The notes beneath the pieces were generated by a model. That model did no database searches and had not been told where the DNA came from. It saw only the letters and a program-made list of their open reading frames with translations. The position numbers and the translations under genes are program-made. Source: a virus. From it: DNA of 28,890 nucleotides. The stretch covers positions 1-28,890 of the IMG/VR virus record IMGVR_UViG_3300009124_000075; one strand, 5' to 3'. Positions 1 to 28,890 of this stretch are shown in pieces (position 1 is the first letter of the stretch; every line of letters begins with the position of its first letter).

Positions 1-1561
1 TACTTTCTAGTCTAATTTTGTAACCTTTCTTAAAGAAATGACCGATTTGAAGTGTAATCTTATAGATTGCTTCCGAAGAATCGACTACTTCTACATTATT
101 AACATCATACTGTGATTTTAAATTATAAAACCAATTTGTTGACTTTTTATCAGTATTTGGCAGACCAAGAGATTTAACAGTGATTGTATCGTCAACGTTA
201 AGAGATTTAGTTTTATCTCTAATTTTAAGATCTTTCAAAGTAGAAGTCATTCTTACTTTGATTTGATCTTCAGTTCCAATACCTACAAATGCGAAAGCAT
301 TATTAAAGAATCTTACAGTGGTTTCATCAGAAATTTCAGATGTAATATTGGAAGATGATATGCCAATAAATTGATTGATGTTTCTAGAGGTATAATTAAT
401 TTTTAATTCTTGATTATTTCTATCAATAACAGTTAAATCTCCAGAATCTGGAAAACCAACAGTCGAATCAACATCAATGATAGTGTCACCAATAGCAACA
501 GAATTTACAATTTGTGTTTTAGGGTTAGGTTGGAAAGAACCATAAACACTACCTTCTACATTAGTATCTCTGTCATATCCATAATCAACGCTGATTTGAT
601 AGTATTGTCCCTTGTCATAGTTAAGTCTCTCAACACCACAAACAGATCCTCTAACGACCTTATCTAATTCTGGTGTTCCATTGATAGAGTTAATGCCAGA
701 CAGCGTTCCTGTCGTTCCAGTTCCCCGTCCAAGTCCCTCTTGACCAATTCCACCTTTATTTCCAAAATTAATAATTGGTTGATATAGAGTCTTACTAATA
801 AGTTCTAGTGGATCTCCCACATATGATTCAACAATAAAATCTTTTGAAATTCTATAATCAGCATCCGAAGGTCTGATCAAGAACTTACTTGGGAGAATAA
901 TTTCTGCTTCTTTACCAAATAATGCTCTGAATAGAATCTCAACTGAATCGTCTGTTCCTTTTGAATTATAAAAAGTATTAGATCCAAGAATAAAGTTTCT
1001 TTGGTCTAAACCATCAGTAAGTTGCCTATTTTGGAAACCAGGAACAACTTGCTTTTTCAGTTTTTTAAAGAATTCCTGTAGGAAGAGAATATTAAGATTC
1101 TCAATTTTCGCACCTTTCGTATGATTTGCTGAAATAGTGCTATTAAATACCAATTGATCGGGAACCGGTCCAATCAGTGCTGTAACGCCACTAAACCCCC
1201 TCTTACAGTCTTCAAATGTGGTGCTGGTCTTATACCCATAAGAGATGACTTCATCGTCAATTTTAATCAACCCGTTCTCTTCGGGAAATCCATATGTGAA
1301 ATTACTATCAACATCAGTCTTGATAGTTGTAGAAGCAAAATCAATACTTTCTTGAAGAATTGTGCTGCTCTTTAGATTTACTAACTGATCTAATTTAACA
1401 TATTGATCCAGGTTTTGAATCAGATCAAATGTACCACTTTGTATCTCTTGGGATTTATAATACTCTTCTAGGAAAGTTACAAGCAGAGGAAAATCATCCT
1501 TCACATACTCAGGAACTTGAGACGCGAGGATATCTTGAATTTTAACTCTATCTAGTGCCAT
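1..1561 (-). CDS. Large virion structural protein, baseplate region (3' part runs off the window)
   Basis: Open on the minus strand from ATG at 1561 to the window edge, so at least 520 residues are present and the C-terminus is missing. It begins MALDRVKIQDILASQVPEY. The reading frame starts 7 bp after the gp6 stop codon. In T4-like cyanophages gp25 and gp6 are followed by a very large baseplate or tail structural protein, the place occupied by gp7 in T4. I assign it as a virion protein from this position, its size and its composition (many Asn, Ser and Thr, beta-rich, no enzymatic motif). I do not recognise a clear gp7 signature, so no symbol is given. A late protein of the assembled particle is the best guess. 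Confidence 0.8.
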   Translation of the reverse strand, partial: MALDRVKIQDILASQVPEYVKDDFPLLVTFLEEYYKSQEIQSGTFDLIQNLDQYVKLDQLVNLKSSTILQESIDFASTTIKTDVDSNFTYGFPEENGLIKIDDEVISYGYKTSTTFEDCKRGFSGVTALIGPVPDQLVFNSTISANHTKGAKIENLNILFLQEFFKKLKKQVVPGFQNRQLTDGLDQRNFILGSNTFYNSKGTDDSVEILFRALFGKEAEIILPSKFLIRPSDADYRISKDFIVESYVGDPLELISKTLYQPIINFGNKGGIGQEGLGRGTGTTGTLSGINSINGTPELDKVVRGSVCGVERLNYDKGQYYQISVDYGYDRDTNVEGSVYGSFQPNPKTQIVNSVAIGDTIIDVDSTVGFPDSGDLTVIDRNNQELKINYTSRNINQFIGISSSNITSEISDETTVRFFNNAFAFVGIGTEDQIKVRMTSTLKDLKIRDKTKSLNVDDTITVKSLGLPNTDKKSTNWFYNLKSQYDVNNVEVVDSSEAIYKITLQIGHFFKKGYKIRLES

Positions 1562-1567
1562 TTGATA

Positions 1568-3685
1568 TTAATAACCGGGGGTGGATCCTGGGCTGTATGA
1601 TGTATTTGGTGATTGAACAATACCTGTTACTTGTGTGGTGGCAACGGGTGTCGTTACTTGTGCTATTGTGCTCGGAGTCGTAGCAGATGTTGTTCCATTT
1701 GCTCCACTAATAGTGACTGGTACTCCACGAACTAATTGATTACCATCAAAACTTGGAGACACAATATAATTGGTTCCAGATACATCTGTTTTTGAATCAA
1801 TCTGATCTATAACAGTATTTACCACAGTATTATTAAGGTCTAATTGTAAGTAAAGATCTTGAAGACCAATGACATCATTTGAATATGGAATCGCAGAGAT
1901 TTCAATAACAGGTGTAGTTCCTTTAGTAATCTGTGTAGATATAATCTTTATTGGGTTCAACATAATCTCACCCTTCTTATAATTTACAACCCCTACGTTT
2001 CTCTTAACGATGACAGGATTTCTGGGAGAATTTAACTTAAAGAGGAATAATTCTCCGATCTCCATATTAGCATTAGGAAGATCGCCAAGATACACAATAT
2101 CAGCACTACCACTAATTTTAAATCCCGAGGATCTGATGTTGAAACCAACCATTGCACCTTCTGCAACAGAACGACAATGATTCTTTAGACGGAATCTATT
2201 TCCATAGCAAAGTTCATACTCAGCGAACTGATTTAGTTTTGGTTCTAAATCTCTTCTAATTTGGATATTGGTAATGTTTGATGTAATCGCAGAATTAGAT
2301 TTATCAATCACACACTGGTACTTACTATACTTAAATCGCCCACCAAATTTATTTAATTCAGTTGAGTTAGCATAGTTTCCAATTGCTTTCAGAGCATCGT
2401 CTCTAACGGGGCTAGAAACCACTCCAGTGCTATCATTTCCTCCTAGGGTAGTAGGAGTCAGGTTGCTGTTATAATAAACGTTAGACGACGGTTCAATGTA
2501 CAAGTAAGATAAGTCGATAACATCAACCCTAATACCTGCTACTTTGTACTTTGCAAGTTCTGAAGCAAGGTTATCTTTCAAACAATTAGAAAGAAAAACG
2601 CCATTAACTGGTTTGATACTAATGAATACCTTTCCATATTGTGGTGGATTTAATTCTTCACCACCATATGCTGAAACAGATTCTGCTTCGGGGTAGATTC
2701 TAGGAATTAGTGCCTCATAATCAGCAGCAGTAACTGCTCTATTCTGTGAAGCATAGACTTGTGGACCATATTTTTTAATCGAGTCAACGGATTCAATCGG
2801 TGCACCACCAATGGATGCTCCATCTACAGTAATGAATGACAACCCTTGTGTAATTGGTGTTCCATTATTAGTGACAAGAGAACCAGCAAATGTTAAATTT
2901 GATATGCTATTTCCATTTGCACCACTTGATACAATATATCCAATATTAACTTCATTAGGTTCTTCTAACTTCTTCGCAATGATACCATCACCAAATAGGA
3001 GCTCATAACGTTCACCATCAATCTCTTGAATGAAATAAACGCGAGTTTCTGGTCCTACATCAATTAGACTATTATAAAGTTTATATGTGCTCTTGGTAGT
3101 TGATGTACTAGACTCATTAACAGTTACATTAATGGTTGTCGTATCTACACCAGTATTAGATAATATAAATTTCTGGTCTGGATTTCTTGAACTAATAGTA
3201 AATGATTGCTCTAGGTATGAACCTTCATATAAAACAATATCAAAGAATTGTGCTACACCTTTTGAATTTACTGGTACAGTAACATCTTCTGGAATTGAAA
3301 ATATAAAGTCAGAGTTACCAAAACGTTGAGAAGTAACAGCGACTAATCCTTTCTTCAATGTAACAGAAGGAATGTTAGTAAGATTAGATACTGTAAATGA
3401 CGCGGATATTCTTGCTGATCTTCTAGAACGCGGAAGATATCCAATATTTCTTGCTAGAGATACTACGTTCTCTCTCAACGTAGCACTATCAATGAATATC
3501 TCATTCGTCACCATATTGGTGTTATACGAAGTGAGATATGTGTTATATGCTAACGTATCAATAATTGTTGAGAGGTTAGATCCCTCAAAATCATAATCGG
3601 TGAAATTAGAGTTCGCACGAATATAGTCCTTGATGGACGTTTTAATCTGGTCGAAGTCTAGGTTGCTGAAGTTTACTAGTGGCAT
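1568..3685 (-). CDS. 6: Baseplate wedge subunit gp6
   Basis: 705-residue homologue of T4 gp6, the baseplate wedge protein that dimerises around the hub and drives the sheath-contraction switch. The N-terminus (MPLVNFSNLDFDQIKTSIKD, then a segment with NTYLTSYNTNMVTNEIF and LRENVVSLARNIGY) is the most conserved part of the T4-type family and is intact. The C-terminal tail of about 50 residues is Thr/Ser/Gly-rich low complexity (TTPSTIAQVTTPVATTQVTG). Length is slightly above T4 gp6. It starts 1 bp after the gp25 stop, so gp25, gp6 and the next structural gene form one late operon. ATG start at 3685; no competing start nearby. Confidence 0.93.
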   Translation of the reverse strand: MPLVNFSNLDFDQIKTSIKDYIRANSNFTDYDFEGSNLSTIIDTLAYNTYLTSYNTNMVTNEIFIDSATLRENVVSLARNIGYLPRSRRSARISASFTVSNLTNIPSVTLKKGLVAVTSQRFGNSDFIFSIPEDVTVPVNSKGVAQFFDIVLYEGSYLEQSFTISSRNPDQKFILSNTGVDTTTINVTVNESSTSTTKSTYKLYNSLIDVGPETRVYFIQEIDGERYELLFGDGIIAKKLEEPNEVNIGYIVSSGANGNSISNLTFAGSLVTNNGTPITQGLSFITVDGASIGGAPIESVDSIKKYGPQVYASQNRAVTAADYEALIPRIYPEAESVSAYGGEELNPPQYGKVFISIKPVNGVFLSNCLKDNLASELAKYKVAGIRVDVIDLSYLYIEPSSNVYYNSNLTPTTLGGNDSTGVVSSPVRDDALKAIGNYANSTELNKFGGRFKYSKYQCVIDKSNSAITSNITNIQIRRDLEPKLNQFAEYELCYGNRFRLKNHCRSVAEGAMVGFNIRSSGFKISGSADIVYLGDLPNANMEIGELFLFKLNSPRNPVIVKRNVGVVNYKKGEIMLNPIKIISTQITKGTTPVIEISAIPYSNDVIGLQDLYLQLDLNNTVVNTVIDQIDSKTDVSGTNYIVSPSFDGNQLVRGVPVTISGANGTTSATTPSTIAQVTTPVATTQVTGIVQSPNTSYSPGSTPGY

Positions 3686-3686
3686 C

Positions 3687-4091
3687 TTACCTAGTCGGGA
3701 CTAATGCTATCTGAATTTCTTGTACATCCAGTGGAATGCCAACAATATAATATTGAATTGTAACATCAAATCTATGTTGTTCTGTGTTTGGAGCAACAAT
3801 TACATTATTTAATTCTATTCGCGGTTCAAAGTTATCAAGTGTTGTAATAATCTCACTCTTAATACTACTAGCCGTAATATTATCAAGTTGATTAAACAAT
3901 AAGGCATTCACGCCAGATCCAAGAACTGGATTGAAAGGTCTTTCACCAGGCACGGTTAGAATTAAATTACGAACCGATCGTGCTATCGCATTATAATTAA
4001 CAAGACCAATCAAATCACTATTGATAGGATTAATCTTGAACGTAGCACTAATGTCTTTGAAACCTTTCGATCTCCTTTCTTGAACTGACAA
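3687..4091 (-). CDS. 25: Baseplate wedge subunit gp25 (lysozyme-like), TTG start
   Basis: 134 residues with the gp25/W family pattern: KGFKDISATFKINPINSDLI near the N-terminus, then ARSVRNLILTVPGERPFNP and VLGSGVNALLF. The P-G-E-R-P-F-P segment is the family hallmark. Gp25 joins gp6 and gp53 in the baseplate wedge and shares its fold with phage lysozyme-like sheath-initiator proteins. No in-frame ATG exists upstream before a TAG stop, and the next possible start would cut the conserved N-terminus, so a TTG start at 4091 is used. A late-promoter-like octamer lies about 22 bp upstream of the start. The neighbour gp6 confirms the identity. Confidence 0.92.
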   Translation of the reverse strand: MSVQERRSKGFKDISATFKINPINSDLIGLVNYNAIARSVRNLILTVPGERPFNPVLGSGVNALLFNQLDNITASSIKSEIITTLDNFEPRIELNNVIVAPNTEQHRFDVTIQYYIVGIPLDVQEIQIALVPTR

Positions 4092-4112
4092 ACTGATACA
4101 AGAATTCTACCT

Positions 4113-4120
4113 TATTTAGA
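4113..4120 (-). promoter_or_regulatory. Possible late promoter upstream of gp25
   Basis: On the minus strand these bases read TCTAAATA, one mismatch from the T4-type late promoter octamer TATAAATA. They lie 21 bp upstream of the gp25 TTG start and in the short gap after the 53-residue gene. A late promoter here fits the virion operon gp25-gp6. One mismatch in an AT-rich octamer makes chance occurrence quite possible. Confidence 0.35.
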
Positions 4121-4123
4121 ACA

Positions 4124-4285
4124 CTAATCTTCAGTAAGTGTTACCTGTTGAGTACCACAAGTACAGATATGATCAGGATCAGAACAATCGCTTGTTTCAA
4201 AAAGTCCATCTCGGTTTACCTTTCTCTTATTTCTTGGAGTTTGATTGTCATTCGCAATCTCTCTTAAGAGGTTATCTTCGCTCAT
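4124..4285 (-). CDS. Small conserved-type hypothetical protein with C-terminal Cys pair
   Basis: 53 residues, starting MSEDNLLREIANDN. The central part is basic (NKRKVNRDG) and the C-terminal part carries three cysteines and a histidine (CSDPDHICTCGT), a possible zinc knuckle. Its ATG overlaps the stop of the upstream gene as ATGA, indicating translational coupling. I cannot name a function. The overlap and the sensible composition support a real gene. Confidence 0.7.
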   Translation of the reverse strand: MSEDNLLREIANDNQTPRNKRKVNRDGLFETSDCSDPDHICTCGTQQVTLTED

Positions 4286-4941
4286 AATCCTGGAATCCGA
4301 TCGGGTATTTCATTATCTAGGTGTGTAACCTCATACATGAAGTGATCTGATGTCTCAATCTTACGTTTGTTTTCAACTGAATATACAGTTAGATCAATTT
4401 CATATCCAGGATTCTTACTAATCCTTTCAAATGTCCACGCATCATCATACCAGATAATACGATTGTTTGGATAAGCATAGTAGTTACCATTCTCCATCTT
4501 AAACAAATGAGCACACTTATGTTCTGGTGTCTCCGAGAAATTAAGATCAGGCATACCTTTATTCTCCCATGACCAATCTAATGTAAACATATAAGTTCCT
4601 ACTCTTTTCTCCCCATCAGGACGAATCAGTTCCGCATTCAATCCTGCTAATCTATGGCGTCTCTGTACGTCCACATAAGGCGAAAAGCAGTCCCAGTACA
4701 TTATGTCCTCTAACGGTTCTATAACCGCATCAGACTTCCAACAAAAAGCATGTAAAGGTCTTCGTGTCCAATTGACACCATTCTCCAGAAATGCTTCAAA
4801 GAGAGGCGTCCTTTTTTCTATACTCGCAACAGAATGAACATCACAACGAGTTACCTCACCATGACCCTTCTTATGATTGAAAAGAAACTCATTACGAATG
4901 TAACAAGACCAATCTGGTAAACTGTGATTTAAATAGGCCAT
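4282..4941 (-). CDS. Hypothetical protein, 219 residues, next to baseplate genes
   Basis: Starts MAYLNHSLPDWSCYIRNEF. Rich in Trp and His, soluble, no signal peptide, no membrane segment and no catalytic motif I recognise. It overlaps the SET-domain gene upstream by 13 bp and the 53-residue gene downstream by 4 bp, so it belongs to one tightly packed transcript. The type and position match conserved cyanophage proteins of unknown function found near gp25. An enzyme or a virion accessory protein are both possible. Confidence 0.8.
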   Translation of the reverse strand: MAYLNHSLPDWSCYIRNEFLFNHKKGHGEVTRCDVHSVASIEKRTPLFEAFLENGVNWTRRPLHAFCWKSDAVIEPLEDIMYWDCFSPYVDVQRRHRLAGLNAELIRPDGEKRVGTYMFTLDWSWENKGMPDLNFSETPEHKCAHLFKMENGNYYAYPNNRIIWYDDAWTFERISKNPGYEIDLTVYSVENKRKIETSDHFMYEVTHLDNEIPDRIPGL

Positions 4942-5303
4942 TCTCGTTCCTCTGGAAAATAGTAATCAAGTAATTCTTTATTTGGTGAAATATCTTTTAT
5001 CGCATAAAGACATCCCGTGTCCTTATTATAAGATACATTTGGATTTATTGAATGATTGATATAATACTGTGGACCAATACGATCTAAATCATCATCAACC
5101 CAAAATCCTTCACTATCATAATATGTTAGGTTTCGCATCGCAACTCCTATCTCTTTACTTACATCGTGAAAGGCGATTTTCTCGCGGTTTTTGGGTACAA
5201 AGATACATGTATCAACTGGTATGAATACTAAAGAAAAAACACCCACTCCCTCACAGACTGTACTGGGAGCGAGATAGGTGTAAAGTGTTTTGTTATAAGA
5301 CAC
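4929..5303 (-). CDS. Small SET-domain protein (putative protein lysine methyltransferase)
   Basis: 124 residues that look like a stand-alone minimal SET domain. The N-terminal strand EGVGVFSLVFIPVDTCIF (18-35) matches the SET opening with a G-x-G loop. NHSINPNV (83-90) is the hallmark NH-S-x-x-P-N pseudoknot motif that binds S-adenosylmethionine. Then come a short strand, KDISPNKE, and ELLDYY (110-115), whose Tyr is the catalytic position. SET enzymes methylate lysines, mostly on histones or ribosomal and photosynthetic proteins; the target here is unknown. It overlaps its upstream neighbour by one base and its downstream neighbour by 13 bases. Family assignment is confident from motifs; activity is inferred. 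Confidence 0.82.
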   Translation of the reverse strand: MSYNKTLYTYLAPSTVCEGVGVFSLVFIPVDTCIFVPKNREKIAFHDVSKEIGVAMRNLTYYDSEGFWVDDDLDRIGPQYYINHSINPNVSYNKDTGCLYAIKDISPNKELLDYYFPEEREWPI

Positions 5304-5449
5304 TACCGTCCTTGACCACGATAACGCTTCTTCGCATTATTGCCACTAGAAGCAGAGTATTTTGTATTCTTCCCCTGACCCTGACGGGTATTCTTGGGTT
5401 GACTATCAATCATCTGCTGACCGAATTTGCCTGTCTTAATTTTCGCCAT
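5303..5449 (-). CDS. Small basic low-complexity protein
   Basis: 48 residues, MAKIKTGKFGQQMIDSQPKN at the N-terminus, rich in Lys, Arg, Gln, Gly and Asn, and ending in a basic KKRYRGQGR tail; very likely disordered and nucleic-acid binding. The ribosome-binding site is strong (AAGGAG six bases before the ATG). Its stop codon shares one base with the start of the SET gene. Function unknown. Confidence 0.72.
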   Translation of the reverse strand: MAKIKTGKFGQQMIDSQPKNTRQGQGKNTKYSASSGNNAKKRYRGQGR

Positions 5450-5540
5450 CGATTCTCCTTGTAATTGCCATTTTGTTTCCAACCATCATCATACCACTCG
5501 TCAGTAATCCCATAAAGATTATAACAAATAATAATGACAT
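5436..5540 (-). CDS. Possible single-span membrane micro-protein
   Basis: 34 residues, beginning MSLLFVIIFMGLLTSGMMMV, a single hydrophobic helix followed by a short basic tail (NKMAITRRIDGEN). Start and stop codons are shared with the neighbours: TGATG with the glycosyltransferase stop, and a 14-base overlap with the next gene. That overlap also places the strong AAGGAG of the next gene within it. Translational coupling supports it; its small size keeps the confidence moderate. Confidence 0.5.
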   Translation of the reverse strand: MSLLFVIIFMGLLTSGMMMVGNKMAITRRIDGEN

Positions 5541-6331
5541 CAAATTACTCGCGTCTTCTCATGTCCTACACGAATACGTGGATCACACCAAATCTCATAT
5601 CCTGCTTCGATCGCATCTAAACAGAATGATACATCCTCTCCACACATGTCTTGTACAGCACCTGATTCAAAGACTTGCATCTTTGGAGCAAACCATGGAT
5701 ACTTCATCGCAGCACTCTCAAAGACTCCATTCTGAATCATTACCCATCCAAATCCTGTATAATCAACAGTAAATGGTTTCTTACGCTTACTGATACCATC
5801 AACCATCTCATGATTCATGACACCACCATTATTACGGAAGTCATCTTCATCTAACCAATGAGCAACACTTGTTGTACGTCCATCTTCTGTACTATACCAT
5901 CCAGATACAATCTGACGCTCCGTACCATCTTCAGTAATTGCCATATCACACAATTGCCAGAACTTCTCTGATGTAAAGATAATATCACTATCAATCCACA
6001 ACTGATAATCATACTTCAATTTACCATCCCATGGCAATTGATCAGGTCCACGCAATACATTCGCACCCAAACATTTACAACGAGCAAAGTTCACCATAGA
6101 ACTATAGTCTTGTGAAATCTGAATGCTCATTCCATTCTGAACTAAGTCAAAACACAATTGAACAAAGTTCTTCATAAACGCATATGAACATCCCCTCCCA
6201 GGTAAACAGAAGACAATTGCCTTTCCACGCATTCTCTCCTTAATTGCTGTGTAGTCCCACTCTGCTTTCTCTGTTTTCTCTACAGACGCCTTCACTGGTG
6301 TCTTTGCTTTTACTGTAAATCCTTTTGCCAT
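5540..6331 (-). CDS. GT-A fold glycosyltransferase
   Basis: 263 residues. The metal-binding DSD triad (WIDSDIIF, residues 113-118) and a downstream G-E-D (GEDVSFCLDAIEAGYEIWCD, 231-250) followed by VGHEK give the GT-A pattern of DxD-dependent sugar transferases. The N-terminal 30 residues are basic and disordered. The segment FCLPGRGCSYAFMKNFVQLC occupies the place of the nucleotide-binding start. Possible roles are sugar addition to virion proteins or to modified host surface; neither can be chosen from sequence. A perfect sigma-70 promoter lies directly upstream, with 22 bases between its -10 box and the ATG, suggesting early transcription by the host polymerase even though virion genes lie downstream. 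Confidence 0.82.
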   Translation of the reverse strand: MAKGFTVKAKTPVKASVEKTEKAEWDYTAIKERMRGKAIVFCLPGRGCSYAFMKNFVQLCFDLVQNGMSIQISQDYSSMVNFARCKCLGANVLRGPDQLPWDGKLKYDYQLWIDSDIIFTSEKFWQLCDMAITEDGTERQIVSGWYSTEDGRTTSVAHWLDEDDFRNNGGVMNHEMVDGISKRKKPFTVDYTGFGWVMIQNGVFESAAMKYPWFAPKMQVFESGAVQDMCGEDVSFCLDAIEAGYEIWCDPRIRVGHEKTRVI

Positions 6332-6352
6332 AAGTCTGAGTAACTCAATTCA

Positions 6353-6381
6353 ATTATAACGTGGTATCTATGCGATGTCAA
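6353..6381 (-). promoter_or_regulatory. Perfect-consensus sigma-70 promoter for the glycosyltransferase gene
   Basis: On the minus strand, TTGACA (6381-6376), a 17-bp spacer, then TATAAT (6358-6353): both hexamers and the spacing match the consensus exactly. Predicted start of transcription is near 6346, about 15 bases before the ATG. The -35 box overlaps the stop codon of the upstream gene. Confidence 0.85.
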
Positions 6382-6572
6382 TAGGAAGACTCTTCTGCTA
6401 TATGGGCGGTTGTTTCTACTTCCTCATACGATAAATCCTCAACATCATAATCGGTGTGTAGTAAACCAACCATTCCATTGAGGGCGTTCCAAGTATTCTT
6501 AAATTGTTCTTCCGTTAGATTATTATATAAACATTCCTCTTTCGCATATACATGAAAAACCTTTTCGGGCAT
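6378..6572 (-). CDS. Small conserved-type hypothetical protein
   Basis: 64 residues, acidic, starting MPEKVFHVYAKEECLYNNLT. The shape (a short VFHVYAK strand, then a helix with EEQFKNTWNALNGMV, then an acidic tail) matches small cyanophage proteins of unknown function. A TATAAT box about 30 bases upstream of the start suggests an own promoter. No catalytic motif. Confidence 0.75.
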   Translation of the reverse strand: MPEKVFHVYAKEECLYNNLTEEQFKNTWNALNGMVGLLHTDYDVEDLSYEEVETTAHIAEESSY

Positions 6573-6594
6573 AATTTTTTCTGGGGAAATTTTT

Positions 6595-6639
6595 ATTATC
6601 GAATTATATAGAGATCGGGAATATACTTTTGTAGGTTAC
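6595..6639 (-). promoter_or_regulatory. Possible promoter with a GTAACCTNCAAA box
   Basis: Minus strand: TATAAT lies at 6608-6603 upstream of the 64-residue gene. Further upstream, 6639-6628 reads GTAACCTACAAA, which matches the core of the 14-copy element (GTAACCTCCAAA) in 11 of 12 bases. Spacing between box and -10 is longer than in the element copies, so this may be a separate use of the same protein-binding box. Confidence 0.4.
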
Positions 6640-6659
6640 ACAAAGTCGAAATATTATTA

Positions 6660-6669
6660 GGGGGGGGGG
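6660..6669. repeat. G10 homopolymer tract
   Basis: Ten consecutive G on the plus strand, in otherwise AT-rich intergenic DNA and 15 bp left of the G-quadruplex motif. Homopolymers of this length slip during replication and sequencing, so the exact count is uncertain. Confidence 0.85.
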
Positions 6670-6680
6670 TCGCCTTACCT

Positions 6681-6716
6681 TATACCCTTAACCCTTAACC
6701 CTTAACCCTTATACCC
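6681..6716 (-). repeat. G-quadruplex motif of telomere-like heptamers
   Basis: Plus strand has three perfect CCCTTAA units followed by CCCTTA (6685-6711). The minus strand therefore has four GGG runs separated by equal TTAA loops (6708-6685), with a fifth GGG at 6716-6714. This is a textbook intramolecular G-quadruplex motif with three 4-base loops. It lies in the non-coding gap 6573-6827, between the late-type genes on the left and the small-gene block on the right. Function is unknown. Confidence 0.85.
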
Positions 6717-6782
6717 GCTACGCCCGCCGCTCGACGACACATAAGACGCCCAATCACTGTCGAATTCACAATACTGTCAGTC

Positions 6783-6830
6783 TAACATATGGGGGGACTA
6801 TGTGTCAACCACTGCCCCCACTATATGTTA
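6783..6830. repeat. Large inverted repeat at the end of the small-gene block
   Basis: Left arm TAACATAT plus GGGGG (6783-6795) pairs with right arm CCCCC (6815-6819) and ATATGTTA (6823-6830). A three-base bulge (ACT) and a loop of about 19 bases are present, giving 13 base pairs in all. It overlaps the stop codon of the last gene of the block, so it could act as a terminator or mRNA 3'-end protector. No U-tract follows it on the minus strand. Confidence 0.6.
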
Positions 6831-6995
6831 ACTAACACCTAGTGATTGATATACATCTTCGCGTGCCTCTAAGTATGCATCAAGTTCCTCAGTAGTAGTA
6901 AAGTATTCCAACAGCATTTGATATTCATCTCTGTAATCAATCACCTTCATATCAATCAGATTATACAGTGCTTGACAGAATTCTGCTGAATGCAT
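6828..6995 (-). CDS. Small hypothetical protein, last gene of the element-punctuated block
   Basis: 55 residues from ATG at 6995 (MHSAEFCQALYNLIDMKVID), acidic and probably helical, ending EAREDVYQSLGVS. A longer reading from an upstream TTG would run through the conserved intergenic element, so the ATG 17 bases after that element is preferred. No SD-like sequence precedes it. Function unknown. Confidence 0.72.
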   Translation of the reverse strand: MHSAEFCQALYNLIDMKVIDYRDEYQMLLEYFTTTEELDAYLEAREDVYQSLGVS

Positions 6996-7012
6996 GAGTG
7001 AGTAGCGGTTAC

Positions 7013-7047
7013 ACAATAGGAGACATTTGGGGGTTACTAACAATAAT
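7013..7047 (-). promoter_or_regulatory. Intergenic element copy 1
   Basis: Minus strand matches the block-wide element: GTAACC(C)CCAAATGTC core, then TATTGT in place of TATAGT. The proposed ATG is 17 bases downstream. This copy also forms part of a perfect 8-bp hairpin (7029-7054). Confidence 0.7.
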
Positions 7048-7054
7048 AACCCCC
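7029..7054 (-). terminator. Hairpin coupled to element copy 1
   Basis: GGGGGTTA (7029-7036) pairs with TAACCCCC (7047-7054) around a 10-base loop. It lies between the 40-residue gene and the 55-residue gene and overlaps the upstream half of element copy 1. The layout, hairpin then promoter, resembles the promoter-stem-loop cassettes of T4-type phages. No U-tract, so termination is not certain. Confidence 0.5.
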
Positions 7055-7067
7055 AGTAAGTATCACA

Positions 7068-7190
7068 TTAGAACTGAATCTCTGCCTCCTGTGTGTTATT
7101 CACATCTTCGGAGATAGCATCAAGAATCGCAAGGATTTCGTCGCCAGTGTTACCCTGTGAGAGCATACCGAGAAGAACTTCGCGTGACAT
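7068..7190 (-). CDS. Small hypothetical protein (40 residues)
   Basis: Starts MSREVLLGMLSQGNTGDEIL and continues with a helical ILDAISEDVNN segment; acidic C-terminus. It has clean start and stop codons with low-complexity-free, helix-forming composition. It follows the 39-residue gene by 68 bp. Function unknown. Confidence 0.68.
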   Translation of the reverse strand: MSREVLLGMLSQGNTGDEILAILDAISEDVNNTQEAEIQF

Positions 7191-7258
7191 AATAAAAGTG
7201 ATTTAGTGTGAAATGTAGTGGGTTTAGAGTCATCACTAGGACTATCAGTTAATGTGAA

Positions 7259-7378
7259 TCACAGCAGAGATTTGCGCTTGCGCTTAACACCTGAAGGCAG
7301 CACAGTTACTGTTACCTTTCGGTGTCCTTCTGCTTTCACTGTATCAATCAGTTCACAGAGTTGTTGATAAGAACTCAT
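7259..7378 (-). CDS. Small basic protein (39 residues)
   Basis: Starts MSSYQQLCELIDTVKAEGHR and ends in a strongly basic GVKRKRKSLL tail, suggesting nucleic-acid or membrane-surface binding. The ATG is 18 bases downstream of element copy 2, the typical distance in this block, and has no SD sequence. Function unknown. Confidence 0.68.
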   Translation of the reverse strand: MSSYQQLCELIDTVKAEGHRKVTVTVLPSGVKRKRKSLL

Positions 7379-7396
7379 TGCGTGTTGTGTGCTTAC

Positions 7397-7431
7397 ACTA
7401 TAGGAGACCTTTAGAGGTTACTAACAATAAT
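7397..7431 (-). promoter_or_regulatory. Intergenic element copy 2
   Basis: Minus strand: ATTATTGTTAGTAACCTC followed by the TATAGT hexamer at 7402-7397. It precedes the 39-residue gene and ends the 379-bp non-coding stretch on its left side. Confidence 0.75.
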
Positions 7432-7493
7432 ACCATGTTTCAAAGTATATGTCAAGAAAATTATGTGGGTCTGTGGGAGTGTTACATAGGGTC

Positions 7494-7522
7494 TTGACAT
7501 TTGGGAGAGTTTCTGATAGACT
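7494..7522 (+). promoter_or_regulatory. Plus-strand sigma-70-like promoter facing the iteron array
   Basis: TTGACA (7494-7499), 17-bp spacer, TAGACT (7517-7522; four of six matches to TATAAT). It points right, against all genes in the window, and into the repeats and AT-rich tract. No plus-strand gene follows, so its transcript would be non-coding, for example a replication primer. Confidence 0.5.
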
Positions 7523-7544
7523 GCTCGCTTACATCACTATAAGA

Positions 7545-7593
7545 ATGATGCTTTAGAAGGGATTAAATGATGCTTTAGAAGGGATTAAATGAT
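7545..7593. repeat. 22-bp tandem direct repeat
   Basis: Two perfect copies of a 22-bp unit (7545-7566 and 7567-7588; unit contains TGATGCTTTAGAAGGGATTA) plus the first five bases of a third. It lies immediately before the DnaA-box-like array. Confidence 0.9.
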
Positions 7594-7596
7594 ACC

Positions 7597-7647
7597 TTTT
7601 CCACAGATTAACAGGCATTTACCACATATAACAAGCACTTATCCACA
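7597..7647 (+). repeat. Three DnaA-box-like iterons at 21-bp spacing
   Basis: TTTTCCACA (7597-7605), TTTACCACA (7618-7626) and TTATCCACA (7639-7647), all in the same orientation. TTATCCACA is the exact E. coli DnaA-box consensus; TTTTCCACA is the form described for the Synechococcus elongatus oriC. The constant 21-bp step equals two helical turns and puts all three boxes on one face of the DNA. Confidence 0.7.
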
Positions 7648-7746
7648 GGGTTGTTGAAAACTAACAAAACACTCATATACATTTAAAAACACATTTATAA
7701 ATGATTTTTAACATAAAACATGGTATTTATGCTTACTTTTGAGAGG

Positions 7747-7818
7747 TTAATCTTGGTTCCGTAAGAACTGCAGATCCGAAGGATCAAAGAGTTCAGGGTA
7801 ATACCAAGGTTCATGAAT
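7747..7818 (-). CDS. Possible frameshift extension of the upstream small gene
   Basis: A frame open from 7818 reads IHEPWYYPELFDPSDLQFLR and ends after NQD at 7747. The composition (WYYPELFDP) is protein-like rather than random, but there is no ATG. It overlaps the end of the 42-residue gene, and a +1 slip at that gene's UGA stop (after UCA) would fuse them. A non-AUG start or a decayed gene are the alternatives. Confidence 0.35.
   Translation of the reverse strand: MHEPWYYPELFDPSDLQFLRNQD
7752..7808. other. Nested three-helix hairpin
   Basis: CTTGGT (7752-7757) pairs with ACCAAG (7803-7808), GAACT (7765-7769) with AGTTC (7790-7794), and ATCC (7774-7777) with GGAT (7781-7784) around a GAA loop. 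On the minus-strand transcript it begins 2 bases after the UGA stop of the 42-residue gene. It could be a stimulator of recoding, a terminator-like structure, or part of the origin-like region. Confidence 0.6.
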
Positions 7819-7939
7819 TGATCATCCTATTGATAGTTTCGTTGCGTTCTTCAATGATATTCTTAAGGTTAGAATCCATCAAATCAATGAATAGGTTTGC
7901 TCCTAGAATAGTGAAGAGAGCGAGTAAGATAAGTCTCAT
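7811..7939 (-). CDS. Small membrane-anchored protein (42 residues)
   Basis: Starts with a hydrophobic segment, MRLILLALFTILGANLFIDL, then a polar helix (KNIIEERNETINRMINS). It is likely a single-span inner-membrane protein or has an uncleaved signal. It follows the 114-residue gene by 40 bp. The stop codon is UGA, directly before a nested hairpin and a protein-like +1 frame. Confidence 0.65.
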   Translation of the reverse strand: MRLILLALFTILGANLFIDLMDSNLKNIIEERNETINRMINS

Positions 7940-7941
7940 GA

Positions 7942-7989
7942 TTGTTTACGCGAAGGTTGTCAAACAGAGCGTAACTTGTTTACGCGAAG
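7942..7989. repeat. 14-bp direct repeat at a gene 3' end
   Basis: TTGTTTACGCGAAG occurs at 7942-7955 and again at 7976-7989. The right copy contains the stop codon and last codons of the 114-residue gene (…FIFA). The left copy is probably a leftover 3' end from a duplication or deletion. Confidence 0.8.
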
Positions 7990-8324
7990 ATGAAACCATT
8001 AGTGAATTCGTAGGTGTTGAAGACTTTACTTTGTCCTGCCATTCCTACGAGTTTATCAACATACCATTTGAAGTTCTTCTGATAAACACATTCACCCTCT
8101 ACACAGAATTCAACACAGAGTGCATTAAGTCTTGATTTAGTTGTAGTAGACTGATAACCTCCATCAAAGATAGTCATAGAATCATCATCAATTTCAGCGA
8201 TCTTGTTTCCGTGAAGATATACTGTAGAGATGTTATTCTCATCAGTGATAACACTTGTATTACCTGAACTCCAGTTTTTGTTTGACTGGATTGCGGAACA
8301 CATTTGGGATTCGATCTTACGCAT
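7980..8324 (-). CDS. Hypothetical protein, 114 residues, beta-rich
   Basis: Starts MRKIESQMCSAIQSNKNWSS. A series of short strands follows (TSVITDENNISTVYLHGNKI, then a Cys-rich NALCVEFCVEGECVYQKNF), and the end is VFNTYEFTNGFIFA. The pattern resembles small phage proteins of unknown function that occur in several copies in cyanophages. The ATG lies 21 bases after element copy 3 without an SD sequence. Confidence 0.78.
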   Translation of the reverse strand: MRKIESQMCSAIQSNKNWSSGNTSVITDENNISTVYLHGNKIAEIDDDSMTIFDGGYQSTTTKSRLNALCVEFCVEGECVYQKNFKWYVDKLVGMAGQSKVFNTYEFTNGFIFA

Positions 8325-8345
8325 TTGAATTTGAGTGATGCTTAC

Positions 8346-8380
8346 ACTATAGGGGACATTTGGAGGTTACTAACAATAAT
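8346..8380 (-). promoter_or_regulatory. Intergenic element copy 3
   Basis: Full match to the consensus: TTAGTAACCTCCAAATGTC core (minus strand) and TATAGT at 8351-8346. It sits between the 61-residue gene and the 114-residue gene. Confidence 0.8.
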
Positions 8381-8389
8381 GCTTAAGGA

Positions 8390-8575
8390 TTACTCTCCAT
8401 CATTATAACCCATGTATTCATCATAAACATCAGTTACCTTAAGGATTTGTTCTGGTGTAAGATCATCAATGGACATTTGTTCTGTCATATAATCATAAAC
8501 CATCTCCCAATCTGGATTCATTTCTGATACAAATTGGGGCAATGATTCAAGTGCTTCAGTGAATAGTTGTGACAT
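8390..8575 (-). CDS. Small acidic hypothetical protein (61 residues)
   Basis: Starts MSQLFTEALESLPQFVSEMN; strongly acidic, mostly helical, ending DVYDEYMGYNDGE. The segment MSIDDLTPEQILKVTDVYDEY looks like a small helix-turn-helix pair, but no known domain is recognised. It is in one transcript with the NYETWN gene upstream (23 bp gap). Small acidic phage proteins can mimic DNA; that is only a possibility. Confidence 0.75.
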   Translation of the reverse strand: MSQLFTEALESLPQFVSEMNPDWEMVYDYMTEQMSIDDLTPEQILKVTDVYDEYMGYNDGE

Positions 8576-8598
8576 AATAGTTTCTTCTTTGTTGTAGT

Positions 8599-8847
8599 TT
8601 ACAGTTCTTCGATCATTTCGTCAAGTTCAACTAGGTTGAGATTAACATCATTCCATTTAACACCATCGGGAGTCATATCTCCTTCATCAGTATACTTATT
8701 CAAGAAATCTTGATAGGAATAGCAACCACGAGCAGCACGATATAATGGTTCATCATTACCAATCCAGAGTGCTACGTTCCAGGTTTCGTAATTAGTCCAA
8801 CCGTTGTAAGTTTCATCGGTTGTTGTTGTTTGAAAAGTTGAAGTCAT
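8599..8847 (-). CDS. Small protein with a GWTNYETWNVALW motif
   Basis: 82 residues; a Thr-rich start, then NGWTNYETWNVALWIGNDEP (15-34), a motif found in many phage and plasmid accessory proteins of unknown function. The rest is an acidic helical tail (NLVELDEMIEEL). The ATG is 18 bases downstream of element copy 4. Confidence 0.82.
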   Translation of the reverse strand: MTSTFQTTTTDETYNGWTNYETWNVALWIGNDEPLYRAARGCYSYQDFLNKYTDEGDMTPDGVKWNDVNLNLVELDEMIEEL

Positions 8848-8865
8848 GATTGAGTTGTGTCTTAT

Positions 8866-8897
8866 ACTATAGGGGACGTTTGGAGGTTACTAATAAT
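8866..8897 (-). promoter_or_regulatory. Intergenic element copy 4
   Basis: Core matches the consensus with one change (AAACGTC); TATAGT at 8871-8866. The distal TTGTTAG part is shortened by three bases. It precedes the GWTNYETWN gene. Confidence 0.78.
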
Positions 8898-8900
8898 CTA

Positions 8901-9107
8901 TCAAGCAACATCTGCCATTTTCATATAACAATTCTCACTGGCATACTTGATAACGCCATCAGAATCTTTCAATCCAATGAATGAAACTGTACCATTGAAA
9001 ACTTTAACATCAACAACCTCATATCGATTGTTGTTATCATCAGCAACTTTACATCCTTGAATTTGATTTAGAATGGATTTTGCTTTGATGTTATCGTCTT
9101 GAATCAT
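8901..9107 (-). CDS. Small hypothetical protein (68 residues)
   Basis: Start chosen at ATG 9107 (MIQDDNIKAKSILNQIQGCK), 18 bases after the TATAGT of element copy 5, as for the neighbouring genes. An ATG touching the hexamer at 9125 would add six residues. Beta-rich C-terminal half (NRYEVVDVKVFNGTVSFIGL) resembling a small barrel; function unknown. Confidence 0.75.
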   Translation of the reverse strand: MIQDDNIKAKSILNQIQGCKVADDNNNRYEVVDVKVFNGTVSFIGLKDSDGVIKYASENCYMKMADVA

Positions 9108-9125
9108 GGTGCGATTGTCTCTCAT

Positions 9126-9160
9126 ACTATAGTAGACATTTCAAGGTTACTAACAATAAT
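9126..9160 (-). promoter_or_regulatory. Intergenic element copy 5
   Basis: GTAACCTTGAAATGTC core with two changes in the CCTCC stretch; TATAGT at 9131-9126, directly touching an ATG. Confidence 0.75.
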
Positions 9161-9162
9161 CA

Positions 9163-9327
9163 TTAGAAATTAGGTCGTACACTATTAATAATTACTTTTT
9201 CTGCTGGATACATTGCTTCCACAAGTTCCGTGATATATGATCGTTCAGCACGATCAGATTCAATCTCAAAGTTATGCCTACGACCTTTGGAATCAATCCA
9301 GGCACCTGAACAAATTTGAATAGTCAT
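9163..9327 (-). CDS. Small hypothetical protein (54 residues)
   Basis: Starts MTIQICSGAWIDSKGRRHNF; the order strand-turn-strand, then helix (ERSYITELVEAMY), then strand (KVIINSVRPNF) suggests a tiny alpha/beta fold. It follows the 121-residue gene by 6 bp and precedes element copy 5. Function unknown. Confidence 0.7.
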   Translation of the reverse strand: MTIQICSGAWIDSKGRRHNFEIESDRAERSYITELVEAMYPAEKVIINSVRPNF

Positions 9328-9333
9328 TGTTAA

Positions 9334-9699
9334 TTAAGCAAGTGAATAACGATTGATAAGTTTATTGGTTTGCCATACATATTCACCGCCTCCTAAACAA
9401 TCATCTCCAATCTCTTCAATTGAAATGTTATTCAAATATACACCATAAAATTCATCACCCTTCTCATATACAATCACTGTTGATGAACGACAAGCATGAA
9501 TGTCAATGTAGATAGTGTCACTTATATCAGCAAACTTGGCACTGATATATGATTCAATATCACCATATTGATTGCTGTGAATGCGATCAATCCAGATTAA
9601 ATCACGCCCGCCATCTTGATAACGTTCCTCACGATCTTCATCCTGCCAACATTCAACAGTACAAAGTTCACCCTTTTCAGTGTCAAATTCAAAAGACAT
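9334..9699 (-). CDS. Hypothetical protein, 121 residues
   Basis: Starts MSFEFDTEKGELCTVECWQD. Acidic and beta-rich, with no recognised motif. Its start codon shares one base with the stop of the upstream gene (TAATG), showing translational coupling. Three genes (9863 to 9163) form one unit after element copy 6. Confidence 0.78.
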   Translation of the reverse strand: MSFEFDTEKGELCTVECWQDEDREERYQDGGRDLIWIDRIHSNQYGDIESYISAKFADISDTIYIDIHACRSSTVIVYEKGDEFYGVYLNNISIEEIGDDCLGGGEYVWQTNKLINRYSLA

Positions 9700-9863
9700 T
9701 AAACAACTCCATAAGAAGCAACATCGCCAGGAATACCATTCAATGATAACCCTGTATTACAATCATCAGCATAATCATATGCATCATCCTCACTATTAAA
9801 TGGTCCGATGTATTGTGGTTCGTCAAGTTCAACTGACTCAAACCGTACATAAAATGAACTCAT
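9699..9863 (-). CDS. Small hypothetical protein (54 residues)
   Basis: Starts MSSFYVRFESVELDEPQYIG; then an acidic helix rich in Asp and Tyr (NSEDDAYDYADDC) and a short C-terminal strand. It has the look of a small domain for modified-base or protein binding, but no family is recognised. The ATG is 18 bases after element copy 6. Confidence 0.7.
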   Translation of the reverse strand: MSSFYVRFESVELDEPQYIGPFNSEDDAYDYADDCNTGLSLNGIPGDVASYGVV

Positions 9864-9881
9864 GATTGATTGATTGCGTAT

Positions 9882-9916
9882 ACTATAGAAGACATTTAGA
9901 GGTTACTAACAATAAT
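9882..9916 (-). promoter_or_regulatory. Intergenic element copy 6
   Basis: Core TTAGTAACCTCTAAATGTC and TATAGT at 9887-9882. The left end of the element meets the stop codon of the next gene upstream. Confidence 0.8.
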
Positions 9917-10083
9917 TAAAATATATTTGTCCAGGCACGATGTTTGGCAGCACTGATTCTTCCATCCTTAAGTAATCCATCACATACTCTACAAAATACT
10001 TCAAATTTCTCTATTCGTGTTAGGTTGTGATCAACGCCAGTCGCAGTTTGTCCAACGACTTTGAGAACTTGTCCTTTGAGCAT
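9916..10083 (-). CDS. Small hypothetical protein with Cys pair (55 residues)
   Basis: Starts MLKGQVLKVVGQTATGVDHN; later a C-x-x-C (FCRVCDGLL) that could bind a metal, and a basic tail (RISAAKHRAWTNIF). The ATG at 10083 is preferred to one at 10122, which would overlap the upstream gene by 35 bp; the chosen start lies 4 bp after the upstream stop. Confidence 0.68.
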   Translation of the reverse strand: MLKGQVLKVVGQTATGVDHNLTRIEKFEVFCRVCDGLLKDGRISAAKHRAWTNIF

Positions 10084-10087
10084 GATG

Positions 10088-10255
10088 TTAGTTAGTGGGA
10101 AAGTTTTTACAGACAGCATCACATAGGAGTGCTACTAATTCTTCATATTGATCCTTACTAGCGGGGAAGTTCTCACAAAAGAAACCATCACATATGGAAT
10201 CAATATCCTCCATTAGTAATTCTCTTTGTGATAACATTTCAAGATCAGAATTCAT
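10088..10255 (-). CDS. Small acidic hypothetical protein (55 residues)
   Basis: Starts MNSDLEMLSQRELLMEDIDS; helical and acidic, with three cysteines in the C-terminal half. It lies 5 bp after the coiled-coil gene and 4 bp before the next gene in the same unit. Function unknown. Confidence 0.68.
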   Translation of the reverse strand: MNSDLEMLSQRELLMEDIDSICDGFFCENFPASKDQYEELVALLCDAVCKNFPTN

Positions 10256-10260
10256 ATCAA

Positions 10261-10488
10261 TCAACCTCCAAACATTTCATCAAATAGTGATTGTCCTGAC
10301 CGTTCATCATCAGTCATTCTTTGACGTTCACGCATACAAGCAAGAAAGTTAATCTGTGCCTGAATGTCTTCTACTTCGTTGTTGAGTTTCTCTTTCCTAT
10401 AGTTCAACTCCATGATAGATTTGTTGATTTCAACTGTGTTCATAGTTTTGCGAATTGTGAGTGAGTTAAGTTGTTCTTTGATATTCAT
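10261..10488 (-). CDS. Small coiled-coil protein (75 residues)
   Basis: Start chosen at ATG 10488 (MNIKEQLNSLTIRKTMNTVE), which overlaps the upstream stop as ATGA; a longer frame would overlap the upstream gene by 43 bp. Residues 15-50 form a likely coiled coil (NKSIMELNYRKEKLNNEVED), followed by a basic stretch and a hydrophobic GQSLFDEMFGG end. Function unknown; oligomerisation is likely. Confidence 0.75.
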   Translation of the reverse strand: MNIKEQLNSLTIRKTMNTVEINKSIMELNYRKEKLNNEVEDIQAQINFLACMRERQRMTDDERSGQSLFDEMFGG

Positions 10489-10670
10489 TCTGCGGCGTCC
10501 ATGTATACATCGTAAAAGCAACTCCAAGCATCCATATCACAAACAAAGGACGTAATTCCTGCCTGATCACATAACCAATCGTATGCCATATCAATATCAG
10601 CACCGGTCTCCATTACAAACCCTTGGAGACCACGAAGACCAGAGATAAAAGCAGAGTTGTTCAAAAGCAT
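10485..10670 (-). CDS. Small hypothetical protein (61 residues)
   Basis: Start chosen at ATG 10670 (MLLNNSAFISGLRGLQGFVM), exactly 18 bases after the TATAGT of element copy 7. An ATG touching the hexamer at 10688 would add six residues. Acidic, rich in Asp, Trp and Tyr in the C-terminal half. Function unknown. Confidence 0.72.
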   Translation of the reverse strand: MLLNNSAFISGLRGLQGFVMETGADIDMAYDWLCDQAGITSFVCDMDAWSCFYDVYMDAAE

Positions 10671-10688
10671 CGGATTAATCTTGTTCAT

Positions 10689-10723
10689 ACTATAGAAGAC
10701 ATTTGGAGGTTACTAACAATAAT
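10689..10723 (-). promoter_or_regulatory. Intergenic element copy 7
   Basis: Full core TTAGTAACCTCCAAATGTC with TATAGT at 10694-10689; an ATG touches the hexamer, and a second in-frame ATG follows 18 bases later. Confidence 0.8.
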
Positions 10724-10729
10724 CATATA

Positions 10730-10888
10730 TCAATAGTGAGATTCAGAGTCAGTTACAATTGAAAGATAGTGATAGATTCTCTTATAACATTTTTGATTCA
10801 TATCTTCATCTTCACCAATGAATTCATAACAATAACGAAGACGATTATATGGGTCTTCTAAATGTTTTTGGATTTCAGTTTGATTCAT
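10730..10888 (-). CDS. Small hypothetical protein (52 residues)
   Basis: Starts MNQTEIQKHLEDPYNRLRYC; helical, rich in Tyr and acidic residues. Its ATG overlaps the upstream stop as ATGA. It ends just before element copy 7. Function unknown. Confidence 0.7.
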   Translation of the reverse strand: MNQTEIQKHLEDPYNRLRYCYEFIGEDEDMNQKCYKRIYHYLSIVTDSESHY

Positions 10889-11094
10889 GAGTAGTGATTA
10901 GCGAGAGAGATCAGATTAGATTCTTCAACAACACTTGAGAGGGGAGTTGTTGCCCACTTGTGAAAGGTCTTACCCTCGTCACCTTCGTTCATAATATCCT
11001 CAATCAGATTACCTGTTACAGTAACAACGTAGGAACCCACATAGGGTGCCTGGTAGTGTTCAGAGAGGATTGAGATCGCTTGAGTAGTATTCAT
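10885..11094 (-). CDS. Small hypothetical protein (69 residues), ATG touching the element
   Basis: Starts MNTTQAISILSEHYQAPYVG. The ATG directly follows TATAGT of element copy 8 and, unlike copies 5 and 7, no second ATG lies nearby (next Met is residue 35). If TATAGT were a simple -10 box, this ATG would not be transcribed. Either a GTG at residue 19 is used or the element works differently. Function unknown. Confidence 0.7.
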   Translation of the reverse strand: MNTTQAISILSEHYQAPYVGSYVVTVTGNLIEDIMNEGDEGKTFHKWATTPLSSVVEESNLISLANHYS

Positions 11095-11129
11095 ACTATA
11101 GGCGACGTTTAGAGGTTACTAACAATATT
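11095..11129 (-). promoter_or_regulatory. Intergenic element copy 8
   Basis: Core GTAACCTCTAAACGTC with TATAGT at 11100-11095, between the first methyltransferase gene and the 69-residue gene. Confidence 0.78.
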
Positions 11130-11954
11130 ACAACGTTCTTTGGCAATCTGTGTATAATCTTCTGACAGATCTATGCCAACAAACTCTCTATCATTATTGA
11201 TACATCCCACACCTGTTGTACCTGAACCACAGAAAGGATCTAGGACTTGTCCACCAATAGGACTGTAAATCTTGACGAGATACTCCATCAAACTCACAGG
11301 TTTTACGGTAGGATGATTGTTACCTTCTCCCTTCTCTTTACGGGTTGCGCGTGGAGCATAGAAGTATTTCTGATGCTCTGATTGTACCTCACCAATGATG
11401 TTTGATGGATACCTACCAGCAGGATTTGCGTCCTTTGTGCCATACTCAGCACCTGTACCCTTCGTATTACCTTCCTTGCCAAATGTGCGACGCTTGGCAC
11501 CACCAGCAACCCAACCTTTTGGAGGTTCTTTATCCCATGGCACACGGGTATTCTCTACATCAATGATGCCACATCCCCACTGCTCAAAGTTACTTTGTAG
11601 AGAACCTTTGTATGGTTTTTGTGCCACTACAATTGGTTCATGAGCAGGTTTTAACCTGTTATGTTTGGGCATCTTTGTTGTAGTCATCCACATAATCTGG
11701 TCTTTAATAATAAAACCAGCATCCTCCACATTCACCGCCATACGATGATACAATTCAGGAGAGCAGAAAGATAACAAGAACGCACCCGGTCGCAAAGTTC
11801 TATAAACCTCACGCCAGATCTCTACAGTGGGAACAGCATAATCCCATGTATCCATACCCATCCCATATGGAGGATCAGTGATACAAGCATGAAAGAGATT
11901 CTCATCATAAGTGGAGAGAACCTCTTGACAATTACCAGCAGTGATTGAGAACAT
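11109..11954 (-). CDS. DNA methyltransferase 1 (N4-cytosine/N6-adenine, beta-type order)
   Basis: 281 residues from ATG 11954 (MFSITAGNCQEVL). DPPY at 27-30 (motif IV, catalytic) precedes DPFCGSGTT at 239-247 (motif I, AdoMet-binding FxGxG), which is the beta-class order. HPTVKPVSLMEYLV lies before motif I and matches motif X. It methylates an exocyclic amine in DNA; the target site is unknown. It overlaps the end of a PD-(D/E)XK nuclease gene by 23 bp and follows it in the transcript, so the two form a restriction-modification-like pair. A longer N-terminus would lie inside the nuclease gene. Confidence 0.9.
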   Translation of the reverse strand: MFSITAGNCQEVLSTYDENLFHACITDPPYGMGMDTWDYAVPTVEIWREVYRTLRPGAFLLSFCSPELYHRMAVNVEDAGFIIKDQIMWMTTTKMPKHNRLKPAHEPIVVAQKPYKGSLQSNFEQWGCGIIDVENTRVPWDKEPPKGWVAGGAKRRTFGKEGNTKGTGAEYGTKDANPAGRYPSNIIGEVQSEHQKYFYAPRATRKEKGEGNNHPTVKPVSLMEYLVKIYSPIGGQVLDPFCGSGTTGVGCINNDREFVGIDLSEDYTQIAKERCNIVSNL

Positions 11955-12462
11955 TGGATTCACAGATTTGGCGTTCAGAGTGTTTGAAATAGTCTTTCTT
12001 TCCAGCACCACTTTGAGTATACATGTTTCTGATATAAAAGTCAAATCCGCGTGAATCTTCTTGCCATTCTTCTTCCATCTGATACATTTTGAGAACTGCG
12101 TTAAGTTCTTCAGTCAGATTAGCAAACTGTTGGCGTTTCTTATCGCTGACAACATCATCAGCAAAAAATATAGTAGTCTCATCATATTTGGCACTAGAGA
12201 AGATGTAAACTACACCTTTCTTTGGCAAACCACCATTATAAGTGGGAAATGTTTGCTTGCTAGACTTACATTCAATGTCAACAGTCTTACCATCCTCCAG
12301 TGTTACCCTGAAATCAGGACTGTTTTGGATTCCGTTAGGTTGTGCTTCGTATTGAATGTTATGTTTGATCAACAAGTCTTCAACCTGTTGTTCATGAAGC
12401 GGGTTATCTTGACTGTTGGATTTATATCCAAGGGTCAAAACATCTTGAAAGAATTGTTTCAT
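11932..12462 (-). CDS. PD-(D/E)XK endonuclease 1 (type II restriction enzyme-like)
   Basis: 176 residues. QPNGIQNSPDFRV (41-53) gives the P-D (49-50) and VDIECKSSK (61-69) the E-x-K (E64, K66) of the PD-(D/E)XK fold; HEQQVEDLLIKHNIQ before it fits the first helix with a Glu. This spacing is typical of type II restriction enzymes. The C-terminal half has no other domain and probably makes the site-specific contacts and dimer. It precedes and overlaps the methyltransferase gene by 23 bp. Start ATG 12462 lies 34 bases after element copy 9. It could cut host DNA, or competing phages, at sites the partner methylase protects. Confidence 0.82.
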   Translation of the reverse strand: MKQFFQDVLTLGYKSNSQDNPLHEQQVEDLLIKHNIQYEAQPNGIQNSPDFRVTLEDGKTVDIECKSSKQTFPTYNGGLPKKGVVYIFSSAKYDETTIFFADDVVSDKKRQQFANLTEELNAVLKMYQMEEEWQEDSRGFDFYIRNMYTQSGAGKKDYFKHSERQICESNVLNHCW

Positions 12463-12496
12463 AGAATCTCGGACTTGATCGCCCGTTGATGCTTAC

Positions 12497-12531
12497 ACTA
12501 TAGGGGACATTTAGAGGTTACTAACAATAAT
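12497..12531 (-). promoter_or_regulatory. Intergenic element copy 9
   Basis: Core TTAGTAACCTCTAAATGTC, TATAGT at 12502-12497; drives or precedes the nuclease 1 / methyltransferase 1 pair. Leader to ATG is longer (34 bases) than in other copies. Confidence 0.8.
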
Positions 12532-13409
12532 TACATAAACTTACTGTTGGTAAAGTTAGCATAACTGAACTCCTCACGGTTGACAAGTTTGATGGCATTT
12601 GATAGCGTCCAATATACAAAACCCTCACCGACAGTTTGTTTACCACTAGGCAGGAATGTATCAAAATCAGAGTATACAATCATATCTTCAATCATCTCTT
12701 GCTTGAGTTCAATAATCCACAAATATAGGTTGGCAAGGTAATTACAACGCAAGATAGTTGTCAGAATCTCATCATCAAGTTTGTAACCAGATGCGATCAG
12801 TTGATTGATTGCTTGCTTGGCACGATTTGCCTGCTGTGGTGTCAAGAACTTGACCATGCTACTGTCAATCTTTGGAGCAGTATCATCGCGATGAATACGA
12901 TCAACAGACGGCATTACAAACTTGATATGTTTTGTATCGTCAAAACATTCACGCAGTGGCAGAGCAACAGCATCACAAAGTTCACCATCAACATAATACT
13001 TTGTATGTGGTGCGATGACAAGTTTCTGGTCAATCTTCTCGGGGAAGACATAAGTTAGCGTATTGTTGGTAAATTCACTCTTACGACCAAAACCAATGAA
13101 ATCACCTTGATACACACCTTCCGTGCGAGGAAGATACTTAAGCATCAAATATAGCAGGTCAGCAACATCTTCTTGATGACCAAAATGCTGATGAATATCA
13201 TCAACTGTGTAGCATAGACGAATCTTTTTCTTGTTGAATGCTGCTTTGGTACATACAAAGAATTTACCCTGATATGTACCCCAAACAATAGCGGGAGCAC
13301 CATCCATTTTCAAACCAATATGAAAAGCAGAACCATAAAGGTCATCAAAAATAGAAAGATCACCAGTGAGAATGGTGTCTTCTGGATGTTCGAGGTGTGT
13401 GTTTGCCAT
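12531..13409 (-). CDS. DUF6267-like nucleotidyltransferase (DNA/RNA ligase-like)
   Basis: 292 residues. NTHLEHPEDTIL (3-14) is the conserved N-terminus of this phage family. KMDG (34-37) in GLKMDGAPAIVWG is the K-x-D-G nucleotidyl-lysine motif of ligases and capping enzymes, and EGVYQGDFIGF (97-107) fits motif III. VFPEK and later KFVMPSV are candidates for motifs IV-V. It would adenylylate itself and perhaps seal or modify nucleic-acid ends; substrate unknown. The ATG directly touches TATAGT of element copy 10, and the conserved N-terminus argues that this ATG is real. Confidence 0.78.
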   Translation of the reverse strand: MANTHLEHPEDTILTGDLSIFDDLYGSAFHIGLKMDGAPAIVWGTYQGKFFVCTKAAFNKKKIRLCYTVDDIHQHFGHQEDVADLLYLMLKYLPRTEGVYQGDFIGFGRKSEFTNNTLTYVFPEKIDQKLVIAPHTKYYVDGELCDAVALPLRECFDDTKHIKFVMPSVDRIHRDDTAPKIDSSMVKFLTPQQANRAKQAINQLIASGYKLDDEILTTILRCNYLANLYLWIIELKQEMIEDMIVYSDFDTFLPSGKQTVGEGFVYWTLSNAIKLVNREEFSYANFTNSKFM

Positions 13410-13444
13410 ACTATAGAAGACGTTTGGGGGTTACTAACAATATA
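13410..13444 (-). promoter_or_regulatory. Intergenic element copy 10
   Basis: Core GTAACCCCCAAACGTC, TATAGT at 13415-13410, directly followed by the ATG of the nucleotidyltransferase gene. Confidence 0.78.
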
Positions 13445-13446
13445 TT

Positions 13447-13710
13447 TCAGAATCCTCGCGAGGAGAGTTCATTTTCTATTACCTGTTCAATTACTTCAAC
13501 CACATAAGGATGATCTTCCATATTGATTGCTTCCAAGATCATTTTAGCATCATTTGGTGGTACTTTCTCTAAATTTGTAGATTCTTCACCTTCTGTCATA
13601 AGATCATCATTTGTGATAATCCACGCCGCACATGGTGCTTTAGCACCTAACTTTGTAGAGAGAGAATTGACGTAAGTTTGTAACTCCCCCATTGATTTAA
13701 TCTTTTTCAT
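13447..13710 (-). CDS. Hypothetical protein, 87 residues
   Basis: Starts MKKIKSMGELQTYVNSLSTK; helical N- and C-termini with a central Trp-rich strand (APCAAWIITNDDLM). Its ATG overlaps the upstream stop (ATGA), placing it in the helicase transcript. Function unknown. Confidence 0.75.
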   Translation of the reverse strand: MKKIKSMGELQTYVNSLSTKLGAKAPCAAWIITNDDLMTEGEESTNLEKVPPNDAKMILEAINMEDHPYVVEVIEQVIENELSSRGF

Positions 13711-13934
13711 TTGTTTTTACGAGATCGCTTGTGTTTATCTATAAAGTTTATTGCTGATTGTCTATTTCTACAAACTTTAAGAACATTTGCTTGATGAACA
13801 ACAGCGAGTTTAGTTGTGCTGTTAGAAATGGGCACTGCCGCATACATCATAGGATCATCATACTTTCCTACGATAAATCCTTCCTCATAAGGAACAGCAT
13901 CAAGCAAACTTGTCCTAGTATATGTTATCTTCAT
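13707..13934 (-). CDS. Small basic protein, 75 residues
   Basis: Starts MKITYTRTSLLDAVPYEEGF; beta-rich first half, then a basic helix ending in DKHKRSRKNK, suggesting nucleic-acid binding. ATGA overlap with the helicase stop on one side and with the 87-residue gene on the other. A helicase accessory role is possible from position only. Confidence 0.75.
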   Translation of the reverse strand: MKITYTRTSLLDAVPYEEGFIVGKYDDPMMYAAVPISNSTTKLAVVHQANVLKVCRNRQSAINFIDKHKRSRKNK

Positions 13935-15112
13935 CGGCGCATTACAGAATCAAGAACCTCACCTTTTTCAAACACAATATCAACAACACGCTGCAATGCG
14001 CGTTCAGTGGCAACACCAACGTTTGAATATACTGGGACGCAGAGCATACCATAAGTTTTAGCATTTCCACCTTTACGAAGAACACGCCCAACAGTTTGAG
14101 TAAGTTCAATGACATCCATGTTGCGAAGGAAAATGACTGCCTCAAGTTCTGATACGTTGATACCTTCAGCAAGGATTGAACGGTGAAGTACAATAAACTT
14201 ACGATCAGGATCTTTACCCCAACTGTTCAGCACGTCAAAGAAATGCTCACGGGATACTTTCTTGCCATTGATAACAGCACCAGTCTTGGAAGTGATGTAA
14301 AGATAATCATACCCACGCTGCTCAAGTTCATAAGCAAAATCAGTCTGAAAGAGATTGATAAGTTGCTGGGTTGTTCTTACTGCCACCAAAATCTTCTTGA
14401 TGCTGATGTCATCAATGGTCTTAAGGATATTGCTAGAGTCCGTGAGTGGAGTGATGGACTTGACAGGCATTTTTGCCATGTCAATAACTTTCACTTTAGG
14501 TGGCAAAATGAATCCACCATCAACAAGTTTAGGGGCAGAAACACGCGAGATAATTTGACCATAAACGTCAGCATTGTTCATCCCTGGTTTGTTAGGAGTG
14601 ACAGAAGTCTTGCGGGTCGCTGTAAAATAGTAGCAACGATCTGCTTTCTTGCTGTAGTGCTCAACAGAAGGATAGCAATGACGCTGAACAGAATTGTGTG
14701 CCTCGTCAAAATAGATTGTATCGACAGAAATACCTGCCTCAACAATACGATGAAGAGAGTGATATGTGGTGAAGATAATAACATGCTCCCGCACTGTCTG
14801 ACACATATCAACAAACAGTTTGATACGTTCTGACTTTGTAGTTCTGAAATGCTTTGTCTCTCCACTGTGAACATGGAGAGGGTTAGCATTAGTCACATGC
14901 TCAAGAAACTCCGAAGAGAGTTGTTCTGCGAGCAAAATACGAGGGCAAACAACTACAATAGTGCGAGGAACATTGACCTCAAAACGACGCACGGCGTCCA
15001 TGATTGCGACCAATGTCTTACCACCACCAGTGGGGAAGATACACTGACCGATAGAGTTTACTTTAAGGGCGTTAAGTGCTTCTTGCTGATGAGGGCGAAG
15101 AGTTACGGTCAT
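13931..15112 (-). CDS. SF2 DEAH-box helicase (Res-subunit/UvsW-like)
   Basis: 393 residues from ATG 15112. LRPHQQEALNAL opens the domain; Walker A is PTGGGKT (27-33), motif II DEAH (136-139), motif III TAT (164-166), motif V EGINVSELEAV (316-326) and motif VI QTVGRVLRKG (339-348). Complete two-RecA core, no extra nuclease or methylase domain. The family includes type I/III restriction subunits and the phage recombination helicase UvsW. Longer readings from 15235 would run through element copy 11 into the methyltransferase gene, so the ATG 16 bases after the element is used. It heads a three-gene unit between the two restriction-modification-like pairs. Confidence 0.88.
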   Translation of the reverse strand: MTVTLRPHQQEALNALKVNSIGQCIFPTGGGKTLVAIMDAVRRFEVNVPRTIVVVCPRILLAEQLSSEFLEHVTNANPLHVHSGETKHFRTTKSERIKLFVDMCQTVREHVIIFTTYHSLHRIVEAGISVDTIYFDEAHNSVQRHCYPSVEHYSKKADRCYYFTATRKTSVTPNKPGMNNADVYGQIISRVSAPKLVDGGFILPPKVKVIDMAKMPVKSITPLTDSSNILKTIDDISIKKILVAVRTTQQLINLFQTDFAYELEQRGYDYLYITSKTGAVINGKKVSREHFFDVLNSWGKDPDRKFIVLHRSILAEGINVSELEAVIFLRNMDVIELTQTVGRVLRKGGNAKTYGMLCVPVYSNVGVATERALQRVVDIVFEKGEVLDSVMRR

Positions 15113-15128
15113 CAAGTCAGGTTGTTGT

Positions 15129-15162
15129 ATAATAGAGGACATTTGGAGGTAACTAACAATAT
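15129..15162 (-). promoter_or_regulatory. Intergenic element copy 11
   Basis: Core GTTACCTCCAAATGTCC with TATTAT at 15134-15129, a better -10 than in other copies; 16 bases before the helicase ATG. Confidence 0.78.
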
Positions 15163-15893
15163 CACAGTGGAAGTTTGCCGACGTTGATGCGACTTGCTGC
15201 TTTATCAAAATATTCTTTTTCTCGTTCAATACCAATAAACTTTCTGTCTTCCATATTTGCTGCTATTCCAGTTGTTCCGGCACCCATACATGGGTCAAGT
15301 ATAGTATCACCAGGGTTTGAATATGTTCGCACTAACCATCTATAAAGTTCAACAGGTTTCTGTGTAGGATGAAACTTACCCTCACTTTCTGCTGTCTTAA
15401 AGTATATCACACTTCTAGGATAACGTGTTCCCTCTTCATTTTTGACGTGAACTGCTTTAGTTTGTTTACCATATTGTTCGCAGTCTCGTAATGCTTTACC
15501 CTTATCATATGGGTCACCCGATGTCATCTGTGGATTGTAAGTTGGTTGTTTTTTATAGAAAACTACAATATCCTCATGTGCTCTCATCGGTTGCTTTTTA
15601 GCATTTAAGTAACCAGTTGCCTTGCTCTTTTCCCATACTAGATTATACTTGAAATCTCTGTAGTTTGTAGAAATCAATACAGATGTGAATGGTTGTGCTG
15701 CTGTTGATATAATCGCACAATTTGGTTTACAAATTACATCAACAATCTCCCAGAATCTATCATAATCGATGATACGATCCCACTGATTGCGAGACTTGTT
15801 TAATGTCCCATAGGGAAAATCTGTCAACAGAAGATCAATGCTCTGGGGTTCAAGATTACCCAGAACATTGAACATATCATCATTATACAGCAT
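15162..15893 (-). CDS. DNA methyltransferase 2 (beta-type order, DFPY motif IV)
   Basis: 243 residues from ATG 15893 (MLYNDDMFNVLGN). TDFPYG (24-29) takes the place of the usual DPPY catalytic motif; DPCMGAGTT (200-208) is motif I, and FHPTQKPVELYRWLV before it fits motif X. Motif order is beta-class, as in N4-cytosine and N6-adenine methylases. Its ATG shares one base with the stop of endonuclease 2 (TGATG), so the pair is translationally coupled. The D-F-P-Y variant keeps Asp, Pro and Tyr, so activity is plausible. Confidence 0.88.
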   Translation of the reverse strand: MLYNDDMFNVLGNLEPQSIDLLLTDFPYGTLNKSRNQWDRIIDYDRFWEIVDVICKPNCAIISTAAQPFTSVLISTNYRDFKYNLVWEKSKATGYLNAKKQPMRAHEDIVVFYKKQPTYNPQMTSGDPYDKGKALRDCEQYGKQTKAVHVKNEEGTRYPRSVIYFKTAESEGKFHPTQKPVELYRWLVRTYSNPGDTILDPCMGAGTTGIAANMEDRKFIGIEREKEYFDKAASRINVGKLPL

Positions 15894-16468
15894 CACTTAT
15901 TCAACCATTCCACAAATTGATTATACGCCATCGTGTCAAGTTTGAAATCTTCACGATACTCTTCTCTGTAGATAGAGCGAGAAGATGAACGCTTACGAGA
16001 AGGATTAACAAAAAAGATCTTTACTTCCTTACCTGTAATCTTCTTGAAGAAAGCAGGATAGTAGGCAAAAGCATCCTTCCCACAGGCATTTTGTCCAGCG
16101 AAGATTGCGTACTCTACATTGTCAGGAACATCAGGAGATTGATCCAGTTCAATGAAGTCCATCACAGCACGTTTGAGATAGCAAGCATCCAAATAACATT
16201 TAGATTCGACTGCTTTCGTCATCACACCGTTGCGATAGATGTGTTTATCCACCTGAAGATTCTTCAGGCAAGTACCATTAACCTCCTCGGTGCGTTTGTA
16301 ATCATTTCTGCGGGCATCTAGTCCCAATTTATCACAAGTTCTCGCAATCAAGTTCTCATAAACTAGACCAGATGCTGACCGAGCAGCACCACCACCCAAC
16401 TCAAAATGAGTCTGGGGAAGTTTATCAACTTCGGTCTCGTACTGTTTGATGATGTTAAGTAAACTCAT
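15893..16468 (-). CDS. PD-(D/E)XK endonuclease 2 (restriction enzyme-like)
   Basis: 191 residues. LQVDKHIYRNG (71-81) gives the Asp (D74) and AVESKCYLD (86-94) the E-x-K (E88, K90) of a PD-(D/E)XK active site; SGLVYENLIARTC (33-45) fits the helix with the preceding Glu. The E-S-K plus a following helix (KRAVMDF) resembles EcoRI-like type II enzymes. The C-terminal third is basic (NPSRKRSSSRS) and probably binds DNA. It is followed directly by methyltransferase 2, so this is a second restriction-modification-like pair, unrelated in sequence to the first. Confidence 0.75.
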   Translation of the reverse strand: MSLLNIIKQYETEVDKLPQTHFELGGGAARSASGLVYENLIARTCDKLGLDARRNDYKRTEEVNGTCLKNLQVDKHIYRNGVMTKAVESKCYLDACYLKRAVMDFIELDQSPDVPDNVEYAIFAGQNACGKDAFAYYPAFFKKITGKEVKIFFVNPSRKRSSSRSIYREEYREDFKLDTMAYNQFVEWLNK

Positions 16469-16477
16469 GATAAAAAA

Positions 16478-16508
16478 AGAGATGGGGACATTTAGTGATT
16501 ACTAATAT
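16478..16508 (-). promoter_or_regulatory. Intergenic element copy 12 (degenerate)
   Basis: Keeps AAATGTCCCC and TTAGTAA but the CCTCC stretch reads TCACT and the hexamer is ATCTCT. It precedes endonuclease 2, with 9 bases to its ATG. Confidence 0.5.
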
Positions 16509-16509
16509 A

Positions 16510-16770
16510 TCACTCAATGCGAGTAATTACCATGCAGGTTTCACCTGTTTCTTTCAATTCCTGTTTTTGATAAGAAACCTTGAAACCTTCATGTGCCAAT
16601 ACACCTGGCACAGGTGGGTGATAGTGTGATTCAGGATTCTCCAACGGAATATAAAAGAACATACCGGGTTCCATGTTATACCAAGGATACTTAAGTTTCC
16701 CCCCTCTACCTACAGGAGGTTCAAACATGGCGTCGTTATCTTCAACATTGAACAGATCAAAAGCGGACAT
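16510..16770 (-). CDS. Hypothetical protein, 86 residues
   Basis: Starts MSAFDLFNVEDNDAMFEPPV; the central part is Pro- and aromatic-rich (YPWYNMEPGMFFYIPLENPE) and the end is a short beta region (GETCMVITRIE). It looks like a small soluble domain. No element copy precedes it; it sits 32 bp after the 72-residue gene. Confidence 0.75.
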   Translation of the reverse strand: MSAFDLFNVEDNDAMFEPPVGRGGKLKYPWYNMEPGMFFYIPLENPESHYHPPVPGVLAHEGFKVSYQKQELKETGETCMVITRIE

Positions 16771-16802
16771 GATGATAATGGAGTGAGTTTAGTGAGTGTG
16801 AA

Positions 16803-17021
16803 TCAGGCAGCAGATTCTTCTGCTGTTGTTGTTGCTTTGCCTACGTTAGATGGACCTTTCCAAACTAGACCATTCTCCTCCCAATGTGCGATAAATGCGC
16901 GACGAAGTTCAGTCAGTTCATTATAACGCGACTGCTGTTCTTTTGTCAAATTAAAGTTATTATCTCTCCACACTTTGCGGAGTTCTTGAAGTTCACGAAT
17001 GATGGTCGAGGAGTTGTTCAT
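16803..17021 (-). CDS. Small helical protein, 72 residues
   Basis: Starts MNNSSTIIRELQELRKVWRD; two helices (ELQELRKVWRDNN and QSRYNELTELRRAFIAHWEE) and an Ala/Thr-rich tail. The ATG is 15 bases after element copy 13. Function unknown. Confidence 0.75.
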   Translation of the reverse strand: MNNSSTIIRELQELRKVWRDNNFNLTKEQQSRYNELTELRRAFIAHWEENGLVWKGPSNVGKATTTAEESAA

Positions 17022-17036
17022 GATGTGGTTGCTTAC

Positions 17037-17071
17037 AGTATAGTGGACATTTGGAGGTTACTAACAATAAT
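17037..17071 (-). promoter_or_regulatory. Intergenic element copy 13
   Basis: Full core TTAGTAACCTCCAAATGTCC with TATACT at 17042-17037, between the two neighbouring small genes. Confidence 0.78.
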
Positions 17072-17271
17072 TACCCGTGATTTTCCATAAATTCATCAAG
17101 AGTGTAACCTTCTCCGGTTGATGTTTCTTCAATCAATTGTTCTACTGTAAGTGATTCCATTTCCTTACGATATTCTTCTGGAGTTAGATCTTCTGGGTCA
17201 TAATCATCATGGCAAAGATACTCCCACTCTGCCACAAGTGCGTCAATAAGTTGTGCTTTAGTGTAGTTCAT
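17071..17271 (-). CDS. Small acidic hypothetical protein, 66 residues
   Basis: Starts MNYTKAQLIDALVAEWEYLC; strongly acidic and helical (DDYDPEDLTPEEYRKEMESL). A rho-independent terminator lies directly upstream, so it needs its own start of transcription or read-through. The element copy on its left belongs to the next gene. Function unknown. Confidence 0.75.
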   Translation of the reverse strand: MNYTKAQLIDALVAEWEYLCHDDYDPEDLTPEEYRKEMESLTVEQLIEETSTGEGYTLDEFMENHG

Positions 17272-17278
17272 AAAATAT

Positions 17279-17300
17279 AAAAAAAGACCCCAGTTGGGGT
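17279..17300 (-). terminator. Rho-independent terminator
   Basis: On the minus strand ACCCC pairs with GGGGT around a four-base loop (17300-17287), followed by T7 (17285-17279). It ends the transcript of the 61-residue gene and lies 8 bp before the next ATG. Confidence 0.8.
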
Positions 17301-17307
17301 TACTTTA

Positions 17308-17493
17308 TTACCGATCTGTAAATGTGTAAAATACTTTGTCGGTGATAACATTTAAGGCAAGAGAAATGTCTTTCATTAGAAGATTCATCTCATATTGATG
17401 AATCTTACGACGTGCCTTGAAATCTTCAAACAACAGTCCAAAAGTGGCAGAGTAATCTTCACGCTCCATAATAACAGTGGGGCGAGTGTTCAT
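17308..17493 (-). CDS. Small hypothetical protein, 61 residues
   Basis: Start chosen at ATG 17493 (MNTRPTVIMEREDYSATFGL); the upstream TTG at 17508 is less likely. Amphipathic helices in the middle (LLFEDFKARRKIHQYEMNLL) and a Phe-rich end. The ATG is 19 bases after element copy 14, and a terminator follows the gene. Function unknown. Confidence 0.72.
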   Translation of the reverse strand: MNTRPTVIMEREDYSATFGLLFEDFKARRKIHQYEMNLLMKDISLALNVITDKVFYTFTDR

Positions 17494-17512
17494 GTTTGAA
17501 CCAGTCAACTAC

Positions 17513-17541
17513 ACCACTGTGGACATTTGGAGGTTACTAAC
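17513..17541 (-). promoter_or_regulatory. Intergenic element copy 14 (hexamer lost)
   Basis: Core GTTAGTAACCTCCAAATGTC is intact but the hexamer reads AGTGGT. Spacing to the ATG (19 bases) is still standard. It is the right-hand limit of the element-punctuated block. Confidence 0.65.
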
Positions 17542-17542
17542 T

Positions 17543-18139
17543 TTATCTGCCAGGTGGTAATTGTTTCTTGGCAGCAGGAAGTTGCTTCTGATTGCTACCA
17601 GACACCTTGTTTTTATCACCTGAACCAATATATCCTGCTCTCTTTGGACCGAGAACACTAACTCTAACTGGTTGGATGCCTGATTGTGTAGCAGGTTTGG
17701 ATTCTGGTTTGTTTGTTATTGATGAAGAACCAGGTTTTAATGCCTTACGTTGTGGTGTCCCTGCTAATTTCTTCTTAATATCACCACGCTGTGCCATTCC
17801 TAGCATAGGACGTGATTTAGCAGCAGATTTTGCTGCTGTCTTAACAACATCGGAGGTTGTTCTCTTTGCTAATGCTCCACCCTTTTCAGGTTTAGGTGTT
17901 GCTTCTTTATTTTTATTTCTATATGGTTGTGGTTTCCGTTTCTGTTCAGATCCTGCTGTATTCTTACCAGCATTCTTGATGCTTTGAACAGCATTTTTAG
18001 CACCACCTTTTAAAGCGGAACCTATACCAGTGCTAGGTCTTTTTGTAAAAGATTTATATGAACCACCTTCAGTGCCTGATGTAGAATAATCACCCACACC
18101 TTGTGGACCTTCTGATAGAAAATCTTGAAATGTTTTCAT
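17543..18139 (-). CDS. Basic internal-head-type protein with capsid-targeting N-terminus (A)
   Basis: 198 residues. The start MKTFQDFLSE resembles the capsid-targeting sequence of T4 internal proteins (MKTYQEFIAEA), which is cleaved by the prohead protease gp21 after the Glu. The rest is basic, disordered and rich in Lys, Ser, Gly and Pro, with a C-terminus of repeated KQLPxxKKQLPP. T4 internal proteins enter the head and are injected with the DNA, where some inhibit host enzymes or nucleases; that role is inferred here. It follows its neighbour by 1 bp. Confidence 0.78.
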   Translation of the reverse strand: MKTFQDFLSEGPQGVGDYSTSGTEGGSYKSFTKRPSTGIGSALKGGAKNAVQSIKNAGKNTAGSEQKRKPQPYRNKNKEATPKPEKGGALAKRTTSDVVKTAAKSAAKSRPMLGMAQRGDIKKKLAGTPQRKALKPGSSSITNKPESKPATQSGIQPVRVSVLGPKRAGYIGSGDKNKVSGSNQKQLPAAKKQLPPGR

Positions 18140-18140
18140 G

Positions 18141-18782
18141 TTAGGTGCTCATTCTGCGATGGACTCTACCCATAATCTTGGTTCTACCTTTGGCATCGGG
18201 ATTCTTGCCCGTTGCCTTGCGGTATTTGTCAGTTTCTTGGTCTTTCATAATACCACGCAGCATAGTTTCACCCTTACGTTGCTGCTTCATTCTCTCTTGA
18301 CGTGTCATCCCAGACGCCTTTGCTGGTTTATAATCAGGAGAGGCAGATTTAGTCTCTTTCTTTTTCAGGAGTTTAGATGCTTCTTTACTAGCATCCTTTG
18401 AAGATGTAGCAGTCTTCTTTACTTCACCACCAGATTTTCTTGCCGCTATTCTTGCCTGTGCTGCTTTCTTTCTCTCTTCTTTTGCTTTATCAGCATAAGA
18501 TTGTTTTACTTCTGCTGACCCTCTTTCTTTCGTTGGTTGTTGCTCACGGGCAGATCTTGCTTGTGTCTTACCTACATCCTTTCTGGTCTTATATTCACCC
18601 ACAGCAGCAGATTGACCGCCACCGGTTGCTTTTACTCTAGGTTTTACACCGGGTGCGCGTCTACTAGCAGTGTCTCTTTTAGGTGCTTTACGTCCACCTT
18701 CGCCAGTTTGTCTAATTTGAGATCTTCCCTGAATCTCTGGATCGTATGTTGCTTCCGCAATAAATTGACTAAATGTTTTCAT
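18141..18782 (-). CDS. Basic internal-head-type protein with capsid-targeting N-terminus (B)
   Basis: 213 residues. The start MKTFSQFIAEATYDPE is very close to the T4 capsid-targeting sequence, with predicted cleavage after FIAE. The rest is very rich in Lys, Arg, Ala and Ser, disordered, and ends in the basic MGRVHRRMST. Sequence beyond the N-terminus is not obviously related to protein A, so this may be a second cargo using the same address tag. The ATG overlaps the upstream stop as ATGA. Confidence 0.8.
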   Translation of the reverse strand: MKTFSQFIAEATYDPEIQGRSQIRQTGEGGRKAPKRDTASRRAPGVKPRVKATGGGQSAAVGEYKTRKDVGKTQARSAREQQPTKERGSAEVKQSYADKAKEERKKAAQARIAARKSGGEVKKTATSSKDASKEASKLLKKKETKSASPDYKPAKASGMTRQERMKQQRKGETMLRGIMKDQETDKYRKATGKNPDAKGRTKIMGRVHRRMST

Positions 18783-18967
18783 CCTTCTACCACCGTAGCG
18801 CCTTGGAACCCACCATTTTTGCCATCAGGATTCACTAGCAAGGCATCTGCCTCTGCTTTTGTGTCATAATTCATTCTACCCACTGATTCATCACTCCAGC
18901 GGTTTCCACCATGATAATAAACAGTGCGTCCGTCTAATCTTGCTGATCTAGTAATATAAAATGCCAT
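18779..18967 (-). CDS. Small hypothetical protein, 62 residues
   Basis: Starts MAFYITRSARLDGRTVYYHG; beta hairpin at the N-terminus and a Gly-rich C-terminal part (NPDGKNGGFQGATVVEG). Directly coupled to internal-head protein B, so it may be its partner or part of the same packaging set. Function unknown. Confidence 0.75.
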   Translation of the reverse strand: MAFYITRSARLDGRTVYYHGGNRWSDESVGRMNYDTKAEADALLVNPDGKNGGFQGATVVEG

Positions 18968-18970
18968 AGC

Positions 18971-19003
18971 AGGGAGAACTAATATATTTTATTTAGTCTC
19001 CCT
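18971..19003. other. Long hairpin before the 62-residue gene
   Basis: AGGGAGAACTAA (18971-18982) pairs with TTAGTCTCCCT (18993-19003) with one bulged base. On the minus strand it ends 4 bases before the ATG of the 62-residue gene. It has no U-tract; it could be a terminator or could hide the ribosome-binding region. Confidence 0.5.
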
Positions 19004-19015
19004 GACTAATTTAGT

Positions 19016-19186
19016 TCACCACCTATCAGGTGTGTTTAGATCTTCAACATAAGCATTGACTTTTTCAGATCCTTGAATATCAAGAACTTTATCCCAATCA
19101 ATGTTATGAGGTTGAAAGTCATCCATCACATCTAATTCTAGAGTGACGCGATACTTTGCTTTTTGCGGCATGTAAGCGAAAGGCAT
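19016..19186 (-). CDS. Small hypothetical protein, 56 residues
   Basis: Starts MPFAYMPQKAKYRVTLELDV; one beta strand, then an acidic region with DWDKVLDIQGSEKV. The ATG has a clear AGGAGT ribosome-binding site 7 bases upstream and a sigma-70-like promoter before that. Function unknown. Confidence 0.78.
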   Translation of the reverse strand: MPFAYMPQKAKYRVTLELDVMDDFQPHNIDWDKVLDIQGSEKVNAYVEDLNTPDRW

Positions 19187-19210
19187 GGTGAACTCCTGAA
19201 CTACTTTAAC

Positions 19211-19239
19211 AATATAGTACGAAATCCACCCGCAGTCAA
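19211..19239 (-). promoter_or_regulatory. Sigma-70-like promoter for the 56-residue gene
   Basis: Minus strand TTGACT (19239-19234), 17-bp spacer, TATATT (19216-19211): ten of twelve consensus bases at ideal spacing. Predicted start near 19205, about 18 bases before the ATG. Confidence 0.7.
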
Positions 19240-19439
19240 GGGGTGGTGGTCAGTTGTTTGACCGGACAGTGAATATATTTAGTGTCATAAAATAAGTTTT
19301 TAACATTTCCTGACACAATGAATAAATTAGTGATGATTAATTGTACCATGATGAGTGTGCGGATAATGGCAATTTTATCCGCTTCCTTTACATCTCTACC
19401 TTCTTTCTGACCTAGTGCCTTTGCCCATAGTCTCCACAT
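19236..19439 (-). CDS. Small membrane protein, 67 residues
   Basis: MWRLWAKALGQKEGRDVKEA at the N-terminus, then one transmembrane helix (IIRTLIMVQLIITNLFIVSG, about 25-44) and a short polar tail. The N-terminal sequence resembles small membrane proteins common in cyanophages. Function unknown; an inner-membrane location is likely. Confidence 0.78.
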   Translation of the reverse strand: MWRLWAKALGQKEGRDVKEADKIAIIRTLIMVQLIITNLFIVSGNVKNLFYDTKYIHCPVKQLTTTP

Positions 19440-19447
19440 TGGATAAT

Positions 19448-20128
19448 TTAGTTCTTGATAAATCCTTTATCTAATAGGAATTGTTTAGTTAATGGAGTGG
19501 GATCATATTGCTCCCACATCGCACCAGTCTTACATGCTTTGAGGGCATCAACTGTCATACCTTCCACTCTACCTGTCCACATTGCCTCTTGTTCCCAAGG
19601 TAGTGCTGATTTAGGATAGGTATCTTTTGCCATATCTTTCCACAACTGTGGAATCTTTTTATCATCAAATACTACAGCAATATATGTGTTCTTAATATCA
19701 CCTGCCATACAATCTTGTGCCATGTGCCACCCCTCATGGCGCATAACTGACATCAAAGTGCTTTCTTTTTTCATGAAAGCATCATTCAAATAGAAATGAT
19801 TACTTACTGTATGATATACTCCACGGTGTCCTACTGGAAAATATTCTTGCGGTGCCAGATATACTTTTGAATCTACATCATTGATAAGTTTAAGCAGTGT
19901 AGAGAACTCTGAACTTACATTGAATGTCTTACCATAGTAATCTTCAAGCGTTTTGATGGAAGTAATCTCCACAATACCATCTTTACACTCTTGTAGAAGA
20001 AGACAACCCATCGAATGAGACGAATAGTACTCATCAGGATAAGTAAGTGGGTTCGATTGAAAATCATTTGCTAATGTAGGTGTACTTAAACTAACAGATG
20101 CTGCTAGTGCCAGTAATAATTTTCTCAT
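19448..20128 (-). CDS. Secreted zinc metallopeptidase-like protein
   Basis: 226 residues. The N-terminus MRKLLLALAASVSLSTPTLA is a classical signal peptide with a predicted cut after TLA. HEGWH (131-135) is an H-E-x-x-H zinc-binding motif within VMRHEGWHMAQDC, and the E in PWEQEAMW (about 179-181) may be the third ligand. The mature protein of about 206 residues has four or more cysteines that could pair in the periplasm. It would act outside the inner membrane, for example in lysis or on the host envelope; the substrate is unknown. It overlaps the upstream gene by four bases (ATGA). Confidence 0.78.
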   Translation of the reverse strand: MRKLLLALAASVSLSTPTLANDFQSNPLTYPDEYYSSHSMGCLLLQECKDGIVEITSIKTLEDYYGKTFNVSSEFSTLLKLINDVDSKVYLAPQEYFPVGHRGVYHTVSNHFYLNDAFMKKESTLMSVMRHEGWHMAQDCMAGDIKNTYIAVVFDDKKIPQLWKDMAKDTYPKSALPWEQEAMWTGRVEGMTVDALKACKTGAMWEQYDPTPLTKQFLLDKGFIKN

Positions 20129-20403
20129 TGTTCCATTGATAAATTTCTGCTTCTTATGTATTCAATTTGATGCCAGTACCAGTTATGACATACAATTAAA
20201 GTGTGAATCTTTTTGTGTTTTTCTTCTTTTGTATACTGACAATTAGGTTTATCTTTTATGCCAACTTCAATTGTAATATAATTATCATCAACAAAGTATA
20301 CCCATCCCTCATCTACTAAACCAGTAGAACGAGTCCATCTTACATAATCATCAATCTTTGGGGTATGATATTCAAACTTTAGTTTCTCTTTACGAGTCTC
20401 CAT
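20125..20403 (-). CDS. Hypothetical protein, about 92 residues
   Basis: Beta-rich small domain with DYVRWTRSTGLVDEGWVYFV and an aromatic CHNWYWHQIEYI near the end; resembles small cyanophage proteins of unknown function. ATG 20403 has a GGAG four bases before it and is chosen over ATGs at 20412 and farther upstream, which would overlap the neighbour more. It overlaps the peptidase gene by four bases. Confidence 0.7.
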   Translation of the reverse strand: METRKEKLKFEYHTPKIDDYVRWTRSTGLVDEGWVYFVDDNYITIEVGIKDKPNCQYTKEEKHKKIHTLIVCHNWYWHQIEYIRSRNLSMEQ

Positions 20404-20602
20404 TGTCTCCATCACTAATACTTGGCAATCCAATAAATGACATAGTTTCTTGCTGTTTGAAGTATAGTTTAACATAACACCGTAGTGCGTCTTTCAATAC
20501 TTCAATATCATTACATCCCTCAATATCCCTTGATATCTTTTCGTAGGCAAACGATTTAGAAGGTGTTGATAGAGATATAGTTGATGGATCTAGTTCTTTC
20601 AT
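20390..20602 (-). CDS. Small helical conserved-type protein, 70 residues
   Basis: Starts MKELDPSTISLSTPSKSFAY; a helical core (ISRDIEGCNDIEVLKDALRC, then YVKLYFKQQETM) typical of a small cyanophage family of unknown function. ATGA overlap with the upstream stop. No catalytic residues evident. Confidence 0.78.
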   Translation of the reverse strand: MKELDPSTISLSTPSKSFAYEKISRDIEGCNDIEVLKDALRCYVKLYFKQQETMSFIGLPSISDGDNGDS

Positions 20603-20904
20603 GAAAATGCTTTCTCTAGGGGTGTGAGATTTAACTGCATAGCAGTATAAGTCCTAGTATCATTTATATCTACTTCAGCACCTATTTTATTACAGTTGAT
20701 GGGGGCATGGTAAGTGTGCGTAGTGCTTCTCTTCGTTCTCTTATATTTGATGAATCCCCAGATGGTACGAATAGGATTATCAGTAGTATAAGCATAACTT
20801 TGAGTGTTACAAAGCCATATAGCATCCACATTAGATTTGAAAGTTTGACATTCATAATAGAAGTGTTTTGGTGCTCTGTGGGGGAAGTCAAGAGGAAGTT
20901 CCAT
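20599..20904 (-). CDS. Hypothetical protein, 101 residues
   Basis: Starts MELPLDFPHRAPKHFYYECQ; rich in aromatic residues, Asn and Thr, with basic KYKRTKRST. Soluble, no signal peptide. It heads a four-gene coupled unit ending with the peptidase gene and has a sigma-70-like promoter 20 bases upstream of its ATG. Function unknown. Confidence 0.75.
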   Translation of the reverse strand: MELPLDFPHRAPKHFYYECQTFKSNVDAIWLCNTQSYAYTTDNPIRTIWGFIKYKRTKRSTTHTYHAPINCNKIGAEVDINDTRTYTAMQLNLTPLEKAFS

Positions 20905-20924
20905 ACTTATATGTCAACACAGTC

Positions 20925-20953
20925 ATTATAATGGATAATTTAGTTAATTGCAA
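20925..20953 (-). promoter_or_regulatory. Sigma-70-like promoter for the 101-residue gene
   Basis: Minus strand TTGCAA (20953-20948), 17-bp spacer, exact TATAAT (20930-20925). Predicted start near 20918, about 14 bases before the ATG. It would also feed the downstream coupled genes to the metallopeptidase. Confidence 0.7.
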
Positions 20954-20969
20954 TACCCTGTGCCACTAG

Positions 20970-21116
20970 TCAGAGTGGACGAATCTGCGAATTCTTACAC
21001 CCCTCTGATAGAATGTGCCGCTCCCACATTATAGCATCACGAATATCAAAGAATACTGTCTTCTGTCGTGCCCACTTCTTTTTCTTTGGTTTGTCGTATT
21101 CTAGAAGAAATTTCAT
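20970..21116 (-). CDS. Small protein, 48 residues, overlapping its upstream neighbour
   Basis: Starts MKFLLEYDKPKKKKWARQKT, then VFFDIRDAIMWERHILSEGC, a helix pattern seen in small cyanophage proteins. It overlaps the end of the next gene upstream by 71 bp in another frame. Both frames look protein-like; the overlap may be genuine or one tail may have arisen by frameshift. Confidence 0.6.
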   Translation of the reverse strand: MKFLLEYDKPKKKKWARQKTVFFDIRDAIMWERHILSEGCKNSQIRPL

Positions 21117-21339
21117 CTTGATAGGTACAAAATCGAGTCATTTGATTTTTGATTTCATCGGAGGAGAAACCAACATCTTGTAGAAAATGAATAAATTCAC
21201 CAAAGTATTCGACTAATTTAGCATCAGTCTTTAACTCAACGGTGATGTTCTTTGTAAATGTTGTTTGAGGGTACATGATATCATAATACCCCCAATCAAC
21301 ATATTCTTTTTCGTAGATATATTTTACAGAGTCGGACAT
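21046..21339 (-). CDS. Hypothetical protein, 97 residues
   Basis: Starts MSDSVKYIYEKEYVDWGYYD; rich in Tyr and Phe in the first half, helical later (FIHFLQDVGFSSDEIKNQMT). The C-terminal 24 residues overlap the 48-residue gene in another frame. Function unknown. Confidence 0.72.
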   Translation of the reverse strand: MSDSVKYIYEKEYVDWGYYDIMYPQTTFTKNITVELKTDAKLVEYFGEFIHFLQDVGFSSDEIKNQMTRFCTYQDEISSRIRQTKEKEVGTTEDSIL

Positions 21340-21500
21340 TTTTCTTTTTGCTTTAGATATAACAAATCTAGCACTTCTTGCCGAATACTCATCAACTCAT
21401 CATAACATTTTTGGTTATGGGCACATGCTCGAAGTCTACTATCAGGTTTTAACACACTCTCGATGAATAAACTAATAGCACGTTTTTCACTATCATTCAT
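21324..21500 (-). CDS. Small helical protein, 58 residues
   Basis: Start chosen at ATG 21500 (MNDSEKRAISLFIESVLKPD), which overlaps the CP12-like gene by 8 bp; a longer reading would overlap by 44. Three predicted helices and a pair of cysteines (CAHNQKC). Function unknown. Confidence 0.72.
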   Translation of the reverse strand: MNDSEKRAISLFIESVLKPDSRLRACAHNQKCYDELMSIRQEVLDLLYLKQKEKCPTL

Positions 21501-21714
21501 CGAATACCTTGCATTGGGGTGCTCCAGGATGATCATCGCAAAACTTATCTAGTAACTTATCGCGATGGCGAGAGTGCCAATCGCTAATTTTACCTTCGTG
21601 CTCTTTATCCCATTCGTTTTCTTCATGCTTTTCATTCGCATTAAAGTCTACCTTATACTTAAGGTATTTGTCATTAGGGTCAAAGAGAGGACTTTCGGGA
21701 TTAGTTGCTTTCAT
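21493..21714 (-). CDS. CP12-like protein
   Basis: 73 residues. The C-terminal segment LLDKFCDDHPGAPQCKVFDE matches the C-terminal half of CP12, with the C-x8-C pair (C59, C68) in the right spacing. CP12 is a disordered redox switch that locks the Calvin-cycle enzymes GAPDH and PRK together; cyanophages carry it to redirect host carbon toward the pentose phosphate pathway. The N-terminal cysteine pair of cyanobacterial CP12 is absent, and the first 50 residues are charged and disordered. Identity rests on the C-terminal motif alone. Confidence 0.55.
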   Translation of the reverse strand: MKATNPESPLFDPNDKYLKYKVDFNANEKHEENEWDKEHEGKISDWHSRHRDKLLDKFCDDHPGAPQCKVFDE

Positions 21715-21715
21715 A

Positions 21716-21949
21716 TTAGGTGAGAAAAGAGGAAACGACTTTAGAGTCTAGTTCGTCAACTAAACCATATTTATCTGCTTTTCTGATGTTTTCTCTCAAT
21801 TGTGTGTAGCAACCTATATTAAGATCATCATCATCACAAACGATAATATCAAAGCATTGCTCATCAGTTTCAGCAATGACATTCCATACGCCACCATATT
21901 CTGACTGTGGAAATGGTACAAAATGGTCAACAATGTAGAGGTGTTTCAT
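21716..21949 (-). CDS. Hypothetical protein, about 77 residues
   Basis: Starts (M)MKHLYIVDHFVPFPQSEYGG; segment GGVWNVIAETDEQCFDIIVC resembles conserved cyanophage proteins of unknown function. Two adjacent ATGs are possible; AGGAG sits right before the first, leaving only the second with usable spacing. It follows the 57-residue gene by 13 bp. Confidence 0.75.
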   Translation of the reverse strand: MKHLYIVDHFVPFPQSEYGGVWNVIAETDEQCFDIIVCDDDDLNIGCYTQLRENIRKADKYGLVDELDSKVVSSFLT

Positions 21950-21962
21950 CATCTCCTGTGAA

Positions 21963-22136
21963 TTACTCCTTAAGTTTAGACTGATGTCGAAGGTTTGTCA
22001 ACTGTCTCTCAAGTTCATACCTTATTGGTGTCAAATGATTGTAAATGTAGGATTTACTTTCATTATTCTCTGTAAGTTTGGTGATGTTGTCCACCTGCCA
22101 TATAGCGAACAACAACACCTCGGTGTCAGTAATCAT
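21963..22136 (-). CDS. Small helical protein, 57 residues
   Basis: Starts MITDTEVLLFAIWQVDNITK; mostly helical with many charged residues. ATGA overlap with the upstream 39-residue gene. Function unknown; real-gene support comes from the coupling and from the absence of stop codons. Confidence 0.68.
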   Translation of the reverse strand: MITDTEVLLFAIWQVDNITKLTENNESKSYIYNHLTPIRYELERQLTNLRHQSKLKE

Positions 22137-22252
22137 ACAAACTCTTCAAGATAGTATTCTAACGATACCCCGATTTCTTCTGCCTTGTTAAGACAATCTT
22201 TCAGGAATTCGTCAATGTCTTGAGGTTCAATCTCGTTGATCTTTTCGTTCAT
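22133..22252 (-). CDS. Small acidic protein, 39 residues
   Basis: Starts MNEKINEIEPQDIDEFLKDC; acidic and helical throughout (AEEIGVSLEYYLEEF). It overlaps the 52-residue gene upstream by 26 bp and the next by 4 bp. Function unknown. Confidence 0.62.
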   Translation of the reverse strand: MNEKINEIEPQDIDEFLKDCLNKAEEIGVSLEYYLEEFV

Positions 22253-22385
22253 CTTTCAATTTGTTAACAAGGTGGGCAGCAAACTCTTCAAGTTTATCGG
22301 GATGAATAGCACGGATATCGCAATCTTTGGTTGCTTTTTCCATTGATTTGATCTCTTCTGGAGGTGTTTTGCCTTTATAGGTCAT
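22227..22385 (-). CDS. Small basic protein, 52 residues
   Basis: Starts MTYKGKTPPEEIKSMEKATK; helical middle with IHPDKLEEFAAHLVNKL and a charged tail. It lies 3 bp after the 110-residue gene. Function unknown. Confidence 0.65.
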   Translation of the reverse strand: MTYKGKTPPEEIKSMEKATKDCDIRAIHPDKLEEFAAHLVNKLKDERKDQRD

Positions 22386-22388
22386 TTT

Positions 22389-22721
22389 TTAACTCAGGTC
22401 GATATCTATATTATCATAGTTGACTTTTGTCTGATTCTCAACACTTGATTTACCAATCTTAACACTACTGTAAGGATTATCAATTTTTCTTACTTCAAGC
22501 ACAGTATTGTTCCATGCCCGTTGTGATGCTGTCTCATATTGACGAATATAGACAGGCAAATAGGCAGCAATAGCATGACTGGTGTCAATGATAGATTGCC
22601 TATCCTCATTGTTAACTGCTTCATTCAAATCATCAATCATCTGCTCTAATGTTACAATACGATTGAATGATTCTTCAAGGGAGTTCATGACTTCCCAAGT
22701 CTTGTCATAAGAAATAGTCAC
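22389..22721 (-). CDS. Helical hypothetical protein, 110 residues
   Basis: Starts MTISYDKTWEVMNSLEESFN; long helical and probably coiled (LEQMIDDLNEAVNNEDRQSI), ending in a short beta region. ATGA overlap with the 64-residue gene. No motif recognised. Confidence 0.75.
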   Translation of the reverse strand: MTISYDKTWEVMNSLEESFNRIVTLEQMIDDLNEAVNNEDRQSIIDTSHAIAAYLPVYIRQYETASQRAWNNTVLEVRKIDNPYSSVKIGKSSVENQTKVNYDNIDIDLS

Positions 22722-22912
22722 TTGATTTCCTCCCAGTTAGTGTCGTTTTCTTTCTTCATCCAGAAGAAATACATGTCAGTGATAGAAGCAAGAAACATCT
22801 TCTCTTGGTCTTCTTTCTCAACCCTACAAGAATGAAGTCCATTCATTAGGTTGGCAAACCTGTTCTTTGCTTTAGTACTTTTTGGTTTGACTGTAATAAA
22901 CTTGGTCTTCAT
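22718..22912 (-). CDS. Small basic protein, 64 residues
   Basis: Starts MKTKFITVKPKSTKAKNRFA; basic N-terminus, then helices with LMNGLHSCRVEKEDQEKMFL. Overlaps the next gene by four bases. Function unknown; nucleic-acid binding is possible from charge. Confidence 0.73.
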   Translation of the reverse strand: MKTKFITVKPKSTKAKNRFANLMNGLHSCRVEKEDQEKMFLASITDMYFFWMKKENDTNWEEIK

Positions 22913-22958
22913 GGTTCTAATTAGTTAAAGCTTAATCTTCAAAGGCGACAAACCTAGT

Positions 22959-23294
22959 CTACCCTCCATTGCGATACTTGTCAAGCAATTGTTGTTCTGC
23001 CTGATAAGCACACATTTCACATTGAGGCAGTTTATATAAGTGTTGGTATACATGATACAGTTCATGTAGAATAGTAGAGGTATATTCATCTCCAACAAGT
23101 TTATTGTGGATTTGAATCACATACTCACATGGTCCGATTTTCATACACCATCCAGTCACACCCTCATCAGAGAGGTCTAAATGCTCTACTGTGAGATCAA
23201 TACCAAAGTTGGATAGGTATTCCATAAGAAACCAGTTCACAGTGCTACTACAAGCGATTGTAGAGTCCTCTGGTAACACTTCAATACAATGCAT
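22959..23294 (-). CDS. Short metallopeptidase-like protein (HELYH)
   Basis: 111 residues from ATG 23294 (MHCIEVLPEDSTIACSSTVN). HELYH (77-81) in ILHELYHVYQHL is an H-E-x-x-H zinc motif, and E100 in AYQAEQQLL is a candidate third ligand. Length and layout recall SprT/ImmA-type small peptidase domains. Seven cysteines. Possible roles include cleavage of a host regulator or merely a structural zinc domain. Distinct from the secreted peptidase, since it lacks a signal peptide. A TTG nine bases upstream is an alternative start. Confidence 0.7.
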   Translation of the reverse strand: MHCIEVLPEDSTIACSSTVNWFLMEYLSNFGIDLTVEHLDLSDEGVTGWCMKIGPCEYVIQIHNKLVGDEYTSTILHELYHVYQHLYKLPQCEMCAYQAEQQLLDKYRNGG

Positions 23295-23379
23295 TGATAG
23301 CAAGCGAAGTTACACGGGTTCCCCACTGCATCATCCATATAAAAGACGCAATGAAGATGAGTTTGTGAGTAATGGTCAT
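23281..23379 (-). CDS. Small membrane protein, 32 residues
   Basis: MTITHKLIFIASFIWMMQWG followed by TRVTSLAINALY: one hydrophobic helix and a short tail. It overlaps the start of the HELYH gene by 14 bp and has GAGG just before the ATG. Support is modest because of the size. Confidence 0.5.
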   Translation of the reverse strand: MTITHKLIFIASFIWMMQWGTRVTSLAINALY

Positions 23380-23402
23380 ACCTCTGTGTCTTGTATGTAC
23401 CT

Positions 23403-23426
23403 ACTATAAGACCCCACAGAGGGGTC
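23403..23426 (-). terminator. Terminator hairpin with an abutting TATAGT box
   Basis: GACCCC (23410-23415) pairs with GGGGTC (23421-23426) around a 5-base loop, just downstream of the last tail gene. On the minus strand it is followed by a T and then TATAGT (23408-23403), the hexamer used in the repeated elements. It may both end the tail-gene transcript and start the next one. Confidence 0.65.
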
Positions 23427-23438
23427 TGCGGAGTCTTG

Positions 23439-23452
23439 TGGACAGTTTATAA
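23439..23452. repeat. 14-bp direct repeat, left copy, bounding the tail-fibre module
   Basis: TGGACAGTTTATAA, identical to 25739-25752, exactly 2300 bp apart; similarity extends into the flanks (GAGTCT on the left and GTG on the right). It ends 6 bp before the stop codon of the 473-residue tail gene. Confidence 0.85.
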
Positions 23453-23458
23453 GGTGGA

Positions 23459-24880
23459 CTAATCTACATCTCCCTTAGTAAAGGTTTGAATATTATTTAC
23501 AGTTGTTATATTACTGTCATAAGCAGCATTAGCATTACTATTAGCTTCAGATGAATAGATTGATGAACCTTGTTTTGAATATGCAGTCTGAGTAGTAAAT
23601 GAAAGGGTAGTATTAGCAGCCCATTCGTATGTTCTAGATCCTACTGTATGATTACCAGTGAGTGAACCATCTGCTGGTAATTGAGCTACAATTGTATATG
23701 TTTGTCCTCCTGTATTATGGTAAGTATTAAATATTATATTTCCATTCCTATTAAGTCTCATTTTTCCCACACTACCAGGAACATCTATACCACTAATTCC
23801 AAATTGTCTCTTCCATACTACATTACCAGAAGTATCAAATCTGACAAATGTATTTTTAGAATCTCCTTGTCTATCATCAATACGCATAATAATTCCAGCA
23901 TCATCTGGCAGTACTTCAATCTGTTCAGGACTGATATAATTGGGTGCTGAATCAATTCCCTTCTGCCACTGAATAACATCAGATGAATTTACTTTCATAA
24001 CACCAACTCTCATTTGCTGACCTAAACCAGTGATGTATCTATAAGAAATATATTTATTTCCTGAACTATCAACAGCTATATCTCCAAAGAAATCTTCATT
24101 TCCATAAGAAGTTTTATAATCAGATATAGATTGAAGTACCCCTGAAGAGTTGTGTTTTACAATAGCCAAATAGTAATTTGGGTAACCTGTGTCTCCCCAA
24201 ACTAATGAGTGGATATTGCCACTACTATCCACTTTTGCGTGCATGGTTGTTTGGGTGTAGGTAGTATCCCCACTTGTTTTTTTAACCATCGTCTTCCAAA
24301 CATCAGCACCATTACTTTCATTTAAACTAAAATAACCTTGCCTGTCACTGTCTGAAGACATTCTCGCAATAACAATTGGATTTCCATCACTTCCAATTAC
24401 TATAGATTCTGGTATATTATTAGTGGTGACACTACCTAGTTGTCTTCTCCAATCCACTGTTCCATCACTTTTATTAATTTTAGTGACAAACATTCCAGGA
24501 TCACCTTGTCCACTAATGTAAACATGATCACCATCTGCATCTGCATTTATACATCTTAATTCCAAACCATATGGAGAAGTGGTTTTATAATTAACTTTCT
24601 GCCAACTCACAGTTCCATCAACTGCATGTTTTACAATTGAGTTACTTTTGTATCCATTACCTCCTCCATTATATCTAATACTTCCCACATAAATATTGCC
24701 CTCATTATCTCCAGCAATATCTTCTACATATTCATTGTCCCAACCACCTCTAGCAGCTTCTGATATCCAAAAAGTATCAGCAGGATATCCTGAAGCACCA
24801 GATAAAGAAAGTCCAGTTCCTCCACCACCCATTCCAAGTAAGGAAAGGATTGGTGATTCTTTTTTATGTTGTTCTCTCAT
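23459..24880 (-). CDS. Tail-associated beta-propeller protein
   Basis: 473 residues. The N-terminal tag KKESPILSLLGMGGGGTGLS is similar to that of the 194-residue protein. The body has repeated blades of about 45-60 residues with DxxGNIYVxG and DGTVxWxxQ patterns (for example DNEGNIYVGSI, SDGTVDWRRQLG, DSSGNKYISYR), typical of beta-propellers of the YVTN/SBBP type. The C-terminus is Asn-rich. A likely distal tail or adhesin protein. A very strong GAGGAGG ribosome-binding site precedes the ATG, and a terminator follows. Confidence 0.78.
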   Translation of the reverse strand: MREQHKKESPILSLLGMGGGGTGLSLSGASGYPADTFWISEAARGGWDNEYVEDIAGDNEGNIYVGSIRYNGGGNGYKSNSIVKHAVDGTVSWQKVNYKTTSPYGLELRCINADADGDHVYISGQGDPGMFVTKINKSDGTVDWRRQLGSVTTNNIPESIVIGSDGNPIVIARMSSDSDRQGYFSLNESNGADVWKTMVKKTSGDTTYTQTTMHAKVDSSGNIHSLVWGDTGYPNYYLAIVKHNSSGVLQSISDYKTSYGNEDFFGDIAVDSSGNKYISYRYITGLGQQMRVGVMKVNSSDVIQWQKGIDSAPNYISPEQIEVLPDDAGIIMRIDDRQGDSKNTFVRFDTSGNVVWKRQFGISGIDVPGSVGKMRLNRNGNIIFNTYHNTGGQTYTIVAQLPADGSLTGNHTVGSRTYEWAANTTLSFTTQTAYSKQGSSIYSSEANSNANAAYDSNITTVNNIQTFTKGDVD

Positions 24881-24892
24881 GACTTATCCTCC

Positions 24893-25570
24893 TCAAGCAG
24901 TCTTAGTTTGATTGCCAATGATTGTAAATGTATCACTAGCGGTTTTAATGATAGTAAATGTATGAATATCTACACCTGAACTTCCATCACTTGGGGCACT
25001 ACCACCAACCCAATTTATAGCTCTATTAGCACCACCATTAATCGTAAGATTAGGACAGTAACCAGCACTATTTGCCTGTGTGATAAGTGTTACGACAACA
25101 CTTTCTCCATCTACCATCACATTATTCAGTTCTGTTGATCCATCTACTCTAATATTTGGTATTGCTGACCCTGTTTCATTAGTTTGAAACAGATGAACCA
25201 TACCATTAGCAAGGTCAATATTGAGATTATCACTCAACTTACCAGCAGTTACATTAACTTTCTCTCTTAAAGTTCCGTTCAGGTCAACACCTGATACTGC
25301 TGTTGTAACTCCAACGATATTAATACCACCAGCAAGAACTTTGATACCAGTTCGTGCGGTTACAATACCAACTGAATCAATGTTAGTTACATCTTCATAT
25401 GTTAGTGTTCCGCCAACTGATACATTACCACTGAAGGTTCCTGTGGTTCCTGTGATGTTACCAGCAAAACTAGTGGCAGTCGCAACACCAGTAATCACAG
25501 CACCATTAGGGAAAGTTGGAGCTCCAGTGCCTGCCCTATTGGTTAATCTATCGGCTCTAACTCTCGACAT
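24893..25570 (-). CDS. Tail-fibre scaffold-like protein, 225 residues
   Basis: The repeats GNVSVGGTLTYEDVTNIDSV and GIVTARTGIKV are near-copies of those in the 499-residue protein (GNVSIAGTLTYEDVTNVDSI). The start MSRVRADRLTNRAGTGAPTF matches an internal segment of that protein (GGRIRADNFTNKAGNGAPNF). So it is a shortened paralogue made of the same beta-solenoid modules. The C-terminal ITINGGANRAINWVGG-type domain matches the 499-residue protein's end as well. A perfect late promoter lies 19 bases upstream. Confidence 0.82.
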   Translation of the reverse strand: MSRVRADRLTNRAGTGAPTFPNGAVITGVATATSFAGNITGTTGTFSGNVSVGGTLTYEDVTNIDSVGIVTARTGIKVLAGGINIVGVTTAVSGVDLNGTLREKVNVTAGKLSDNLNIDLANGMVHLFQTNETGSAIPNIRVDGSTELNNVMVDGESVVVTLITQANSAGYCPNLTINGGANRAINWVGGSAPSDGSSGVDIHTFTIIKTASDTFTIIGNQTKTA

Positions 25571-25588
25571 AGCTTTATGATTTTTAGT

Positions 25589-25596
25589 TATTTATA
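25589..25596 (-). promoter_or_regulatory. T4-type late promoter (exact TATAAATA)
   Basis: Minus strand reads TATAAATA, the exact T4 late promoter octamer, 18 bases upstream of the ATG of the 225-residue tail gene. It supports late expression of this module on its own. Confidence 0.8.
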
Positions 25597-25630
25597 TTAT
25601 TATGGACACTATTCAAATCAGAGTATCAAA

Positions 25631-25726
25631 TTAAATCAAGTATCTAATAGCAATAATACCGGAACCGCCAGAACCAGCAGCACTATCACCTGCTGTATAA
25701 GGATATGCACTTCCTCCAGAGGTCTC
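25631..25726 (-). pseudogene. Remnant of a tail-fibre 3' end
   Basis: A 31-residue open frame between TAG and TAA without any Met. It reads ETSGGSAYPYTAGDSAAGSG and ends in GGSGIIAIRYLI. The Gly-rich run ending in a G-hydrophobic-IRY segment is the typical C-terminus of cyanophage tail-fibre and adhesin proteins. The body of the gene is missing; it is probably a scar of adhesin exchange. Confidence 0.7.
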
Positions 25727-25738
25727 CTAGAGAGTCTA

Positions 25739-25752
25739 TGGACAGTTTATAA
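25739..25752. repeat. 14-bp direct repeat, right copy, bounding the tail-fibre module
   Basis: TGGACAGTTTATAA, identical to 23439-23452. It lies between the tail-fibre remnant and the 194-residue gene. Recombination between the two copies would delete or replace the 225- and 473-residue genes in one step. Confidence 0.85.
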
Positions 25753-25781
25753 AGTGTTTTTATTTATTGAGGTTAGATTGA

Positions 25782-26366
25782 TTAAGATGCAGCACCACCC
25801 TCATATCGATATCCAGACCAGTAAATGTATGGAGGATCACCACCACTTATGAAATTCACAGTAATAACTGTACTTCCACTAGCAGGCATCGTCCAATAAA
25901 CATAACCCCCTTCTGGACTGGTAAGATTTCCTGTATCATGTCCCGTTCCGTCAAAATTTATGATCCTAGAACCATTTACAAAAACATAATCTGCCATTGG
26001 AGCTCCACCTTTCCATCCAGAATATGTTAGAACTAAATTGTTGCTAGTTCTACCCCAGAAAACACCAGCATTTACTGTTGGATCAACACCATCCGTCGAA
26101 TACAATTTACAATTAGTCCAGGAACTTGTAATTGATGATGCTTGGGTGCTATTTGGTGGTCTTGCATCAAAACTACTATAACTAATACTATTACATGTTT
26201 TAGCGGCCATATTGCCACCAGAGTATCCATCACTATTGGAATTATATACAGCAGTAATTGTTCCAGGATCAGCACCGCCACCTCCTTTTGGTGCTAAGTA
26301 TCCAAGTCCTCCACCAGAACCTTGTAGTCCTAGAAGAGGTTTTTCTTTTTTATTCCAGTTAAACAT
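25782..26366 (-). CDS. Glycine-rich tail tip / adhesin protein, 194 residues
   Basis: N-terminal tag KKEKPLLGLQGSGGGLGYLA, paralogous to the tag of the 473-residue protein. The body is rich in Gly, Ser, Asn, Thr and Tyr with beta-type segments (STVITVNFISGGDPPYIYWS), ending WSGYRYEGGAAS. This is typical of receptor-binding tips. It follows the 499-residue fibre gene by 14 bp with a GGGGGT ribosome-binding-like run, so the two are likely assembled together. Confidence 0.75.
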   Translation of the reverse strand: MFNWNKKEKPLLGLQGSGGGLGYLAPKGGGGADPGTITAVYNSNSDGYSGGNMAAKTCNSISYSSFDARPPNSTQASSITSSWTNCKLYSTDGVDPTVNAGVFWGRTSNNLVLTYSGWKGGAPMADYVFVNGSRIINFDGTGHDTGNLTSPEGGYVYWTMPASGSTVITVNFISGGDPPYIYWSGYRYEGGAAS

Positions 26367-26380
26367 TTATCTACCCCCTA

Positions 26381-27880
26381 TCAAGCGTAGTTAGCAGCAG
26401 CACCAAATACGGTGTAATCTGATGTGCCAGTTCCAGTCTTCAAGATTTGGAATGTGTATATATCCTGTCCAGAAGCACCAGCAGTAGGTGCTGAACCACC
26501 AGACCATTTAATTGTTATTGGCTGCCCATCAACTTGTGCTACTGTAATTAAACCAGTTCCATTTGGTGAGATAATAGCAGTAAAGGAAACAGTTTCACCA
26601 TCTGATAATGTGGAATGAACACCAGTGAAGTTAATAGTAAGAGTAGCACTGGATTCATTACCAGTGAATAGAATTACATTACCATCTGATAATGGATTAT
26701 CTGTCTGTGCTCCAAGAGTTGTTCCTGCGTTTTCATATTTCTCAGCAAGTCCACCCTTAAAGAGTGCTGTGCCACCTGATGTGATGCGAAGTCTTTCTGT
26801 TGGCGCTGCTGATCCATCGGATGTTGTGGAAAATATTAAACGCCCCGGCATATTGTTTGTGCCAGGTGTGCCATCTACACTAGCACTGATTGATGCAGCA
26901 ATAGAGTTTAAATCAGTACCATCAGCACCAGCAAACTGAATATTGCCTAAATTATCTCCACTGGCAACTACAGTGGATGAACCATCAGAAGTTCCTCTAG
27001 ATTTTCCTAAATTAATGTGAGCAACATTTCCAGCAGATGCACCTGCATTAGAGATAAGATTTAAGGATGAAGTATTAAAACTTGTTCCTTCTACTTGCAA
27101 TTGAGCATTAACTTCTCCAGCAGTACGACCAGAACTTCCTATAACCAACCGACCACTTGAATCTACACGAATTGCTTCACTACCAGCAGTCTCTACAGTA
27201 AATGTATCAGCAGCAGGGAATCTGATAGCAGTATTTGTATCACCAGTATGAACAATTTTATCAGCAATTGATATATCACTTCTTGCTGTGATAATACCAA
27301 TTGAATCGACATTAGTTACATCTTCATATGTTAAAGTTCCTGCAATAGAAACATTACCACTAAAGGTTCCTGTAGTGCCAGTTAAACCAGAAGGAAAGTT
27401 TGGTGCTCCATTACCTGCTTTATTGGTAAAGTTATCTGCTCTTATTCTACCACCAGCACCTACAAGTGGTGTTACACCTTCTGTTGATAGTCCTAAAATA
27501 TCAGGGATAAAGTCATCACCATCTGCGATAATAAGATCTTTATCCTCTTCAACTGCAATTTCTGCATATTGTGTATATGCTACGTTTGAAGATGATGGCG
27601 CATCTATTGTAATAGTTGCCCCAATACTTAATACTGTATCTGTATAATAAATTACATCACCAGGAGCAGTCTCACTTATGGCAGTACCTAACCCAGCACT
27701 TGCTACACCATCAAGGTTGGATCCATCTCCAAAGAAACTAGTGGCACTTACAACACCAACAACGGTTAGTGCCTCCGTTGGTATTGTACTATTAATACCA
27801 ACTCTATCGTTAACGCCATCAACAGTAAACGTATCTCCTGATGGTATATTCGCAAGAGTTACAGCGTTAGATATCGCCAT
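26381..27880 (-). CDS. Tail-fibre scaffold protein, 499 residues
   Basis: Long fibrous protein of the cyanophage type. It starts MAISNAVTLANIPSGDTFTV, then NDRVGINSTIPTEALTVVG and FFGDGSNLDGV, which are standard repeat units, then TGTFSGNVSIAGTLTYEDV and DSIGIITARSDISI, then RVDSSGRLVIG-type units. The C-terminal domain of about 110 residues has a conserved beta fold shared with the 225-residue protein. It has no catalytic motif. A late promoter-like octamer lies 20 bases upstream. Confidence 0.85.
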   Translation of the reverse strand: MAISNAVTLANIPSGDTFTVDGVNDRVGINSTIPTEALTVVGVVSATSFFGDGSNLDGVASAGLGTAISETAPGDVIYYTDTVLSIGATITIDAPSSSNVAYTQYAEIAVEEDKDLIIADGDDFIPDILGLSTEGVTPLVGAGGRIRADNFTNKAGNGAPNFPSGLTGTTGTFSGNVSIAGTLTYEDVTNVDSIGIITARSDISIADKIVHTGDTNTAIRFPAADTFTVETAGSEAIRVDSSGRLVIGSSGRTAGEVNAQLQVEGTSFNTSSLNLISNAGASAGNVAHINLGKSRGTSDGSSTVVASGDNLGNIQFAGADGTDLNSIAASISASVDGTPGTNNMPGRLIFSTTSDGSAAPTERLRITSGGTALFKGGLAEKYENAGTTLGAQTDNPLSDGNVILFTGNESSATLTINFTGVHSTLSDGETVSFTAIISPNGTGLITVAQVDGQPITIKWSGGSAPTAGASGQDIYTFQILKTGTGTSDYTVFGAAANYA

Positions 27881-27900
27881 TAGACACTACACTTTTCAGT

Positions 27901-27908
27901 TATTTATG
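27901..27908 (-). promoter_or_regulatory. Late promoter for the 499-residue tail fibre gene
   Basis: Minus strand CATAAATA, one mismatch from TATAAATA, 20 bases upstream of the ATG. Spacing matches the exact late promoter of the 225-residue gene (18 bases), which supports it. Confidence 0.55.
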
Positions 27909-27912
27909 ACAT

Positions 27913-27931
27913 AAAAAAGACCACCTAGTCT
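27913..27931 (-). terminator. Weak terminator after the 2OG-oxygenase gene
   Basis: AGAC and GTCT pair around a six-base loop, followed by a run of T on the minus strand (27918-27913). It overlaps the stop codon of the oxygenase gene. The 4-bp stem is short, so confidence is limited. Confidence 0.4.
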
Positions 27932-28476
27932 ACTGACTGATGATCTGGGAGTTTTGGTAGTAAGTCAAAGGAAATAATAGTCCTGTGTTTTCTTACCTGA
28001 TTGGGATGTACAAAGTGTAAGGTATATGATGGAGAGATAAAGATTGTTCCCTCCTTTACATTCTGTGGATATGCTAATGATGTAGTATCAGTTCTTGGGT
28101 CTTGCCAGGGTGCTACAAAACAAGTGGGAGTATGAACTTTAGGGTCAAAATCAACATAAAGAATACCAGTAAATCCCCAACTCTTATGGTTATGAATTGT
28201 TTGCTGGTCTCCTTTTTGATAACGAACTGCCCATACATCAGTCATACTACAAGTGACTTGTGCTTCCTGGACAAACTCCCACAACTCATCCTTGATTAGG
28301 TCTTGAAAGTAATGAAGATAAGATTTCTTATTAGTCTGTCTATCAGTCTCAAAGGTTTGGAGGTCAGTTCTAATAAACTTCTCCTCTTTGAGTCTTTTTA
28401 ACAGACCTCGTTTTTTAAAATCCCAATCCTTAATTTGATATTGATAGGTAGGATATTCAAAAAGAGGTGCCTTCAT
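27925..28476 (-). CDS. 2OG-Fe(II) oxygenase-like protein
   Basis: 183 residues. IHNHKSWGFTGILYVDFDP (94-112) places H-x-H at 95-97 at the start of the double-stranded beta-helix core. LHFVHPNQVRKHRTIISFDL (153-172) provides a distal His and the Arg (R165) that binds 2-oxoglutarate. The spacing fits the cyanophage family annotated as 2OG-Fe(II) oxygenases, which hydroxylate proteins or other small molecules. The substrate is unknown. It overlaps the homing endonuclease gene by four bases (ATGA). Confidence 0.8.
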   Translation of the reverse strand: MKAPLFEYPTYQYQIKDWDFKKRGLLKRLKEEKFIRTDLQTFETDRQTNKKSYLHYFQDLIKDELWEFVQEAQVTCSMTDVWAVRYQKGDQQTIHNHKSWGFTGILYVDFDPKVHTPTCFVAPWQDPRTDTTSLAYPQNVKEGTIFISPSYTLHFVHPNQVRKHRTIISFDLLPKLPDHQSVD

Positions 28477-28890
28477 TTTTCAATCCTCCCAAGAATTTTT
28501 CCAGTCCATCCTTTATAATGGTTTCTCTTACCATTAACAACATAACACATCACTCCACCATGTAGGTTGTTTTCTTCACAAAATTTTCTTAAACTATTGG
28601 TGTTATATTCTACACCATTTGGATCTTTTAGCAAGTACTCATACATTAATTTTGTTTGTCTTACATTTTCTATATGCTGAGGACTTAATTTTTTACCAGA
28701 ACACCTTTCCCTTACTCTATCAGCAATTCTTTTTCTTGATGATTCATATAAAGTAGAATTCATGTAAAAATTTTGATTTGTAAAATGATTCATTCTCCAA
28801 AAAGCATGTCTCATTTTTATTGTGTGAGGATGTTTTTCACCATATCTTATTAAGCAAGATTTTTCTAATAGAGCATGTGCTATGTAATGT
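28473..28890 (-). CDS. HNH-type homing endonuclease (5' part beyond the window)
   Basis: The frame stays open to the window edge. At the edge it reads HYIAHALLEKSCLIRYGEKH, the typical tail of the HNH core in phage homing endonucleases, followed by MRHAFWRMNHF. Downstream comes a NUMOD3-like GKKLSPQHIENVRQT and a NUMOD1-like domain (SLRKFCEENNL and NGKRNHYKGWTGKIL). An ATG at 28814 would cut off the nuclease part, so the true start lies outside the window. It sits beside tail genes, a common place for such selfish genes. Confidence 0.82.
   Translation of the reverse strand, partial: HYIAHALLEKSCLIRYGEKHPHTIKMRHAFWRMNHFTNQNFYMNSTLYESSRKRIADRVRERCSGKKLSPQHIENVRQTKLMYEYLLKDPNGVEYNTNSLRKFCEENNLHGGVMCYVVNGKRNHYKGWTGKILGRIEK

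Follow-up and report, generated by a model that had tools for sequence, protein, structure and literature searches.

A candidate replication origin with an exchangeable DnaA-box cassette in T4-like cyanophages

In bacteriophage T4, the origins oriF and oriG each span some 100 bp, made up of a promoter and an A/T-rich DNA unwinding element (DUE); at oriF the transcript has been shown to form an R-loop that primes DNA synthesis, and oriE combines an early promoter with iterons (PMC3016281). According to its annotation, oriE makes a primer RNA that is complementary to the gene 5 transcript and lies 1.7 kb before gene 6. Cyanophages lack motA, and their early transcription is thought to use the host sigma-70 polymerase (PMC2984593). 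On the bacterial side, the 9-mer TTTTCCACA has been named as a DnaA box specific for Cyanobacteria (PMC5987646). For phage Syn9 a single theta origin was predicted earlier, as cited in PMC2984593. Our search of the literature on cyanophage origins and DnaA boxes returned nothing relevant beyond this prediction, which is like the present case in that an origin was proposed for a T4-like cyanophage. The Syn9 prediction reportedly goes back to Weigele et al. 2007.

We analyzed a 28.9-kb viral contig (the window, by which we mean the whole of this stretch of DNA) of a T4-like cyanophage, whose genes include gp6, gp25 and a series of small ones. In the list of open reading frames (ORFs), nearly all genes lie on the - strand, and no tRNA was found in the window. 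A gap without genes extends over approximately 430 bp (~7381-7810) between small genes that end near 7380 and at 7811; judged from the ORF list alone, it is the longest gene-free stretch of the window, as an initial annotation of this DNA had stated.

Two promoters diverge within the gap. The rightward one, TTGACA-N17-TAGACT (equivalently TTGACA-N14-TGATAGACT), lies at 7494-7522 on the + strand, has an extended -10 TG and points against all the genes; the leftward one, TTGACA-N17-TATTAT, also with an extended -10, lies at 7455-7427 on the - strand and reads into the leftward gene cluster. Downstream of the rightward promoter, the alignment contains a conserved initial transcribed stretch, GCTCGCTTACATCACTA (7523-7539, +; consensus GCTCGCTAAGATCACTA), which is followed by two exact tandem copies of a 22-bp repeat, AATGATGCTTTAGAAGGGATTA (7544-7587, +). 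A near relative, L020, has a single copy of this repeat. Three DnaA-type 9-mers come next, all on the + strand: TTTTCCACA, the cyanobacterial consensus, at 7597-7605; TTTACCACA, with one mismatch and 21 bp past the first, at 7618-7626; and TTATCCACA, another 21 bp on, at 7639-7647. A degenerate inverted box, TTTTCAACA, occupies 7652-7660 on the - strand, at a spot where many relatives have TGTGGAAAAC. Beyond the boxes lies an A/T-rich, thermodynamically unstable tract with the core CATATACATTTAAAAACACATTTATAAATGATTTTTAA (7674-7730), a candidate DUE which by computed stability is the fourth least stable site in the 28.9 kb. The initial annotation had described the promoter facing the boxes, the three 9-mers starting at 7597, 7618 and 7639 with their exact 21-bp steps, and the A/T-rich stretch after them, and all of these proved to be present. 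It had not seen the leftward promoter, the 22-bp tandem repeat or the conservation of the region in other phages.

Two other features of the window were observed. A 40-bp repeat, TTACACTATAGGAGACCTTTAGAGGTTACTAACAATAATA, recurs between small - strand genes from 7009 to 17071, with about ten more copies at 81-95% identity (for example 7009-7048, 7393-7432, 8339-8380, 9875-9916, 11095-11137, 12490-12531 and 17030-17071); it may be an early promoter, or a leader, that the genes of a row have in common. The gene at 12531-13409 (-) encodes a 292-aa DUF6267 protein with a KMDG stretch near its start that, by the look of the sequence, is reminiscent of nucleotidyltransferases such as ligases.

The element recurs in other cyanophages. 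With the gap alone as query, blastn returned matches to S-SCSM1, P-TIM68, S-SM2, S-SKS1, Bellamy, Sf-FS3 and one single-cell virus, and a syntenic non-coding element was present in S-SCSM1, P-TIM68, S-SM2, S-SKS1, Bellamy, AG-345-O18, Sf-FS3 and RB11-B. In the annotated relatives it lies near a group of genes formed by gp25, purM and a gene for a 263-aa protein, and it is oriented opposite to the direction of the genes. Its neighbors are small phage genes and not dnaA, whereas a bacterial oriC typically lies beside dnaA or dnaN. The position of the element is 73.4 kb in Bellamy, 58.2 kb in S-SM2 and 151.3 kb in S-SKS1. The pattern TTGACA-N14-TGATAGACTGC occurred in at least 119 viral contigs, mostly as part of this element (~100 contigs). 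When the neighboring 263-aa gene was the sole basis for picking contigs, and 2.9 kb or more of sequence had to follow to the right, 21 of 24 contained the element, a count in which the weaker cases were recognized by a relaxed pattern and by eye, and which is not a rate for all cyanophages because the 24 are the nearest relatives of the window's 263-aa gene. P-SSM2 lacked the element both at the syntenic gap and by profile search, and Syn9 and S-PM2 had only remnants without a clear -35/-10 pair; these cases count against reading the element as an origin. In P-HM2 we found just a weak promoter-like match, inside a gene.

We then compared the element over 70 non-redundant contig clusters, defined at 85% identity over 200 bp. 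In 53 of 69 clusters the 160 bp upstream of the -35 of the rightward promoter contained a leftward promoter, which was so in 4.2% of control windows; the most frequent distance between the two was 76 bp. The least stable 50 bp of ~4.4 kb fell inside the element in 53 of 70 clusters (a computed property), where the length of the element alone would lead one to expect this in about 6%, and the unstable tract lay at a median of 153 bp past the -35. What the aligned sequences have in common is a fixed frame, made up of the two divergent promoters, the conserved start of the transcript and, about 150 bp downstream, the unstable tract.

A T4-type origin is recognized by a promoter directed into it and, about 100 bp downstream, an A/T-rich DUE; the element has both, the second by computed stability. 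In this it resembles T4 oriF (ori uvsY) and oriG (ori 34), although the promoters of these two are MotA-dependent middle promoters, whereas the cyanophage element has a plain sigma-70 promoter and an inserted cassette of boxes. Its resemblance to oriE is one of arrangement only: oriE has an early, non-MotA promoter, an RNA antiparallel to the genes and evenly spaced repeats shortly before gene 6, and the cyanophage element likewise lies before gp25-gp6 in antiparallel orientation. Unlike the cyanophage element, which is non-coding and has a separate unstable tract, oriE has the repeats that we located inside the coding sequence of gene 5, at 24-bp steps, with no exact DnaA box near.

The rightward promoter might instead serve a regulatory RNA, small and either non-coding or antisense, with phage or host genes as its targets and the tract as no more than its end or a spacer. 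The promoter is strong and conserved, with its extended -10, and the start of its transcript is conserved as well; moreover, no ORF of 40 aa or more in the ORF list begins on the + strand of the element, all of which would suit such an RNA. The transcript itself argues otherwise. Compared with shuffled sequences, six transcripts gave z values of 0.5, 1.2, 1.1, -0.5, 2.2 and -2.2, so that an unusual fold was absent in five, and the value of -2.2 is apparently due to inverted DnaA boxes. The element had no match in Rfam and thus showed neither the known family nor the fold stabler than shuffles that mark a structured non-coding RNA. The transcribed part varies in length and is replaced wholesale among near relatives, the surroundings of the tract at 7674-7730 showed no rightward terminator, and a small RNA would leave both the DnaA boxes and the unstable tract unexplained. 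We consider this explanation unlikely.

The boxes stand out by their arrangement rather than their number. Single box-like 9-mers were not enriched in the window (24 found versus 23.9 expected, with at most one mismatch), but none of 1000 dinucleotide shuffles reproduced a group of three boxes on one strand within 60 bp of which two were exact, and none of the 1000 gave equal spacing of the boxes. Over the 70 clusters, the element contains 59 copies of exact TTWTCCACA, or 3.4 per kb; 204 kb of flanking sequence contain 14, or 0.07 per kb, which amounts to an enrichment of about 50-fold. At least one exact box was present in 30 of the 70 clusters and at least two in 25, and there were none in 40; a cluster of boxes beside a DUE, as at oriC, is therefore found in the window and in those 30 clusters, and not in the other 40. 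In Syn9, 2 of the 4 boxes in the genome lie in this place, and in S-PM2, 3 of 9; the sole box clusters of these two phages are in the weak, apparent remnants of the element, which in Syn9 lie at about 52.6 kb.

The initial annotation had staked its reading in part on conservation of the 21-bp phase, and this held: 21 bp was the commonest spacing between same-strand boxes over the 70 clusters (14 of 40 spacings), and the boxes of S-SKS1, at 151414, 151435 and 151456, are separated by steps of 21 and 21 bp. Triple boxes at 21-bp steps occurred in 101 viral contigs (L373-L473) and at 25-bp steps in none, which makes 21 bp, or two helix turns, a real preference. Many of these 101 contigs are apparently unrelated to cyanophages, and we dropped the idea that the phasing is special to cyanophages. 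The use of DnaA boxes by phages may be widespread.

Boxes were also seen in less usual settings. In P-TIM68, two inverted TTTTCCACA boxes at 58194-58216 (L010 ~2294-2316) lie upstream of the promoter in the same gap, on the opposite side from the usual slot. At 19177-19333 of S-PM2 (AJ630128; L291 3678-3834), annotated genes for tRNA-Asn and tRNA-Leu overlap the DnaA-box cluster; ARAGORN finds no tRNA between 15.5 and 26 kb of this genome, and the annotated tRNA coordinates look misplaced.

A DnaA domain was absent from the ten phage genomes searched, which leaves the earlier suggestion that the phage might encode an iteron binder unsupported for elements of the DnaA-box class; phages with other classes of repeats may encode one. 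DnaA is encoded in three picocyanobacterial genomes. The genome of Synechococcus RCC307 had just 8 exact TTTTCCACA in 2.2 Mb and no box cluster at the ends of the record, where the origin is expected on the dnaN side, and this weakens the case that the DnaA of picocyanobacteria uses such boxes. Box clusters seen in other family members are at most candidate oriC sites and were set aside. For the box-bearing class, we consider the participation of DnaA about as likely as not.

The slot that holds the boxes is exchangeable. Near relatives may be nearly identical up to the promoter and wholly different after it, as in L207, which has boxes, and L213, which has none, or in L096 and L074. On a tree of the neighboring 263-aa protein (87 rows), the presence of boxes requires at least 17 changes, 6 of which are forced by well supported branches; part of the changes may reflect recombination between the gene and the element, itself a form of exchange. 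Repeats in the slot keep to the helical phase: whether or not a cluster has DnaA boxes, four-letter words reappear after 10-12, 20-22 and 30-33 bp. Slots free of DnaA boxes carry TTCTCAAYA/TTATTGAGAA, GATAYKAATT palindromes or ATGTGN3-4CACAT repeats. These box types B-D were chosen by eye in box-free elements, so that their statistics are descriptive, and that DnaA boxes occurred together with them in 0 of 70 clusters is for the same reason not evidence. Four D-class clusters were without the usual unwinding tract, a further point against the origin reading.

Some box-free elements are of particular types. L017, L022, L028, L040, L080 and L090 combine the conserved promoter with repeats of ATGTGTTACACAT or ATGTGCCCCACAT but are without the A/T-rich tract usual elsewhere, and the five elements of this type that are in the tree form one clade. 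In L146, L150, L171, L184, L196 and L209, TGATAYKAATTCGTATCA-like palindromes occupy the slot ahead of the A/T-rich tract.

In 40 of the 70 clusters exact DnaA boxes are missing and yet promoter and unstable tract persist; this points to a T4-type origin of promoter plus DUE in which the DnaA cassette is optional. The proposal of an origin-like region with DnaA boxes in a T4-type cyanophage is thus well supported by conservation of the element, except that the boxes are not what is conserved at its core. A likeness to cyanobacterial oriC is that the TTTTCCACA boxes share one face of the helix and directly adjoin an unstable tract rich in A/T, and the last box is inverted in many cyanophage members, another likeness to bacterial oriC. 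Unlike the situation at a bacterial oriC, the phages have no dnaA, the promoter is fixed and the boxes, with their 17 changes on the tree, are dispensable in evolution.

This dispensability also bears on the view that the array is a sponge or a regulatory site, at which the boxes titrate host DnaA against host initiation or DnaA acts as a repressor or roadblock on the facing promoter. The position of the boxes just downstream of a promoter and beside an early promoter pair would be in keeping with such a role. We nonetheless find it quite improbable, since an array of two to five boxes is small for titration, the promoter and tract persist where exact boxes are missing, and the boxes abut the least stable DNA, for which a sponge has no need. 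Least probable is an ordinary divergent early promoter region with phased A/T-rich repeats that merely bend or melt the DNA and raise leftward transcription, which would explain the leftward promoter conserved in 53 of 69 clusters but neither the location of repeats and tract beyond the rightward promoter, where transcription leads into no gene, nor the presence of DnaA-type boxes, which an upstream enhancer role does not predict.

We therefore favor the reading of the element as a candidate replication origin of T4-like cyanophages, to which we assign, on sequence evidence, a probability of roughly 0.7. Our analysis suggests, as the best explanation, a transcription-primed origin like T4 oriE and oriF, with an exchangeable cassette able to recruit host DnaA. 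Early in infection, the host sigma-70 polymerase would transcribe rightward from the promoter at 7494-7522, antiparallel to the phage genes, and the untranslated transcript would pass the box array and arrive at the unstable tract at 7674-7730. There, on the model of T4 oriF, it could remain paired with the template in an R-loop and serve as primer for the leading strand, and the phage primosome would enter on the strand set free. The exchangeable cassette that separates the promoter from the DUE would consist of repeats, in phase with the helix, to which proteins bind. In this phage and many relatives these are DnaA boxes at 21-bp steps, where host DnaA, attached along one face of the helix, would help to melt the tract or to load the helicase; other phages have different boxes in this position. 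Promoter firing, R-loop formation, DnaA binding and a replication start at the element are all steps that we infer.

The T4-type part of this model fits because a sigma-70 promoter is directed against the genes, its transcript has neither an ORF nor an unusual fold, and the unstable tract follows at a fairly fixed distance; the added DnaA step, as at oriC, fits because the phased boxes adjoin the tract. Base composition counts against an origin. GC, AT and purine skews of six complete genomes showed no turning point at the element, and the maximum of the detrended GC skew lay 8-18 kb off the element in Syn9, S-SM2 and Bellamy and elsewhere in the other three genomes.

More tentatively, and at somewhat less than even odds, T4-like cyanophages may possess a modular origin in which the frame is fixed, initiator-binding cassettes are swapped by recombination and the use of initiators switches between near relatives. 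One cassette would hijack host DnaA through its 21-bp-phased boxes, and the cassettes with TTCTCAAYA/TTATTGAGAA, GATAYKAATT or ATGTGN3-4CACAT would serve different initiators of host or phage.

The replication start of the abundant marine T4-like phages appears not to have been established, the Syn9 prediction being the one earlier mention that we found. The element provides a concrete candidate fragment of ~240 bp that is conserved in culturable phages and open to direct testing. As a natural experiment, the exchange of cassettes would show how origins come to use new initiators. Should host DnaA bind to the boxes, a phage of the virulent T4 type would make its first round of replication depend on the initiator of its host, and such a tie could couple the growth of the phage to the growth state of the host.
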